From assembly GCA_000769715.1 (NCBI GenBank), contig JROS01000039.1:1-64000 (forward strand): a stretch of DNA of 64,000 nucleotides, written 5' to 3'. The notes under the pieces are model-generated. The model was not told where the DNA came from. It did no database searches and saw only the letters and a list, made by a program, of their open reading frames with translations. The DNA comes from Desulfobulbus sp. Tol-SR. Its GTDB lineage: Bacteria > Desulfobacterota > Desulfobulbia > Desulfobulbales > Desulfocapsaceae. Positions 1-64,000 of this stretch are shown here, one piece after another. How positions within the stretch are numbered: the first letter of the stretch is position 1; each line of letters opens with the position of its first letter. The position numbers and the translations under genes are program-made.

Positions 1-344
1 ATGGCTCCATCGGGATGCCCCAGGTCATCGTTAACAAGACTACGATAGATATCTATGATCCTGGCATCATCCCACGGCGCGTCGGAAACAAAGCGTTGCA
101 TCGCTCGGACTTTGCCGCCTTCCGTAGCAATGGCAATCGGCTCGATTGACTTGCGCTCGAGGTGGCTGAATTGACCGGTCATGTACCGATAGAAATTGTC
201 ACGGGATTCGCTGCGCTGAAAACACTCTGCGAAGTTCTCGTGGAACCCTTTGAGTTCGTAGGCCATATTTACTATATCATCGCGATCCAACTGAAACTGA
301 GGTATTTGATAGAGATAGTCCGATTGTCGAATATCTGGTAACAT
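1..344 (-). CDS. IS701-like transposase, N-terminal 114 residues (gene continues off the left edge)
   Basis: An ATG at 344 is preceded by a strong ribosome binding site (AAGGAGGT at about 350-358) and opens an uninterrupted frame to base 1. The visible residues include ERKSIEPIA and LQRF-like MQRFVSDAPWDD, the pattern seen at the N-terminus of DDE transposases of the IS701/IS4 group. The catalytic DDE residues would lie beyond the window, so it cannot be said whether the enzyme is intact. The ends of the element cannot be defined here. The gene reads away from lpxB and lies about 340 bases from a broken gene, so it may be connected with that damage. Family assignment is from pattern recognition. 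Confidence 0.75.
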   Translation of the reverse strand, partial: MLPDIRQSDYLYQIPQFQLDRDDIVNMAYELKGFHENFAECFQRSESRDNFYRYMTGQFSHLERKSIEPIAIATEGGKVRAMQRFVSDAPWDDARIIDIYRSLVNDDLGHPDGA

Positions 345-684
345 GGCTCCACCTCCTTGTAGGTGTTTTTATTTCACCATACCAGAAGGGCCTGACAAAC
401 ATCAAGGTAAAATTGATTAAATTGCGTTGTAGGGTTAGTTACATCTTACCATGAGTGGGCCTCGCATTCACTATTATGTTCCTGTTATTACTCAAATTTT
501 CTCATTTCCTGTGAAAAATCGCTTTTGATTTGCCGTGTGATATCAAGCAGTTAGCTTTCTCCAATTTTTCACTGCATCGTCTTGAAATTATTAAAATAAA
601 TATTTCTCCGAACTCGGTTCGGATTCGAATCACGGGCCTCGCTTGCCAGGATCTCGGGTCAGCCGGGTCTAAAAACGGGAAACT
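345..684. other. Stretch without a gene, between the transposase and the Smr-domain remnant
   Basis: No coding frame with a convincing start or family match was found on either strand. The first 250 bases are AT-rich compared with the flanking genes. Around 609-623 there is a short hairpin (CCGAAC-TCG-GTTCGG) with no T-run. The stretch probably holds the upstream end of the insertion element plus DNA brought in by an earlier event, because the neighbouring Smr-like reading frame loses its family pattern near base 723. Confidence 0.5.
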
Positions 685-792
685 TCAGGTTGGATACATC
701 CACGTCCCTAACCGGACATTACTGTGGAGATCCAGGACCCCGTCGATCTCCACCTCGACGGGCTCGCCGTCGTCGAACATTTCCTCATCCAT
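685..792 (-). pseudogene. Smr-domain (MutS2-like) gene, 5' remnant cut off after about 23 codons
   Basis: An ATG at 792 overlaps the lpxB stop by 8 bases, as in a translationally coupled gene. The first residues (acidic start, then EVEIDGVLDLH) match the N-terminus of small Smr-domain proteins, where the DLH motif opens the Smr nuclease-like domain. After the histidine codon (724-726) the family pattern stops and the frame runs through about a dozen unrelated residues to a TGA at 685-687. A normal Smr protein would continue for 60 or more residues. The break point near 723 therefore looks like an insertion or deletion junction. Assignment rests on a short motif, so it is moderately sure. Confidence 0.55.
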
Positions 793-1945
793 TCCGCTCC
801 CCTCGCCGCAGCATCGTCAGCGCCAGCCGGGCGGCCCGCTCCGAGGCCCCCGGCTCGCCGAGACGGCTTCTGACATCCGCCAGACCGCGCACCATGGCTG
901 TCCGGTAGTCGTTATCGCGGAGCAGCCGCTGCAGCAGCCCGGCCAGGTGTTCCGGGTCGACCTGGTCCTGCAGCAGTTCCGGCACGACCTCGTCGCCGGC
1001 GATGAGATTGACGAGCGAAAAATGGTCGAGTTTGACCAGCAGGCGGCCGAGGCGATAGGTGAGCGGCGAAAAGCGGTAGGCAACGACCATCGGCACGCCG
1101 AGCAGCGCCAGTTCGAGCGTCACGGTGCCGGAGGCGGCCATTGCCAAATCACTGGCGGCCATCACTTCATAGCGTTCATCGGCAATGATCCTGACATCCA
1201 GATCGCCGGCTTCGGCCAGGCCGTTGGCGTCAAGATCACGGGAGCTGACGGTTGATGCCAGCGGCAGCAGGAACACCAGTTTCTCCCCGACGGATGCCTG
1301 CAGCAGTCGTGCCGCGCCGAGAAAGTGCGGCAGCAGGCAGGCGATCTCCCGTTTCCTGCTGCCGGGGAGGATGCAGATCCGCCGGCTCGTCAGGGCAATG
1401 CCGTGCCTGGCACAGAACTGCTCGGGCGTCATCGTCACGCTGACGGAGTCGAGCAGGGGATGGCCGACATAGTGGGCGTCAACCCCGCGCCGGCGGAAAA
1501 ACTGTTCCTCGAACGGCAGGATGACCCCGACCTTGTCAACCCGATCGCCGATGGTCTTGACCCGGCCGCTGCGCCAGGCCCAGACCTGCGGGGTGATGTA
1601 GTAAAAGACGGGGATGCCGAGGCCTTTGGCTTTTTTGGCCAGCCACAGGTTGAAATCGGGGAGGTCGACGATGATCAGCAGGGCCGGCGGCCGGCGTTCG
1701 AGCCGGCGCCGCAGGGTTCGCTGGGCGGCAATGATATCGCCGAGATGGGAAAAGACCTCGGTCAGGCCGACGACCGCGACTCTCGCCGCGTCGAAGAGGA
1801 TCTCCATGCCGGCGGCCGCCAGTTCCTCGCCGCCCATGCCGCAGAAGGCGAGGCCGGGATCCAGCCGCTGCATGGCCCGCAGCAGATTGGCGGCATGAAG
1901 ATCGCCGGAGGCCTCGCCGGCGACGATCATCACCTCCGTCGTCAT
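785..1945 (-). CDS. lpxB: Lipid-A-disaccharide synthase
   Basis: Glycosyltransferase (GT19) that joins UDP-2,3-diacylglucosamine and lipid X to form the lipid A disaccharide at the inner membrane. The 386-residue product is of normal length. It begins with the family signature [16 protein letters not shown], has the GMGGEEL and [12 protein letters not shown] segments, the [10 protein letters not shown] motif and the VGHPLLD motif. Its ATG overlaps the stop of the upstream Gfo/Idh gene (ATGA), so the two are one operon. Downstream it overlaps the broken Smr gene. No terminator is visible after it. Confidence 0.97.
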
Positions 1946-2940
1946 GGTTTTCGAAAGACCTCGGAGACCTTGCGGAAGACATCGAGATCCTGATGTTCCC
2001 GGATCTGCGCCATCACCTGCAGGGCCACATCGAGGGCCCGGCGCCCCTCATGTCCCGATACCTTGGGCCGGGTGCGGTGGCGGACATGGCCGATGAAGTG
2101 CTCGATCTCGCTGCGCAGGGCATCGCCGGCCGCAAACGTATGCACCTGGATATCCTGGCGCGGCATCCCCGACTCGAGGATCTCATCGGTCAGGGTGATG
2201 GTCATGAATTTTCGCTTGGCGAAATCGACGTTGATGTAGGACCCCGGCTGGAATATCCGCATCTTGCGGACATTGGTCCGCGAAATCCGGCTGGCGGTGA
2301 CGTTGGCGGTCGCCCCGTTTTCAAAGATCAGCCTGGCGTTGGCGATATCGGTGGTGGCGGTGACCACCGGCGCCCCGGCGGTATGGATGGACTGCAATGG
2401 CGACTGGATGATGTTGAGGATGATGTCGATATCATGGATCATCAGATCGAGGACGACGTCGACGTCGACCCCGCGGTTCTTGAAGGTGGAGAGGCGGTTG
2501 CTCTCGATGAAGACCGGCAGGGTCAGAAACGGCTCCATCGCCTCAATCGCCGGGTTGAAGCGTTCGAGGTGGCCGACCTGGAGCACCAGTCCCTTCTCGG
2601 CGCAGCGGCCGATCAGGTCGTCGGCCTCGGCCAGGGTGACGGTCATCGGCTTTTCGAGCAGGATGTCGACCCCGGCGGCGATGCAGTCCGAGGCGATCCG
2701 GTGGTGGAGACTGGTGGGCACGACAATCGATACCGCATCGATGTCCCGCAGCAGGGCCCGATGGTCGTCGTAGCTTGCACAGCTGCATTCCTCGGCGACC
2801 CGCTGGGCCTGCCGGGGATCGATATCGGCGATGCCGACGAGTTCCACCCCTTCCATCGACGCGTATTTCTGGGCGTGGAATCGGCCCAGATAGCCGACCC
2901 CGATCACACCTGCTCTGATCTTCTTCATTGCGTTGTTCAT
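1942..2940 (-). CDS. Gfo/Idh/MocA-family oxidoreductase of the lpx cluster
   Basis: NAD(P)-dependent sugar-type oxidoreductase. The N-terminus has the Rossmann motif [16 protein letters not shown], followed by EKPMT (the conserved EKP catalytic region) and [11 protein letters not shown]. The length, about 332 residues from the chosen ATG at 2940, fits the family; later and earlier in-frame ATGs (2928, 2976) are possible. It is coupled to lpxB. Genes of this kind sit next to lpxA/lpxB in many deltaproteobacteria, and the related GnnA oxidises UDP-GlcNAc at C3 for amide-linked lipid A. A role with a UDP-sugar precursor is therefore inferred from context, not shown by the sequence. No GnnB partner is adjacent. 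Confidence 0.85.
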
Positions 2941-3034
2941 TGTTCCATCGTTATAGTTTTCGACCGGCGACGTCACGGCGTCAGTCAGGGGGGTTCGGCC
3001 GGAGTACAGGTCATTCAGGGGATACAGCGAAGGG

Positions 3035-3742
3035 TCAGATGCCGAGATAGGCCTTCTGGATATCGGTGTTTTTCAGGAGTTCTTCGGCCTTTCCGGCAAA
3101 CACGATCCGGCCGTTTTCGATGACATAGCCCCGGTGGGCAATATGCAGCGCCTGGTTGGCATTCTGCTCGACCAGGAAAATGGTGGTCCGGTTTTCGGCG
3201 TTGATCTGTTTGATGATCTCGAAGATCTGTCTGATCACGAGCGGGGCCAGCCCCATCGACGGTTCATCGAGAAGCAGGAGCCGCGGCCGGGCCATCAAGG
3301 CCCGCGACATCGCCAGCATCTGCTGTTCGCCGCCGCTCAGCGTCCCCCCATCCTGGCCCCGCCGCTCGGCCAGGATCGGGAAAAGAGAAAAAACGTAGTC
3401 GATATCGCGTTTGATCTCCTTCTTGTCGTGGCGCAGAAAGGCCCCCATGTCGAGGTTTTCCTGCACCGTCAGCTCCGGGAAGATGTGGCGTCCCTCGGGG
3501 ACCTGACAGATGCCCAGCCGCACGATCTCATCCGGTTCCTTGTGCTGGATCTCCTGGCCGTCGAAGAAAATTTTGCCGGAGCGGCTTGGCACGATGCCGG
3601 AGATCGTCATCAGGGTCGTGCTCTTCCCCGCCCCATTGGCGCCGATCAGGGTGATGATCTCCCCTTCGTTGATTTCGAGATCGATATCCTTGATGGCCAG
3701 GATATTGCCATACCCGGCCTGGATGTGTTCGAGTTTAAGCAT
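3035..3742 (-). CDS. livF: Branched-chain amino acid ABC transporter, ATP-binding protein LivF
   Basis: Second ATPase subunit of the high-affinity branched-chain amino acid importer. Walker A (GANGAGKST), the ABC signature (LSGGEQQ) and Walker B (LLLLDEPSMGLAP) are all intact, and the product, about 235 residues, has the short LivF form ending in AYLGI. The start chosen is the ATG at 3742, which has an AGGTGA sequence upstream and overlaps the livG stop by 8 bases; a GTG at 3754 is possible. It is the last gene of the liv cluster. Confidence 0.95.
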   Translation of the reverse strand: MLKLEHIQAGYGNILAIKDIDLEINEGEIITLIGANGAGKSTTLMTISGIVPSRSGKIFFDGQEIQHKEPDEIVRLGICQVPEGRHIFPELTVQENLDMGAFLRHDKKEIKRDIDYVFSLFPILAERRGQDGGTLSGGEQQMLAMSRALMARPRLLLLDEPSMGLAPLVIRQIFEIIKQINAENRTTIFLVEQNANQALHIAHRGYVIENGRIVFAGKAEELLKNTDIQKAYLGI

Positions 3743-4526
3743 CGACATCTTCACCTAAATACGCCTTGATAACGGCGGGGTTGGAACGGATTTCAGCAGG
3801 TTTTCCCTGGGCGATCTTCTTGCCGTAGTCCATCACGAAGATCCGGTCGGACAGGCTCATCACCAGCTTCATGTCATGTTCGATGAGGAGGATGGAGTGA
3901 CCGTCGGTGGAGATCTCCTTGATCAACCGATCCAGGTCCTGCGTCTCCTGCGGGTTCATGCCGGCGGCCGGTTCGTCGAGGAGCAGGAGGAACGGCTCGG
4001 TCGCCAGGGCGCGGGCGATTTCGAGCCGCCGTTGGGCTCCGTACGGAAGATTCCTGGCGAATTCGTTGGCCAGATGGGCGAGGCCGACCTTGTCGAGGAT
4101 GGCATAGCTCATCTCGACGATCTCCCGTTCTTCCCGCCGGGTCGCCGCATTGCGGAACACCGCCCCGAGGATGAAGGCCTTGGTACGGCAGTGGCGGCCG
4201 ATCATGACATTTTCCAGCACCGTCATCTGGGAAAAGAGACGGATATTCTGAAACGTCCTGGCCAATCCCTTTTCCGTTACCTGGTTCGGTTTCAGCCCTT
4301 TCAGGCTGACACTCCTGGCGCTTCCCGGCGGGGTGAGGAGAATTTCACCCGCCGTCGGCGTGTAGATTCCGGTCAGGCAATTGAAAAAGGTCGTTTTTCC
4401 CGCCCCGTTCGGGCCGATGAGGGCGACGATCTCGCCGGCATGGACATCGAGATCAAGCCGGTTGAGGGCGCGAATCCCGCCGAAATCCATGGTCAAACCG
4501 CTGATCTGGAGAATTGGGGTAGCCAT
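3735..4526 (-). CDS. livG: Branched-chain amino acid ABC transporter, ATP-binding protein LivG
   Basis: First ATPase subunit of the Liv importer. Walker A is GPNGAGKTT, the signature region is YGAQRRLEIARAL (the degenerate signature typical of LivG) and Walker B is LLLLDEPAAGMNP. The 263-residue length is normal and includes the LivG-type insertion before the Q-loop (GLARTFQNIRLF). The ATG overlaps the livM stop (TAATG), so translation is coupled. Confidence 0.95.
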   Translation of the reverse strand: MATPILQISGLTMDFGGIRALNRLDLDVHAGEIVALIGPNGAGKTTFFNCLTGIYTPTAGEILLTPPGSARSVSLKGLKPNQVTEKGLARTFQNIRLFSQMTVLENVMIGRHCRTKAFILGAVFRNAATRREEREIVEMSYAILDKVGLAHLANEFARNLPYGAQRRLEIARALATEPFLLLLDEPAAGMNPQETQDLDRLIKEISTDGHSILLIEHDMKLVMSLSDRIFVMDYGKKIAQGKPAEIRSNPAVIKAYLGEDVDA

Positions 4527-5551
4527 TAGTGTTGTATCGGGGGATGAAACTTTTTGTCGGAATGATAGGTTCGGCGGATGTTCGAGATCAGACCCCGCGG
4601 CCGGAACACCATCATCGCCACGAGGATGGCGCCGAAGGCGAGCATCCGGTATTCGGACAGGGCGCGCAGGTATTCGGGCAGGAGAATCAGGATGAGGGCA
4701 CCGAGGATGACCCCGACGATGGAGCCCATGCCGCCGAGAACGACGATGGCCAGGATGATGGCGGATTCGAGAAAGGTGAAACTGGCGGGGTTGATAAAGG
4801 TCGTCTTGGCGGCGAAGACCACCCCGATGATCCCGGCCCAGAAGGCGCCCAGGGCGAAGGCGACCAGTTTGGTCCTGCGCTTGTCGATCCCCATCGCCTG
4901 ACAGGCGATCTCATCTTCCCGCAGGGCGATCCAGGCCCGGCCCAGCCGCGAATCCTGGAGGCGGTTGACGATGAAGATCGTCACGATCATGAAGCCGAGG
5001 AGGATGCCGAAGATGGCCGCCATTCCGCCGCCGATCGGCAGCACCGCCCAGAAGCCGAGATCGAAATGATGGTTGAGGAGCGCATAGGTATAGGCGCCGA
5101 CCGCGTAGAAGGCGACATAGCCGAGATCGAGCAGACCGGCCATGCCGACGACGATATTCAAGCCCAGGCCGAGCACGACATACATCAGGGCGGTCGTCAT
5201 GACATTGGTCTGGTAGGACGAGGAGAATTGCGGAAAGGCGATGGCCACGGCCAGCAGCAACGCGATCAACGTATACTTCTGCTTCGGCGATGCCAGGACG
5301 CGGTGGATGATCGATTCCTTTTCCTGTTCCGCCTCTTTCTCGACGGCAGCGTTTCCGGTCCGGTGCTGCATGATGATCTTGACCACGCAATAGATCACAA
5401 AGGTCCCGATCGCGACATAGATCGAATTTTCCCAGCGCCAACTGACGATTCGCTCAACTGGATCGACCTTGACGACCATGAGCGGAAAGGTCAGGAAGAC
5501 GAACCACAGCGAGACGAGCAGGCCGTTTTTTATCTCTTTGAAACCCAGCAT
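4526..5551 (-). CDS. livM: Branched-chain amino acid ABC transporter, permease LivM
   Basis: Membrane permease of the Liv importer. After an N-terminal pair of hydrophobic helices and a charged loop rich in Glu and Lys comes the LivM core, with NVMTTALMYVVLGLGLNIVVG, the GLLDLGYVAFYAVGAY motif and the EAA-like loop around ALREDEIACQAMGI. The length of about 341 residues is on the long side because of the N-terminal extension. ATG at 5551 is preceded by a GGTGG sequence; a GTG at 5560 is an alternative. It follows livH by 13 bases. Confidence 0.94.
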   Translation of the reverse strand: MLGFKEIKNGLLVSLWFVFLTFPLMVVKVDPVERIVSWRWENSIYVAIGTFVIYCVVKIIMQHRTGNAAVEKEAEQEKESIIHRVLASPKQKYTLIALLLAVAIAFPQFSSSYQTNVMTTALMYVVLGLGLNIVVGMAGLLDLGYVAFYAVGAYTYALLNHHFDLGFWAVLPIGGGMAAIFGILLGFMIVTIFIVNRLQDSRLGRAWIALREDEIACQAMGIDKRRTKLVAFALGAFWAGIIGVVFAAKTTFINPASFTFLESAIILAIVVLGGMGSIVGVILGALILILLPEYLRALSEYRMLAFGAILVAMMVFRPRGLISNIRRTYHSDKKFHPPIQH

Positions 5552-5564
5552 GTGTGCCACCGTC

Positions 5565-6467
5565 TCAGACTTTCTTGGTTTCCGCCTTGCCCAGCAGGCC
5601 GGACGGCTTGAAGATCAGGATGAGGACGAGCAGGGAGAAGGCGAAGACGTCTTCATAATCACTCGAAACATAGCCGGTAGCGAAACTTTCCGTCAACCCC
5701 AGCACCAGGCCGCCGAGGACCGCTCCGGGAATCGAGCCGATGCCGCCGAGGACCGCTGCGGTGAAGGCCTTGATCCCGGCCAGAAAGCCGATGTAGAAAT
5801 TGATCTGGCCGATATGGGAGGCGATCAGCAGGCCGCCGATCGCCGCCAGTGCCGACCCGATGATAAAGGTGGCGGAGATGATCCGGTTGACGTTGATCCC
5901 GACGAGCATCGCCATAGTCCTGTCCTGCGAAGTGGCCCGCATCGCCTTGCCGACCTTGGTTCCCTTGATGACCACCGTGAGGATGAGCATGATGACGGCG
6001 GTGGTGATCAGGATAACGATATCGGTGGAGCCGACAATGTGGGCGATCGGTTCCATAAAGGCGAACTCGGGGATCAATTCCGGAAACGGCAGGAAATTGG
6101 AGGTTTGGGCCAGTAGCACGTAATTCTGGAGAAAGATCGACATGCCGATGGCGCTGATCAGCGGTGACAACCGAGGGGCGTGGCGCAGCGGCTTGTAGGC
6201 GATTTTCTCGACCGTATAGCCGTAGGCGCTCGACCAGATTACAGCTGCAAACCCTGCCAGGATCACGATCGCCAGCAGCGGGAAGCCATAGATCGACAGC
6301 ACCGTGGCGACAATGAAGGCAGTGAATGCCCCGATCATGTAGATCTCGCCATGGGCGAAGTTGATCAGCCCGATTATGCCGTAGACCATCGTATAGCCCA
6401 GGGCGATCAGGGCGTAGATCGCGCCGCGGGTCAGACCGCCACAGAACAGTTCGATGAAATAGTCCAT
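5565..6467 (-). CDS. livH: Branched-chain amino acid ABC transporter, permease LivH
   Basis: Partner permease of LivM. The 300-residue protein starts with the family pattern GLTRGAIYALIALGYTMVYGIIGLINFAHGE and has multiple membrane helices plus the EAA loop (ATSQDRTMAMLVGINV). It is separated from the binding-protein gene livK by 85 bases that contain a strong terminator hairpin, so it is probably transcribed at a lower level than livK. Confidence 0.95.
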   Translation of the reverse strand: MDYFIELFCGGLTRGAIYALIALGYTMVYGIIGLINFAHGEIYMIGAFTAFIVATVLSIYGFPLLAIVILAGFAAVIWSSAYGYTVEKIAYKPLRHAPRLSPLISAIGMSIFLQNYVLLAQTSNFLPFPELIPEFAFMEPIAHIVGSTDIVILITTAVIMLILTVVIKGTKVGKAMRATSQDRTMAMLVGINVNRIISATFIIGSALAAIGGLLIASHIGQINFYIGFLAGIKAFTAAVLGGIGSIPGAVLGGLVLGLTESFATGYVSSDYEDVFAFSLLVLILIFKPSGLLGKAETKKV

Positions 6468-6478
6468 ATCGGGTTCAC

Positions 6479-6529
6479 AAAAAAGAACCTGAAGCAGACG
6501 GCGACAGAAAATCTGTTGTCTGCTTCAGG
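6479..6529 (-). terminator. Intrinsic terminator/attenuator between livK and livH
   Basis: Two perfectly complementary 12-base arms (6488-6499 and 6518-6529) enclose a loop that itself contains ACAGA-AAA-TCTGT. On the minus strand the hairpin is followed by TTCTTTTTT. Partial read-through would give a high ratio of binding protein to permease, which is the usual need in this kind of operon. Confidence 0.85.
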
Positions 6530-6552
6530 TATTGAAAATGACGAACAAAAAA

Positions 6553-7683
6553 CTACTTCAGCTCGACAAACTTGCCATTCTGGACCTGGTACACGGAGAA
6601 GCCGATGCCGACGGCATCGCCCTTGTCGTCAAAATAGATAGTGCCCAGCGGGGTGTCGACTTTTTCGGTCTGCAACGCCTTCTTCAAGGCCGCCAGATCG
6701 GTCGACCCGGCCTTTTCGATGGCGTTGACCATCGCCAGGGCGGCGGTATAAGCATTTTCATAGAAGGCGCCGGCATCGGCGTTGAAGACCTTCTTGTGTT
6801 CGGCGAAGGCGGCCTTGGACAGGGGGTTGCCGGTCGTATCCTTCGGTCCCGAGGCATAGACCCCTTCGGCATCAGCGCCGGCGACCTTGATGAAGGTGTC
6901 ATCCTTCACCCCGTCATCGGAGAGGAAATCGATCTTCAGTCTTTTCTTTTTCATCATGCCGACAATCTTCGCCGCCTCAGGATGATAGCCGCCGAATATG
7001 ACGGCCTGGGCCCCGGACTTCTTGATTTTCTGGACGATGGCCGAGTAGTCGACCGCCCCCGGGGTCACGCCCTCGAACAAAACGACTTCGGCCTTGCCGG
7101 ATTTCTCGACGAATGATTTGGCGAACTCGGCAAAACCCTTGCCGTAATCACCCTTGTCATGGATAACCGCGATCTTGGTGTGGCCGAGTTTGTTGAGAGC
7201 AAAGTCGACATCGACCTTGGCCTGCATGTCATCCGGGGCTATGGTGCGGAAGAAATTGGGGTACTCGCCGCTGTAGGTCAGTTCGGGATTGGTGGCCGAT
7301 GGCGACATGACGAGGATGTTGGCGTTGGTGTAGATCGGCAGGGCTGACTTGGTGGCGCCGGAACAGATAAGTCCGAGCACGACCTCGGCCCCCTGCGACA
7401 CCAGCTTGGTGGCGGAATTGGTGGCAACCTCGGGCTTGCAGACGTCGTCTTCGACCAGCAGTTCGATCTTCTTGCCGTTGATTCCGCCCTTGGCGTTGAC
7501 CTGGTCGATCACCAGTTTGGCGGCGTTGACCGTCGGCAGACCATAGGAGGCCAGGTCGCCGCTGTGCGCCCCGGCGACCCCGAATTTGATGGTGTCGCCT
7601 GCCATGCCGGCTACCGGGGCGGACAAGGCCAGCATCAGAACCGAAGCTGCTGCAAGGATTTTTTTGCTTCTCATCAGGTTCAT
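6553..7683 (-). CDS. livK: Branched-chain amino acid ABC transporter, periplasmic binding protein LivK
   Basis: Type 1 periplasmic binding protein (Peripla_BP_6) that captures leucine/isoleucine/valine-type amino acids for LivHMGF. The ATG at 7683 is chosen because it has GGAGG six bases upstream and opens a typical Sec signal peptide (basic MNLMRSKK, hydrophobic core, cleavage near AGMAGD). The mature part starts with TIKFGVAGAHSGDLASYG and has the LVLGLICSGATKSALPIY and SPSATNPELT segments of the family. The product is about 376 residues. It is the first gene of the liv operon. Confidence 0.95.
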   Translation of the reverse strand: MNLMRSKKILAAASVLMLALSAPVAGMAGDTIKFGVAGAHSGDLASYGLPTVNAAKLVIDQVNAKGGINGKKIELLVEDDVCKPEVATNSATKLVSQGAEVVLGLICSGATKSALPIYTNANILVMSPSATNPELTYSGEYPNFFRTIAPDDMQAKVDVDFALNKLGHTKIAVIHDKGDYGKGFAEFAKSFVEKSGKAEVVLFEGVTPGAVDYSAIVQKIKKSGAQAVIFGGYHPEAAKIVGMMKKKRLKIDFLSDDGVKDDTFIKVAGADAEGVYASGPKDTTGNPLSKAAFAEHKKVFNADAGAFYENAYTAALAMVNAIEKAGSTDLAALKKALQTEKVDTPLGTIYFDDKGDAVGIGFSVYQVQNGKFVELK

Positions 7684-7787
7684 TTTTCCTCCATCGGAAA
7701 GATTGAATTGGTGCCTCCCGCCTACACTAGAGCTCATTTCGAGAACGCGAAAAAGCGGGCTGAAACCAGTTAAAAATGATAGTAGTC

Positions 7788-7809
7788 TTTTACGCAGCAT
7801 TGCGTAAAA
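7788..7809. promoter_or_regulatory. Perfect inverted repeat in the livK / lpxK divergent region
   Basis: TTTTACGCA and its exact complement TGCGTAAAA are separated by GCAT, giving a 22-base near-palindrome about 105 bases upstream of livK and 55 bases upstream of lpxK. The position between divergent genes suits a regulator binding site. No regulator gene is adjacent and no T-run supports termination, so operator function is inference. Confidence 0.45.
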
Positions 7810-7863
7810 TTGGAAGTGAAAAATCTTGCTCATCACGCTTATCGTCAATCATTCCGACATTCG

Positions 7864-9108
7864 ATGACACCATCGCCCCCCACCCTCTTCGCCATCGGCC
7901 GACCCTTCAGCCCGGTGTACAGTCTGCTGATGTCCGTGCGGCAGAATCTCTATCGCCGGAACATCCTCACCGTCCATCGCCTCGCCGTTCCCGTCATCTC
8001 GGTCGGCAACCTGACCCTGGGTGGAACCGGCAAGACCCCGACGGTCGCCTGGATCGCCCGGTTCCTTCATGCGGCAGGGCACCGCCCGGCAATCATCAGC
8101 CGCGGCTACGGCGGAACGGCCAAAGGCGCCGTCAATCTCGTATCCGACGGCAGCCAGGTGCTGCTCACCGCCGACCAGGCCGGTGACGAGCCGGCGATGC
8201 TCGCCCGGCAACTCCCAGGAATTGCGGTCCTGACAGGAAAAATCCGCCTCCATCCGTGCCGCCACGCGATCGAACGCCTCGGCAGCACGATCCTGATCCT
8301 CGATGACGGCTTTCAGCATCTCGCCATCGCCCGCGATATCGACCTGGTTCTGTTCAACGCCACCACCCTGGCCGGCAACAGCCGCGTGTTTCCCGGTGGC
8401 GAGTTGCGGGAACCGGTCTCCGCCCTGCACCGTTGCACCGCCTTTCTGCTGACCGGCGTCGACGACGGCAACGTAGGCCGGGCGGAGAGATTCGCCGCCC
8501 TGCTGAACAGCCGTTTTCCGGACAAACCGGTATTTTATTCCGCCATCGCCGGTGAACTCCCGGCACCGCCCAACCCGGAGTCGACGGCAGATTCGTTGCC
8601 GCCTTTCTTCGCCTTCTGCGCCATCGCCCACCCGGACCGGTTTTTCAACTCCCTGTACGGCATGAAATTACATGTCACCGGCAAGGCCTGGTTCAGGGAT
8701 CATCATCGCTACAACCAGAACGATGTCGATGTCATCTGTCGACGGGCGAAGGCATCCGGGGCACGGGCCCTGATCACCACTGAAAAGGATCTGGTCAAAC
8801 TGGAACCGCTGCAGGTGGCACTGCCGCTGTTGACGCTGAAAACCCGCTTCGAGACAGACGACTGCTTCCCCGATTATCTCTCGCGGACCCTGGGGATCAC
8901 CCCCTCCCGAGAAGCGCGTCGGCTGGGTTGTATTCCTGAAACCGCGGCGGGTGGGGATTTCGAACCACAGTTCTTTGCGGTAGCTTTTCATGGGGTCTCC
9001 GACTGCATTCGCCTCCCTTTCGTCGTCGATCAGACCGAGGCCGCCCTGGTCAAGGCCTCGGACATCGCCGCCAACCGCTCTTCCGTCATCCTGATCGAGA
9101 CGGGATAG
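7864..9108 (+). CDS. lpxK: Tetraacyldisaccharide 4'-kinase, with an unusual C-terminal extension
   Basis: Phosphorylates the 4' position of the lipid A disaccharide at the inner membrane. The core shows RLAVPVISVGNLTLGGTGKTP (the P-loop region), ISRGYGG, GDEPAMLA and ILDDGFQHLAIARDIDLVL, all hallmarks of LpxK. The ATG at 7864 is preferred; a TTG at 7810 would add 18 residues, and neither has a clear ribosome binding site. LpxK usually ends near residue 340, here around LGITPSREARR. The frame goes on for about 70 more residues without recognisable homology and its last 79 bases are antisense to the end of the KdnA-like gene. A real extension or a lost stop codon are both possible. Confidence 0.9.
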   Translation: MTPSPPTLFAIGRPFSPVYSLLMSVRQNLYRRNILTVHRLAVPVISVGNLTLGGTGKTPTVAWIARFLHAAGHRPAIISRGYGGTAKGAVNLVSDGSQVLLTADQAGDEPAMLARQLPGIAVLTGKIRLHPCRHAIERLGSTILILDDGFQHLAIARDIDLVLFNATTLAGNSRVFPGGELREPVSALHRCTAFLLTGVDDGNVGRAERFAALLNSRFPDKPVFYSAIAGELPAPPNPESTADSLPPFFAFCAIAHPDRFFNSLYGMKLHVTGKAWFRDHHRYNQNDVDVICRRAKASGARALITTEKDLVKLEPLQVALPLLTLKTRFETDDCFPDYLSRTLGITPSREARRLGCIPETAAGGDFEPQFFAVAFHGVSDCIRLPFVVDQTEAALVKASDIAANRSSVILIETG

Positions 9109-10232
9109 ACCAGGTTCCGGTTCATCAGGGCGGCCGATGCCGGCAAGGCCGCGGGATCGTAAACGACCCGTCGCCGGCCGTCCTGTCCGGTGAACGGCCA
9201 ACCGCCGGCCGCCACCGACCGGCCGTGCAGCAGATGCTCCCACTGCGGATAGTAATGCCACGTGTTCTCGGCAAAATTTATCGCCCCGCAGCCTTTGTCC
9301 TTGAGCAGGGCATTGACCCGCCGGCAGTGCTCCTGATCCTGAAGGAAGAAGCTGAAGTGGGTGGCCGTATCGCCTTCGGGGTCGACCAGCTGCCGGAAGC
9401 CGACACCGGGAATCGCGGCGGCCGCCTCCCTGAGACGGGCCTTGTTCTTGCGCTGCTCGGTGAGCATCATATCGAGCTTGGCCAGTTGGGCCAGACCGAT
9501 CGCCCCCTGGATCTCCATCATCCGGTAGTTGGTGCCGATGAACCGGCGCCCCTCGCCGCCCCTTCCCCCCGGGTTGACCACATGGTCATGGCCGTGATCG
9601 TGGTACTCCGACATGGTTCGCCACAGGGCCTCGTCGGCGGTGATGATCATCCCGCCCTCGCCGGTGGTCAGGGTCTTGACCGGATCAAATGAAAAAGTGC
9701 CGCATCGGCCGAAGGTGCCGAGATGCCGGCCCTGGATCCGGCCGCCGGCCGACTGGGCCGTATCCTCGAGGACCGGGATGGCATGGCTGTCGGCAATCTC
9801 GACGATCTCGGCGATACGCGCCTGGGCCCCGAGCATGTGGACCGGGACGATGCAGCGGGTCTTGGCATTGATTTTTTTCTTCAGGTCCGCCGGGTCCATA
9901 TTCATGGTTGCATCGACCTCGGTGAACACCGGGATCGCCCCCAGTTCCAGAATCGCCTCCCAGGTGGCGACGAAGGTGAAGCCCTGGGTGATGACCTCAT
10001 CTCCCGGGCCGACGCCGAGGGCGGCGAGGGCGACCTTCAGGGCCGCGGTCCCCGAGGTCACCGCCTGGGCATAGCCGGTGCCGCAATAGCCGGCAAATTT
10101 CTCCTCGAACTCCCTGACCTTGTAGACACCCCTGCGCTGCTCGGCGAACTCATAGCGAAACAGGACACCGGTATCGAGCACATCCTGTATCTGGCGTTTT
10201 TCCTCTTCACCGAAGACCTCAAATCCTGGCAT
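9030..10232 (-). CDS. kdnA: KdnA-like PLP aminotransferase (8-amino-3,8-dideoxy-octulosonate synthesis)
   Basis: DegT/DnrJ/EryC1-family sugar aminotransferase of 400 residues. From memory of the Shewanella KdnA sequence, the start MPGFE-FG-EEK, the segment around DHGHDH, GLAQLAKLD...QRKNKA and DPEGD all align, more closely than to other DegT proteins. The PLP lysine lies in SFDPVKTLTTGEGG. KdnA puts an amino group at C8 of a Kdo-like sugar that replaces Kdo in lipopolysaccharide inner core. ATG at 10232 fits the family start and is preceded by GAGAGGAAG; upstream in-frame starts would add unrelated residues. The partner oxidoreductase gene kdnB is not in the window, so the sugar product is inferred. 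Its 3' end overlaps lpxK on the other strand. Confidence 0.8.
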   Translation of the reverse strand: MPGFEVFGEEEKRQIQDVLDTGVLFRYEFAEQRRGVYKVREFEEKFAGYCGTGYAQAVTSGTAALKVALAALGVGPGDEVITQGFTFVATWEAILELGAIPVFTEVDATMNMDPADLKKKINAKTRCIVPVHMLGAQARIAEIVEIADSHAIPVLEDTAQSAGGRIQGRHLGTFGRCGTFSFDPVKTLTTGEGGMIITADEALWRTMSEYHDHGHDHVVNPGGRGGEGRRFIGTNYRMMEIQGAIGLAQLAKLDMMLTEQRKNKARLREAAAAIPGVGFRQLVDPEGDTATHFSFFLQDQEHCRRVNALLKDKGCGAINFAENTWHYYPQWEHLLHGRSVAAGGWPFTGQDGRRRVVYDPAALPASAALMNRNLVYPVSIRMTEERLAAMSEALTRAASV

Positions 10233-10309
10233 ATCTTCCTCTCTCTCTTGTCTGTATATTGAATGACGATCGCGGTCCCGACCCGGGGGACGAAGATGGT
10301 GGCGACGGG

Positions 10310-11161
10310 CTACAGCAACAGGCCGTTGTCGATCAGCCGCACCCTGCCGTTGATCTTCACCGCCAGGGCCATGACGCTGTCCTGATTGATTGTTGTGCCG
10401 GGGGCGAGGGACCACCGGTCAACGATGGTGACATAATCGACCTGACAGCCTTCGTGGGCGTTGATGAATGCAATGGCGCCGGCGATCAGATCGGCGACGG
10501 AGGTCGTGTTGCTCGAGTCCCGGACTGTGTCGCGGGCCTGGCCGATCGCCTGCGACAGGCACAGGGCCGTCTGCCTCTCCGCCGCCGTCAGATAGCTGTT
10601 TCTGGAACTCAGGGCCAGGCCGTCCTTTTCCCGGACGATCGGATGGCCGACGATCTCGATCTGGAAATTGAGGTCGCGGACCATGCGCCGGATGAGCGCC
10701 AGTTGCTGCAGGTCCTTTTCGCCGAAGACGGCGACATGGGGGGTCATCAAGTGAAACAGCTTGGTGACGATGGTCGCCACCCCATCGAAATGCCCCGGCC
10801 GGTCGGCGCCGCACAGCCCCCGGGAAATCCTGCTCAGCGATACCCTGGTCTGGAATTCCGGCTCGAACATCTCCTCCGCCACCGGGGCGAACAGGGCATC
10901 GACCCCCTCCTGTTCGGCCAGCCGGCGATCCCGGTCGAGGTCGCGCGGATAGGCGGCGAGGTCCTCACGCGGCCCGAACTGGATCGGATTGACGAAGAGA
11001 CTGACAATAGTTCTCGTGCCGAGTGATCGCGCCAGCCGCATCAGCGACAGATGGCCCTCGTGGAACCATCCCATGGTCGGCACGAGGACGATGCGCCGGC
11101 CCTCTTCCCTCCAGCCGCCGGTTAGCCGGACGACCTCCTCGCTCTTTTCGATCAGTTTCAC
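10310..11161 (-). CDS. panC: Pantothenate synthetase
   Basis: Condenses pantoate with beta-alanine using ATP in coenzyme A synthesis. The 283-residue product has VPTMGWFHEGHLSLMRLAR (nucleotide-binding HxGH region), FVNPIQFGPREDLAAYPRD, the GADRPGHFDGVATIV loop and VFGEKDLQQL. The GTG start at 11161 overlaps the stop of the upstream TPR gene (GTGA). panB and panD are not nearby. Confidence 0.95.
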   Translation of the reverse strand: MKLIEKSEEVVRLTGGWREEGRRIVLVPTMGWFHEGHLSLMRLARSLGTRTIVSLFVNPIQFGPREDLAAYPRDLDRDRRLAEQEGVDALFAPVAEEMFEPEFQTRVSLSRISRGLCGADRPGHFDGVATIVTKLFHLMTPHVAVFGEKDLQQLALIRRMVRDLNFQIEIVGHPIVREKDGLALSSRNSYLTAAERQTALCLSQAIGQARDTVRDSSNTTSVADLIAGAIAFINAHEGCQVDYVTIVDRWSLAPGTTINQDSVMALAVKINGRVRLIDNGLLL

Positions 11162-11853
11162 TGTTTGACCTTCAGACGTGCGATTTTATCTTCGATAACC
11201 CGTTTCCCTGGATCGGTCGGGCCCTTGTCGGCCAGGGTCGCGAGATAGGTCGTGAGGGTCTCGATGGCCTTGTCGGTATTTCCCCGGGTTTCGAGAATCC
11301 TCGCCACCCCGGTGGAGCCGATGGCCTGATAGCCGTCGATGTCCTTCAACTCCTGATAGGCGGCCGAGGCCTCGTCATACTCGTGGCCGGCCTCTTTGGC
11401 CTGGGCGAAGCCGAAGACCGTCAGGGCATAGAGCGGATCCGATGTGCCGAGATCGCTGCGGATGCGGTGGTACTGTTCGGCCGCCTCCTTGAACTTTGAA
11501 CCGGCCATGGCGAGATGAGCCAGTTCGACTTCCGCCCAGCGGGCCGAGGTCGTTCCGGCGAATTCCGCCGCTACCGTCCTGAGGGCCTTCTCCTTGTCGT
11601 CGCCGGCCTTCTGCAGGGCGATGGTAAGGGCCGAAGTCGCCTGTTCGATCCGTTTCTGGCGATAGGAATCATAGAGGGCCAGGGCGACGACGGTGATCAG
11701 GACGGCGGCGACGATCACCTGGATCATCCGTTTGTTCCGGCGGATATAGCCGATGACGGCCGGCGGCAGATTGAAATGTTCCAGCAACCCTTCCACGTCG
11801 CCCATGGCGCTGGGTTCCACATGTTTCTTGTCGAAAACGCTTTCTCCGCCCAT
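11158..11853 (-). CDS. Single-pass membrane protein with a periplasmic TPR-like domain (YfgM-like)
   Basis: The 231-residue protein has a hydrophilic N-terminus of about 40 residues, one membrane helix (MIQVIVAAVLITVVALALY, roughly residues 43-61) and a C-terminal region of alternating amphipathic helices of tetratricopeptide type (AEVELAHLAMAGSKFKEAAEQYHRI, AYQELKDIDGY). YfgM-type proteins of this layout act near the Sec translocon with periplasmic chaperones; here the role is inferred only from architecture. ATG at 11853 has AGGAG upstream. Coupled to panC, with no obvious functional link. Confidence 0.75.
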   Translation of the reverse strand: MGGESVFDKKHVEPSAMGDVEGLLEHFNLPPAVIGYIRRNKRMIQVIVAAVLITVVALALYDSYRQKRIEQATSALTIALQKAGDDKEKALRTVAAEFAGTTSARWAEVELAHLAMAGSKFKEAAEQYHRIRSDLGTSDPLYALTVFGFAQAKEAGHEYDEASAAYQELKDIDGYQAIGSTGVARILETRGNTDKAIETLTTYLATLADKGPTDPGKRVIEDKIARLKVKQ

Positions 11854-11991
11854 TCAGGATCTCCTTGCTCGTATCATTTCTCTCTGCGGTAAACTTCCCA
11901 AATCAAGCCGCAAAGTATAATATATGCCAAGGCTGCTGTCCATCCACAATCCCCCTTTCTCAGCGTCCAACCGCTGATCGACGATCTCCCC

Positions 11992-13404
11992 ATGCCGATT
12001 CCCCATCCCGATGAAGTCCTGACCGTCACTCAGATTACCCAATCGATCAGGGAACTGCTCGAGGGCAATTACCGCTTTGTCCATATCCGGGGAGAGATTT
12101 CGAACCTCCGCATCCCCTATTCCGGCCACCGCTATTTTGTCCTCAAGGACAGCACCGCCCAGCTCAGGGCGGTGCTGTTCAAACAGCAGGAGCGCTACCT
12201 CGACCGGCCCATCGAGGATGGGCAGCAGGTGATCTGCCATGGCCGGATCTCGGTCTACGAGCAGCGCGGCGAGTATCAGCTGATCGTCGACAGTGTCGAA
12301 CAGGCCGGTTCGGGGATGCTGCAGATCGCCTTCGAAGAGTTGAAAAACCGGCTCGCCAGCGAAGGCCTCTTCGATCCGGGCCGCAAACGGCCGATACCGG
12401 CATTCCCGGAGTCGATCGTGATGATCACTTCGCCGACCGGAGCCGCGATCCATGATTTTCTGACGGTCTGGCGCCGCCGCCGGTCGGTCGCCGCGATCCG
12501 TCTGCTGCCGGTCAGGGTCCAGGGCAGGGGCGCCGGCGAGGAGATCGCCCGGGCCATCGATACGGCCAACCGGCTGGTCGCCGCCGACCTCATCGTGATC
12601 TGCCGGGGCGGCGGATCGATCGAGGATCTGTGGGCCTTCAACGAAGAATGCGTCGCCCGGGCCATCGTCCGCTCCTCGCTCCCGGTGGTTACCGGGATCG
12701 GTCATGAAATCGATTTCACCATTGCCGATTTCTGCGCCGACCTGCGGGCCCCGACCCCGACCGGCGCCGCCGAACGGATCATCCCCGACGGCACCGTCCT
12801 GCTCGAGAGGATCGCCGCCCTGCACCGCCGCCTGCGGCACTCGCTGGTTCGCCATCTCGCCGTCGAAGAACGGCGACTGGCCGCCTGCGGCAAGACGCTG
12901 GCGGCATTTCCGGACCATCTCGAACGTCTGGCGCTCCAACTCGATCTCATCATCCATCGCTTCAGCCGGACCTCCGATGCGTTTCTCCGGACCAGGGAGC
13001 AGCGGCTGGCCCAGCTTCTCGCCCGTCTCGAGACCCAGACGCCGCTGCACCAGCTGCAGCTCAAGGGCCTGCGCCTGGAGCATCTGCAGCAACGGCTGGG
13101 GCGTAACATCGCCGCCATCCTGCACACCATGGAGTCCCGCCTTGCCGCGGCGGCGGCCCTGCTCCATTCCGTCAGCCCGCTGGCGACCCTGGCCCGGGGC
13201 TATGCGATCGTCAGGAAACAGGAGGCGACGACCAGGCAGTGGACGGTGCTCACCGACAGCGGCGAGGTGGCCCGGGGCGACAGGGTCGATGTCCTTCTCG
13301 CCCGGGGCGGCCTGTCCTGCGAGGTGCTGGCGACCACTCCGGCCACGACGTCGCCCGCTGCGGAAGAACGTCCTACACCCGGAAGTACGGCAGACGAACG
13401 GTGA
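11992..13404 (+). CDS. xseA: Exodeoxyribonuclease VII large subunit
   Basis: Catalytic subunit of exonuclease VII, which degrades single-stranded DNA to oligonucleotides. The 470-residue protein has an N-terminal OB fold (TVTQITQSIRELLE, VHIRGEISNLR, GHRYFVLKDSTAQLRAVLF), the central catalytic domain (SPTGAAIHDFL, ICRGGGSIEDLWAFN, GIGHEIDFTIADFCADLRAPTP) and a long coiled-coil region ending in LARGYAIV. The small subunit xseB is not adjacent. No clear ribosome binding site precedes the ATG. The last 32 bases are antisense to the end of the decayed kinase gene. Confidence 0.95.
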   Translation: MPIPHPDEVLTVTQITQSIRELLEGNYRFVHIRGEISNLRIPYSGHRYFVLKDSTAQLRAVLFKQQERYLDRPIEDGQQVICHGRISVYEQRGEYQLIVDSVEQAGSGMLQIAFEELKNRLASEGLFDPGRKRPIPAFPESIVMITSPTGAAIHDFLTVWRRRRSVAAIRLLPVRVQGRGAGEEIARAIDTANRLVAADLIVICRGGGSIEDLWAFNEECVARAIVRSSLPVVTGIGHEIDFTIADFCADLRAPTPTGAAERIIPDGTVLLERIAALHRRLRHSLVRHLAVEERRLAACGKTLAAFPDHLERLALQLDLIIHRFSRTSDAFLRTREQRLAQLLARLETQTPLHQLQLKGLRLEHLQQRLGRNIAAILHTMESRLAAAAALLHSVSPLATLARGYAIVRKQEATTRQWTVLTDSGEVARGDRVDVLLARGGLSCEVLATTPATTSPAAEERPTPGSTADER

Positions 13405-15348
13405 AGGCCGTTCCCTTCCCTGGCTCCGATTGCACCTGGATCGTCCCCTTATGCTGGTCGTGGATGATGAAATAGGCAATCGACATGCCGAGGCCGGTGC
13501 CGAGACCAACCGGTTTGGTGGTGAAAAAGGGCTCGAATATCCGTTTCCTCGTCTTCTCATCCATGCCCGGCCCGTTGTCGGCTATTTCAACCGTCACCAC
13601 CTGTTCGTCGGCCCTGATGGCGATCATCAGTCGCGGCGCATCGTCGACAAATTGCTTGTCGGCCAGGGCATAGGCGGCATTCTTGACGATATTGAGGAAA
13701 ACCTGCTGGATGTTGGTCGCCTCGCAGGGCACCAGCGGGATCTCCCCATCGTAGTGTCGGACGATCTCGATCCGGCGGAAGTCATAGCGCTTCTTCAGAT
13801 CATAGTCATTCATCGCCAGCTCCAGTGCAGCATCCATCAGTCTGCCGATTTCCTGACTGGAAAAACTCGCGTCGCTCTTGCGGCTGAACGACAGCATGTT
13901 GAGGACCAGCTGGGCGGCACGCTTGGCCGAATCATTGATCGCATGGCACATCTCGTCGATCCCCCTGGCCTTGAGATAGGCCTCGACATCCTCCATCCGG
14001 ATGCCGAGCGAGGCCGCAACCTCGTTGTTTTTTGCGCAACTCCGGCGACAACCGGTTCTGCACCACCTGGAGATTCTGGAGGATGCCGGCCAGCGGATTG
14101 TTGATCTCATGGGCCAACCCGGCCGCCAGCCCGCCGACCGACAGCATCTTTTCCGACTGGATCATCAGCTCTTCGGTCCGCACCCTCTCCGTCACGTCAT
14201 CGATTCGGATGACGGCGCCGGTGACGTGCTCGGCGACCAGCGGATAGACGGTGATCGTGGCGTAGCGGGTTTCCCCGTCCTGGGCATAAGGGACGTTGCG
14301 CTCCTCATTGGGTCTTGGGCCACGCCTCTCCATTGCGCTCCAGGAACGACTGGTAGGAAACGATCGATCGGTCATTGTTCAGGAAGGCGATATACCCTCG
14401 CTCGCTGCGGGTGATCTCGAGCATCCTGGCCAGGGTGAAATCGCTGATCTCCTTCTGCGAGGCCTCCGTCATCGTCGAAATCCTGAGCAGCGTGTCGAGC
14501 CTGATCTTGTCGGCCTGGATCAGGTGTTCCTTTTCGATCTTCTCGTCAACCATCCGGTTGGCGAACTCGCCGAGGGCGGCAAATTCCGCATACTGGACAT
14601 CGTCCTCGTCGAACTTGATTTTGCGGTCGGCCGCATCCTTGAAAAAATCGGTAAAGAGACTGATGCCGTGTTTTATCTTCAGCGAATGGAAATACGTAAC
14701 GATCCCGACGACGGTGATGGTCAGGAGAAACAGGAACAGAAAGACGGCGACTTCCCGGTAGACGATCTTCAAATGTCTGCTGCTTTCCCGCTGGATCGTC
14801 TCTTCCATCTCATCCATGTCGATGCTGGTGACAAATACCCAGTTCCAGGGGGGATACGCCTTGACGTAGCTCATTCTCGCCACATCCTCGGTCGTGCCGG
14901 ACCTGTGTCGTACATATTCGATAAACCCGCCGTTGACGCCTCTCTGGGCCATGGCCCGCAGCTGTCGGCCGAAGGGGGTGTCGTGGGCATCGACGAGCGT
15001 CGATACCTTGCGACCGCTCCGCATTTCTTCAAAGTCGATCAAGGTCACGCCTTCGGCACTGAAGCAGGCAACCGAACCGTTCTTGCCGAAATGGATTTTT
15101 TTCAGCCGACCGAGGACATCTTCCTTCACCTGCGCCTGCATGTCGTCCTCGTAGATTCCGGTGCCGATGAACCAGTTGAACGGTTCGAAGGATCTGACAA
15201 TCGAGACCTTGGGGTAATTTCTGCCGTCGACCTCCGGTTTCGGCCACAGATATCTGTATATTCCGGCGCCCCGTTCGCTGACGATATCGATCATATCCTT
15301 GAAGACATAGGCCCCGTTCGCGTCCCTGAATGATAGCGTTGGCGGATG
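13373..15348 (-). pseudogene. Decayed sensor histidine kinase (Cache - GAF remnant - PAS remnant - HisKA - HATPase)
   Basis: Kinase sequence is spread over three frames. From about 15348 to 14305 the frame encodes a double Cache sensor (IDIVSERGAGIYRYLWPKPEV; YVKAYPPWNWVFVTSID), a membrane helix and the first 40 or so residues of a GAF domain (ARMLEITRSERGYIAFLN), then stops. The next frame gives a PAS tail and the phosphoacceptor helix (VGGLAAGLAHEINNPLAG) and shifts again at a run of six A (14028-14033 on the plus strand as T). The third frame carries the complete ATPase domain: NIVKNAAYAL, DNGPGMD, FFTTKPVGLGTGLGM. The GAF-to-PAS jump suggests an internal deletion, and an in-frame start is lacking, so this is most likely a pseudogene. 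Sequencing error could explain single shifts but not the missing domains. Confidence 0.85.
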
Positions 15349-15370
15349 CTGTCAAGGGCAAACCGGTAAC

Positions 15371-16494
15371 TCAGAATATCGAGGTCAATTGCACCATATC
15401 GAGCCCCTGGTGGTCCTCGGGGCCGAATTCGAGGACCAGTCCGCCGAGTTCGAAGCGACCGACCTCCTCCATTGTCCGGATGAAACTTTCTCTCGTCAGA
15501 ACACCTTTCACCTCTCTGACAACAGCGCAGAAGAGGCGGCCGGCGATATACCCTTCGAACGAGGTGAATTCCGGAGAGGCATCGTGTTGGTAGGTATCCA
15601 TGGCCGCGACATATTCTCTGACCAGAGGGATCCGGTTGTCCCACGGAAAGGGGACGACCTGGGAAATGATGACATTGCCGCCGAAGGTGCCAAGTGTTTT
15701 CTGCAGGACGGAGGAGCCGACAAAGGAGATGTTGCTGAAAAGGATGTTTTCCCCATGGCGAAGTTTGCTCAGCTTGATGAATTCAGCGCAGGCGGTATAG
15801 GTCCCCACCAGCAGAACGGCCTGCGGATCGGCCCTGTAGATGTCGTTCATCCCGCCCAGCACGGCGACGGTGTTACGTTCGTAGGTCCCGGTGGACACGA
15901 GTTTCAGGCCGCGCCGGGCAAGCGCGATCCGGGCGCCGTCGAGGCCGGACCTGCCATAGCTGTCGTTCTGGTAGAAACAGGCGATGCGGCTGAGCTTCAG
16001 GCGGTCGACGAAATGCGAGACGACCTTCTCCATTTCCTGGTAATAGCTGCCGCGGATATTGACGACATATTTCCTGAAAGGGGTGCGGAGGAACTCCGCT
16101 CCGGTGTGGGGGGCGAAAAAGGGGACATTCCGCTGTTCGGTCAAGGCGAGGACCGCCTCGGAGGTTGGCGTCCCCAATTCTCCGATTATCAGGAAAACGT
16201 TGTTTTTTCTATCAGATGGCGGGTGTTGGCGATGGCCAGGTACGGTTCATAGCCATCATCGATGGTCAACAGGACGATCTCCCGGCCGTTGACCCCGCCC
16301 TGCTGGTTGGCCTCCGCAAATGCGGCGAGCAGCCCGCTCCGCAACTCGATTCCAAGATACCTTGACGGGCCGGTCAGGGCGCAGGATTGGCCGAGGATAA
16401 TGGGCTCCTTCTCTGCCGGGCCATACGCCGGGGCCGGGAGCACCAGGACGATCAGGATCAGAACTATGCTGGCGAAAAGGGGTGGACGTGTCAT
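15371..16494 (-). pseudogene. Frameshifted LivJ-like periplasmic binding protein or receptor domain
   Basis: The ATG at 16494 opens a signal peptide (MTRPPLFASIVLILIVLVLP) and the start of a Peripla_BP_6 domain (IILGQSCALTGPSRYLGIELR). The frame breaks at a run of six A (plus-strand T at 16203-16208) and continues one frame over as a long binding-protein body (AHRGSY-like NIRGSYYQEMEKVVSHF; FYQNDSYGRSGLDGARIAL; SFEGYIAGRLFCAVV), ending at 15371 after EFGPEDHQGLD without the usual last strand. It runs directly into the kinase remnant, so both may have been one large receptor kinase with a LivJ-type sensor, an architecture known in deltaproteobacteria, or two neighbouring genes. Neither reading is intact. 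Confidence 0.8.
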
Positions 16495-16697
16495 CGTATG
16501 CCCTGGCGACAAAATTCCGGCGGCCGTCAGCGGTCGCCGGCGAGGGACATCCGCTCCAGCCGTTCTGCCGGCAGCGGATACGGTCCCTGACAGGCTGGAA
16601 GGATACCGGTTTCTCCGCCATTATTCCACTGCATCTTCGCCGTTGGTAAAAAACGGTGGTTTCAGGATGGATCGTCGGATCGACCATTCTGCAGCCG

Positions 16698-19600
16698 TCA
16701 CCCGCCCGTCCCGAGCGCCTCCGCCTGCTCCACCGTCAGGGTGATCGCGCCGTAATCCTGCTCGACGGTGCCGGCCAGGACATAGGCCCGACCGCTCTGC
16801 AGCAGGTGGGCGCAACGGCGATAGACCGGCGGGAAGAAGGTGGCCTCGACGATGCCGGTCTCATCCTCGAAGGTCAGGAACTCCATGGCCTCGCCGCTCT
16901 TCGTCGCCACCAGCTTGCCGGTCAGCAGCCAGACGGCGCAGCGCACCCGGCGATTGACGCATTCGCCGAGCCGGGCGACCTTGACCAGGCCCGGCGGCAC
17001 CCGGCCGATCAGGGTCACCGGGTGATCGCTGCAGAGAAAACCGAGCACCGCGTACTCGCGGCGCAGCAGCGTCGTACGGTCCGGCGGCGGCAGCGGCGGC
17101 GGTTCGGGCAGCACGGCCGGAAAAAGCGAGGCCGCCTTCGCCGTCTCGCGCAGGCGCAGGAAGACGGCCCATTGCCAGAGCAGGGCGGTGCGGTTGCCCC
17201 CCGGATCCAGGCTGTCCATCGCCCCGGCATGGATCAGGGCCCGGGCCTCGTCGTCGGCCGGCCGGACCCGGTGCCAGAAATCAACGGCAGCGACGAATTT
17301 TCCCTGCTGCCGAGCCACCAGCAGCCGGTCGAGACAGGCGGCGGAGAGCCCGGCGACCGACTGCAGGCCGACCCGCAGCGATCCAGGCCGTCCCTGCCAC
17401 CGGCGGTCGCCGGCGTTGACATCGGGCGGCAGGACCGTAAGCCCCAGCCGTTTGGCCTCGGAGACATAGGCAAAGGTCGAATAGTAGCCGCCCTGGTTGG
17501 AGATCACCGCCGCCATGAACTCGGCCGGGTGGTGGCGCTTGAGATAGGCCGCCTGGAACGAGACCCGGGCGTAGGAGGCGGAGTGGGGCTTGCAGAAGGA
17601 GTAGCCGTCGAAACTCAGCATCATCCGCCAGACCGGGTCGATATCGGCCTCGGCGACCCCCCGCCGGCGACAGCCGTCGTGGAAACGCCGGTGGTAGTCC
17701 TGCAGCTGCAGGACCTTGTCCTTCTTCGCCATCACCTTGCGCAGGCCGTCGGCATCGGCATGACTGAAACCGGCCAGGGCCACCGCCACCCGCGACACGT
17801 CCTCCTGGTAGACCATCAGGCCGTAGGTCTCGTCGAGGATGTCGCCGACCGCCGGATGCAGCGGCTGCCAGCTGCCGCCATGCAGCCGCCGGACGTATTC
17901 ACGAACGAACTCGTTGGCGGCCGGACGGATGATCGACGACTGGATCACCAGCTGCTCGAAGTCGCCGCTGCCGGCCTTCCGCTCCAACAGGCGCATGGCC
18001 GGGCTCTCGATGTAGAAACAGCCCATGGTCCGGCCGGAGGCGACGGCCTCCCTGGTCGGCCGATCGTCTTCCGGGTTCCAGCCGGACTCGGCCAGCGGCG
18101 TCCCGCCCTGCCGTACCGCCGCGATACAGTCGCGGATGACGCCGAGGCTGCGGTTGCCGAGGATGTCGATCTTGACCAGTCCCGCCTCCTCGGCGCCGTC
18201 CTTGTCCCACTGGATGATCGGCACCCTGATCGGCATCTTTTTGACGGCGTATTCGATCGGGACATAGTCGGTGATCGGTCCGGGGGTGATGATTACCCCG
18301 CCGGAATGGACCGACAGATGGCGCGGCAGGCCGATCAACCGGGTTGCCAGGCGGAGGATCGCCGGCCAGGGGGCGGAGAAGTCCTGGTCGGCCAGCGACG
18401 GCAGGCCCTGCAACCGCTCTTGCAGCCCATCGCCGTCGCCGCGGGAGAGCCAGGGCAGGCGGCGGGTCAGCCGCGCGATCTCGCCCTCCGGGAGGCCGAA
18501 GACCTTGGCGGTCTCGCGGATCGCCATCCGCGGCTGAAAGCGGATATGGTTGCAGACCATCGCCGCCTGGCCGGCGTGGTCGCCCAGGATGTCGGCCAGG
18601 ACCTCATCGCGCTCGTCCCAGGCGAAATCGATGTCGATGTCCGGGGGGTCGCGGCGGCCGGGGTTGAGAAAACGCTCGAAATAGAGGTTGTAGCGGATCG
18701 GGCAGACGTTGGTGATGTCGAGGCAGTAGGCGACCAGCGAGGCGGCGCCCGAACCGCGGCCGCAGATCCGCCGTTTGTGGCGGCGGCCGTCCGCCCCCTT
18801 GCGGTGGACGATGTCGCGGACGACCAGAAAATAGGCGGAATAGCCCATCGTCGCGATGATCCGCAGTTCATGCTCGAGCCGGTCGACCACCGTCTCGCCG
18901 AGGTCGTCGCCGTAGCGGCGGCGGGCCCCGGCGTAGGCTCTGCGCCGCAGCACCTGGACAGCCTCCCCTTCCCCGCCCCGGCGCCAGGGCGGCATGACGA
19001 TGCCGAAGGCCGGACCGGTGAAGGCGCAGCGCTCGGCCACCGCCAGCGTCGCTTCCACCACCTCCGGCCACACGGCGAAGCGGCGGCGGTACACCTCCGG
19101 CCCGCACAGCGGGTGGACCCCGGCCGGAGACTCCAGGGTTTCCAGGCGACTGAGGGTGGTAGTGCCGGCGATCGCCCGCAGCAGACGATAGAGGTCGCGC
19201 TGCTCTTCACCGGCGAGCCGGCTGGCCGGGGTGGCGACGGCGACAACGCCCCGGCTTCCGGCCCAGTTTCTGAGCCGGCGGCCGGCTTCGGTCGGCTGCG
19301 GGCCGAGATCGGCGACCGGCGCCAGCCCTCGTTCCCACAATTCGTCGAGCAGCGGCAGATGATCGCCGAGGATGGTCAGCCCCTCGCTGCCATCGGCCAG
19401 CGCCGCCGCGAGATCAAAGCCGGCCGGGTCGTGGCGCCGGCTCAGCAACCGGCAGAGGCTGGCATAACCGGCCTCGTCCTCGACCAGGCAGGTGGCCCGG
19501 CGCATGGTGCCGGGCTCGGAGATCTCGGCGCCGACCACCGGCCGCAACCCCTCCCGCCGGCAGGCGGCGAGAAAAGGCCACAGGCCGTAGAGGTTGTCGC

Positions 19601-19715
19601 CGTCGGTCAGCGCCAGGCCCGGATAGCCGTGCTGCCGGGCCTGACGGCAGAGGGTCGCCGGCGGCGCGGTGCCTTCGAGCAGGGAGTAGGAGGAACGGAC
19701 CCGGAGAGGAAACAT
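16698..19715 (-). CDS. dnaE2: Error-prone DNA polymerase III alpha subunit, DnaE2/ImuC type
   Basis: C-family polymerase for SOS translesion synthesis. The 1005-residue length matches DnaE2 rather than replicative DnaE (about 1150). The PHP domain is present but its first metal motif is degenerate (RVRSSYSLLEG at 5-15 in place of HLHSxYS). The active-site motifs are intact: GRGSGAAS (319-326) and PDIDIDF (358-364). The helix-hairpin-helix and OB regions follow (FLTFEDETGIVEATFFP). It lies 9 bases after the Y-family gene in a lexA-led cassette, so LexA control and damage-induced mutagenesis are inferred from context. Confidence 0.93.
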   Translation of the reverse strand: MFPLRVRSSYSLLEGTAPPATLCRQARQHGYPGLALTDGDNLYGLWPFLAACRREGLRPVVGAEISEPGTMRRATCLVEDEAGYASLCRLLSRRHDPAGFDLAAALADGSEGLTILGDHLPLLDELWERGLAPVADLGPQPTEAGRRLRNWAGSRGVVAVATPASRLAGEEQRDLYRLLRAIAGTTTLSRLETLESPAGVHPLCGPEVYRRRFAVWPEVVEATLAVAERCAFTGPAFGIVMPPWRRGGEGEAVQVLRRRAYAGARRRYGDDLGETVVDRLEHELRIIATMGYSAYFLVVRDIVHRKGADGRRHKRRICGRGSGAASLVAYCLDITNVCPIRYNLYFERFLNPGRRDPPDIDIDFAWDERDEVLADILGDHAGQAAMVCNHIRFQPRMAIRETAKVFGLPEGEIARLTRRLPWLSRGDGDGLQERLQGLPSLADQDFSAPWPAILRLATRLIGLPRHLSVHSGGVIITPGPITDYVPIEYAVKKMPIRVPIIQWDKDGAEEAGLVKIDILGNRSLGVIRDCIAAVRQGGTPLAESGWNPEDDRPTREAVASGRTMGCFYIESPAMRLLERKAGSGDFEQLVIQSSIIRPAANEFVREYVRRLHGGSWQPLHPAVGDILDETYGLMVYQEDVSRVAVALAGFSHADADGLRKVMAKKDKVLQLQDYHRRFHDGCRRRGVAEADIDPVWRMMLSFDGYSFCKPHSASYARVSFQAAYLKRHHPAEFMAAVISNQGGYYSTFAYVSEAKRLGLTVLPPDVNAGDRRWQGRPGSLRVGLQSVAGLSAACLDRLLVARQQGKFVAAVDFWHRVRPADDEARALIHAGAMDSLDPGGNRTALLWQWAVFLRLRETAKAASLFPAVLPEPPPLPPPDRTTLLRREYAVLGFLCSDHPVTLIGRVPPGLVKVARLGECVNRRVRCAVWLLTGKLVATKSGEAMEFLTFEDETGIVEATFFPPVYRRCAHLLQSGRAYVLAGTVEQDYGAITLTVEQAEALGTGG

Positions 19716-19724
19716 GGCGCGGTC

Positions 19725-20930
19725 TCAGGCGGCCTCGCCGGTTGCCGCCGGCAAGGGGGACAACCGCTGCCGGCCGGTGGCGATCAGGGCCTGGCCGTAA
19801 CGGCTGCGGATGGTGTCCATGGCCGCCAGCAGCCCGGCCTGCCGCCGTTCCCGACCGTGGGTCTCGGCAAAGAGCGGCAGCTGCGGTGATTGCCGGCACA
19901 GATCGTCGCAGACCAGGCGGCAGCTGCGCAGCCGCCCCCGCCGCAGCCAGGCCCGGGCCAGGGCCTGGTCGGCCAGTTGTTGCAGCTGAAAATCATTGGC
20001 GGTGCGCCGCCGGCCGGAGGCCGAACGGACCACCTGGAGGCCGTCGGCATAGCCGACCCGGACGCCGACCCGGCGCGCCTCCTGCCGCCGCTGCCGCAGC
20101 TCCATCCCGGCCCGGCTGATCAGGTCGGCCACCGCCGCCTCCACCTCCTGCCGGTCATTGGTATCGCCGGCAAAGACATGCTCGAAAACGACAGCCTCCT
20201 TTTCCGCCCCGGTCTGCACCGGGGCGGTGTCGATGCCGCGGCTGGCATCGTACAGATAGTCGCTGCGGCGGCCGAACGGCACCAGCAGCTGGCCCCGGCT
20301 GAGGCCGGCCAGCTGGCCGACGGTGAAGATCCGGAACTCGCCCAGCCGCCGCAGTTCCCCAGGCGCCAGCCCCGGCAGCAGGGACACCGGCAGGGGGGCG
20401 AGGAAATCGGTCTCGTCGCCGGCACTGACGATGTACTCGCCGACCGGCTTGACCAGCCGCGAGGCGACCTTGGCCACCAGCTTGCTGGTCGCCAGGGTCC
20501 AGATCGGGTTGAAGCCGAGCTGCCGCCGCACCTCCCTCCGCAGCCGCAGGCCGACATCCATCGCCGGCCCGAACAGGCGATGGGTGCCGGTGAGGTCGAC
20601 GAAGACATGGCCATCCTCGAGGCCGTGCTCCAGCCGTGGCGAATAGCTCCGCACCTGCCGCAGGAAGTCGTCCATCGCCCGGCGGTACAGCTCCGGCCGC
20701 GGCGGCCGGACCTCGGCCCCACGGCAGACCCGGGCCGCCTGCGACAGCGCCATCCCCTTGCGGACCCCGGCTCGATAGGCCTCCTCGCTCATATCGTAGA
20801 CCGTCGCCCGCGAGGTGCCGGGCGGGGCGATGATCAGCGGCCGCCCCCGCCGCGGCGCCTCGGCCGCCTGCTCGACGGCGACGGCGAAATCGGTGACGTT
20901 GAGGTGGAGGATCGCACGTTCCCGGGACAT
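19725..20930 (-). CDS. Y-family polymerase-like protein lacking catalytic acids (ImuB-like)
   Basis: The 401-residue protein has the Y-family fold: a palm/fingers start, YSPRLE, VDLTGTHRLFG, the helix-hairpin-helix stretch SLLPGLAPGELRRLGEFRIFTVGQLAGLS and a little-finger region. The metal-binding residues are altered. Where active enzymes have HxDxDxF it reads H9-L-N11-V-T13-D-F, and at the second site (usual DE) it has E105-D106-G107-H108, so at most one acid remains. The same loss defines ImuB, the non-catalytic adaptor that links DnaE2 to the beta clamp in other bacteria. A short QLPLF stretch near residue 360 resembles a clamp-binding motif. No imuA is adjacent. An adaptor role is inference. 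Confidence 0.82.
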   Translation of the reverse strand: MSRERAILHLNVTDFAVAVEQAAEAPRRGRPLIIAPPGTSRATVYDMSEEAYRAGVRKGMALSQAARVCRGAEVRPPRPELYRRAMDDFLRQVRSYSPRLEHGLEDGHVFVDLTGTHRLFGPAMDVGLRLRREVRRQLGFNPIWTLATSKLVAKVASRLVKPVGEYIVSAGDETDFLAPLPVSLLPGLAPGELRRLGEFRIFTVGQLAGLSRGQLLVPFGRRSDYLYDASRGIDTAPVQTGAEKEAVVFEHVFAGDTNDRQEVEAAVADLISRAGMELRQRRQEARRVGVRVGYADGLQVVRSASGRRRTANDFQLQQLADQALARAWLRRGRLRSCRLVCDDLCRQSPQLPLFAETHGRERRQAGLLAAMDTIRSRYGQALIATGRQRLSPLPAATGEAA

Positions 20931-20942
20931 CGCCCCTCTCCC

Positions 20943-21791
20943 TCAGGCGCTCGCCCCGCCCAGGATCTCGACCAGCAACCGGGCGTTGCGCGGTGCCTGG
21001 GCCCGGACATGGTTATTGAAGAAGACCACCCCCCGCTCCGCCCGGGCCGCCATCGGCCGCAGGATCGCATCGCTCCACTGCCGCAGCTCGGCGGCGCTGT
21101 AGTCGTAATCGAATTTCTTCTGCATGTTGCCGGAGCGCCAGCCGACGCCGTTGCGCCCATGGAGGCGGACATAGAGCAGTTGCGGGTTGGTGACCACATC
21201 GAGCAGTGGAAACAAGCCGGGCAGCGACGGGGCGTCGACGGTCACCAGGCTCACCGCCCGCCGCTCGAGCTCGGCGAAGACCCGATCGACGGCCCAGGAA
21301 CCGTGACGGAACTCCACCGCCACCGGCAGACCCTGCAGACCGTCGAGGAGGGCGGCGAGATGGCGGCGGTTGTCGGGGCTGCGCTCGAAATCCGGCGGCA
21401 GCTGGATCAGAACGGCAAGCAGACGACTCCCGAGCGGGGCGATGCCGCGGCGGAACTGCTGCAACTGCTCGCGCCAGTCCTGCTCCCGTTCGTGGGTGAT
21501 GGTCCGGGTCAGCTTGGCGGCAAAGCGCAGGTGCGGCGGGGCCTTGTCGACCATCCGGGCGATCGCCTCGGCCCGGGCCATCTGGTACCAGGTGTAGTTG
21601 AGCTCGACCACCGAGAACGAGCGGCCATAGAGCGGCAGCATCGCCGCGGTCCTGGTGCCGGGCGGATAGAAGCCGCTGTCGGCCCATTCGGTATAGGAAT
21701 AGCCGCAGGTGCCGACGGCGATGCGGCAGCCCCTGCCCTGGCCGGCGCTGTCGGTTTCGCCTACGGTCAGTATCGCCGGCGGCCCGTTCAT
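20943..21791 (-). CDS. DUF72 (YecE-like) TIM-barrel protein in the SOS cassette
   Basis: The 282-residue protein shows the DUF72 pattern: VGTCGYSYTEW near residues 26-36, FSVVELNYTWY, FAAKLTRTITHE, LLAVLIQLPPDF, VEFRHGSW, YVRLHGRNG and VVFFNNHV near the C-terminus. The biochemical role of DUF72 proteins is not established; the fold is a TIM barrel. Its ATG overlaps the lexA stop (ATGA), and it precedes the Y-family gene by 12 bases, so it is co-transcribed with the mutagenesis genes. That position suggests a part in DNA repair or in its control, which is inference. Confidence 0.88.
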   Translation of the reverse strand: MNGPPAILTVGETDSAGQGRGCRIAVGTCGYSYTEWADSGFYPPGTRTAAMLPLYGRSFSVVELNYTWYQMARAEAIARMVDKAPPHLRFAAKLTRTITHEREQDWREQLQQFRRGIAPLGSRLLAVLIQLPPDFERSPDNRRHLAALLDGLQGLPVAVEFRHGSWAVDRVFAELERRAVSLVTVDAPSLPGLFPLLDVVTNPQLLYVRLHGRNGVGWRSGNMQKKFDYDYSAAELRQWSDAILRPMAARAERGVVFFNNHVRAQAPRNARLLVEILGGASA

Positions 21792-22438
21792 GCCACCCGC
21801 TGCCCCGTCTCGAAGATGCCGCCGGGGCCCCGGATCACCCCGACCACCCTGCCCTGCACCAGCACCTCGCCGAACGGGTAGCGCATCACCGGGAACTCGG
21901 GATTCTCCGGCCGCAGTTCGATATGGTCGGCCTGGAGAAAGAAGCGCTTGACCGTCGCCTCCTCCCCCTGGATCAGCACCGCCACGATCTCACCGTTGGC
22001 GGCGTACTGGCGGGGCTCGCAGATCGCCAGGTCGCCGTCGAGGATGGCGGCGCCCTGCATCGACCGACCCCTGACCCGCAGGCAGAACAGGTTGTCGCCG
22101 GGGAAGAGGCGGCGGTCGACGAGCACCGAACCGTCCCATTCCTGCTGGGCGTACATCGGCAGACCGGCGGTGATCTGGCCGATGATCGGCAGTTCCCGGC
22201 TGCGGTCGTCCCGCCGCCGGCGCTCCTGCCCGGCCACGAGGCGGATCGACCGGCTGTAGCGGCCGTCGCGTTCGACCACCCCCTTTTTCTCCAGCAGCCC
22301 GAGCAACTGGGCCACCGCCGTGTGGCTGACCCCCATGTCGGCCGCGGTCTGCCGCAGGCTCGGGGTCCTCCCGTCCCGGGCAAGGCACTCGGCCAGATAA
22401 TCGTACAGCCGTTTCTGGGTTCCGCTCAGCTCCATCAT
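21788..22438 (-). CDS. lexA: LexA-family repressor heading the mutagenesis cassette
   Basis: Self-cleaving SOS repressor of about 216 residues. The N-terminal winged helix (TQKRLYDYLAECLARDGRTPSLRQTA, VSHTAVAQLLGLLEKKG) is followed by the LexA/S24 peptidase domain. The catalytic serine lies in VRGRSMQGAAILDGD and the lysine in GEEATVKRFF. The cleavage-site region around PIIGQITAGLPM reads QITAG rather than the usual VAAG, so the scissile pair is probably Ala-Gly. Start at ATG 22438 (or the next codon) is chosen because GGAGGGGG lies just upstream. It is coupled to DUF72 and probably controls its own operon through the palindromes upstream. Confidence 0.92.
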   Translation of the reverse strand: MMELSGTQKRLYDYLAECLARDGRTPSLRQTAADMGVSHTAVAQLLGLLEKKGVVERDGRYSRSIRLVAGQERRRRDDRSRELPIIGQITAGLPMYAQQEWDGSVLVDRRLFPGDNLFCLRVRGRSMQGAAILDGDLAICEPRQYAANGEIVAVLIQGEEATVKRFFLQADHIELRPENPEFPVMRYPFGEVLVQGRVVGVIRGPGGIFETGQRVA

Positions 22439-22448
22439 CCCCCTCCAA

Positions 22449-22503
22449 TGTATATGGACATTTGCTGTAAATGTACATGTACAGCAGGATTTGTCAATAT
22501 ACA
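22449..22503. promoter_or_regulatory. Probable LexA operator cluster upstream of lexA
   Basis: The 55 bases before the lexA ribosome binding site hold the perfect 12-base palindrome TGTACATGTACA (22472-22483), a wider pair GCTGTA (22464-22469) and TACAGC (22480-22485), and two outer elements TGTATATGGACA (22449-22460) and TGTCAATATACA (22492-22503) that are near inverted copies of each other. Autoregulatory LexA boxes normally lie here. Which element LexA binds cannot be decided from the sequence. Confidence 0.65.
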
Positions 22504-22580
22504 TTTTTACATCCGGCATGGGGCGCCCGGACGGGATTGCAGCATCACGACGGGCAGAAAGGGGCGAGGGAGGGGGCGGG

Positions 22581-22627
22581 AAAAACAGGGACCGCCGTCC
22601 CGCCCCGATCGAGGGACGGAACGGCGG
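22581..22627 (-). terminator. Probable terminator after ndk
   Basis: Just behind the ndk stop, arms with a 7-base outer pairing (22592-22598 with 22621-22627) and a GC-rich inner stem are followed on the minus strand by TCCCTGTTTTT. The T-run begins a few bases after the stem, so termination may be moderate. Confidence 0.5.
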
Positions 22628-22640
22628 GGTACAGGCGGGA

Positions 22641-23054
22641 TTACAGCAGTTCGAGACCGGAGAAGAAGTAGCCGATCTCGAAGGCGGCGGTATCGGGGGC
22701 GTCCGAGCCGTGGGTGGCGTTCTCGCCGACGGAGGAGCCGAACTGGCGGCGCAGCGTCCCTTCGGCGGCCTCGGCCGGATTGGTGGCGCCCATCAGGTCG
22801 CGCCACTTCTTGATCGCGCCCTCGGCCTGGAGGACCATGACGATGCAGGGGCCGCTGCTCATGAATTCGGTCAGTTCGCCGAAGAACGGCCGGCTCCTGT
22901 GGACGTAATAGAAGCCCTCGGCCTCGATCTTGCTCAGGTAGAGCTTCTTCAGGCCGACCACGGTGAACCCCTCTTCATAGATCCGGCTCAGGATCTTTCC
23001 GGCATGACCGGCGGCGAAGGCGTCCGGCTTGATGATCGCAAATGTTCGTTCCAT
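22641..23054 (-). CDS. ndk: Nucleoside-diphosphate kinase
   Basis: Transfers the gamma phosphate of ATP to nucleoside diphosphates. The 137-residue product starts with [13 protein letters not shown] and has the active-site histidine region as [19 protein letters not shown], where the usual NxxHGSDS motif reads [11 protein letters not shown] 23054 is chosen because it fits the family start exactly; a GTG-type start 7 codons upstream is less likely. Confidence 0.95.
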
Positions 23055-23150
23055 ACGTGTATATCCTCTCGGCAATGGGTGAGTAGTGAAAAAACCGGCT
23101 CATCAGTAGCATCACGCCGGCAAAAAGTCAAGGACCGGCGCGGCCGCCCG

Positions 23151-23783
23151 TCAGGCCATCTTCAGCAGGGCGTTGACGATGGCGGCGGCAATCGGGCTGC
23201 CGCCCCGCCGGCCGAGGACGGTGATCGCCGGGAGGCCGGCGGCCACCAGCAGGTCCTTCGATTCGGCGGCGTTGACGAATCCGACCGGGACGCCGACGAT
23301 CAGGTCGGGGGCGAAAGTCCCCCGCTGCACCAGGGCGATGGCCGCCAGCAGGGCCGTCGGGGCGTTGCCGACGGCGACGATGCCGACGTTGTCGCCGCTC
23401 GCCATCTCCAGCGCGGTCTCGGACCGGGTGCGGCCGGTCGCCCGGGCCCGTCGTGCCACCTCCTCGTCGCCGACCCGGCAGATCACCCGGCCGCCGAAGG
23501 CGGTCTGCAGCTTGCTGCCGATGCCTGCCGCCACCATGCCGACATCGGCGTAGAGATTGCGGCCGGCGCGGATGGCGGCGAGGCCGCGATCGATCGCCTG
23601 CGGGTGGAACCGGATGCTGTCGGTCAGGGAAAAATCACCGGTGGCGTGGATCACCCGTTGCAGGATGGCGAATTCCCGGGCGTCGAAGTCCCCGGGTCGC
23701 CTCCCGGTGCGAGCGAAAAACTCCTCCTCGATGATGCGGAAGCTCTCCCGCTCGATGTCCTCCGGTCGGATATCCTGGATCAT
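23151..23783 (-). CDS. cbiC: Precorrin-8X / cobalt-precorrin-8 methylmutase
   Basis: Moves the methyl group from C11 to C12 to give (cobalt-)hydrogenobyrinate in corrin ring synthesis. The 210-residue protein has the catalytic histidine in QRVIHATGDF, the SGDNVGIVAVGNAPTALLA stretch and the GVPVGFVNAAESK segment typical of CbiC/CobH. ATG 23783 overlaps the cbiA stop (ATGA) and has AGGAGG about 12 bases upstream. It is the last gene of the cobalamin operon. Confidence 0.95.
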   Translation of the reverse strand: MIQDIRPEDIERESFRIIEEEFFARTGRRPGDFDAREFAILQRVIHATGDFSLTDSIRFHPQAIDRGLAAIRAGRNLYADVGMVAAGIGSKLQTAFGGRVICRVGDEEVARRARATGRTRSETALEMASGDNVGIVAVGNAPTALLAAIALVQRGTFAPDLIVGVPVGFVNAAESKDLLVAAGLPAITVLGRRGGSPIAAAIVNALLKMA

Positions 23784-25147
23784 GTCCTTTCTTCCCTCCT
23801 GGTCTGCATGCTGAGTGCATGGCGAAAAAAATGGTCCACATTGCCGACCGTCCGGCCGAAGTGGAGGTGGACGTAGCTGCCGATGGCGTTGTGCCGGGCG
23901 TACCCCTCCTGCCGGCCGTCGTCGAGGGCGTAGAGGCATTCGAGTGCCGGGGCCTCTCCAATCGGTTCCGAATAGTGGAATTCGTGACCGTAGAGCGTAT
24001 CGCCCTGGCGGCCGAGCAGACAGTCGCGCCGCAACCGCACCCGGCGGTAGCCGAGCCGGCTGAACCGGGGCCGCATGATCATCTGCAGCGGGAAGACCCC
24101 GACCATCGGATGCACCCGGCCCTCGGTATCGGCCAGTTCCTCGGCCATGTACATCAGGCCGCCGCACTCGCAGTAGAGCGGGCCGCCGTCCTCGACCCAC
24201 TGCCGCAGCGCCGTCCGCAGCGAGGTGTTGGCGGTCAGCGCCGCCGCGTGCAGCTCGGGGTAGCCGCCGCCGATATAGACGGCGGCCGTGGCCGGCGGCA
24301 GCGCCGCGTCGGCCAGCGGACTGAAGGGCACGATATCGAAGCCGGCGGCGGCCAGCATCGCCAGATTTTCCTGATAGTAGAAGCAGAAGGCGGCATCGCG
24401 GGCGACCGCCAGGCGCAGCCGCGGCTGCACGGGTCGGACCGGGGGCGGAACCTGGCGGGGCGGTGGCAGCGGCTGGACGGTCGCGGCCAAGAGCGCCGGG
24501 ATGTCGATATGGTCCTCGACCGCCGCCGCCAGCCGATCAAGCTGGCCCGCCGACAGCGGGTTCTCCTCGCCCATGTGCAGGCCGAGATGGCGCTCCGGCA
24601 TCATGAACTGCTGCTCGCGCGGAAAGGCGCCGAGCAACGGGGTGGCGCAGGATTGAGCCAGGGCGTCGCGGATCAGCGCGACATGCCGCGCCGACCCGAT
24701 CTGGTTGAGCACCACCCCGCACAGATGGATTCGCGGGTCATAGACCTCGAAGCCCTTGACCACGGCGGCCACGCTCTCGGCGGCCGAGCGGGCGTCGACG
24801 ACCAGCAGCACCGGCAGATCGAGGACCCGGGCCAGGGCGGCGGTGCTGGCCTCGCCGCCGTCGAACAGCCCCATCACCCCTTCGACCAGGCGGACGTCGG
24901 CCTCAACCGCGGCTCGGGCGAAGATCCGGCGGCAGCACTCCTCCCCCATCATGAACAGATCGAGATTGTGCGATACCCGGTCGACCACCATCGTGTGCAG
25001 GGTCGGGTCGATGAAGTCCGGGCCGCACTTGAACGGCTGCACCGCCAGCCCCCGCCGGACCAGGGCGGCCAGCAGCCCGAGGCTGAGCAGGGTCTTGCCG
25101 GAGCCGCTCTTGGTGGCGGCGATGACGAAGGCCGATCGCTCTTGCAT
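23780..25147 (-). CDS. cbiA: Cobyrinate a,c-diamide synthase
   Basis: ATP- and glutamine-dependent amidation of the a and c carboxylates of cobyrinate. The 455-residue protein has an N-terminal P-loop-like domain (VIAATKSGSGKTLLSLG, FKCGPDFIDP, VEGVMGLFDG) and a C-terminal class I glutamine amidotransferase-like domain with YIGGGYPELHA and the nucleophile region YCECGGLMYM. It follows cbiB directly (the stop and start lie one base apart) and overlaps cbiC. Confidence 0.95.
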   Translation of the reverse strand: MQERSAFVIAATKSGSGKTLLSLGLLAALVRRGLAVQPFKCGPDFIDPTLHTMVVDRVSHNLDLFMMGEECCRRIFARAAVEADVRLVEGVMGLFDGGEASTAALARVLDLPVLLVVDARSAAESVAAVVKGFEVYDPRIHLCGVVLNQIGSARHVALIRDALAQSCATPLLGAFPREQQFMMPERHLGLHMGEENPLSAGQLDRLAAAVEDHIDIPALLAATVQPLPPPRQVPPPVRPVQPRLRLAVARDAAFCFYYQENLAMLAAAGFDIVPFSPLADAALPPATAAVYIGGGYPELHAAALTANTSLRTALRQWVEDGGPLYCECGGLMYMAEELADTEGRVHPMVGVFPLQMIMRPRFSRLGYRRVRLRRDCLLGRQGDTLYGHEFHYSEPIGEAPALECLYALDDGRQEGYARHNAIGSYVHLHFGRTVGNVDHFFRHALSMQTRREERT

Positions 25148-26137
25148 TCATCCCTCCATGATCACTGCACTGCATCCCAGCAGGAAGATGGCAAACAGCA
25201 GGGCGCCGAGGTACATCAGCCGGTTGGTGCGGAGGATGTCTTCGGCGTCGATGGCCCGCCGGTCGTCGCCCAGCCAGGGCTTGTCGACGATCGTGCCGAA
25301 GTAGACCGACGGCCCGCCGAGGCGGACGCCCAGCGCCCCGGCCACTGTCGCCTCGGGATGGCCGGAGTTGGGACTGGCATGGCGCAACCGGTCACGGCGG
25401 CAGATCCTGAGCGCCGCCCGCCAGTCCAGCCGCTGGATGGCGGCGGCGAGGACAAGAAAGACCGGGGTCAGGCGGGCCGGCAGGAAATTGGCCAGGTCGT
25501 CGAGCCGGGCCGCGGTCCGGCCGAACTGCAGATATTTTTCGTTTTTGTAGCCGAACATCGAGTCCATGGTGTTGACCGCCTTGTACAGCAGCGCCCCGAT
25601 CGCGGTCAGGACGATGGGACTGGCGCTCCCCGGCACGGCCAGCAGGCTGGCGCCGATCCCCCAGAACAGCGGCGCGGTGACCCCGTCGACCGCATTCTCG
25701 GCCACCGTCTCGACCGCCGCCCGGCATACCCCCTGCCGGTCGAGTTGGGTCGTGTCCCGGCCGACGATCATCGCCACCGCCTGCCGCGCCCCGTCGAGGT
25801 CGTCGGCGACCAGACGGCGATAGACCGTCTGGCTGTGGCTGGCCAGGTCATGGGCGGCGACCGAGGTGTAGAACAGGAAGACCGCCACGATATCGGCCAC
25901 AAGCGGCGAGACGACGGCGCAGGCCCATAGCGCCAGCGCCAGGGTCAGCCCGGTCGCCAGCAGGACCGCGACCACCGTCAAGGCCCCGGCCATGGCCGGA
26001 CCGGCAATTGCCGAGCGGGTTTGCTCTTCAGTAAAAGTGCACAACCGGCCGATCAGCCGCACCGGATGGGGCAGGAAGCGCGGGTCGCCGAACACAAAAT
26101 CGCCGGCAATGGCAGTCAGGACCTGGAGGGTATACAT
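25148..26137 (-). CDS. cbiB: Adenosylcobinamide-phosphate synthase
   Basis: Integral membrane enzyme that attaches aminopropanol phosphate to adenosylcobyric acid. The 329-residue protein carries the family start DFVFGDPRFLPHPVRLIG, several membrane helices, RDTTQLDRQGVCRAAVETVAENAVDG and the C-terminal NSGHPEATVAGALGVRLGG motif. Also called CobD in aerobic-pathway nomenclature. It sits 28 bases after the CobD-CobQ fusion gene, whose N-terminal half makes the phosphorylated aminopropanol used here. Confidence 0.95.
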   Translation of the reverse strand: MYTLQVLTAIAGDFVFGDPRFLPHPVRLIGRLCTFTEEQTRSAIAGPAMAGALTVVAVLLATGLTLALALWACAVVSPLVADIVAVFLFYTSVAAHDLASHSQTVYRRLVADDLDGARQAVAMIVGRDTTQLDRQGVCRAAVETVAENAVDGVTAPLFWGIGASLLAVPGSASPIVLTAIGALLYKAVNTMDSMFGYKNEKYLQFGRTAARLDDLANFLPARLTPVFLVLAAAIQRLDWRAALRICRRDRLRHASPNSGHPEATVAGALGVRLGGPSVYFGTIVDKPWLGDDRRAIDAEDILRTNRLMYLGALLFAIFLLGCSAVIMEG

Positions 26138-26165
26138 CGTTATCGAAATCGCATTGGTTGAGGCG

Positions 26166-28751
26166 CTACAGTCGCAGCAGGGCGTAGATCCGGTCCATGT
26201 CGAGACTGGCGCGGACCCGCGCCGCCAGCCGGTCGAACGCCGCCTCGAGATTGTAGGGGGCGAGGATGGTCTGCTTGGCCGGCAGTCCCTTGCGCTCCAG
26301 CAGGCGATCGATGAAATGGCGGCGGAACCGGTCCTCGTCGAAGATGCCGTGCAGATAGCAGCCCCAGATCCGGCCGTCGTTGCCCGTCGCCCCGCAGCCG
26401 CTGCCGTCGTCGAACCTCAGCGCCGGCGGCAGCGGCCCGGTGGAGATACCGTGATGGATCTCGTAGCCGGCAACCGGCAGCGCCGAGGCGATATGGGTCC
26501 CGGTCCGCCGCAGCAGGGTCTTGTCCCCCTTCAGCTCGGTGACGGTATCGAGCAGGCCGAGGCCGGCCACCGTCTCCCCGGCCGGCGATTCCAGCCCCAG
26601 CGGATCGGCGATCTCCCGGCCGAGGAGCTGGTAGCCGCCGCAGATGCCGACAATGGCGCAGCCCTTGCCGGCCAACGCGGCGATCCTGGCGGCGAAGCCG
26701 GAATCGCGGAGGAAGCGGAGATCGCCGATGACGTTTTTCGATCCCGGCAGGATCAGGGCGTCGGGGGTACCGAGGTCGTCGACCCGGGACACGACCCGCA
26801 GGTGGACATCGGGCTCGGCCAGGAACGGTTCGACATCGGTGAAATTGGAGATATGCGGCAGACTGATGACGGCGATGTCGACATGCGGTTGCCCCGGTTG
26901 CGGCCGCCGGTAGATCCCTGCCTTGAACGACACCGAGTCCTCCTCGGGCAGATCGAGATCGTGAAAATAGGGCACGACCCCGAAGACCTCGCGACCGGTG
27001 TAGTCGCGGACATAGTCATGGGCCGCGGCCAGCAGCGAGGCCTGGCCGCGGAAGCGGTTAACGACGAAGCCGGCGATCAGGCGCCGCTCCCACTCGGCCA
27101 GCACCTCCATGGTGCCGACGAAGGAGGCGTAGATGCCGCCGCGGTCGATGTCGCCGACCAGCAGGACCGGGCTGCCGGCATAGGCGGCCATCCGCATGTT
27201 GACGATGTCGTGGCGCTTGAGGTTGACCTCGCCCGGCGAGCCGGCGCCCTCGAGGACGATCGCCTGGTACTCGCAGGCCAGGCTGTCGTAGCAGGCGGTG
27301 GCGGCGGCCCAGGCCTCGTCTTTGTAGGCGTGGTACTGCCCGACCGACATGTTGCGCACCGGCCGGCCGCGGACGATGACCTGGCTGCCGGTGTCGGAAC
27401 TGGGCTTGAGCAGAATCGGGTTCATCCGCACGTCGGGGTCGAGGCGGGCGGCCTGGGCCTGGACCACCTGGGCCCGGCCCATCTCCTCGCCCTGCAGGGT
27501 GACGAAGGAGTTGAGCGACATGTTCTGGGCCTTGAACGGCGCCACCCGCACCCCGTCCTGCAGCAGGATCCGGCACAGGGCGGCGGTCAGCACCGATTTG
27601 CCGGCGTTCGACGAGGTGCCCTGGAACATCAGGGAGGCGGTCTTCCTGGCCGGCAAGGTGGCAGTCCTGTTTCCCAGGATCTCGCCGAGGGTGGCGATCA
27701 GCCGGGCATTTTCCGCCGCGGTCCGCACCGCCACCCGGGCGTAGCTGGAATCGAGGCCGGTGTAGTTGTCGCAGCGACGGATCAGGATGCCCTTGGCCGC
27801 CAACGCCCCGGCCAACCGCACCGCGTCGGTGCCGCCGGTCAGGCGGAGGAAGAGGTAGTTGGCGGCACCGGCAAAGACCTGGATCTGGTCGAAGCCGGCC
27901 AGTCCCCGGGCCAGGCCATCGCGCAGGGTGAGGCAGGCCTGCCGCGATTGTTCCTGGTACTCCCGGTCCCGCAGCGCCCGGGCGCCGATGACCTGGGCCA
28001 GGGTGTTGACCGTCCAGGGCGGCAGGTGCTCGCGCAGCGTCTGGGCCACCGCCTCCGGGAACACGCCGAACCCGAGACGGAGACCGGGGATGGCGTAGAA
28101 CTTGGTCAACGAGTTGAGGGTGGAGACGTTGTCCCGCCGGCCGCCCACCGCTTCGCCGGCCGGCACGAAATCGAGAAAGGCCTCGTCGATGAGAAAGTCG
28201 ACCTCGGGGAAATCGGCGGCCAGGGCGAGGATGGCCGGCGCCGCCAGCAGCGCCCCGGTCGGATTGTTGGGACTGCCGATGATCACCAGGTCGCCCGGCC
28301 GGAGCCGCGCGGCGATCAGGCCCGGGTCGAGGCGGAAGCCGTCGTCCTCGCGCATCGGCACGGTCTCGACCGGTTTGCCGGCCAGCCGGGCCGCCCGGGC
28401 ATAATCGATGTAGGCCGGGACCGGGATCACCACCCGCCGGTTGGGCAGGAGGCGGGTCAGCAGGTAGAGCAGCTCGGTGGAGCCGTTGGCGGCAACGATG
28501 GCCGATGGCCGGTAGCCGCCATGTGCGGCGACGGCGGCGACGAGATCGTGGCACTCGGGGTCGGGGTAGTGGCCCAGGTCCTCGACGCTGCGGCTGATCA
28601 CCCCGCGCAGCCATTCCGGCGGTCCCAGCGGGTTGATGTTGGCACTGAAGTCGATGATCCCGGAGGCCTGCATCCGGCGGCGGAAGGCGTGGACGTTGCC
28701 GCCGTGTCCTGATCCGGTCAAAAGGCAGCTATCGGCGGCGCCGTTGTTCAT
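26166..28751 (-). CDS. cobQ: Fused threonine-phosphate decarboxylase (CobD) and cobyric acid synthase (CobQ/CbiP)
   Basis: One 861-residue frame with two enzymes of the same pathway. Residues 1 to about 365 form a class I/II PLP decarboxylase ([33 protein letters not shown] lysine in [16 protein letters not shown] near residue 217), which makes aminopropanol phosphate. Residues from about 370 form Cob[15 protein letters not shown] (P-loop-like), [22 protein letters not shown], and the glutaminase region [12 protein letters not shown]. CobQ amidates four side chains of the corrin ring. ATG 28751 is preferred because GAGGAG lies 7 bases upstream. The fusion would make both substrates of CbiB, the next gene. 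No stop or frame break separates the halves. Confidence 0.93.
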
Positions 28752-28817
28752 CCTCACTCTCCTCTCCAGCATATTTCAGTGGTTGTATCAAGCACTTCGG
28801 GCGAGATCCTGGATCGG

Positions 28818-29594
28818 TCAACCGCCGACTGTCAACGCCACGGCCGCCATCAGTTCGCTCAATTCACACACCGCCCCCAGCGTATCGCCGGTGGCGCCGC
28901 CCAGACTGCGGCGGCACCAGGCCGCAAACAGCAGCACGGCGGCGGCCGGGATGACGAGCGCCGCCAGCAGCGCCGGCGGACCCAAGCCCGCCAGCGGAAC
29001 CACGACGACCACCACCACCAGCCACAGCCCCGCCGCCAGCACCGCCGCCCGCCGGGTATTGTTCGAATAGAACAGGAGGCCCAGCCCCCCCTCCGGCCGG
29101 GCATAGGGCAGCAGCGCCATCGTCACGACAATGGCGCAGCGGCCGGCCAGCGGCATCAGCAGCAGCACCACGGCCAGCCGCGCCGGGAGGGCCGTGCCGA
29201 GGGCGGCATACTTGCCGAGCAGGACGATGACGATGGCGATCACCCCCATCGCCCCGATGCGGCTGTCGTGCATGATCACCAGTTTTTCCGCTCGCGGCCG
29301 GCTGCTGAGCATGCCGTCGGCGCTGTCGGCCAGGCCGTCGAGATGGAGGCAGCCGGAGATCGCCGCCAGCACGACGATCCCGGCCAGGGCGGTCAGCGCC
29401 GGCGGCAGGATCGGGCCCACCAGCGCCGCCGTCAGCAGCGCGACAACACCGATGCCCAGGCCGATGACCGGAAAAAAGAACAACCCGGCCTGGAAATGCA
29501 TGCCGTCGAATTCGGCGCCCCGGCGGATCGGCAGTACGGTCAGGAACCGCAGGGCGGCCAGCAGCGGGGCCAGCATGGAAGGGAATGGCATCAT
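28818..29594 (-). CDS. cobS: Adenosylcobinamide-GDP ribazoletransferase (cobalamin synthase)
   Basis: Membrane enzyme joining adenosylcobinamide-GDP to alpha-ribazole. The 258-residue protein has the N-terminal RFLTVLPIRR, the metal-binding motif HLDGLADSADG and MHDSRIGAMGVIA, with several hydrophobic helices rich in Val, Leu and Ala. It starts 22 bases after cobT. Confidence 0.94.
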   Translation of the reverse strand: MMPFPSMLAPLLAALRFLTVLPIRRGAEFDGMHFQAGLFFFPVIGLGIGVVALLTAALVGPILPPALTALAGIVVLAAISGCLHLDGLADSADGMLSSRPRAEKLVIMHDSRIGAMGVIAIVIVLLGKYAALGTALPARLAVVLLLMPLAGRCAIVVTMALLPYARPEGGLGLLFYSNNTRRAAVLAAGLWLVVVVVVVPLAGLGPPALLAALVIPAAAVLLFAAWCRRSLGGATGDTLGAVCELSELMAAVALTVGG

Positions 29595-29616
29595 CGGCGG
29601 GTATCTTGGCCGCGGC

Positions 29617-30684
29617 CTACTTGTCGGCCGCGGCGACGGCCGCTTCGGCGAAGGTCGCCACCTCGGTCAGGATGGCGACGGCGCCCTCGACCAGATTCAT
29701 CGCCACCGCCGCCCCGGTCCCCTCGCCGAGACGGAAGTTGAGGTCGAGCAGCGGTTGACGGCAGCCGAGCATTTCCTGCATGTAGCGATGGCCGGGTTCG
29801 ACCGAACGATGGGCGAAAATCAGGTAGTCGCGGACAAACGGCTCGATCGTGTAGGCGATCAGGGCCCCGGCGGTGGAGATGAAGCCGTCGACCAGGACCG
29901 GCTTGCGGCGGGCGGCGGCGCCGATGATCAGGCCGGCGATGCCGCCGATCTCGAAGCCGCCGACCTTGGCGAGGATATCGAGGCCGTCCTTGGGGTCAGG
30001 CTGGTTGACCGCGATGATCCGCTCGATGATCCTGACCTTGTTCTGCAGCTGGGCATCGTCGAGCCCGGTTCCCCGGCCGGTCAGCTCCCCGGCCGAGCGG
30101 CCGGTGCAGACGGCGGCGATCGCGGTGGACGGCGTCGTGTTGCCGATCCCCATGTCGCCGGTGCCGAAGATATCGAAATCGTCGGCCAGCATCTCGGCCA
30201 CGTCGATTCCCGATTCGACCGCCCGTCGGGCCATCGCCGGGCTCATTGCCGGACCGGCGGCGATGTTGGCGGTGCCCATGCCGACCTTCTTGTTGATGAT
30301 CTTGCCGGCATCGGCCAGACCGCGCAGGTCGGCGTCGACCCCCATGTCGACGACGAAGACCCTGGCCCCGGCCTGACGGGCCAGGGCGTTGATGCCGGCC
30401 CCGCCGTTGACGAAGTTGACGACCATCTGCGGCGTCACCTCCTTGGGGAACTTGCTCACCCCCTCGACCGTTACCCCGTGATCGCCGGCCATCGTCACGA
30501 TCGCCTTGCGGCCGACCGGCGGCGTCATCGAGCGGGTCATGCCGGCGAGGTCGATCGCCAGGTCCATCAGATCGCCCAGGGCCCAGTGCGGCACGGCCAG
30601 CTGGTCGAGCCGGGCCTTGGCCTTTGCCCGGTATTCGGCATCCTGCGGAAAAACCTGTTTCAGTGTATTCTCCAGTGCACCCAT
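29617..30684 (-). CDS. cobT: Nicotinate-nucleotide-dimethylbenzimidazole phosphoribosyltransferase
   Basis: Activates the lower-ligand base to its alpha-ribotide. The 355-residue protein has MAGDHGVTVEGVSKFP, NFVNGGAGINALARQAGARVFVVDMGV, GTGDMGIGNTTPSTAI and the C-terminal catalytic glutamate region RLGEGTGAAVAM. The ATG at 30684 fits the family start. Confidence 0.95.
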   Translation of the reverse strand: MGALENTLKQVFPQDAEYRAKAKARLDQLAVPHWALGDLMDLAIDLAGMTRSMTPPVGRKAIVTMAGDHGVTVEGVSKFPKEVTPQMVVNFVNGGAGINALARQAGARVFVVDMGVDADLRGLADAGKIINKKVGMGTANIAAGPAMSPAMARRAVESGIDVAEMLADDFDIFGTGDMGIGNTTPSTAIAAVCTGRSAGELTGRGTGLDDAQLQNKVRIIERIIAVNQPDPKDGLDILAKVGGFEIGGIAGLIIGAAARRKPVLVDGFISTAGALIAYTIEPFVRDYLIFAHRSVEPGHRYMQEMLGCRQPLLDLNFRLGEGTGAAVAMNLVEGAVAILTEVATFAEAAVAAADK

Positions 30685-30711
30685 CGTTCGTTCCTGTTGT
30701 GTTCGATATGA

Positions 30712-31269
30712 TTACATCCCGCCCGGTCGCGCCTGCTTCAGAAACAGCGGCAGACCGCAGCTGACCAGCACGACCTCGTCGGCGGCAGCGGCGATCAGCC
30801 TGTTGCCGGTGCCGACCAGATCCCGGTAGTGCCGGGCGAGTTGATTGTCGGGGACGATCCCCATGCCGACCTCATTGCTGACCAGGACCACCGTTCCCGG
30901 ATAGCTGGACGCCGCCGCCAGCAACCGGCCGATCTCCTGCCGCATCGCCGGTTCATCGAAAACCTCCCCGTGCCGCTCGGCCTGGAACAGCAGATTGTTG
31001 ACCCACAGGGTGAGGCAGTCGACGAGGACGACCCCGGGGCCGGCAAGGGCGGCGATCCGGGCGGCCAGGGCCGTTTCCTCCTCGCAGCTGACCCAGCCGC
31101 GCCCTTCCCTCTCCCGGCGGTGGCGGTCGATCCGTTGCCCCATCTCGGCGTCGGTCACCGGACAGGTGGCCAGAAAATACCGATCTGTCGACACCGCCTC
31201 GGCCCGCGCCAGGGCATAGGCGCTCTTGCCGCTCCGCGCCCCGCCGGTGACCAGGATCAGGGTCCCCAT
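30712..31269 (-). CDS. cobU: Adenosylcobinamide kinase / guanylyltransferase
   Basis: Bifunctional enzyme that phosphorylates adenosylcobinamide and adds GMP. The 185-residue protein has the P-loop LVTGGARSGKSAYAL, then YFLATCP, the RHRREREGRGW segment with the guanylylated histidine region, and VLVSNEVGMGIVPDN. Its ATG shares a base with the cobC stop (TGATG), so it is translationally coupled. Confidence 0.95.
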   Translation of the reverse strand: MGTLILVTGGARSGKSAYALARAEAVSTDRYFLATCPVTDAEMGQRIDRHRREREGRGWVSCEEETALAARIAALAGPGVVLVDCLTLWVNNLLFQAERHGEVFDEPAMRQEIGRLLAAASSYPGTVVLVSNEVGMGIVPDNQLARHYRDLVGTGNRLIAAAADEVVLVSCGLPLFLKQARPGGM

Positions 31270-31862
31270 CAGCTGCCGCCCAGGTTCAGCCCGGCCAGCA
31301 CCCCGCCGGCCGAATGAATGTCGATGACGGTGCAGCGGCCTGGCTTGATCTCGAACAGCAGCGATTTTTCCGGCCCGATGCCGAGACAGGCGCAGACCAG
31401 ATGGCGGATGACGCCGCCGTGGGTCACCAGCAGCGGCCGCCGGGCCGGCGTTGCCGTCAGCATCATGCGGATTCTGTCGATCCGGCCGAGAAAATCGCGG
31501 AGTGACTCCCCCTCCGGGAAGGCGAAATCCGTGGCCCCTTGCGCCCATCGATCGACCAGCTCACCGTCCGTGGCGCAGATCTCGGCAAAACTCAGGCCCT
31601 CCCAGCGGCCGAAATCGATCTCGCGCAGGTCATCGACGATCTCGGTCCCGGGGGCGAGACCAAGGCGGTCGACGGTCTGCCGGCACCGCCGCATCGGGCT
31701 GCAGAAGACGGCATCGATCTCCTGCCGTTGCAGCAGGTCGGCGGCGCCTTCCAGGTCGGCCGCCCCGTCCGGGCTGAGCGGCAGGTCGGTCGAGCCGATA
31801 TACCGGTTGCCGGCGCCGGTGCTGCCATGGCGCAGCAGATGGAGCCGTTGCGTCATCGTCAC
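31269..31862 (-). CDS. cobC: Alpha-ribazole phosphatase (histidine phosphatase family)
   Basis: Histidine phosphatase superfamily: LLRHGSTGAGNRYIGSTDLPLS carries the catalytic RHG, and VTHGGVIRH the second catalytic histidine. The 197-residue size and location between cobJ and cobU support removal of phosphate from alpha-ribazole phosphate or from adenosylcobalamin phosphate. The GTG at 31862 overlaps the cobJ stop; an ATG two codons later is an equal possibility. Confidence 0.88.
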   Translation of the reverse strand: MTMTQRLHLLRHGSTGAGNRYIGSTDLPLSPDGAADLEGAADLLQRQEIDAVFCSPMRRCRQTVDRLGLAPGTEIVDDLREIDFGRWEGLSFAEICATDGELVDRWAQGATDFAFPEGESLRDFLGRIDRIRMMLTATPARRPLLVTHGGVIRHLVCACLGIGPEKSLLFEIKPGRCTVIDIHSAGGVLAGLNLGGS

Positions 31863-32629
31863 TCTGCTTTCGCCTGTTCTTCATCCAACCTGTACTTTCC
31901 CCGGTAGCCCCGCGGGGTGATCATTTTGCCATGCCAGGCAAAGGTCAGGCTGTTGCCGACGATGATCGTCGTCTGCATCGTGATTTCGGCGTCGAGCATA
32001 TGGGCGAGATCGGTCAGGAGGATGCGTTCATCGGCCCGGGTGGCGGCCTTGACGATGCCTACCGGAGTTTCGGGGTTCCGGTATTGGAGCAGGATCTCCC
32101 GCGCCCGGGCGACATGTTCGGCCCGTTTCTTCGATTTCGGATTGTAGATGGCGATGACGAAATCGGCACTGGCCACCGCCTGCAGCCGTCGTTCGATGGT
32201 CTCCCAGGGGGTGAGCAGATCGGAGAGGCTGACGGTGGCGAAATCATGCATCAGCGGCGCCCCGAGCCGGGCGGCGCAGCTGTTGACGGCGGCGATGCCG
32301 GGAACGACCTCGATCGCGACCGCGGAATCCCTTTCGGCGGCAATCTCGAAAATCAGCCCGGCCATGGCATAGATCCCCGGATCACCACCGGAGACCATCA
32401 CTACCCGGCGGCCCTTCTCGGCCTCATCGAAGGCCGCCTTGCAGCGGTTGACCTCCTGCATCATCGACGAGGAGATGACCTCTTTGCCGACGAGCAGATC
32501 GGGAAGCAGATCGAGGTAGGTGCTGTAGCCGATGACGACATCGGCCTCACAGATGCTCCTGAGCGCCGCCGGGGTAATATGATCGGTACTGCCGGGGCCG
32601 GTGCCGACGACAGTTATCATTCCACGCAT
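31859..32629 (-). CDS. cbiH: (Cobalt-)precorrin-3B C17-methyltransferase
   Basis: SAM-dependent tetrapyrrole methylase that methylates C17 during ring contraction (CbiH/CobJ). The protein of about 256 residues shows the methylase glycine motif VGTGPGSTDHITP, VIGYSTYLDL, VSGGDPGIYAMA and VPGIAAVNSCAARLGAPLMHDFATVSLSD. ATG 32629 has AAGGAA upstream; the ATG at 32620 is also possible. Overlaps the end of cbiG. Confidence 0.94.
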   Translation of the reverse strand: MRGMITVVGTGPGSTDHITPAALRSICEADVVIGYSTYLDLLPDLLVGKEVISSSMMQEVNRCKAAFDEAEKGRRVVMVSGGDPGIYAMAGLIFEIAAERDSAVAIEVVPGIAAVNSCAARLGAPLMHDFATVSLSDLLTPWETIERRLQAVASADFVIAIYNPKSKKRAEHVARAREILLQYRNPETPVGIVKAATRADERILLTDLAHMLDAEITMQTTIIVGNSLTFAWHGKMITPRGYRGKYRLDEEQAKAE

Positions 32630-33612
32630 ACGATGTTCCTTGCCGCTACGGCCGTCGTGACGTTGTTCCATTTCATCTTTCCCACGATCAATTGTCCCGG
32701 GTCATCCCCGCTGGCCGCGGCGAGCATCGCCGCCGGTTCGGCCACTCCTTTGGCCCCCACTGCCGCCAGGGCGTGGACGGATTCGGTGATTCCCGGAATC
32801 CGGTTGAGCCGCTCCTTGGTGAAACAGCGCAGCGGCAGCCCGTTCGTCGCCGCATAGCGTACCAGCCCCTCTTCCCCGATCTTGGCGTCGATGGTCGCGA
32901 TACCGCCGATCGATCCCTCGTGCAGGTCGTGCTGCCGGCAGGTCTGAGCCACCGCCGCGCCGATCTCCTCCACCGACGTGCCCCGGTTGCAGCCGATGCC
33001 GACAACGAGGTTGCGAGGGGAGAAACAGAGCGCGCCGTCGGGGAGTTTCTCGTTGCAGGTCAGCACGATATCGGCCTTGGCCGGACTGTCGACGATATGG
33101 AAGTCTTTCGGCACCCCCGTGCACCGGCAGTTGGAGAAAAAATTGATCACGCCATGGTTGACCAGCCGGGCCGCAATGGTCGTCAACAGTTTCCGTTCCG
33201 AACGGATCTGGAAGCCGTTGCGTTCCGCCCACAGATCGACCGCCGTCCGGCCGAGGACATCGGAGGCGGTGGTGATCACCGCCTTGCCGCCGGTGATCGC
33301 GGCGATCCGTCTGGCCAACTCGTTGCCGCCGCCATGATGGCCCGAGAGCAGGCTGACGACATACTCCCCGCGCTCATCGATGACGATGACACAGGGATCG
33401 GTCCATTTATCCCGGCAGATCGGGCCGAGGGCCCGCACCACGATGCCGGCGGCCATGATGCAGACCAAGGCGTCGGAAGAGACAAAGGCCTGGCGCAGGA
33501 TCTCCAGGGTCGCCTTTTCGGGATGGCGGCAGGCCTCGTCACCAAGGGCGGCGGCAATATGCGCCGCCAGCATCCTGCCACCGGAAGATACCGATAAAAT
33601 GGAAATTTTCAT
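32617..33612 (-). CDS. cbiG: Cobalt-precorrin-5A hydrolase
   Basis: Opens the delta-lactone and releases acetaldehyde from cobalt-precorrin-5A in the anaerobic (early cobalt insertion) pathway. The 331-residue protein has the N-terminal domain (CIMAAGIVVRALGPICRDKWTDPCV, SLLSGHHGGGNELARRIAA, TTASDVLG) and the C-terminal CobE-like domain (VVGIGCNRGTSVEEI). It is the first gene of the cobalamin operon. ATG 33612 fits the family; the ribosome binding site is weak. Its presence argues that the organism uses the anaerobic route; cbiD, cbiF, cbiL, cbiE/T and cbiJ must lie elsewhere. Confidence 0.93.
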   Translation of the reverse strand: MKISILSVSSGGRMLAAHIAAALGDEACRHPEKATLEILRQAFVSSDALVCIMAAGIVVRALGPICRDKWTDPCVIVIDERGEYVVSLLSGHHGGGNELARRIAAITGGKAVITTASDVLGRTAVDLWAERNGFQIRSERKLLTTIAARLVNHGVINFFSNCRCTGVPKDFHIVDSPAKADIVLTCNEKLPDGALCFSPRNLVVGIGCNRGTSVEEIGAAVAQTCRQHDLHEGSIGGIATIDAKIGEEGLVRYAATNGLPLRCFTKERLNRIPGITESVHALAAVGAKGVAEPAAMLAAASGDDPGQLIVGKMKWNNVTTAVAARNIVCVE

Positions 33613-34201
33613 TCTGCCACAGTAGAGGTACGACTGCGAAGCGGTTGACAACCACGCCAGAACGACGAGGATAGCACAGAGCTGATTTGAAGGCAAACGG
33701 CATTTCACGGCCTGACCGATTGTCGCCCTTTACCCGCCGCCACGGATCGATACCGGTCATAACCGGGCCCGACTCACCAGATGCTGTCGCGATCGGGTCG
33801 AAGGGAGATACCTCCAGGCAGCTGCAGAGAATGCCGACTCTGTAACGACTACACCCCTGGCCCGGAACTCTGTCGATTTTCCAGACAACGATCCGCCACC
33901 CGGCGCCGGTTACGGAATGTTGTCGGGTGACAGCGGCCCTTGCCTGTTCTTCGGCAATACAGTGACCCCTTGCACCGATGAAATCGGCGGTCATTCCCAA
34001 CCGGGACCTCCGGCATGATTTCAGGCCTTGCCATTTTCAATAATCCATGCACAATGGAGGGTGGAAGGATTCATATGCGATCTCTGTTACGGATCGCATA
34101 TGGGCGGGAACTTGATCGAAATCATCCATACCCGTACCGGCAAAAGCGGGTCTCCGCCTGTCGAGACGAAATTTCAGCATCGCCCACGGTTTGAGGCACA
34201 A
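33613..34201. other. Stretch without an intact gene, upstream of the cobalamin operon
   Basis: About 590 bases on which neither strand gives a frame with a family match. It should contain the promoter of the cbiG operon, but no convincing -35/-10 pair stands out. A cobalamin riboswitch was looked for on the minus strand and not found. Codon use in the open frames is poor compared with neighbouring genes. It borders a STAS-domain remnant, so it looks like the scar of a deletion. Confidence 0.5.
34072..34102. repeat. Perfect 11-base inverted repeat
   Basis: CATATGCGATC (34072-34082) and GATCGCATATG (34092-34102) enclose 9 bases (TCTGTTACG). There is no T-run on either side, so termination is unlikely. 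It may be an operator or the end of a lost element. Confidence 0.6.
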
Positions 34202-34408
34202 GGTGGTGGCATATTGGACCGGAACATCCAGCTTCTCGGCCTTTGCAACCTGCAGCCGGCCGTCGAAGACATCCTCAAGCGCTTCGGGGTGATCGGCGAG
34301 ACGGGCGGCGTCAAGGAGTTCGGGGGAGATCCCCGGCGGGAAAAACCCAACAAGGTCCTCGTCTTCGACAGCATCGAAGAAGGACTGGCCTGTTTGATCC
34401 CGGCATGA
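34202..34408 (+). pseudogene. STAS-domain remnant (C-terminal part)
   Basis: From about 34205 the plus-strand frame changes from poor to strongly GC3-biased codons and reads like the last 60 residues of a STAS domain: RNIQLLGLCNLQPAVEDILK, then FGVIGETGG and VFDSIEEGLACL. STAS domains end sulfate permeases (SulP) and anti-sigma antagonists. The first half of the domain (with the phosphorylatable DxS loop) is missing, and the preceding frame back to an ATG at 34028 shows no family pattern. The opposite strand is open too but has weaker codon bias. Hence a truncated leftover is the best reading. Confidence 0.5.
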
Positions 34409-34484
34409 CGACTGCTCTCGACGCCGCAACACCGTAACAACACGCCGGTGGCGCCGGCCACCCGGACGTTCCAGGCGCACCTGT

Positions 34485-36242
34485 TTATTCTTTCGACTCA
34501 CCTGCCAGCAACCCGGCCAGCTGCTCCCGGGCGAAATCGAGCGAAGGATCGATGGTCAGGGCGATGGTGAAGAAATGAATCGCCTTCTCCCGTTCTCCCA
34601 GCCGATTGTAATTGACCCCGATATTGGCATAATCGATGCCGGAGGCGGGGTTGAGGGCAACAGCGCGCTGGAAATGATCGATGGCCTCGGCATAACGCCC
34701 CTGCTTGAACATGCAGACGCCGATCAGGTTGTGGATATCCGGCCGTTCCTCATCCTCGGCCAGGCCCTGGCGCAGGACCCCGATCGCCTCTTCGTATTTG
34801 CCCAGGTCCTTCAGGCAGCTGCCCTTGTAGGAAAAGATATACGGCAGGTCTTCCGCCTCCGGTTCGAGGGCCAGGGCGCGATCGAAATAGCCGATGGCCG
34901 CCTCGCATTCCCCTGCATCAACGGCGTTTTTTCCCCGGTAGAACGAGAGATAATAGGCTCCGGGCAGCAGTTCCTCCATCTGCTGGAACTTCATTTCCTT
35001 GCGGTGCGGATCGCTGATCAGCTCTTCAACCAGTTTGGCCGAGAACAGCCCGGCATCCTGGATCATCGACCGTTCGCGGAAGTGGGCTCCGGGAACGATG
35101 GTATACAGTGCCGGGATGTCCAGCTGTTCGTGCCGGACATCGATCATGAAGACTTCCATGCCGATATTTTTGAGAGCGGCAACGCAACGCTCCACCTCGA
35201 CCCGGATATTGTCGTCGGACAGGTCGACCATTTCTTCGATCGCGATCTTTTCGGTCGATGCCGTCAGGTAGGCCACCTCCGCCATGTCGAGCGGCTTCGG
35301 CAGGCCGGAGGCGACGTAGTTGGAGCCGCTGTTGAAATCGCCGGCCAGCTGGGCGATCTCGGTTACCGCCCGGATAAGCGATTTTTCCGGATTCGGGGTG
35401 GTCCCGGCGGTATAGACGATCTCGCTTGTTTCCGGGAAGGTCGAGCGGTCGATGGCCAGCGCCCCGACCGTACAGATACCGGTATCGAGGGAAAAATCGT
35501 TGAGATAGAGTTCGATGCCGTTGCGGGCGAATTTTGCCAGCAGCTCCCTGGCGACCGGATCCTGAACCGAAGCGCCGTCGATGGCCGGCGTCGGTAATTT
35601 TTCACGATTGATCCGGGAGCAGACATGACGCTCGACAATCTCGCATACCCCCTGCAGGGCTGCCTCCTCATAGGTGTTGCCGGCCGATGGCCCGTTGAAC
35701 TCGTTGATCGCGAAAAACCAGGAAAACGGGACCAGCACCTCCTCTCCCCTGGTCATGTTGGTGGCCCAGGTCCATTGCATCGGGACATCCTGCAGCAGCG
35801 ACTCCAGCTGCGCCGTGGTCGTTTTCTCGTCATGGACCGATTGCAGCAGCAGTTCGATTTCCATCAGCGGGTAGCCCTGCTCCCGCATCGTCCGGTAATC
35901 ACCGGTGATGAAATGTTCGGCATTGCTTTTGAACGCGAAGAAGGAAAACCGCTCCGCCAGTTCCATGCAGGCCGAGGCCTCGGCCTGCACCGGATGCGCC
36001 CCCTTGCCCATCTGTTTCCTGGTCCCGGTGAGCTTGCTTGCCGCCTCGCCGCAGATACTGAAGTAGACGGGAATGTCGAGCCGGCCGTTGTCGATCCGCT
36101 TCACTTCGTTGAGAATGACGCAGTCAAGTTGCTTGACCCGGGCATAGAATCTGGCAAGCGTATCCTCAGGCCGTATGGCCTTGTCCTGATCGATGGTGAA
36201 GGTCTTCAGGCAATCTTTGAGAACTATATTTGATTTTTTCAT
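34485..36242 (-). CDS. ycaO: YcaO-domain protein with C-terminal TPR repeats
   Basis: The 585-residue protein has an N-terminal YcaO domain (about residues 30-400) with the ATP/Mg-binding glutamates in EASACMELAERFSF and QGVCEIVERHV, and a C-terminal helical region (about 410-575) of tetratricopeptide repeats (AIGYFDRALALEPEAEDLPY; AIDHFQRAVALNP). Length and layout match E. coli YcaO, an accessory factor for RimO methylthiolation of ribosomal protein S12; other YcaO proteins activate amide backbones for thioamide or azoline formation. No precursor peptide, TfuA or dehydrogenase gene is adjacent, so a peptide natural product is not supported. Substrate unknown here. Confidence 0.88.
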   Translation of the reverse strand: MKKSNIVLKDCLKTFTIDQDKAIRPEDTLARFYARVKQLDCVILNEVKRIDNGRLDIPVYFSICGEAASKLTGTRKQMGKGAHPVQAEASACMELAERFSFFAFKSNAEHFITGDYRTMREQGYPLMEIELLLQSVHDEKTTTAQLESLLQDVPMQWTWATNMTRGEEVLVPFSWFFAINEFNGPSAGNTYEEAALQGVCEIVERHVCSRINREKLPTPAIDGASVQDPVARELLAKFARNGIELYLNDFSLDTGICTVGALAIDRSTFPETSEIVYTAGTTPNPEKSLIRAVTEIAQLAGDFNSGSNYVASGLPKPLDMAEVAYLTASTEKIAIEEMVDLSDDNIRVEVERCVAALKNIGMEVFMIDVRHEQLDIPALYTIVPGAHFRERSMIQDAGLFSAKLVEELISDPHRKEMKFQQMEELLPGAYYLSFYRGKNAVDAGECEAAIGYFDRALALEPEAEDLPYIFSYKGSCLKDLGKYEEAIGVLRQGLAEDEERPDIHNLIGVCMFKQGRYAEAIDHFQRAVALNPASGIDYANIGVNYNRLGEREKAIHFFTIALTIDPSLDFAREQLAGLLAGESKE

Positions 36243-36385
36243 TTATCTATATGATTTATCATGTTTATTAACAAGGCTCCGGTAGTCCGGTTGGTGATGG
36301 GCGCAGCCCAGCAGCATAGCAGTTTCATTGGAGGCGTCAAGCGAAAACGGGGAGGGAAACAACGGTCGGACAGCCGCCCCGGCCG

Positions 36386-36919
36386 TCAGTGCCCCATGGT
36401 TGATTCAAGCAGGAGGCCGGGATATTGCCTGAACAGATCGGCAAGTCGCGTTTCCCATCCGGGCAGGCAAGCGCAGCGGATGATCCGGCTGTCGTCTCCC
36501 GGATTTTCAATCGTCAGCTCCAGGCGATCATCCGGCAGGATGCCGGACGCCCGGGTCGGCCATTCGATCACCGTCAACCCGGAAAGGGAAAAATACTCGT
36601 CAAGGCCGAGATCGAGGATCTCCGAGACATCGTGCAGACGGTAAAAATCCATATGGTAGAGGGGAATGCGACCGGGATACTGATGGAAAACGGCAAAGGA
36701 GGGGCTGGTCACATATTCGGAATCCGGCACCTGCAGGCCCTGGGCGATCGCCTGGGTCAAGGTGGTTTTTCCCGCCCCGAGGTCGCCGTCGAGACAGATC
36801 ACGTCGCCGGGGAGTGCCAACTCGCCCAATGTACGGCCGAAGAATCGTGTTTCATCCAGACTCTTCAGATGGATGCTCGTCTGTTTGGCCTTGTCGGTCA
36901 CACCATCACCCTTATCCAT
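36386..36919 (-). CDS. tsaE: tRNA threonylcarbamoyladenosine biosynthesis ATPase TsaE
   Basis: ATPase that drives the TsaD-TsaB complex in making t6A37 of tRNA. The 177-residue protein has the P-loop GDLGAGKTTLTQAIAQGL, VTSPSFAVFHQY, and HMDFYRLHDVSEILDLGLDEYF. The N-terminus is about 15 residues longer than usual, so a later start is possible. C-terminal to IEWPTRA it carries an extra 50 residues. Confidence 0.94.
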   Translation of the reverse strand: MDKGDGVTDKAKQTSIHLKSLDETRFFGRTLGELALPGDVICLDGDLGAGKTTLTQAIAQGLQVPDSEYVTSPSFAVFHQYPGRIPLYHMDFYRLHDVSEILDLGLDEYFSLSGLTVIEWPTRASGILPDDRLELTIENPGDDSRIIRCACLPGWETRLADLFRQYPGLLLESTMGH

Positions 36920-36952
36920 CCTGTGCAGTTGACATCATCTGGTCCATTCCAT

Positions 36953-36989
36953 AAAAAAACCCGGCCGACAGTCAGCTGTCGGTCGGGTT
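36953..36989 (-). terminator. Intrinsic terminator after the cold-shock gene
   Basis: A strong stem (36959-36971 with 36976-36988, one G-T type mismatch) with a 4-base loop is followed on the minus strand by seven T (36953-36959). It lies 24 bases behind the cold-shock gene stop. Confidence 0.92.
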
Positions 36990-37012
36990 GTCGACAATTC
37001 ACGCTCGTACGG

Positions 37013-37228
37013 TCAGCTCAGCTTGACCACATTCTCGGCTTGCAGTCCCTTATCCGTTTTGGTCACGGAAAACTCCACGGCCTGACCTTCTTCAAGACTT
37101 CTGAACCCTTCTCCCTGGATGGCGCTGAAGTGGACGAAAACATCGGCCTCGCCATCAGGTCTTTCCAAGAATCCGTATCCCTTGCTCGCATTGAACCATT
37201 TGACCTTACCTCGAACACGTTCAGACAT
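37013..37228 (-). CDS. Cold-shock domain protein (CspA family)
   Basis: The 71-residue protein is a single cold-shock OB fold that binds single-stranded RNA and DNA. The RNP1 motif appears as KGYGFLER and RNP2 as VFVHFSAI. The conserved start [14 protein letters not shown] fits ATG 37228, which has GGAGG upstream. It is monocistronic, with its own promoter and terminator, and a leader of roughly 100 bases, as is common for cold-shock genes. Confidence 0.95.
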
Positions 37229-37331
37229 ACCAACCAACCTCCAGCGTAGCGACAAGAAACATGCTCCTGTCAATGAAAAAACGTGCACCTCCCCGCAGTA
37301 CATCTCTCCCGGCATTGGAGAACCTGTATCA

Positions 37332-37361
37332 TTCTTATCAGATTGAATTTCTTGTAGTCAA
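37332..37361 (-). promoter_or_regulatory. Probable sigma-70 type promoter of the cold-shock gene
   Basis: On the minus strand TTGACT (37356-37361) and TAAGAA (37332-37337) are 18 bases apart, about 105 bases before the start codon. The spacing is good, and the -10 match is moderate. Confidence 0.5.
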
Positions 37362-37465
37362 GGGAAAAGAACAATTTCTCACCAAGAAACAGTTATTTAG
37401 CCCCCATGGACCGACCCCGCCAGGCCCCGGCCGATACAATTTCCTGTAATCATAAACAGTATCGG

Positions 37466-39277
37466 TTATTTATCGGTCTTGCTCCACCAGGTCATCAGGA
37501 GTTGGAGGTAATTGTAATACAAGGGATATTTCTCCGGTTGGACGAATTTCGGATAGTAGCTGAGCCGGTGGCCGGCCATGTACCAGTTCGGGACGAGATA
37601 GTAGCCGTACCACAGCACCCGGTCGAGGGCCTTGCAGGCGACGGTCAGCTCTTCCTGGGATTCGGCGTAGATGATCCTGTCCACCAGGAAATCCACCACC
37701 GGTGAGGAGATGCCGGCGTAGTTGCTCGATCCGGGGCGATTGGCGGATTCCGAATGCCAGAAATTGCGCTGCTCGTTTCCCGGCGATTGCGATTGCCCGT
37801 AGACATGGACGATCATATCGAAATCGAACTTCTGCAGCCGCTGTTCATAGAGGGCTGGGTCGATCGTCCGATAGCGCACCTCCATGCCGAGTTTTTCGAG
37901 ATTTTTCACATACGGGGCCATGACCCGTTCGAAGGTCGCCGACGACAGCAGGATCTCGAAACTGAACACCTTCCCCTCGGCATTGACCAGCTTGCCGTCA
38001 CGGATGGTCCAGCCGGCCTCCGTCAGCAGGTCTTTGGCTTGACGCAGGTTGTCCCGCAATCCGGCCTTGCCCTTCACCACCGGCGCCTGCAGCGGAGTGG
38101 TGAAGACCTCCGGCGGTATCTCGCGGCGATATTTGTCGAGCAAGGCCAGTTCCTCCTTCGACGGCAGACCGGTAGCGGCGAGGTACGAGTTGCTGAAAAA
38201 CGAGGTGCTGCGGGTGTACTGGCCGAAGAACAGCGAGGCGTTGGTCCATTCGAAGTCGAAGGCCAGCCCCATCGCCTGCCGGACCCGGCGGTCGGCAAAG
38301 AGAGGTCGGCGGGTGTTCATCAGAAAACCCTGCATCCCGGCGTTGTTCGAGTGCGGATAGATCTTTTTGACGATCCCGCCGGGGCCGAACTTCTCTCCCT
38401 GCATGTCGCGCACCCACTGCTTGGCGATATTGACCATCATGAAATCGAATTCCCCGGCCTTGAAGGCCTCGAGCGCCACGACCGGGTCCTTGTAATACTT
38501 GATGGTGATCTCGTCGAAGTTGAACATCCCTTGACGCATCGGGTGATCCTGGGCCCAGTACCCGGGATTGCGTTTGTAGGTGATGGATTTGCCGGGGTTG
38601 ACGGCGGCAATGGTATAGGGGCCGCTGGCAACCGGTGGACGGAGCATATCCTTGGTTCCGGTTTCCTCACCGAAACCGTAGGTGGTGTAGTATGTCTTCG
38701 ACAGCACCGGGATCTGGGTGGCGATCATCAGCAGTTCCCGGTTTTTCTGGGCGAACCGGAACCTGATCCGCTGCCTGTCAAGGATGTCGGCGCCGACGAT
38801 ATCCTTGTAATAATACGAATAAAAGGGGTGGACCTTGTCGCTCTTCAGGGTTTCGAGCGAGAAGGCGATGTCGTCGACGGTGACCGGACTGCCGTCGGAG
38901 AATCGCGCCTTGTCGTTGAGGGTGAAGACCACCGAGAGATTGTCGGCAGCCTTGTCGATATCCTTGACGATCAGGCCGTACTGGGCGAACGGTTCGTCGA
39001 GGCTGCCCTCGGCGAGCGGTTCGAAGACCAGGCTGTCGATGGCGAGCGGCGCCGTCCCCTTGAGGATGAAGGGGTTCATCTGGTCGAAACTGCCGATGCT
39101 GTGGAGGATCAGCTTGCCGCCTTTCGGCGCGTCCGGATCGGCATAGTCGACATGGGTGAAGTCCGGCGGGTATTTGAGTGTCTCCGAGAGGGAGATGCCA
39201 TGTGCTGCCCGGCCGGCATGCGGCAGGAGGAGAAGAAAGAGCGCTGACAGGAGGAGGCAGCGGCAAGACGCGGTCAT
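37466..39277 (-). CDS. YejA-like family 5 extracellular solute-binding protein
   Basis: Periplasmic binding protein of an oligopeptide-type ABC importer. The chosen ATG (39277, GAGGAG upstream) opens a signal peptide with the core CLLLSALFLLLLPHAGRA. The mature 580 or so residues have the SBP_bac_5 pattern (FTLNDKARFSDGSPVTVDDIAFSLE split across the first lobe, VASGPYTI, RNPGYWA, RRVRQAMGLAFDFEW). The start SLSETLKYPPDFTHVDYADPDAPKGG is that of the YejA subgroup, which imports peptides such as microcin C. The permease and ATPase genes (yejBEF) are not adjacent, so it is an orphan in this window. It is terminated before the divergent leuC. Confidence 0.9.
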   Translation of the reverse strand: MTASCRCLLLSALFLLLLPHAGRAAHGISLSETLKYPPDFTHVDYADPDAPKGGKLILHSIGSFDQMNPFILKGTAPLAIDSLVFEPLAEGSLDEPFAQYGLIVKDIDKAADNLSVVFTLNDKARFSDGSPVTVDDIAFSLETLKSDKVHPFYSYYYKDIVGADILDRQRIRFRFAQKNRELLMIATQIPVLSKTYYTTYGFGEETGTKDMLRPPVASGPYTIAAVNPGKSITYKRNPGYWAQDHPMRQGMFNFDEITIKYYKDPVVALEAFKAGEFDFMMVNIAKQWVRDMQGEKFGPGGIVKKIYPHSNNAGMQGFLMNTRRPLFADRRVRQAMGLAFDFEWTNASLFFGQYTRSTSFFSNSYLAATGLPSKEELALLDKYRREIPPEVFTTPLQAPVVKGKAGLRDNLRQAKDLLTEAGWTIRDGKLVNAEGKVFSFEILLSSATFERVMAPYVKNLEKLGMEVRYRTIDPALYEQRLQKFDFDMIVHVYGQSQSPGNEQRNFWHSESANRPGSSNYAGISSPVVDFLVDRIIYAESQEELTVACKALDRVLWYGYYLVPNWYMAGHRLSYYPKFVQPEKYPLYYNYLQLLMTWWSKTDK

Positions 39278-39506
39278 GGTGGTATCTCCTCGATAAAAGA
39301 ATTCGGAGCGGCGAGAAGGTCCATGGCTGCCGGAACAATTAAGAACTCGCAACCATGCTGTTTTTCGGGTAGAATATGTAGTTCCTGAATTTGCCAGCAG
39401 CGCTGCTGCACTGCCAGGACAGTGGCTATCTTACCATGTTCGCCACGAGAAGCAAATCCAACCCATCCCATACACATTTCTAACATTTTCATTCTGGAGT
39501 TGATCA

Positions 39507-40790
39507 ATGGGAAAGACCATTGCTGAAAAGATTTTCGCCGCCCACCTTCGGGACACTCCTTCCGCCGAAAACATGGTGCTCGATCTCGATGTCGTGATGT
39601 GCCATGAAATCACCACCCCGATCGCCATCATGGACCTGGTGGCCAAGGGCATGGACCGGGTTTTCGACCCTGACAAGATCAAGGCGGTCATCGATCACGT
39701 CACCCCGGCCAAGGATTCCAAGACCGCGACCCAGGGCAAGATCATGCGCGACTGGGCCAGGCGGCACGGCATCAAGGACTTTTTCGACGTCGGCGCCAAC
39801 GGCGTCTGCCACGCCCTCTTCCCCGAAAAGGGCTTCGTCCGTCCCGGCTACACCGTCATCATGGGCGACTCCCACACCTGTACCCATGGGGCCTTCGGCG
39901 CCTTCGCCGCCGGGGTCGGCACCACCGATCTCGAGGTCGGCATCTACAAGGGGGTCTGTTCCTTCCGGCTGCCGCAGACGCTGAAGATCACCGTCAGCGG
40001 CAGGCTCCAGCCCGGGGTCACCGCCAAGGACGTCATCCTCGCCATCATCAAGCGACTGACCGTCAACGGCGCCACCGACAAGGTGATCGAGTTTGTCGGT
40101 CCGGTCGTCGACAGCATGGGCATGGCGGCGCGTATGACGATCTGCAATATGGCCGTCGAGGCCGGCGCCACCTGCGGCATCTGCCTGCCCGACCGGGTGA
40201 CGGCCGAGTACCTGTGGCCCTTCATCCAGGACCAGTATGCCGACATCGACGCCGCGGTTGTCGATTTCGCCAAATGGCATTCCGATCCCGATGCCGCCTA
40301 TGCCGGGACGATCGAACTCGATGTCACCGGCCTCGCCCCCCAGGTCACCTTCGGCTACAAGCCCGATCAGGTCAAGGATATCGGCGAGATGGCCGGCACC
40401 CCGGTCGACCAGATATATATCGGTTCCTGCACCAACGGCCGGATCGAAGACCTGCGTGATGCCGCCTCGCTGCTCAAGGACCGTCATCTGGCAGTGGGGG
40501 TCAGGGGCATCGTCACCCCGGCGACGCCGAAGATCTTCAATCAGGCTCTTCAGGAGGGCATAATCAAGATCTTCATGGACGCCGGTTTCTGCGTCCTCAA
40601 CCCCACCTGCGGGGCCTGCCTCGGCATGAGTTCAGGGGTCCTGGCCGAAGGCGAGGTCTGTGCCTCGACCACCAACCGCAACTTCAACGGGCGGATGGGC
40701 AAGGGCGGCATGGTCCACCTGATGAGCCCCTCCTCCGCCGCCGCCGCCGCCATCACCGGGGCGATCACCGATCCGCGGACATTTATTTGA
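39507..40790 (+). CDS. leuC: 3-isopropylmalate dehydratase large subunit (LeuC/HacA type)
   Basis: Fe-S hydro-lyase that isomerises 2- to 3-isopropylmalate in leucine synthesis. The 427-residue size and start (GKTIAEKIFAAH) indicate the short archaeal/deltaproteobacterial subgroup rather than the 470-residue enterobacterial one. Cluster-binding cysteines lie in YIGSCTNGR and NPTCGACLGM; GDSHTCTHGAFG is the other signature. The close relatives include homoaconitases, so substrate specificity is not certain from sequence. It pairs with leuD 22 bases downstream. A GGAGTTG sequence precedes the ATG. Confidence 0.92.
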   Translation: MGKTIAEKIFAAHLRDTPSAENMVLDLDVVMCHEITTPIAIMDLVAKGMDRVFDPDKIKAVIDHVTPAKDSKTATQGKIMRDWARRHGIKDFFDVGANGVCHALFPEKGFVRPGYTVIMGDSHTCTHGAFGAFAAGVGTTDLEVGIYKGVCSFRLPQTLKITVSGRLQPGVTAKDVILAIIKRLTVNGATDKVIEFVGPVVDSMGMAARMTICNMAVEAGATCGICLPDRVTAEYLWPFIQDQYADIDAAVVDFAKWHSDPDAAYAGTIELDVTGLAPQVTFGYKPDQVKDIGEMAGTPVDQIYIGSCTNGRIEDLRDAASLLKDRHLAVGVRGIVTPATPKIFNQALQEGIIKIFMDAGFCVLNPTCGACLGMSSGVLAEGEVCASTTNRNFNGRMGKGGMVHLMSPSSAAAAAITGAITDPRTFI

Positions 40791-40812
40791 TACTGCAAGA
40801 GAGGCGAAAACA

Positions 40813-41349
40813 ATGAAAGAATTCGGTGGTCCAGCAATCTTTCTGGACAGAAACGATATCAATACCGACGAGATCATCCCGGCGAAATACCTCACCGAGA
40901 TCACCAAGTCGGCACTCCAGCCCCATCTCCTCGAAGATCTGCTGCTCGACGGCCGGCCCTTCGACAACCAATCGCCGACGGTGCAGAACGCCAGGGTGGT
41001 GATCACCCGGGACAACTTCGGCTGCGGTTCATCGAGGGAACACGCGGTATGGGCCTTCGAGGTCAACGACATCAACCTCATCGTCGGCGGCAGCTTTGCC
41101 CGGATATTCCGGCAGAACATGTTCAACTGCGGCATCCTCGCCATCGAGCTGGGCAAGGACGATCTGGACCGGCTCTTTGCGATGAAGGGCGATATCGAGG
41201 TCAAGGTCGATCTGGAGCAGAGCACGATGACGGCCGTCTCCGACGCCGCCGACCAGTCCCCGGTCTCCTGCGCCTTCAAGCTGAACAGCCTCGATCGCGA
41301 CCTCGTCGCCGCCGGCGGTTGGCTCAACTTCGCCGACCAGCGCTATTGA
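40813..41349 (+). CDS. leuD: 3-isopropylmalate dehydratase small subunit
   Basis: The small swivelling subunit that completes the LeuC active site. The 178-residue protein has DRNDINTDEIIPAKYLTE at the start and the signature DNFGCGSSREHAVWA. It has a C-terminal tail of about 15 residues more than the shortest archaeal forms. It ends 20 bases before a bidirectional terminator. Confidence 0.93.
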   Translation: MKEFGGPAIFLDRNDINTDEIIPAKYLTEITKSALQPHLLEDLLLDGRPFDNQSPTVQNARVVITRDNFGCGSSREHAVWAFEVNDINLIVGGSFARIFRQNMFNCGILAIELGKDDLDRLFAMKGDIEVKVDLEQSTMTAVSDAADQSPVSCAFKLNSLDRDLVAAGGWLNFADQRY

Positions 41350-41368
41350 CCGGTCTGACCGCGGCAAC

Positions 41369-41418
41369 AAAAAAGGCCTCGCACCATCCACTTTCCGTGG
41401 TTGGTGCAAGGCCTTTTT
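41369..41418. terminator. Bidirectional terminator between leuD and the dnaJ-like gene
   Basis: A long hairpin (GGCCT and GCACCA arms with small interruptions, loop CTTTCC) is flanked by six A on the left and five T on the right. It can therefore stop transcripts from both convergent genes. Confidence 0.9.
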
Positions 41419-41435
41419 CAATCTGCCGCTTCCGG

Positions 41436-42362
41436 TTACAATCCGAGTTTCTGCAGATCGCGGATCAGGTCTTCCTGTTCCTGGTTCAATTCTTTCGGCA
41501 CTGCCACGCCCAGTTTGACATAAAGGTCGCCGCGCTCACCGATCGGCCCCACGGGAAGTCCATGTCCCTTCAGCCGCAGGCGTGATTCATTGACCGAACC
41601 CGGCGGGATCGTCACGACGAAATTCTTGCCCTCGATCGTTTCGACCTCGACCTTGGTTCCAAGACAGGCCTCGCTGAACGAGACCAGTTTCTCGATCACC
41701 AGATCGTCCCCCTCGCGGACAAAGCGCTCGTGCGGGGCGATCTCCACCTTCAGGTACAGGTCGCCCCGCGGTCCCCCGTTGGGCGAGGCGCCGCCCTTGT
41801 CCTTGAGCCGCAGTTTTTTGCCGGCCTCGATCCCCTTGGGGATTTTGACGCTGACGTTCTGGGGGGTACCGTTGGTCCGCAGGGTGATATTGCGCTCGGC
41901 CCCGTGCATGACATCCTCCAGGGTGACGGTGATCTGATAGGTCAGGTCCTGGCCCTTGGCCTGCTGTCCACAGCCGCCCGAGCCGCAGCCGCCCCGCATG
42001 TCGTTGCCGAAAAAAGAGAATCCCCCGCCCCCGCCCCCGGACCGAAAATGGATATTCTGCGAACCACCGCCGAAATTGAACTGCCGCAGGATTTCATTGA
42101 TGTCGAAATTGCGGAAGATATCCTCCTGCGAATACCGCTGATGGAACTGGGTGGAGCCGAAGGTATCGTACTGCCGTTTCTTCTCGGCGTCGGAGAGGAC
42201 GGCATAGGCTTCGCTGATCTGCTTGAACCGCTCTTCAGCGGCCTTGTCGCCGTTGTTCCGGTCAGGATGGTACTTCAGGGCCAGTTTCCGATAAACTTTC
42301 TTTATTTCGTCGGGCGTAGCCGTTTTGGAGACACCGAGCGTTTCGTAGTAATCCATTGCCAT
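41436..42362 (-). CDS. DnaJ-family co-chaperone (CbpA/DnaJ class II type)
   Basis: The 308-residue protein has an N-terminal J domain with [20 protein letters not shown] and the HPD motif in LKYHPDRN, a Gly/Phe-rich linker (FGGGSQN, a run of eight Gly) and the two beta-barrel C-terminal domains ([18 protein letters not shown]). The four-repeat zinc finger of DnaJ is absent. A short GGCGSGGCG stretch near residue 123 carries two cysteines only. It presents substrates to DnaK and stimulates its ATPase. Confidence 0.92.
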
Positions 42363-42546
42363 TCAACAACCGCACGTGATGATTAGAGGGGAACCTGCCC
42401 AGCGCAGGAGAGCCGCATCCGAAGGCCGACCTTTTCCATTGACAATATGAATGGCCGGGCCTCCGGTCAAGAGTCCGCCTCCAGGCAAGTCCCCCGATCC
42501 TCATTCATTTCAACCCATCCGTTACCGTCAGGGCCGGTGCCGCAGC

Positions 42547-42969
42547 TCAGAACGGGACATCTTCTCCGGTCCCCATCATGCCGGCAGGGGCGTCCGGAAA
42601 AGGCGGCTCCTGATATCCGCCAGAGGAATCCTGGTCGGTGCCGCCGCGCGGGCTCAGCATCTTCATTTCCCTGGCGATGATCTCGGTGGTGTATTTCTCG
42701 TTGCCGTTCTGATCGGTCCATTTCCGCGTCTGCAGCCTCCCCTCGATATAGACCTTCGAGCCTTTATGGAGGTATTCGCCGCAGATCTCGGCCAGACGGG
42801 ACCAGGCCACGACCCGGTGCCATTCGGTCTGGTCCTGCATCTGGCCATCCTTCCCCTTGAACCGCTCGGTCGTGGCGACATTGAAGGTGGCGACCGCAGT
42901 CCCGGCCTGGGTATAGCGGATCTCGGGGTCCTTGCCCAGATTGCCGATGAGCATGACTTTATTCAACAT
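42547..42969 (-). CDS. ssb: Single-stranded DNA-binding protein
   Basis: OB-fold protein binding ssDNA as a tetramer. The 140-residue product starts [20 protein letters not shown], has [20 protein letters not shown], a flexible Gly/Pro-rich tail and the acidic tip GEDVPF (the usual DDxPF contact for partner proteins). ATG 42969 has AAGGAG upstream; longer in-frame extension is not supported. Confidence 0.96.
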
Positions 42970-43084
42970 GGTGGTTTCTCCTTCTTTGATGATGTGGTGA
43001 CATATATTCCGAGGTGCAGTATACGCTGGAAATTCGAAAGGACAAGCGATTATCGGTTCTTCGGCGGTCGGCAGAGGACAACGG

Positions 43085-44236
43085 CTATCGTTGCAGCCGG
43101 TCATGATCGGGGAAAACCGTCCGGTCGAGCATGGCGGCGATGCCGCCCACCTCCTCGGGATCGAAGCCCATGACCTCGCGCCATATTTCCCTGCTCTCCA
43201 TACAGAAATAGATGCAGGTCCGAGGATCGGCATAGCGCCTGAGCCGGTCATGAATATAGCGGTACAATCCGACTCTGCGCTTACGGTAATAGCGGCACTT
43301 GCCGTCGAGTCCATCGATGAATTCCTGGAAATAGATCCTCGACCCTGGAAACCGTCCAATCCCGATCTCTTTCAGTTTCGGGAGAAACCGCAGGGCGCCG
43401 AGGGAAATCCAGGCAATCGATTGGGCCGGCACCCGGGCGAACAGCATGCGGATCGTCTCGGCGTAGCCTTCCTCCCACCCGGGATGATCGATGATCGGAT
43501 CGAAATGGAAGGCCAGCCTGTATCCCCAGCCGGCGCAGCGCCGGGCGGCATCGATCCGCTCTTCCAAAGATGCCGATCGCAGCTCCTCCCGGCGCATGAC
43601 CAGCGGGCTGTTCAACGACCAGGCGATCACCGTCCGGCCGCGATGATCGAGGGCCGCCAGGTTGTCGACGACGGCGCTCTTGGTCTTCAACTCAAGCACG
43701 GCGTTGGGTTTGCCGGCGAAATAGGGGACCAGGGTTCGGCTCAGCCCGGTCAGGCGGTCGAGGGCGAGGGAATCGGTAAACTCGCCGGTGCCGATACGGT
43801 GCAGACGCCCGGGGTCGGCGTCGAGGACCTGGTCCAGTTCCGCCAGCAGCTCGTCGGTATTGACATGGTGGGTGATCCACGGGGTGTTGAGGTAGGCCTG
43901 GAGAATGCAGTAGACGCAGTCCATCGGGCAGTTCATGCCGGTGCCGAGGACCTCATAGCCGCAACAGCGGTATTCCTTCGTCCCGGGACAGGGCTTGAAA
44001 AACCGGCCGCGGTTGCGACAGAGATAAAGATGCTGCTTGCCTTGGCCGAGACTGAACGGGTAACCATCGGCGAATTCTACAGATGGGCGGTTCTCGGTGA
44101 CGACCGACCATGGCAGCTGCGCCCGCTCGAGGATCTCCCGGGTCACCGCCAGATCGACACAGTTTTCCTCCACGTGGATATGGCGGATGTAGCGGGAGGG
44201 ATCCCGCCAGGATCGGGTTGCATTCACGGCGTCCAT
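43085..44236 (-). CDS. Spore photoproduct lyase-family radical SAM protein
   Basis: The 383-residue protein has the SPL-type radical SAM cysteine motif C-x3-C-x2-C in [15 protein letters not shown], followed by [12 protein letters not shown] and [10 protein letters not shown], all typical of SplB relatives. True SplB repairs spore photoproduct in endospores; nothing in this window suggests sporulation, so the substrate is unknown and a repair role for thymine lesions is only a guess. The C-terminus contains [12 protein letters not shown] as in SPL-family proteins of many anaerobes. Its ATG lies within the last codons of the upstream glycosyltransferase gene (13-base overlap). Confidence 0.85.
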
Positions 44237-45105
44237 TTCTCACCAGCCTCCGGGGAAATTCTGGCGGCAAGGTCGAGGTACCGCCGGCCCTCCTCTTCCC
44301 TGCCATGTTTGCAGCAGCCCTTGCCGTAGATCTCGCATTTCCGCCGCAACCCCTGCAGGGTCTGCTGCCGTTGTTCGGCGTTGAGGACACCGGACTGCAC
44401 GAGCCGGGTCAGGGAACCGATGCGCAGGCGATCCATCCCCACCCGGTGCTGGCGGGAAAGCTGGTCGTCCCTGCCGCCTTCTTTCACGGTCAACTCCTCG
44501 TCGACGAGAAGGAAAGGATAGCGACAGCTGACCCGCAGCCAGAAATCATGGTCCTCGCAGCAGTGCATCCGTTCATCGAACAGACCCACCGTGGCGAAGA
44601 TCTCACGGCGGACCATGACCGTCGACATCCCGACGGCGCAGAGCTCGAGACAATGGGAAAAGATGTCCCCATGCCGGGGGACATGCCTGTATTTCTGATT
44701 GAGATGCTGTCCCCGTCGCAGCCACCTTTCCCGGGTGTGACTGATCAGGTATTCCGGAAAACGCTCCATCGTTTCCGCCTGACGTTCCAGTTTCTTCGGC
44801 CGCCAGTGATCATCGGAGTCGAGAAAGGCGATCATCCCGCACCGGGCCTGCCGTATCCCGAAATTCCTCGCTGCGGCCGGCCCCCGGTTCGACGGGAGCC
44901 GGAACCAGCGGATGGCAGGGGGACCGCCCCGATCGAAACCGGCCTCGACAGCCTCCCTGCTGCCATCGGTCGAGGCGTCGTCGACTACGACAATCTCCTC
45001 GCACCGCACCGATTGGCGGCACACCGAGCGCAGGGCTCGCACCAGCACGTCCTGGCGGTTGTAGGTCGGGATGATGACCGAGACTGGGAGAATCAGAGGC
45101 TGCAC
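44224..45105 (-). CDS. Family 2 glycosyltransferase
   Basis: GT-A fold sugar transferase. The 293-residue protein starts with VSVIIPTYNRQDVLVRALRS, has the nucleotide-binding aspartates in VVVDDASTDGS, the DxD-type motif in AFLDSDDHWRPKKLE and a C-terminal acceptor region (MHCCEDHDFWLRVS). No signal peptide or membrane helix is present, so it acts in the cytoplasm or at the membrane face. Donor and acceptor cannot be told. It is coupled with the SPL-family gene, but shares no evident pathway with it. Confidence 0.9.
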   Translation of the reverse strand: MQPLILPVSVIIPTYNRQDVLVRALRSVCRQSVRCEEIVVVDDASTDGSREAVEAGFDRGGPPAIRWFRLPSNRGPAAARNFGIRQARCGMIAFLDSDDHWRPKKLERQAETMERFPEYLISHTRERWLRRGQHLNQKYRHVPRHGDIFSHCLELCAVGMSTVMVRREIFATVGLFDERMHCCEDHDFWLRVSCRYPFLLVDEELTVKEGGRDDQLSRQHRVGMDRLRIGSLTRLVQSGVLNAEQRQQTLQGLRRKCEIYGKGCCKHGREEEGRRYLDLAARISPEAGEKWTP

Positions 45106-45241
45106 GGATAATAAATTATAATTATATATTATATCTTCAATATTTATGGCGATTCGGATATGAGATGCTGTATACTGAGAAGTTCAAAAAATATAACCAT
45201 TCTTCTGAAGAAGTTTAAATAAAAGATGCACTACCCAGCCA

Positions 45242-46774
45242 ATGAGCACTGATATTCTCATCAATTCAAGGAGCTATGAAGTCCGACTGGCCCTTGTCGA
45301 AAATGGTGTCCTGACCGAATTCCACATGCAGAGACCTATGGAGAAAGGTCTCAAGGGCAACATCTACCGCGGCCGGATTGTCCGAGTCCTGCCGGGAATG
45401 CAGGCGGCCTTCGTCGACATCGGCCTCGAACGCACCGGTTTTCTCTACGTCGATGATGTCCACATCTCCGAAAAGGATATCGAGAAGCGGATGCTCGGCC
45501 AGGAATCGTCGCCGGCCATGGACGAGTTGTCGCCCGCCCCCGTTGAAATCAACGGCAGGCGATCCCATGGCGCCAATATCGAGGATCTTCTTATCGAGGG
45601 CCAGGACGTGCTGGTCCAGGTCAGCAAGGATCCGATAGGCACCAAGGGCGCCCGACTGACCTGCCATATCACCCTGCCCTGCCGCAACCTGGTCTTCATC
45701 CCCCTGACCGATCACATCGGGGTGTCGCGCAAAATTGAAAATGAGGAAATCCGCACCATCCTCAAGGAACAGATCGAGGAGATCAGACCGCAGGGCACCG
45801 GTTTCATCGTCAGGACGGTCGCCGAGCACGCCAAGGTGGAGGAACTCGAAGCCGACATGGAATTTCTGATGCTCCTCTGGGACGAGATCAGGGATCTCGC
45901 CAGGAGCTCGAAATCCCCTGCCCTGGTCTACGAGGACCTCGACATCACCCTCCGTTCGGTCCGCGACCTGTTCACCAACGATGTCGACCGGTTGATCATC
46001 GACGAGAAGGCCGCCTATGACAAGCTGCTCCATTTCGTCCGCGCCTTCGCCCCGCAGCTGCAGGAAAGGATATCCCTGTACCAGGGTGAGAGTCCCCTGT
46101 TCGAAGCCCACGGCATCGAGGTCGAGATCAATCGGGCCATCGAGAAAAAGGTCTGGCTCCGTTCCGGCGGCTATATCATCATCGAGAGTACCGAGGCCCT
46201 CTCCGTCATCGACGTCAACACCGGTCGGTTTGTCGGCAAGAACGACCTCAACGAGACGATCTTCAAGACCAATATCGAGGCCGCCAAGGAGATCGCCTAC
46301 CAGCTCCGCCTGCGCAACATCGGCGGGATCATCATCATCGACTTCATCGACATGGAGGATGAGTTCCATCGCGAGGAACTCTTCACCACCTTCAAGGAGG
46401 CCGTCAAGAAGGACAAGAGCAGGATCAACATCCTCAAGCTCTCCGAGTTCGGCCTGGTCCAGATGACCAGGAAGAGAAACAGTGAAAACCTCCACCAGCT
46501 GATGTGCGAACCCTGCCATTACTGCGCCGGCGAAGGGATGTTGAAGTCGCGCCGGACGATCTGCTACGATATCTTCCGAAAGCTCAGCCGCAATGCGGCC
46601 AAGGCCTCAGGCAACACCGTGACCGTCCGGGTCCATCCGCGCATCGCCGACATACTGCTGAAGGAAGAAGAATTGACCATTCTCCAACTCGAGCAGGAGA
46701 TCTCCAAGCGGTTGGTCATCTCCCCGGCAAAGGATCTCCATATCGAAAAATACGAGATCATCTGGCAGCGTTGA
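45242..46774 (+). CDS. rng: Ribonuclease G (RNase E/G family)
   Basis: Endoribonuclease acting on 5' ends of 16S rRNA precursors and on some mRNAs. The 510-residue protein has an S1 domain (GNIYRGRIVRVLPGMQAAFVDIG), the 5' sensor and RNase H-like parts, the catalytic metal aspartates in SVIDVNTGRFVGK and IIDFIDM, and the zinc-link cysteines in CEPCHYC. The 130-base region upstream is very AT-rich, with a TATACT near 45171, but no clear ribosome binding site precedes the ATG. Confidence 0.95.
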   Translation: MSTDILINSRSYEVRLALVENGVLTEFHMQRPMEKGLKGNIYRGRIVRVLPGMQAAFVDIGLERTGFLYVDDVHISEKDIEKRMLGQESSPAMDELSPAPVEINGRRSHGANIEDLLIEGQDVLVQVSKDPIGTKGARLTCHITLPCRNLVFIPLTDHIGVSRKIENEEIRTILKEQIEEIRPQGTGFIVRTVAEHAKVEELEADMEFLMLLWDEIRDLARSSKSPALVYEDLDITLRSVRDLFTNDVDRLIIDEKAAYDKLLHFVRAFAPQLQERISLYQGESPLFEAHGIEVEINRAIEKKVWLRSGGYIIIESTEALSVIDVNTGRFVGKNDLNETIFKTNIEAAKEIAYQLRLRNIGGIIIIDFIDMEDEFHREELFTTFKEAVKKDKSRINILKLSEFGLVQMTRKRNSENLHQLMCEPCHYCAGEGMLKSRRTICYDIFRKLSRNAAKASGNTVTVRVHPRIADILLKEEELTILQLEQEISKRLVISPAKDLHIEKYEIIWQR

Positions 46775-46825
46775 TCTTGTTTCGATTTCCCCATTCCAGA
46801 TTTGATTCAAGGATATTTCCAGACT

Positions 46826-48214
46826 ATGAAGACCAGAAGGTTGAAAAAAAAGACCAGCGGTTCCGGCAAAATCGGAAAATTTATTCTCATTTTTTTCTCT
46901 GTCGTCCTGCTCGTTGCCGGCACCACCGCATTCTTCCTCTTTTTTGAAGGAGAGAAGCCCCTCGCCTCCTTCAAAGATAACCCCAACTACATAGGAAAAC
47001 AGGCAAAAATCGGTTACACGGTCACCGATGGTAAAAGCGGCATCCGCAAGGTGACCCTCACCGCCGTCCAGGGAGAGACGACAAAGCAACTGTCGTTGAA
47101 GGAAAACCCCCGAACCGGCTATCTCGGCAGAATCGGTCCAGCCGAAGAAAAGGGGGAGATCACCTTCGAACCACAGAAATTCGGCTTCAAGGAAGGAAAG
47201 ATCCAGGTTACCCTCGAAGCGCGGGACTTCTCGTTCAGAGGACTGCTGGCCGGCAACGGCACGACGGTGACCAGGGACATCACCCTCGACCTCAAACCGC
47301 CGGTGGTCCAACTGCTCCACGGTGAGCGCTATATCTCCCCCGGCGGCACCGGAATTGCCATCTACCGGGTCTCCGAGCCCGACTGTTCCCATGGCGTGAC
47401 CATCAACGGTCGGACCAATCCCGGGTACCCTGTCGGGGCCGATCGCCCGAATACCTACATCGCCTACTTTGCCCTGCCCTATGATACCGAAGGTGTCGCC
47501 GAGGCCAAGGTCAGCGCCACCGACAGGGCCGGCAATACGGCGATCATGGGGTTTACCCCGGTCTTCCAGAAGATCGCCCGGCAGCATGACCGCATCAATA
47601 TCGGCGACGGCTTCCTCAACGCCAAGATTCCCGAGTTCGAACAGCATTATCCGGAAATGCAGGGCACCCCGGTAGAAAAATATCTCTATATCAACAACGC
47701 CATCCGTGACGCCAACAACAAGATCATCTCCGAGGCATGTGTCAAAGCGACCCCTGAGCGGCTATGGAAAGGCAAGTTCCTGCGCATGCTGGGCAGTCCC
47801 AAGGCCGGCTTTGCCGATCACCGCACCTACTACTACCAGGACAAGGAGATCGACAAGCAGGTCCACCTCGGCGTCGACATCGCCTCGACCGAGCGGATCG
47901 GCGTCCAGGCCGCCAACACCGGCAAGGTGGTCTTTGCCGACTACCTCGGCATCTATGGCAACATGGTGATCCTCGACCATGGCCAGGGCGTCTTCAGCCT
48001 CTACTCGCACTTGAGCCAGATCAATGTCGCCGTCGGCGACACCCTGGAGAAGGGGAAAATCCTCGGTCTGACCGGCACCTCGGGGATGGCCGGCGGTGAC
48101 CACCTGCATTTTTCGATGCTGATCAACGGCGTTTTCTCGATGCCGAAGGAATGGTGGGACGAGCACTGGCTCGATGTCACCATCGAATCCCCGCTGTCGG
48201 AGACCAAAGGTTGA
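46826..48214 (+). CDS. Membrane-anchored M23 (LytM/NlpD-like) peptidase
   Basis: Envelope protein of about 462 residues: a basic N-terminus, one membrane helix (FILIFFSVVLLVAGTTAFFLFF), two beta-rich regions of unknown type, and a C-terminal M23 metallopeptidase domain (about residues 320-450). The zinc ligands are present: HLGVDIAS (HxxxD) and GDHLHFSM (HxH). Together they indicate an active peptidoglycan endopeptidase in the periplasm. ATG 46826 is chosen; a TTG 8 codons upstream is possible. It begins 51 bases after rng. Confidence 0.9.
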   Translation: MKTRRLKKKTSGSGKIGKFILIFFSVVLLVAGTTAFFLFFEGEKPLASFKDNPNYIGKQAKIGYTVTDGKSGIRKVTLTAVQGETTKQLSLKENPRTGYLGRIGPAEEKGEITFEPQKFGFKEGKIQVTLEARDFSFRGLLAGNGTTVTRDITLDLKPPVVQLLHGERYISPGGTGIAIYRVSEPDCSHGVTINGRTNPGYPVGADRPNTYIAYFALPYDTEGVAEAKVSATDRAGNTAIMGFTPVFQKIARQHDRINIGDGFLNAKIPEFEQHYPEMQGTPVEKYLYINNAIRDANNKIISEACVKATPERLWKGKFLRMLGSPKAGFADHRTYYYQDKEIDKQVHLGVDIASTERIGVQAANTGKVVFADYLGIYGNMVILDHGQGVFSLYSHLSQINVAVGDTLEKGKILGLTGTSGMAGGDHLHFSMLINGVFSMPKEWWDEHWLDVTIESPLSETKG

Positions 48215-48222
48215 TGCCGGCG

Positions 48223-48266
48223 ATGCGCCTTCTTCCCCGCGAGGTATCGTGGCAAAGAAGGCGCAT
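48223..48266. terminator. Inverted repeat between convergent genes, possible terminator
   Basis: ATGCGCCTTCTT (48223-48234) and its complement (48255-48266) form a 12-base stem with a 20-base loop, directly after the M23 gene and just before the end of the convergent zinc-ribbon gene. There is no T-run, so it would be a weak or factor-assisted stop. Confidence 0.4.
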
Positions 48267-48283
48267 TGACCGCGGTTGACGGG

Positions 48284-48451
48284 TCAATCCTCGATATCGT
48301 AATCGGGGTGGCCGCAGAGGACGCAGCGCAGGACCATGTCATCCCGATCGAGGATCCATTCCCAGCCATTCTCCTCGATCAACTCTTTCTTTTCCTCCGC
48401 ACAGGTGATGCACACCCAGCGGTCCCCATCCTTGGTCTCAAACAGGTGCAT
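48284..48451 (-). CDS. Small zinc-ribbon protein (55 residues)
   Basis: ATG 48451 has AAGGAG seven bases upstream and opens a 55-residue frame with two CxxC pairs (C14-x2-C17 and C43-x2-C46) around an acidic middle with a tryptophan pair (NGWEWIL). This is the look of a one-zinc ribbon. No function is known to me. It lies 23 bases after the SprT/DUF2786 gene and is probably co-transcribed with it. Confidence 0.75.
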   Translation of the reverse strand: MHLFETKDGDRWVCITCAEEKKELIEENGWEWILDRDDMVLRCVLCGHPDYDIED

Positions 48452-48474
48452 GTCGACTCCTTGTCCCTCGATAA

Positions 48475-49629
48475 TTAATTTTCCGGCAGCAGGTTGGGGC
48501 CGCAACCGTCAGCCGTCCCTTCCCCGATCCCGGCCCTGAGCGTTATCTCCCGCCCCGCGGCCATCCCCAGGGAATACAGGCCCGGATCGACCCGGGTTTT
48601 CCTGCCGCCCTGTTTTTTCAGCCGCGGATGCCTTCTGGCCAGCAGGGCTTCCACCTCGCGATCGCCGGCGACGGGGTGCAATTGAACCACGTCGAGGTGC
48701 CTGCCGCCGGCCTTCCCCCCTCCCGCCGCCTTTTCATCTTTTCGATTCCGGGTCAGGTTCTGTTCGAACCCTTGCAGCACCCCGCAACAATAGCTGTTCT
48801 TCATCCCTCGTGCCCCCCCTGGAAGACCATGGCGGTGGGCATGCCAGAGCGCCGCCAGTCTGTGTTCCAGAAAATGGTAGCAGTACTCGGCAATTTCCAC
48901 ATAGTCCCTGCGGCCGAAAATCTCAAACGACCTGTATACCGCATCGGCCTCGGGATCATAGATTCGGGAATGGATAAGTCTCACATTGAAATGGCGGGAA
49001 AGCAGCGAGGCGATCAACCGTTGGTAGAGCCGGACCCGTTGCCGGGCAAGGGAGATGATCCTGTAGGTCACCTTGTCGAGTGGTCGTTCCACCTCGGCTC
49101 TCTCCAGTTCATGCCGGTTCATGATCCGCACCGCCATCTCCAGGGCCAGCCGGGCTTCATGTTCGTTGGCCGATTGGGACAGCGCCAGGACCTTGCGGAC
49201 CTTCTCGATCAACCTTCCCCGGCGGTCATCGCCGTGAGTGGCTGCCGCCATCGGGGTCTGGAGCAAGGCGGGATGAAGGCGGGCCCGGCTGAATTCCTCC
49301 GGCAGTCCCAGCATATCGCATGCCTGGCGGAACCGGCTGTCATGCGGCATCTCATGACCGCCGAACAGCTCGTCGCAGATCTGATGCGCCATCTCGTGCT
49401 TCAGGACATTGATGGTCATATCCCAACCATGGTTGACAACCACATGGCGGCTGATACCGATGGTCCGGATGTGCCGTTGCCAGCGCCCGAGGGTTTCGGT
49501 TGTTTCGATGATTTCGATGACCGGGTGGACCAGATGAAGGGAATATTGGAAACAGATCTGGCCGAAATCGTCCTGCAGCTGTCTTGCCCAGGCCTGAAGC
49601 AGGCCTGCATCTACGCTTCGCACATCCAT
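48475..49629 (-). CDS. SprT-like / DUF2786 protein
   Basis: The 384-residue protein has an N-terminal zincin-like part with HEMAHQICDELFGG (HExxH at 78-82) as in SprT-type metalloproteins, and then a DUF2786 domain (GRLIEKVRKVLALSQSANEHEARLALEMAVRIMNRHEL). The remainder is helical, with a poorly conserved basic tail from about residue 300. SprT relatives cut DNA-protein crosslinks in eukaryotes; bacterial DUF2786 proteins are uncharacterised. Peptidase activity is an inference from the HExxH. Confidence 0.8.
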   Translation of the reverse strand: MDVRSVDAGLLQAWARQLQDDFGQICFQYSLHLVHPVIEIIETTETLGRWQRHIRTIGISRHVVVNHGWDMTINVLKHEMAHQICDELFGGHEMPHDSRFRQACDMLGLPEEFSRARLHPALLQTPMAAATHGDDRRGRLIEKVRKVLALSQSANEHEARLALEMAVRIMNRHELERAEVERPLDKVTYRIISLARQRVRLYQRLIASLLSRHFNVRLIHSRIYDPEADAVYRSFEIFGRRDYVEIAEYCYHFLEHRLAALWHAHRHGLPGGARGMKNSYCCGVLQGFEQNLTRNRKDEKAAGGGKAGGRHLDVVQLHPVAGDREVEALLARRHPRLKKQGGRKTRVDPGLYSLGMAAGREITLRAGIGEGTADGCGPNLLPEN

Positions 49630-49797
49630 ATTTTTTTCACTTCGGTTGCACCATAAGGCAAAAACTCGACATTCGACAACTTACTGCTTGTTTGTGAAAG
49701 CACTTTTCAGTAATGTCCTCGAGATACTTCCCCGACCGATCCAGTGGCAGCCTGTTTCCTGCCTACCGGGATCATGCAAGTCTGATATTTCCTGGAT

Positions 49798-51258
49798 ATG
49801 AAACCACCTTCACTACGCCTTCCGTTCCTTCTCTACAGTTATCTCGCGACCGAAATGCTGGCTCCCTTTTTCGCCAGCTTTCTGATCATGAACTGCGTGT
49901 TTTTCCTGGTCAAGCTCATCCCCTTCCTCAATTTTGTCCTTGATCTGAAGATCGGATTCACCGATTTCGTCCGTCTGTTTTCCTATCTGTTTCCCAACAT
50001 GTTCCTCTACTCCATTCCGATGGCCGCAATGATGGGAATCACCATCGGATTTTCGCGGCTCGCCAACGATTCGGAGATCCTCGCCTTCAAGGCCGGCGGA
50101 ATCAGCATATACCAGATCCTGCCGCCCGTCATCGTGGTCGCCTCGCTCATCGCCCTGCTGACCAGTTATTTCTCCATCGCCCTGATCCCGGTAAGCGAAG
50201 TTGCCATGAAACAACTTACATATCAACTTCTCAAGGAAAAAATCGACAAGGGGATCCAGGAACACCAGTTCACCGAGGCCCTTGGAGACCTGGTAGTCTA
50301 CGTCGGCAAAATCAACCAGGAGTCCGGAGAATGGCGGGATGTCTGGGTATCCGATATGCGTGGCCAGGTCATTCCAACCATTACCATGGCCTCCTCCGGC
50401 AAGATGAAAAGCGAGATCGACCGGATGAAGGTTACCATCATCCTCCGCAACGGCAGCCTCCACCGGCCGGATACCCCTAATTCCCAGGTGGTCCAGTTCG
50501 ACCGGTACCAGCTCAACATCCCTCTACAGCCACCCTCCGCGGCGGCCAACGCCTTCAGCCGGGGAACCCTGGCCATGCCCGAACTGCTCGCCAAGGCCAG
50601 GGAATTCGGTGGGACCTCGACTGAAAAAGGGAGGGTGCTGATCATTGAATACCATAAGCGGCTGGTTCTGCCGGCCGGCTGCCTCATCCTCTGTCTGCTC
50701 GGGCTGCCTCTCGGACTGCAGGCCGGTCCTGGTCGCCGGGCCATCGGCATCCCGATGGGGCTGGCAGTTTTTATTCTCTATTATATCCTCTTCACCTTCG
50801 CCAAGATGGTGGCCAAGGATCAAACTCTGCCGATTGGTCCGGCGATGTGGGGCCCGAACATGGTGATTCTGTTGATGGCCCTTTTCTTTATCCGCCAGGT
50901 GTCAAATGAACAGCTGCTGATACCGGAAAAAATCACCAATTTCGTCATTATCAACCTGAGGAAGGTCTTCTCACCGGTATTCAACCGTCTCCATTCTGCG
51001 ATTATCGCCATCATCGAGAAAATAAAACCGGTGAGGACCACCGCACCGATCGTTGCCGCCGCGACGGCGCAACCGCTTCCGCTCCATGGTGATATCAGGA
51101 ATCGGATCTTTCATCTGGCCGGCTGTAAAGACTATCACGACAGGCATTGCACCCTTGATTTCAGGGACATCGAGGTGGCGATGGATGCCGGTTTCAGACC
51201 ATGCGAATTCTGCAGGGAACGCATCGAGCTTGCTCAAAATGCCAAGTCTGGGCAATGA
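49798..51258 (+). CDS. lptF: LptF/LptG-family permease with a C-terminal four-cysteine domain
   Basis: Inner-membrane part of the LptBFG machine that extracts lipopolysaccharide for export. Residues 1-380 show the YjgP/YjgQ pattern: membrane helices at the start (LAPFFASFLIMNCVFFLVK), a periplasmic jellyroll, and a second helix block (PAGCLILCLLGLPLGLQAG). Residues from about 431 form an unexpected soluble tail with C443-x7-C451-x17-C469-x2-C472 and the pattern FHLAGC...F..I..A...GFRPCEFC, like the Ada-type metal-binding domain found at the ends of some nucleases. Only one such permease is in the window; lptG, lptB and lptC are elsewhere. Confidence 0.85.
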   Translation: MKPPSLRLPFLLYSYLATEMLAPFFASFLIMNCVFFLVKLIPFLNFVLDLKIGFTDFVRLFSYLFPNMFLYSIPMAAMMGITIGFSRLANDSEILAFKAGGISIYQILPPVIVVASLIALLTSYFSIALIPVSEVAMKQLTYQLLKEKIDKGIQEHQFTEALGDLVVYVGKINQESGEWRDVWVSDMRGQVIPTITMASSGKMKSEIDRMKVTIILRNGSLHRPDTPNSQVVQFDRYQLNIPLQPPSAAANAFSRGTLAMPELLAKAREFGGTSTEKGRVLIIEYHKRLVLPAGCLILCLLGLPLGLQAGPGRRAIGIPMGLAVFILYYILFTFAKMVAKDQTLPIGPAMWGPNMVILLMALFFIRQVSNEQLLIPEKITNFVIINLRKVFSPVFNRLHSAIIAIIEKIKPVRTTAPIVAAATAQPLPLHGDIRNRIFHLAGCKDYHDRHCTLDFRDIEVAMDAGFRPCEFCRERIELAQNAKSGQ

Positions 51259-51389
51259 ATTGCACTCAACCTCGATTACTGAATCGATTTTCTTGTTTCA
51301 GGCGTTGACACATCTGTTGAGCAGCCTATATACATCATAATGGGTGGTTATTCTTTCGCGTACAACATGCTCAACTTCAGGAAATTATC

Positions 51390-52994
51390 ATGAAATTGCC
51401 AACAGCTGTTGAAATGCGGGCTCTCGATCGCAACGCCATCGAAGATTTCGGCATTCCCGGGATTGTCCTGATGGAAAACGCCGGGCTTGGAACTGTCCAT
51501 ATGATGATCAGGGAACTCGGCCCCTGCGAAAACTCCTTTGCCCTGATCTTTGTCGGGCCCGGCAACAACGGCGGCGATGGTTTTGTCATCGGTCGTCACC
51601 TCCACCAGCGTGGCTGCCAGCCGATTTTCTTCATCATGGTCAACCCCGATCATCTCTCCGGTGATGCCGCGGTCAACTTCAATATAGTCGAAAAACTCAA
51701 ACTGCCCTTCCATATCATCGACAGCAAGGTTCGGGTCAAGACCATTCCCGTGCTCTTCAAACAGATCGAATCCCGAGGTCTTCCCTGTTATGCCGTTGTT
51801 GACGCCCTCTTCGGGACTGGTCTCGGCCGCCAAATCAACGGCCACTTCGCCGACGTCATCGACCTGATCAATCAGTCCGAGTTCGCGCACTCGGTTCCGG
51901 TAGTGTCGGTGGATATTCCGTCCGGGCTTGATTCGGACAGTGGCCGGATCCTCGGAAAATGCATCAAGGCCGACTATACCGCAACATTCGGTTGCCCCAA
52001 GCCCGGCCATTTTATCCACAGTAGTTCGGATATGAGCGGCGCCCTGCGGATCATCGATATCGGCATTCCCCCGGAAGCGGTCTATAAGGCCGAAATCGCT
52101 ACAGAGCTCATCACCGAATCGACATGCCGGCAGTGGGCGAAACCTCTGATCCGTGGCAAGGCATCACACAAGGGAAGTCATGGTCACCTCCTGCTCCTGG
52201 CCGGATCGCCCGGCAAGACCGGGGCGGCCCTGCTGGCCGCTAAAGGGGCACTCCGCAGCGGATGCGGCCTGGTCAGTCTCTGTGTGCCGCACATGCTGAA
52301 CTCTATTTTTGAAACCGCACTCCTCGAGGCGATGACCATCCCGCTTCGCAACAGCCCCGCCTTTATCGGTATCGCCGACCGTGATCATATCCTTCAGGCG
52401 ATCATAGACAAACAGGCAATCGTTCTCGGGCCGGGCCTCGGCACCAATCCTCAGACCGTCGAGCTGGTGCTGTTCCTGTACCAGCATGTCCACCAGCCCC
52501 TCATCATCGATGCCGATGCGCTGAACATACTGGCCGGCCATCCCCACCAGGTCGGCGAGCCTGCCGGGCCACGGATCTTCACCCCCCATCCCGGCGAACT
52601 CGGTCGTCTGGCCAATGCCTCGGTCCGGGAAATCCAGGATCATCGACTCGAGGCGGCGCGCAAGGCCTGCACGCTCTTCAAGCGCAACGATCAGCAGATC
52701 ATCATGGTCCTGAAGGGAGCCGGGACCATCGTAGCCGCTGATGATGGCATGGCCATGATCAATACTACCGGCAATCCCGGCATGGCAACCGGCGGTATGG
52801 GAGACGTACTGAGCGGTGTCATCGGCGCCCTCGTCTGCCAGGGTATCGGGCCGCCGCATGCGGCGGCCATGGCTGTGTACCTGCATGGATCGGCAGGTGA
52901 CGAGCTTTTCCAACAGCAAGGGGTAGGGTACAGCGCCAGTGAACTCGCCGACGTCCTGCCCTCAATCATCCACAAACATATCCGCCAAAGGTAA
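51390..52994 (+). CDS. nnr: Bifunctional NAD(P)H-hydrate epimerase / ADP-dependent NAD(P)HX dehydratase
   Basis: Repairs hydrated NAD(P)H. The 534-residue protein has the YjeF N-terminal epimerase domain (to about residue 220; FVGPGNNGGDGFVIGRHL, VDALFGTGLGR, VDIPSGLDSDSG) and the C-terminal ribokinase-like dehydratase (KGSHGHLLLLAGSPGKTGAALLA, VLGPGLG, TPHPGELGRL, GNPGMATGGMGDVLSG). ATG 51390 has AGGAAA upstream. The CBS-pair gene follows after 4 bases. Confidence 0.95.
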   Translation: MKLPTAVEMRALDRNAIEDFGIPGIVLMENAGLGTVHMMIRELGPCENSFALIFVGPGNNGGDGFVIGRHLHQRGCQPIFFIMVNPDHLSGDAAVNFNIVEKLKLPFHIIDSKVRVKTIPVLFKQIESRGLPCYAVVDALFGTGLGRQINGHFADVIDLINQSEFAHSVPVVSVDIPSGLDSDSGRILGKCIKADYTATFGCPKPGHFIHSSSDMSGALRIIDIGIPPEAVYKAEIATELITESTCRQWAKPLIRGKASHKGSHGHLLLLAGSPGKTGAALLAAKGALRSGCGLVSLCVPHMLNSIFETALLEAMTIPLRNSPAFIGIADRDHILQAIIDKQAIVLGPGLGTNPQTVELVLFLYQHVHQPLIIDADALNILAGHPHQVGEPAGPRIFTPHPGELGRLANASVREIQDHRLEAARKACTLFKRNDQQIIMVLKGAGTIVAADDGMAMINTTGNPGMATGGMGDVLSGVIGALVCQGIGPPHAAAMAVYLHGSAGDELFQQQGVGYSASELADVLPSIIHKHIRQR

Positions 52995-52998
52995 AGCA

Positions 52999-53448
52999 AT
53001 GAAAAATGCCTCCGATATCATGACCAGGGAAGTTATCACCGTTTCGCTGGAAACCACCGTTCAGCAACTGGCGCAGCTGCTGTCCGCACACGGTATCAGC
53101 GGCGTGCCGGTGGTCGATCCGGACGGCAGGGTTCTCGGCATCGTGACCGAAAGCGACCTGATCGACCAGAACAAGAAAGTTCACATCCCTACAATCGTCA
53201 CAATCCTCGATTCTTTTTTCTTCCTCGAAAATCCAGACAAGATGGAACAGGAGATGCGGAAAATAGCCGGGGCCACCGTAGCGGATATCTACAGCTCACC
53301 GGCGGTAACCGTTACGACCACCACCCCGGTCGATGAGATCGCAACCATCATGTCGGAAAAAAACGTCCATACCCTGCCCGTCGTCGACGATGGTCAACTC
53401 TATGGAATTATAGGAAAAAAAGATATTATAAAGACAATTGCCGGATGA
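52999..53448 (+). CDS. CBS-domain-pair protein
   Basis: The 149-residue protein consists of a tandem CBS pair (Bateman module): ASDIMTREVITVSLETTVQQ...GVPVVDPDGRVLGIVTESDL and VADIYSSPAVTVTTTTPVDEI...TLPVVDDGQLYGIIGKKDI. There is no attached enzymatic domain. Such proteins bind adenine nucleotides as energy sensors; the ligand here is unknown. It is in one operon with the NAD(P)HX repair gene. Confidence 0.92.
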   Translation: MKNASDIMTREVITVSLETTVQQLAQLLSAHGISGVPVVDPDGRVLGIVTESDLIDQNKKVHIPTIVTILDSFFFLENPDKMEQEMRKIAGATVADIYSSPAVTVTTTTPVDEIATIMSEKNVHTLPVVDDGQLYGIIGKKDIIKTIAG

Positions 53449-53479
53449 TCCGGGAGAAACCGGAACGGCCTTGGCGGTG

Positions 53480-54154
53480 TTACCAGATGATAGGCTGCTG
53501 ACCGTGGCGGATCAGGTATTCATTGCAACGGACGAAGATCCCCGACCCCAGAAAACCTCTGTGGGCTGAAAGGGGAGAAGGATGGCTGGTCTTGAGCACC
53601 AGATGTTTTCTGCGATCAATCAGCGGCTCCTTCTTCTGGGCGAAGGAGCCCCAGAGCATGAAAACCACGTGTTCCTTCAGTCGTGACACCGTCCTGATGA
53701 TGTCGTCCGTGAGTTCATGCCAGCCGAGATTGGCATGGGAATTGGGCTTCCTGGCGATGACGGTCAGGCTGGCATTGAGGAGCAGCACCCCTTGTTGGGC
53801 CAGTCGTGTCAGATCGCTATCGACACTGATCGGCTTCCCCTGGTAAATGCTGTCATTGATTTCCTTCAGGATATTGCGCAGCGATGGCGGTTCGGGGACC
53901 CCGTTTCTCACGGAAAAACAGAGTCCATGGGCCTCCGGGCCCTTCCCCGGATGGGCATTGATATACGGATCCTGACCGATTATCACCACCTTGACACTAT
54001 CAAGACTGGTGACCCTCATCGCATCGAACACGTGTTGACGCGGAGGATAGACCGGCTCTCCAGAGGCCGCCGGTCCATAGGCCTTTTGGACCAGTTCCCT
54101 GTGCACACCCTGCCGCATCAGCGGCACCTGTTCTTCCCAGAGCAATTTTCTCAC
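53480..54154 (-). CDS. ung: Uracil-DNA glycosylase (family 1), with an altered GQDPY loop
   Basis: Removes uracil from DNA. The 224-residue protein has VIIGQDPY (catalytic D62), AHGLCFSV, LLLNASLTV, FMLWGSFAQKK and the C-terminal HPSPLSAHRGF with the catalytic histidine. The loop after GQDPY is odd: the usual GQDPYHGxGQAHG reads GQDPYINAHPGKGPEAHG, lacking the histidine and about six residues longer. The start is a GTG at 54154 with a stop not far upstream and no clear ribosome binding site; the N-terminus is a few residues shorter than usual. Confidence 0.9.
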   Translation of the reverse strand: MRKLLWEEQVPLMRQGVHRELVQKAYGPAASGEPVYPPRQHVFDAMRVTSLDSVKVVIIGQDPYINAHPGKGPEAHGLCFSVRNGVPEPPSLRNILKEINDSIYQGKPISVDSDLTRLAQQGVLLLNASLTVIARKPNSHANLGWHELTDDIIRTVSRLKEHVVFMLWGSFAQKKEPLIDRRKHLVLKTSHPSPLSAHRGFLGSGIFVRCNEYLIRHGQQPIIW

Positions 54155-54226
54155 CAGTTTCTACAGAACAAACGCGACCGGTGTTACGCCATCCGGAGTT
54201 TCCCCATCACGTAAGAAGTGCCATGA

Positions 54227-55426
54227 TCAGGCTGCGGTCACCGTCCTTTTGGAGCCGTAATGAAGCGCCTGAATCTGCGCGATCAGATCGTTTTCACCCA
54301 ACGATGAGATTGACGAACAATTGTTGCGGATCAGGGTGCCCAAACCCTTGCAATAGCATTCGGCTGGGTCCAGCATCAATGCCGTGCCTTGGGCCTCCAC
54401 GAGCGCCTGCATTCCTGCGGCGCCGCCATGGGCATCACCCGAGAGGATTATTCCCGCGGTCCGATTCCTGAACACGGCGGCGGTCGATGACAGCAGCAAA
54501 TCGAGAGGACTTTTGCCATCATCACTGGATAGCTGCTGAAAACTGTAATTGGCGCTATAGGGTTTGAGGCCGAACAACTCCGTGCCGGAGACGATATAGC
54601 AATTTCCTCCATCGATGCACATGTTTTCCCGGGCCCGGATCACCTTCATTGAGCATATCGAGTTCAGGTATTCGGTAAAGGAGCTGACCGCATTCTCCTC
54701 GTCAAAGATGACGACGATCAGCGCCCCTCCCATATCCGCATCCAGTTTTGGCACGATGTTGAGCAGATTGCGAAAACAACCCGAACCACCGGCCAGAATC
54801 GAAATGAAATTATTCCTCCTGAATTTATCGAAATGATTCCGAATTTCGATGATATCCCCGCAATTTTGACAACGGATCTCCCGCAGGACCAGATCTCTGT
54901 CTCCGTCAACACTCTGCCGGGTACCGCATTCCTCGCAAAAAATTATCTGCTTTTCTCGGGACAGCCTGGCCTGATGGCCTTTCTGCAGCGTAAAAATCGG
55001 TTCGATTGATCGTACCGTGTTACCGGCGGCGTTAATCACTTTCTGAATGACGATCTGGCCATAGATCTCAATATTATGTTCCTGGAACAGAAAATCCTTG
55101 CAGATAAAATCCACCGCACCATTTTTCAGGGTATCGAAGCAGCGGGCCGTCCCTTCACTGGTGAGACTGGAGAACATGATGATGGGCGTAGGGCAATGGA
55201 TCATCAGGTGCTGGAGGGCAGTCATCCCATCCATTACCGGCATCTCGAGGTCCATGAGTATGACATCAGGCGTTTGTTTCAGCACGAGTTCAAGTGCTTC
55301 GATGCCGTCCCTTGCTTCACCAATGATCTCGATATCGATTGTATTTTCAAATATGTCGCGAAGAAAACGTCGGAAAACGAGAGAATCATCCGCGATCAAA
55401 ACCGTTATCTTTCCCGATAGTTGCAT
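54227..55426 (-). CDS. CheB-like response regulator with a zinc ribbon and degenerate methylesterase domain
   Basis: The 399-residue protein begins with a complete receiver domain: acidic pair D13-D14, phospho-site D59 in MDLEMPVMDG, S86 and K110. A linker contains C164-x2-C167-x18-C186-x2-C189, an apparent zinc ribbon (CEECGT / CQNCGD) not found in ordinary CheB. The C-terminal part keeps CheB landmarks (FISILAGGSGCFRNL for ISIGASTGG; GIILSGDAHGGAAGMQAL for GVLLTGMGxDGAxGM), but the catalytic Ser, His and Asp positions appear replaced. It is probably not an esterase but a phospho-regulated binding protein. No chemotaxis genes are near. ATG 55426 is the family start. Confidence 0.82.
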   Translation of the reverse strand: MQLSGKITVLIADDSLVFRRFLRDIFENTIDIEIIGEARDGIEALELVLKQTPDVILMDLEMPVMDGMTALQHLMIHCPTPIIMFSSLTSEGTARCFDTLKNGAVDFICKDFLFQEHNIEIYGQIVIQKVINAAGNTVRSIEPIFTLQKGHQARLSREKQIIFCEECGTRQSVDGDRDLVLREIRCQNCGDIIEIRNHFDKFRRNNFISILAGGSGCFRNLLNIVPKLDADMGGALIVVIFDEENAVSSFTEYLNSICSMKVIRARENMCIDGGNCYIVSGTELFGLKPYSANYSFQQLSSDDGKSPLDLLLSSTAAVFRNRTAGIILSGDAHGGAAGMQALVEAQGTALMLDPAECYCKGLGTLIRNNCSSISSLGENDLIAQIQALHYGSKRTVTAA

Positions 55427-55593
55427 AGTATCACGTTTCCATGACTCAATCACGTTGACTATACTGAGAAAAAATCCCCTCTCCAACCCGATCCGGAGCC
55501 GCCTGCACCACCGGTTGTTTCAGCATGGAACTGCATCCCGACACTTTCGAGTTCCACAATATTCCCGTATCCTGCTTCGATCTCGACCGTCGA

Positions 55594-56250
55594 CTATTGC
55601 CCAGCTTTGCCTTGATACAGCTTATTCGCTCGAATATACCGGTAAACCACCTCTGGAACCATATCATTGATTGGTTCTCCCAGTCGAATTTTTCGCCTGA
55701 TTGTCGATGAGGATACAGTCAGCGGAGCCTTGGTCAGGAAATAGATCGGCAACCTGTCGTCATTGCTTTTCCACATGTGACCAGCCGTGGAATACCCCAG
55801 CTCCCCGGCAAGTTGTGCCTTGAGGGGGGCGAGCTTTTCTCTTTCCCGTTCCGAGACGACGAAGGACGCCATTGCCAGCAGTCGGTTGTATTCCTTCCAG
55901 GTCTGTATCTCCAGAAATGCGTCCAGTCCGGTGAGAAAATAGAAATCGGTGTCCGGGGCATACTGTCGATGAAAATTGCGCAATGTTTCGACGGTATAGG
56001 TGGGCACCGGAAGTTGTGCTTCCACCAGCGAACATTCAAATTCAGTTCGATCGTGCAGGGCCAGCCTGAGCATCTCGACCCGGTGGTGGAATGGAGTCAA
56101 TTCGGATGCCGCCTTATGCGGCGGCATCGCGGCCGGAATAAAGACTATCCTGTCCAGTCCGCATTCGGACAGCGCTGACTCAGCAAGGCGGAGATGCCCG
56201 TAATGTACCGGATCGAAGGTCCCGCCGAACAGGCCGATCCGTGCCCTCAA
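55594..56250 (-). CDS. nadD: Nicotinate-nucleotide adenylyltransferase
   Basis: Adenylates nicotinate mononucleotide in NAD synthesis. The 218-residue protein has GLFGGTFDPVHYGHLRLAE with the T/HxGH nucleotidyltransferase motif, PAAMPPHK, LTGLDAFLEIQTWKEY and the C-terminal VSSSTIRRKI (ISSTxIR). The start is a TTG overlapping the proA stop (TTGA), so it is coupled to proA, an arrangement common in deltaproteobacteria. Confidence 0.94.
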   Translation of the reverse strand: MRARIGLFGGTFDPVHYGHLRLAESALSECGLDRIVFIPAAMPPHKAASELTPFHHRVEMLRLALHDRTEFECSLVEAQLPVPTYTVETLRNFHRQYAPDTDFYFLTGLDAFLEIQTWKEYNRLLAMASFVVSEREREKLAPLKAQLAGELGYSTAGHMWKSNDDRLPIYFLTKAPLTVSSSTIRRKIRLGEPINDMVPEVVYRYIRANKLYQGKAGQ

Positions 56251-57512
56251 CTGCGAACCTGCCCCTGGCCGAAAACGACAAATTTCCGGGTGGTCAACTC
56301 CTCCAGTCCCATCGGTCCATAGGCATGCAGTTTGGTCGTGCTGATGCCGATCTCCGCGCCCAGCCCCAGCTGACCGCCGTCGTTGAACCGGGTCGAGGCG
56401 TTGACCATGACGGCCGAGGCGTCGATGGTGGCGATGAACTCCTGGGCCGTCGAGTAGTTCTCGGTAATAATCGCCTCGGTATGCTGCGACCCGTATTGCT
56501 GGATATAGGTGCGCGCCTCATCGAGGCTGTCGACCACCCGAACGACGAGCTTCAGATCCAGATATTCCCGGCCCCAGTCGTCATCCCCGGCGGCGGTCAT
56601 CTGCGGCAGGATCCGCAGGCAGCGGGGGCAGCCGCGCAATTCAACCCCATTTTTGCTTAATGCATCAGCGATTATCGGGAGATATGATTCGGCGACAGCC
56701 CGGTCGAGCAGGAGCCCTTCCAGGGCATTGCATACCCCCGGCCGCTGTACCTTGGCGTTGAGGATAATCGGCGTCGCCTTGTCGAGATCGGCATCCTTGT
56801 CGACAAAGATATGACAGACCCCCTTGTAGTGTTTCAACACCGGAATTTTAGAGGTTTCGGTGACAAACCGTATCAGTCCCTCCCCTCCTCGCGGGATGAC
56901 GAGATCGATATACTGTTCCTGGGCGAGCATGATATTGACGGCCTGGCGGTCGGTTACCGGGATGACCTGAGCGGCGTTTTCATCAACCCCTTCCTCGGCA
57001 AAGGCCCGCTGGAGAATCGTCGCCAGGGCCATGTTGCTGTGCAGAGCCTCCGATCCCCCCCGCAGGATAACGGCGTTGCCCGCCTTGAGACACAGGGCCG
57101 CGGCGTCAATCGTCACATTCGGCCGTGATTCGTAGATCATGGCGATGACCCCCAGCGGGACCCGCATCCGGCCAACCAGCAGGCCGTTCGGCCGTTTGAC
57201 CATCTCCCGGATCGCACCGACCGGATCCGGCAGGGCGCAGACTTCCCGCAGCCCGGTAATCATCGAGGCGATGACTGCATCGGATAGCTCGAGCCGATTG
57301 AGCATCGCCGCCGACAGGCCTTTTTCCTTCCCCAACTGGAGATCCCTGCCGTTCTCCGCCTGGATATATTCCTTTTCCGCCTCGAGGAGAGCGGCGATCC
57401 GCAGCAGGACGGCATTCTTTTTGGCGGTCGAGAGCGACATCAGCGAGTACGAGGCCTTCCGGGCCTGCCGGGCGATGGTGTCGATAATCTGTGCGAGAGA
57501 GGTGTTGTCCAT
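56247..57512 (-). CDS. proA: Gamma-glutamyl phosphate reductase
   Basis: NADPH-dependent second step of proline synthesis. The 421-residue protein has the start region QARKASYSLMSLSTAKKNAVL, IPLGVI-type RVPLGVIAMIYESRPNVT, VIPRGGEGLI and the catalytic cysteine in QRPGVCNALEGLL. ATG 57512 has AGGATC upstream and fits the family. It follows proB by 29 bases and overlaps nadD. Confidence 0.96.
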   Translation of the reverse strand: MDNTSLAQIIDTIARQARKASYSLMSLSTAKKNAVLLRIAALLEAEKEYIQAENGRDLQLGKEKGLSAAMLNRLELSDAVIASMITGLREVCALPDPVGAIREMVKRPNGLLVGRMRVPLGVIAMIYESRPNVTIDAAALCLKAGNAVILRGGSEALHSNMALATILQRAFAEEGVDENAAQVIPVTDRQAVNIMLAQEQYIDLVIPRGGEGLIRFVTETSKIPVLKHYKGVCHIFVDKDADLDKATPIILNAKVQRPGVCNALEGLLLDRAVAESYLPIIADALSKNGVELRGCPRCLRILPQMTAAGDDDWGREYLDLKLVVRVVDSLDEARTYIQQYGSQHTEAIITENYSTAQEFIATIDASAVMVNASTRFNDGGQLGLGAEIGISTTKLHAYGPMGLEELTTRKFVVFGQGQVRS

Positions 57513-57541
57513 ATCTTGATCCTGAATACTGCGCATCCGGT

Positions 57542-58699
57542 TCACAGAATAACGAGGTTGTCGCGGTGGATGACCTCGTCGCTGTCCTTGAAGCCAAGGA
57601 CTCCGATGATCTGATCTGATTTCAGACCCTTGATTTTTTCAACATCGCGCGAGGAATAGCTGATCAACCCGACTGCGACGACAGTCCCGTCGGCAGCGAG
57701 ACAGCGGACGGAATCGCCGACGCCGAATTCACCCTCCACCGCCTGAATGCCGGAGGGAAGCAGGCTTTTCCCCTTGCCGGCAATGGCCTGGACGGCCCCG
57801 TCGTCAAGGACGAGGGCCCCTTTCGGCTTCAGCACAAAGCTGATCCAGTGCTTGCGGCTGTGCATTTTTTCCCGGCGTGGGAGAAAAAAGGTGCCGACCA
57901 ATTCGCCGCCGAACAACCCCTGGAGGATATCCTGCCGCCTTCCAGGGCCGATAAAGGCGCTGCCGCCGCGAATCGTAACCATCTTCGCGGCCTTCAGTTT
58001 GCTGGTCATGCCCCCTGTCCCGACATCGCTCCTGCTGCCGCCGACCATCTGTTCGATCTCCGGAGTGATCTCGGCCACGGTATATATCGGCGCCGCGTCC
58101 TTATCGGCGGTCGGATCACCATTGTACAACCCGTCGACATCGGTCAGGCAGATGAACATGTCGGCCTCGATGATATTGGTGACCAGGGCGCCGAGGGTAT
58201 CATTGTCGCCGAAGCGCAATTCCTTGACGGAAACCGTGTCGTTTTCGTTGATGATCGGGATGACGCCGAAGCGGAACAGGGTCATGATGGTATTGCGGAC
58301 ATTGAGAAACCTGTCCCGGTCGGCGAGATCGGAGTAGGTCAGGAGAATCTGGGCGATATTTTTTCCATGACGGGCAAATGCCTCTTCGTAGGTCTGCATC
58401 AGACTCGATTGTCCGATCGCTGCAAAGGCCTGTTTTTCCGGAAGACTTATATCACCATGGGGGACAAAGGAGATTTTTTTCTTGCCTGCTGCCACCGCCC
58501 CGGACGTTACAAGAATTACTTCCCGCCCGCTGCTGTGCAGAAAGCTGATTTCCTTGGCGAGGTTCTGAACGACTGCCCGGTTGATACCGTTTTTGTCGGT
58601 GAGGATGGCGCTGCCGACTTTGATGACAACTCTTCTGGCCTTATCGAACAAGGTCTGACGGAAATAGAGCCCATCATCGCGTTGCACCTGAATAGTCAT
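57542..58699 (-). CDS. proB: Glutamate 5-kinase with PUA domain
   Basis: First step of proline synthesis. The 385-residue protein has the amino acid kinase domain (RVVIKVGSAILTD, VTSGAVAAGKKK, NENDTVSVKELRFGDNDTLGALV, DVGTGGMTSKLKAAK) and a C-terminal PUA domain from about residue 285 (KGALVLDDGAVQAIAGKGKSLLPSGI). Feedback inhibition by proline is a family property. It heads proB-proA-nadD. Confidence 0.96.
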   Translation of the reverse strand: MTIQVQRDDGLYFRQTLFDKARRVVIKVGSAILTDKNGINRAVVQNLAKEISFLHSSGREVILVTSGAVAAGKKKISFVPHGDISLPEKQAFAAIGQSSLMQTYEEAFARHGKNIAQILLTYSDLADRDRFLNVRNTIMTLFRFGVIPIINENDTVSVKELRFGDNDTLGALVTNIIEADMFICLTDVDGLYNGDPTADKDAAPIYTVAEITPEIEQMVGGSRSDVGTGGMTSKLKAAKMVTIRGGSAFIGPGRRQDILQGLFGGELVGTFFLPRREKMHSRKHWISFVLKPKGALVLDDGAVQAIAGKGKSLLPSGIQAVEGEFGVGDSVRCLAADGTVVAVGLISYSSRDVEKIKGLKSDQIIGVLGFKDSDEVIHRDNLVIL

Positions 58700-58740
58700 G
58701 ATTTCAGAGCGGAAGAGAATTCATTTGTATAACCGTCGGC

Positions 58741-59772
58741 TCAGGGGGCGTCTTTGCTCTCATCAGACGACAGGTCGGGATGCTCGGCCTCGGCAAGATA
58801 ATCCTCAAGCACCTGCTTCAGTTCTTCAATACCATGCCCTGTCAGGCAAGAGAGCGAAACGGGTTCAAAACCTTTATCACGAAACCATTTTGCCCGGCGT
58901 GGCACATCAGATGGGTCGATGAGATCAATCTTATTCAACACCAGAAAGCGTGTGCGTTCAACGAGTTCTTCCTTATATGCCTGGAGTTCTTTCTCGATGG
59001 TATAAAAGTTTTTTTTGAAATTGTCATCAGACACATCAATGATATGGAGGAGAATCCTGGTCCTCTCGATATGCCTCAGGAAATTATGCCCCAACCCGAC
59101 ACCGGCATGCGCCCCTTCGATCAGACCGGGGATATCGGCGATAATCACGGGTTCGCTGAACTTGAAGTGGAGAACGCCCAACTGCGGCTCCAGGGTGGTG
59201 AAGGGATAATCGGCTATTTTGGGATTGGCGGCGGAAAGTTTTGACAACAAGGTGGACTTGCCGGCATTCGGCAATCCAACCAGGCCGATATCGGCGATCA
59301 ATTTCAGCTCGATTCTGAGCCAGCGCTCTTCGCCGGGAACACCTTTCGAGGCAAACCGCGGCGTCCGGTTGGTCCCGGTGGCAAATCGGCTGTTGCCCAA
59401 TCCGCCATCACCGCCATGGGCGGCAATATAGGTATCACCATCGTGGAGGAGGTCGGCGAGAATCTCCCCGGTCTCGTCGTCCTTGATCATCGACCCGTTT
59501 GGGACCTCGATGATGCAATTTTCACCTTTTCTGCCGTGCATGTCTTTCCCTTGACCGCCACGACCTCGTTCCGCCTTGAAATGTGAGCGGAAGCGGAAAT
59601 CGATGAGGGATTGAATCTTCCTGCTGGTCCGGACGATCACATCGCCGCCCTTTCCCCCATCGCCGCCATTGGGCCCCCCCTTGGCAACGTATTTTTCCCG
59701 GCGAAAACTCACACAGCCATCACCGCCATCGCCGGCTTTGACAAAAAATTTCGCTTCATCGATGAAGGCCAT
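58741..59772 (-). CDS. obgE: GTPase ObgE/CgtA
   Basis: Ribosome-assembly and stress GTPase. The 343-residue protein has the glycine-rich Obg fold (FIDEAKFFVKAGDGGDGCVSF, GGPNGGDGGKGGD) and the G domain: G1 GLPNAGKSTLL, G3 DIPGLIEGA, G4 LNKIDLID and G5 SCLTGHG. The C-terminal tail is short and acidic. ATG 59772 fits the family start MAFIDEAKF. It is separated from rpmA by a terminator hairpin. Confidence 0.96.
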   Translation of the reverse strand: MAFIDEAKFFVKAGDGGDGCVSFRREKYVAKGGPNGGDGGKGGDVIVRTSRKIQSLIDFRFRSHFKAERGRGGQGKDMHGRKGENCIIEVPNGSMIKDDETGEILADLLHDGDTYIAAHGGDGGLGNSRFATGTNRTPRFASKGVPGEERWLRIELKLIADIGLVGLPNAGKSTLLSKLSAANPKIADYPFTTLEPQLGVLHFKFSEPVIIADIPGLIEGAHAGVGLGHNFLRHIERTRILLHIIDVSDDNFKKNFYTIEKELQAYKEELVERTRFLVLNKIDLIDPSDVPRRAKWFRDKGFEPVSLSCLTGHGIEELKQVLEDYLAEAEHPDLSSDESKDAP

Positions 59773-59822
59773 GATCAACCACAATTAAATAATATGAATT
59801 TGATATCGTTTCAGCATAAAAG

Positions 59823-59860
59823 AAAAAACTCGAATACCTCTAGCCGGTATTCGAGTTTTT
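59823..59860 (-). terminator. Terminator between rpmA and obgE
   Basis: Perfect 15-base arms (59824-59838 and 59846-59860) around a 7-base loop start with A5 and end with T5, so it can work in either direction. It separates the ribosomal protein operon from obgE. Confidence 0.92.
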
Positions 59861-59898
59861 GAACCTCCGCTGCTGTCGAAAGAAGAGTCTGATCAATA

Positions 59899-60156
59899 TC
59901 AGACTGCAGGATATACACTTACTCTTTTCTTATCCTTGCCGAATTCTTCGTATGTGACAATCCCGTCAACCGTGGCGAACAGAGTATAATCCCGGCCGCA
60001 ACCAACATTGGTGCCGGGATGAATCTTGGTACCGAGCTGACGGACAAGAATATTGCCAGCCTTGACCTCCTGACCGCCGAAGCGCTTAATTCCTCGTCTT
60101 TGACCGGAACTGTCACGTCCATTCCGTGAACTGCCGCCCGCTTTCTTATGCGCCAT
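59899..60156 (-). CDS. rpmA: Ribosomal protein L27
   Basis: The 85-residue large-subunit protein starts [20 protein letters not shown] and has [23 protein letters not shown]. Unlike the Firmicutes form there is no N-terminal cleavable extension. It lies 51 bases after rplU. Confidence 0.97.
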
Positions 60157-60207
60157 TTCCTACTCCTTGTCTACCAGGATGAACACAGTCCTGATTCTTT
60201 GAAAATA

Positions 60208-60519
60208 TTATGCCGAAATTTCTTCTATCTTCAGACCGGTGAAGGACTGCCGATGACCTCGCTTGACCTGATAGCCCTTGCGCCGTTTTTTCTTGAACAC
60301 GATGATCTTCTTCGCCCGTCCCTGCTCGGCTATTTTTGCCACGACCTTGGCCGACTCGAGTACTGGTTGACCGATCTTTACATCATCGCCGTCGACCACC
60401 ATCAGGACCTCGTCCAAGTTGACGACGTCTCCGACATTCCCATCCAGCTTTTCGACACGCAATTGATCTCCACAGGCAACCTGATATTGTTTCCCGCCGG
60501 TTCGCACTATTGCATACAT
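60208..60519 (-). CDS. rplU: Ribosomal protein L21
   Basis: The 103-residue protein starts MYAIVRTGGKQYQVACGDQL, with VNLDEVLMV and the basic C-terminal KKRRKGYQVKRGHRQ typical of L21. First gene of the rplU-rpmA unit, with its own promoter upstream. Confidence 0.97.
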   Translation of the reverse strand: MYAIVRTGGKQYQVACGDQLRVEKLDGNVGDVVNLDEVLMVVDGDDVKIGQPVLESAKVVAKIAEQGRAKKIIVFKKKRRKGYQVKRGHRQSFTGLKIEEISA

Positions 60520-60589
60520 TGATATAAACCTCTTTTTATAAATATCTTTTCGATTTCAGCAAAGAACTGAATATACTTTGGAATCAGAA

Positions 60590-60618
60590 ATTAAACTTTC
60601 TTTCTCGTGAAATGTCAA
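60590..60618 (-). promoter_or_regulatory. Sigma-70 type promoter of rplU-rpmA
   Basis: On the minus strand a perfect TTGACA (60613-60618) is followed after 17 bases by TTTAAT (60590-60595), about 70 bases before the rplU start codon. Confidence 0.8.
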
Positions 60619-60693
60619 GCAGTTTTACAAGCGATCGACTGAAATGAAAGCCGTTGGAATGGTGGATAAATCGTGCGGTTGAATAGGCTGCCT

Positions 60694-61140
60694 TCAAACC
60701 GACCCTTCCAGACGTGCTTTTTCTTTTTCCTGACGAATGGCGCATGCCTTGGCAAAGGCCGCCTTTTTTCCATGCTTGCTGATCGAAACCGACGTTTTCC
60801 CCTGCTTCCCCTGATGCGTTACCCAACTCACCTCATACCTGTTGAGTTTTTCATTCAACCGCACGCCAACGACCCCGGTACCTGAGTTGCTGACGGTAAC
60901 CATGTGCTTGTTGGTTCTCACCTTGCCCAGTTTCTTCTCCATCTTGTCACGCCACGAAATGGCAGAGAGAAGACTTGAATATCTCCCACCGCATTTTCTG
61001 TCCGAGAAAAATTTTGAATGGGTCTTTCCTACGAATCTGACACGCACATACCATCCGTGAGTTCTTTTGGACTCTTGGTCAATTCGTGCGATATCCTTAT
61101 GTTTTTCCAAAAGCAACTTCTGTTTTTTGTCTTCTTCCAT
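60694..61140 (-). CDS. Small AP2-domain DNA-binding protein
   Basis: The 148-residue protein has two AP2-like modules and little else. The first reads HGWYVRVRFVGKTHSKFF with KCGGRYSSLLSAISWRDKM; the second GVVGVRLNEKLNRYEVSWV with KHGKKAAFAKACAIRQEK. This three-strand-plus-helix pattern (aromatic strands, a glycine, then an Ala-rich helix ending in R/K) is that of AP2 domains found in phage homing enzymes and integrases, and as stand-alone regulators in some bacteria. No nuclease or recombinase part is present. ATG 61140 is preferred. The target is unknown. Confidence 0.75.
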   Translation of the reverse strand: MEEDKKQKLLLEKHKDIARIDQESKRTHGWYVRVRFVGKTHSKFFSDRKCGGRYSSLLSAISWRDKMEKKLGKVRTNKHMVTVSNSGTGVVGVRLNEKLNRYEVSWVTHQGKQGKTSVSISKHGKKAAFAKACAIRQEKEKARLEGSV

Positions 61141-61212
61141 ATACAACCTCATATTCGGCCTCGCCGGCCTACATCCGATAAAAGTCTCCAGATGACAACA
61201 GTGTAAGAAAAA

Positions 61213-61332
61213 TGTATGCTCAAACTGCTACCATGAGAGGGGCTGATTTTTTTCAACCACCACAACGTCATATTGCCCGGCACGCTACTTAGCTTAGTCA
61301 GGTATTCCTGTCAACCTTTTTTTGAGCATACA
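61213..61332. repeat. 120-bp element bounded by perfect 12-base inverted repeats
   Basis: TGTATGCTCAAA (61213-61224) and TTTGAGCATACA (61321-61332) are exact inverted copies with 96 bases between them, in the gap between the divergent AP2 and MazG-like genes. No target duplication is seen at the ends. The size and terminal repeats resemble a miniature mobile element; a paired operator or long hairpin are alternatives. Confidence 0.5.
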
Positions 61333-61413
61333 GCCGACACAGAGACACACGGCTGAATTGCAGGTTTGGGCAATCCAACCACTCCCTCCGTTATCTTTTA
61401 CATTCTAAGACCA

Positions 61414-61803
61414 ATGACATCAACATCAAGCCACTTTTCAAATCTCCTGGGAACCGTCAGGAAACTGCTCGGCGAGCAAGGCTGCCCCTGGGACAAACGC
61501 CAAACGAATACTTCCCTCAGCAAGTATCTCAAATCCGAACTCGACGAGCTCATCGCCGCGATTGACAATGGCGATCACGAGAATATCTGCGAAGAACTTG
61601 GAGACCTGCTCTACCTCATTCTATTGATATCCGAAATCAATAACAGGGATGGTTTTTTTTCCATCGATGCTGTCATCCATTCCATCGACGCCAAACTTGT
61701 TCGTCGTCACCCTCATGTATTCGAAAAATTTTCGATAATGAGCGATGACGAATTACGCGAACAATGGCTAGCCATCAAATCGAAAGAGAAAATATCAAAA
61801 TAA
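61414..61803 (+). CDS. MazG-like nucleotide pyrophosphohydrolase
   Basis: The 129-residue protein is a single MazG domain. It starts with LLGTVRKLLGEQGCPWDKRQT and has the metal-binding pattern ExxE...ExxD in SELDELIAAIDNGDHENICEELGDLLYLI. Full-length MazG has two domains; here only one is present. Substrate may be a non-canonical NTP. ATG 61414 is chosen from the family start; the ribosome binding site is weak. It ends just upstream of the rpsF promoter. Confidence 0.9.
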   Translation: MTSTSSHFSNLLGTVRKLLGEQGCPWDKRQTNTSLSKYLKSELDELIAAIDNGDHENICEELGDLLYLILLISEINNRDGFFSIDAVIHSIDAKLVRRHPHVFEKFSIMSDDELREQWLAIKSKEKISK

Positions 61804-61805
61804 AA

Positions 61806-61834
61806 TTGACACTATATCGTTCAAAGAATATACT
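61806..61834 (+). promoter_or_regulatory. Sigma-70 type promoter of the rpsF operon
   Basis: Perfect TTGACA (61806-61811), 17-base spacer, and TATACT (61829-61834), beginning 3 bases after the MazG-like stop codon. It gives a leader of about 155 bases before rpsF. Confidence 0.88.
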
Positions 61835-61898
61835 GTTTAATTTTCGTTGCACCAGCTCGAGTTCGTTATCAGTTCCCGCACTGACTACGACCAGAGCC

Positions 61899-61922
61899 GT
61901 TGATCCTGCGTGCAGGATCAAC
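61899..61922 (+). promoter_or_regulatory. Leader hairpin of the rpsF operon
   Basis: GTTGATCCTG (61899-61908) and CAGGATCAAC (61913-61922) form a perfect 10-base stem with loop CGTG. A second smaller stem (GCCCC / GGGGC) lies at about 61932-61955. Leaders of rpsF-rpsR operons in many bacteria bind the S6:S18 complex for autoregulation; whether this leader does so is inference. Confidence 0.4.
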
Positions 61923-61998
61923 CACCTCTTCGCCCCTGATACGATGACGGGGCCAACAGGGCATGAGCCCAAACAACATGAGTCCACGAGGAGGAACC

Positions 61999-62427
61999 AT
62001 GCGCAGGTATGAAACGGTCTTCATTCTTCGCCCAAGCCAGAGCGAGGATGAGATCAATGCAATTATTGAAAACACGAAGAATATCATCTTGAGCGACAAA
62101 GGCAGCATTATCGATCTCAACAAGTGGGGAATGAAAAAGCTGGCCTATACGATTAAAAAAGAGATTCAGGGACAGTACGTCTTTTGTGACTTTGCCGGCA
62201 CACCGGCCTCAGTGGCAGAGTTCGAGCGAAAATTCCGGATTGACGATGCCGTTCTCAAATACCTGACCATCAAGACCGCAGATGCCATCTCTGAAGAAGA
62301 GATCGGCAAGGCGATAGCCGAAGCAGACGCCAAGCATGCGGTACAGGCCAAAGAAACCTCGGAAGATGAGGACCAGGCCGTGACCGAAGAAGACGAGAGC
62401 ATAGAAGAAACCACCGATGAAGAATAA
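61999..62427 (+). CDS. rpsF: Ribosomal protein S6
   Basis: The 142-residue protein begins MRRYETVFILRPSQSEDEIN and has KWGMKKLAYTIKKEIQGQY and RIDDAVLKYL. The start has GAGGAGG five to ten bases upstream. The acidic C-terminal tail (about 40 residues, rich in Glu and Asp) is longer than in E. coli. Confidence 0.97.
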   Translation: MRRYETVFILRPSQSEDEINAIIENTKNIILSDKGSIIDLNKWGMKKLAYTIKKEIQGQYVFCDFAGTPASVAEFERKFRIDDAVLKYLTIKTADAISEEEIGKAIAEADAKHAVQAKETSEDEDQAVTEEDESIEETTDEE

Positions 62428-62465
62428 GCGCTTAGCAGCGTTTTCCTGAAACTGGAGAATCGATC

Positions 62466-62711
62466 ATGTCACAAAAACCACAGAGAAAATTATTTTCCCG
62501 TAAAAAAGTTTGTCGGTTTTGCGCCGACAAGGAAGCAGTTATCGATTACAAAGATGTAAAAACATTACGCAATTTTGTTTCAGAGCGCGGCAAGATCATC
62601 CCGCGGCGCATCGTTGGCACCTGTGCAACGCATCAGCGCCAGCTTTGCGAGGCAATCAAACTTGCAAGACATATCGCCTTGCTGCCCTATTCCGGTGCAG
62701 CCCAAGGATAA
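62466..62711 (+). CDS. rpsR: Ribosomal protein S18
   Basis: The 81-residue protein has [21 protein letters not shown] (a form retaining cysteines, CxxC), [21 protein letters not shown] and [11 protein letters not shown]. It binds next to S6 in the small subunit platform. Confidence 0.97.
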
Positions 62712-62731
62712 TCTTGCAAGAAGGAGAGCGG

Positions 62732-63709
62732 GTGGCAAGTGAGGAACAAGCCGGTCCAGAGTTGGGAAAAGTGTTTCAAAACATTTTTCTGCTCTTCCTT
62801 GCCGCTTTTCTTCCAGCACTTAATTTTTCAGTTTTCGGCTGGTTGAATGGGGTTCTTCCCCTGCTCACGTTTATGCTGCTGTATATGTTCGGCCTGAACG
62901 TCGGCAACAAAATGATCCTGACCGGAGGAATACTGGCGTTGATTGCGGGACTCGCAACGGCACGAATTGAACCGCTTCTGATATCATTATCCATGATCCC
63001 TTGCGGATATGCGATCAATTGGTCGGCTCTCCGGCGGGAATCACCGGTGCGTGCCGGCCTGAAAGGGATAACGGTTCTGGGCGGGTTCTGGATTTTTCTT
63101 GTCGCGGTATTCGCGGCGATTTATGAGATAAATCCATATGCTGAGTTTCTGCAGGCTCTCGATCAGGGTATGGTTGAGGCATTGGAATATTATCGGCGAA
63201 GTGACACCGTCCCTGCTGATACGCTAATCATTCTGGAAACGAGCCTCTACCAGATGAAAGGATTGCTTCCTTTGATCATGCCGTCAATATTGACTGGCGT
63301 TGTGATATTGACAATATGGATCACCCTGACTGCCGGTAACCGGATGGTGTATCAATTCACCGGGAATTCTCCGTGGCCACGGCAGAGATTGTGGCGGATC
63401 CCGGATAACTTGATCTGGCTGATCATCGTTATGGCCCTGGTCGCCCTCGTGTCAAGCGGTCAAATACAGATTGTCGCCATCAATGCATTGATCATAGGGG
63501 GAATACTCTATTTTTTTCAAGGACTGGCGGTATTCTCCTTTTTCCTGCACAAGTGGAATCTGCCGATGCTGTTGCGCTCGTTCCTCTATGTGATGGTAAT
63601 TTTCCAATCGTTTGGAACACTCATTCTCATTGGGACCGGGCTTGCAGATGTATGGTTCGATCTCAGAAAGATCAGAAAACCGGCCGATACCGAATCGGCA
63701 AATTTGTAA
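62732..63709 (+). CDS. DUF2232 (YybS-like) membrane protein
   Basis: The 325-residue protein has about eight hydrophobic segments (IFLLFLAAFLPALNF, GVLPLLTFMLLYMFGLNVG, MALVALVSSG, ALIIGGILYFFQGLAVFSFF) and the late motif YFFQGLAVFSFFL of the DUF2232 family. The GTG at 62732 is chosen because AAGGAG lies 7 bases upstream, just after rpsR. Genes of this family sit between rpsR and rplI in many deltaproteobacteria, and next to rplI in Firmicutes. Function unknown. Confidence 0.88.
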   Translation: MASEEQAGPELGKVFQNIFLLFLAAFLPALNFSVFGWLNGVLPLLTFMLLYMFGLNVGNKMILTGGILALIAGLATARIEPLLISLSMIPCGYAINWSALRRESPVRAGLKGITVLGGFWIFLVAVFAAIYEINPYAEFLQALDQGMVEALEYYRRSDTVPADTLIILETSLYQMKGLLPLIMPSILTGVVILTIWITLTAGNRMVYQFTGNSPWPRQRLWRIPDNLIWLIIVMALVALVSSGQIQIVAINALIIGGILYFFQGLAVFSFFLHKWNLPMLLRSFLYVMVIFQSFGTLILIGTGLADVWFDLRKIRKPADTESANL

Positions 63710-63715
63710 CATTTA

Positions 63716-63743
63716 ATTCTGCAGCAGGACATTCCTGCAGAAT
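63716..63743 (+). other. Hairpin between the DUF2232 gene and rplI
   Basis: ATTCTGCAG (63716-63724) and CTGCAGAAT (63735-63743) are perfect inverted copies; an alternative inner pairing GCAGGA / TCCTGC also exists. It starts 7 bases after the DUF2232 stop and lies 30 bases before rplI. It could stabilise the rplI message. Confidence 0.4.
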
Positions 63744-63773
63744 GACAAGAGAGATATTAATAAGGAGTCACAC

Positions 63774-64000
63774 ATGGAACTCATACTCAAACAAACCATC
63801 AGTACTCTGGGGCAAGAGGGCGATGTCGTCACCGTCAAGTCGGGTTATGGTCGCAATTATCTGCTGCCACAGAGAAAAGCGGTCCTGGCCACTCCCGCGA
63901 ACAAGGCTATTTTAGAGCAAAACAAGGCAGATATCATTGCCAGAAGAGAAGCAGAGCGCAAGATTGCCGAGGATCTGTCGAAAAAAATTTCCGGCCTGGA
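63774..64000 (+). CDS. rplI: Ribosomal protein L9, N-terminal 75 residues (cut by the right edge)
   Basis: ATG 63774 with AAGGAG upstream opens [20 protein letters not shown], then [20 protein letters not shown], the conserved rRNA-binding N-domain of L9, and the start of the long linker helix. The frame is open to base 64000, so the C-terminal domain lies outside. Confidence 0.96.

Follow-up and report, generated by a model that had tools for sequence, protein, structure and literature searches.

A stretch of 64,000 nucleotides from Desulfobulbus sp. Tol-SR (the window) carries a compact four-gene cassette, lexA-DUF72-iPolY-dnaE2, in which a TIM-barrel protein of the DUF72 family and an inactive Y-family polymerase (iPolY) are encoded between lexA and the gene for an error-prone C-family polymerase. 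Judged from its genes and motifs, this cassette is the published ImuA-less DnaE2-iPolY-RecA mutasome type supplemented by DUF72. We favor, with a probability of a little under 0.6, the reading that it constitutes an autoregulated SOS translesion cassette, in which DUF72 acts as an accessory SOS DNA-handling enzyme working with iPolY. The mutasome type itself was already known, and the new elements are the stable DUF72 partner and a second occurrence of DUF72 beside ImuA-ImuB-DnaE2. Timinskas and Venclovas 2019 (PMC6511836) described ImuA-less variants that pair DnaE2 with an inactive Y-family protein, lexA being a frequent companion, and the DnaE2B-iPolY-RecA class was named in a 2026 survey (PMC12926913). 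DUF72 is mentioned neither in the main text of the survey nor in the 2019 passages on ImuA-less operons; among the ten full-text literature matches for DUF72, which do not include the 2019 study, a study of polB2 (PMC11791011) alone ties its neighborhood to the damage response.

All four genes run in tandem on one strand (Table 1), and the tight cassette of the original prediction is upheld by profile matches, by the 4-bp overlap of lexA with DUF72, and by gaps of 12 bp between DUF72 and iPolY and of 9 bp between iPolY and dnaE2. The DUF72 profile (PF01904) is matched at 205 bits against a curated cut-off of 25.3. LexA possesses both the DNA-binding domain and the S24 peptidase domain; its start was placed at Met28 (22438), behind the ribosome site GGAGGGGG, the open reading frame itself opening at 22519. 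The source genome is a 4.2-Mb draft MAG, about 90% complete, and its closest named relative is Desulfoprunum benzoelyticum, with 88% identity in the Y-family protein.

Table 1. Features of the lexA-DUF72-iPolY-dnaE2 cassette and its upstream region (positions in the window)
Feature	Position	Strand	Basis
LexA operator region	22447-22507	-	motif learned from relatives' lexA upstream regions
operator palindrome AATGTCCATATACATT	22447-22462	-	PWM match
operator palindrome GCTGTACATGTACATT	22470-22485	-	PWM match
third PWM match	22486-22507	-	overlaps TTGACA -35-like element
lexA	21788-22438	-	TIGR00498 154.8 bits, Peptidase_S24, LexA_DNA_bind; overlaps DUF72 by 4 bp
DUF72 (PF01904) TIM-barrel protein gene	20943-21791	-	Pfam 205 bits
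inactive Y-family polymerase (iPolY) gene	19725-20930	-	IMS/IMS_C
lost first catalytic motif, N11-V12-T13 replacing D-x-D	20892-20900	-	Pol IV structure alignment, orthologues
lost second catalytic acid, G107 replacing E. coli Pol IV E104	20610-20612	-	same alignment, orthologues
beta-clamp binding motif QLPLF, aa 350-354	19869-19883	-	conservation
RecA-NT-like tail, aa 366-387, GLLAAMDTIRSRYGQALIATGR	19770-19835	-	conservation
dnaE2, error-prone C-family DNA polymerase	16698-19715	-	Pfam/NCBIfam

A structure model of iPolY (pLDDT 86) resembles Pol IV/Dpo4 with Z of about 28. Alignment to Pol IV structures places N11, T13 and G107 opposite D8, D10 and E104 of E. coli Pol IV, and the earlier claim that the Y-family protein had lost most catalytic acids holds for all 78 orthologues: none departs from N11 or G107, and A or T occupies position 13. 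The catalytic loss is thus old and fixed, and does not represent a recent mutation. The clamp motif is conserved across the same orthologues (Q350 in 78/78, L353 in 77/78 and F354 in 75/78), its counterpart in mycobacterial ImuB being QLPLW (PMC11791113); the suggestion that the Y-family subunit might be a clamp adaptor fits this motif. The RecA-NT-like tail is similarly maintained (D372 in 78/78, R377 in 74/78, G379 in 77/78 and G386 in 74/78) and parallels DNAISQIQRQFGKGSIMRLG of the same genome's RecA, which is encoded at full length with an N-terminus matching the tail. In mycobacterial ImuB the RecA-NT tail binds ImuA' (PMC11791113), and in ImuA-less systems it has been proposed to bind RecA (PMC6511836). 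By these motifs and published analogues, the dead iPolY would serve as a scaffold that docks on the beta clamp through QLPLF and binds RecA through its tail, with RecA taking the place of ImuA.

ImuA was not found in the genome (about 90% complete): the ImuA profile, with a cut-off of 150 bits, matches RecA alone there, at 46 bits, and none above the cut-off was found in 37 other genomes searched. PF20114 (DUF6504), which we take to be ImuB-C, had no match in the genome, either on the Y-family protein or as a standalone protein, the same search being positive in Caulobacter. Like the lexA-imuA-imuB-dnaE2 SOS cassette, the window cassette combines LexA control, DnaE2 and a catalytically dead Y-family subunit that carries both a clamp motif and a RecA-NT tail, but it is devoid of ImuA and the ImuB-C domain and has DUF72 at the imuA position. 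With the putative DnaE2B-iPolY-RecA mutasome (gbDinB2-type; PMC6511836, PMC12926913) it shares DnaE2, a RecA-NT-bearing iPolY, the absence of ImuA/ImuB from the genome and the frequent presence of lexA, a likeness to the class as described in those papers; it differs in possessing DUF72, conserved within one large clade as the fourth gene. DnaE2 would perform the lesion-bypass synthesis. Its catalytic aspartates D361, D363 and D517 are kept in 67/67 homologues and its PHP histidines are largely lost. In a tree from which the published DnaE2B references are absent, it groups with other DnaE2 proteins, apart from DnaE1 and from the DnaE2 of Burkholderiaceae ImuABC.

The LexA motif, found in most cassette loci, matches the window at 24.5, 21.6 and 17.5 bits. 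Across the genome, no sites other than the two palindromes come within two mismatches of AATGTACATGTACATT, a reversed control giving 0 in the whole-genome scan. The single LexA match in the genome is the cassette lexA; with one LexA and close operator matches nowhere else, the strict LexA regulon may comprise little beyond its own operon. Going by the operator sites, DNA damage would give rise to RecA filaments, which would trigger self-cleavage of LexA and joint expression of the four genes. Where the gaps in a locus are wide, DUF72, iPolY and dnaE2 mostly have no LexA box of their own immediately before them (the exceptions being L071, L081, L063 and, weakly, L031), and hence the usual cassette reads as one lexA-led operon. 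In the Desulfatitalea loci L071 and L081, DUF72 heads its own operon, preceded by a 32-bit LexA box at a distance of 88 or 149 bp: lexA is not adjacent, dnaE2 is on another contig, and DUF72 and iPolY are still paired. These boxed pairs provide independent support for DUF72 being an SOS gene with iPolY as its closest partner. At locus L030, DUF72 sits on another contig, where it has no recognisable LexA box.

The DUF72 association had been offered as a genuine lead, with a survey of DUF72 neighborhoods for imuB-like and dnaE2 genes as the means of checking it, and the linkage indeed reaches beyond a single genome, recurring among sulfate-reducing bacteria. A DUF72 gene is present in 72 of 80 iPolY loci of Desulfobacterota and the complete four-gene order in 62, in a set found by window-protein patterns and biased towards the relatives of the window protein. 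Two further iPolY genomes have DUF72 elsewhere in the genome. Among relatives with iPolY identity of at least 50%, DUF72 occurs in 17/17 loci, and in the cassettes it mostly overlaps its neighbors or lies within about 20 bp of them. In a sample of 148 genomes from the phylum, cassette-type DUF72 (>400 bits) was recovered in 3 genomes, always adjoining iPolY, and 4 other iPolY genomes were without it; at the nearest non-cassette DUF72s of this sample (L154-L157) there was no match to the window lexA, iPolY or dnaE2. Approximately four lineages retain lexA-iPolY-dnaE2 or iPolY-dnaE2 without cassette-type DUF72, the RecA-NT tail being preserved in these cassettes, and deeper lexA-iPolY-dnaE2 relatives (L144-L152) are also without DUF72. 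In the iPolY tree the DUF72-less members are nested among the DUF72-bearing ones, which suggests one gain of DUF72 and about four losses. These repeated losses, together with the deeper cassettes, characterize DUF72 as an added, useful and dispensable part.

The cassette DUF72s form a single clade (70 cassette homologues in the conservation set), and their pairwise divergence correlates with that of iPolY at r = 0.80. The partial correlation of DUF72 with iPolY, given lexA and DnaE2, is 0.35 (0.25-0.46), against -0.02 for DUF72 with DnaE2; DUF72 divergence seems to track iPolY, the partial correlation being modest and suggestive. The ORF lengths of the iPolY loci revealed no natural DUF72-iPolY fusions.

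At loci L028, L052 and L067, the DUF72 gene appears to be cut short or frameshifted while the neighboring iPolY is intact, possibly reflecting ongoing decay or assembly error. The Desulfosarcina ovata plasmid Do28_1 (NZ_AP021877.1, 6370-12145), which is mobilizable, carries the whole lexA-DUF72-iPolY-dnaE2 cassette, so that horizontal spread is probably possible.

The second linkage is found on Burkholderiaceae plasmids, where DUF72 lies downstream of imuA-imuB-dnaE2 in Paraburkholderia acidisoli (10 bp), Paraburkholderia sp. D15 (19 bp) and Caballeronia grimmiae (361 bp), and is divergent from imuA in Caballeronia sp. SBC2 (L183), with a shared LexA-type box, CTGTATGGATGTACAG, between them. 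Among the Burkholderiaceae DUF72 genes, a LexA-type box upstream is clear in L183 alone. The other plasmid DUF72s examined in this family lie away from the imuA-imuB-dnaE2 operon, and most plasmid dnaE2 genes or imuABC operons have no DUF72 neighbor. Because ImuA and DUF72 coexist on these plasmids, DUF72 there cannot serve to replace ImuA.

This coexistence bears directly on the earlier proposal that DUF72 may supply the role of ImuA, here taken as that of partnering the Y-family subunit structurally. The position of the gene, between lexA and the Y-family gene where imuA would stand, and the genome without ImuA speak for such a replacement. Against it stand the DUF72-less cassettes that persist, the presence of RecA-NT in all iPolYs whether or not DUF72 accompanies them, the occurrence of DUF72 beside complete imuA-imuB-dnaE2 operons in Burkholderiaceae, the predicted fold of DUF72, which is not RecA-like, and its conserved enzyme-like pocket. 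We consequently reject DUF72 as a stand-in for ImuA and hold this role to be highly improbable.

With regard to what DUF72 might do, its AlphaFold2 model (pLDDT 88.5) matches TM1631 (1vpq) with Z of 29.3. Beyond the DUF72 family, UV endonuclease (SacUVDE, Z 13.3), endonuclease IV and sugar epimerases tie, and the fold match is non-discriminating. A model of TM1631 with DNA assigns particular residues to DNA or phosphate binding (PMC3828134); their equivalents in the window protein, N65, W68-Y69, K93, H100, Q130, R162 and R209, are invariant or nearly so in the 70 cassette homologues, and several residues of this site are kept across the whole DUF72 family, beyond the cassette members. The crystal structures of DUF72 proteins contain no metal (PMC3828134). 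The conserved pocket at the TM1631 site points to an enzyme-like protein, for which DNA handling would be the best guess. Relative to other DUF72/COG1801 proteins (TM1631, EF0366, E. coli YecE), the window protein is alike in the PF01904 domain, in the match to TM1631 and in the conserved pocket, but it belongs to the SOS-cassette clade and has W68-Y69 where TM1631 has two tyrosines. Most likely, then, it is a putative TIM-barrel DNA-handling enzyme, fold kin of UV endonuclease and endonuclease IV, that would recognise or process damaged or single-stranded DNA, or the primer end beside iPolY. The genome encodes two more DUF72 paralogues (C79:24512-25285 and C76:22444-23211), which belong to another clade and are missing several of the pocket residues.

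The same fold group, along with the several DUF72 losses in which iPolY-dnaE2 stays and the plasmids on which DUF72 is near Ku or LigD and away from imuABC, could also be read as a co-induced repair enzyme in a pathway of its own (e.g. UVDE-like incision), sharing the promoter and making no contact with the polymerase complex. We regard this as unlikely, given that DUF72 adjoins iPolY even where lexA and dnaE2 have moved off and that its divergence follows iPolY. The sugar epimerases that are numerous among the next-ranked TIM-barrel matches after DUF72 raise another alternative, namely action on small molecules, for instance as an epimerase-like or nucleotide-sanitising enzyme adjusting the pool of DnaE2. 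This we deem improbable, as no metabolic neighbor is conserved: the recurrent ones are lexA, the Y-family gene and dnaE2, to which published work adds polB2 and SRAP (PMC11791011).

Our preferred reading, an accessory SOS enzyme working with iPolY, can be placed in a wider setting. Bacterial polB2 operons independently show an enrichment of both DUF72 and lexA in their surroundings (PMC11791011). These operons (iRadA-PPB2-PolB2) resemble the window cassette in being damage-inducible translesion polymerase operons that involve an inactive relative of RecA/RadA and have lexA and DUF72 close by, but they use a B-family polymerase, and DUF72 is enriched in their vicinity without being a fixed operon member. 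It is possible, and we propose it only tentatively, that damage-induced translesion machines in general employ DUF72 as an accessory subunit or end-processing nuclease, recruited independently to ImuA-less DnaE2-iPolY, ImuA-ImuB-DnaE2 and PolB2 systems. If true, this would be the first cellular role for DUF72, a family spanning bacteria and archaea. The family is widespread and has solved structures, and its conserved place in two types of LexA-controlled mutagenesis operon, taken together with the published link to polB2, directs attention to DNA-damage tolerance. Its role thereby becomes testable, with organisms and partners now named. The arrangement also suggests that SOS mutasomes may include a processing enzyme alongside polymerase and scaffold.

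Two further neighborhoods were recorded. On the Paraburkholderia plasmids L184 and L185, some 2 kb separate DUF72 from a Ku gene, and one of the two plasmids also has DNA ligase D in the vicinity. In the large Rhizobium phage RHph_TM2_3B (5995-7252), DUF72 overlaps a gene whose annotation reads DNA recombination-mediator protein.
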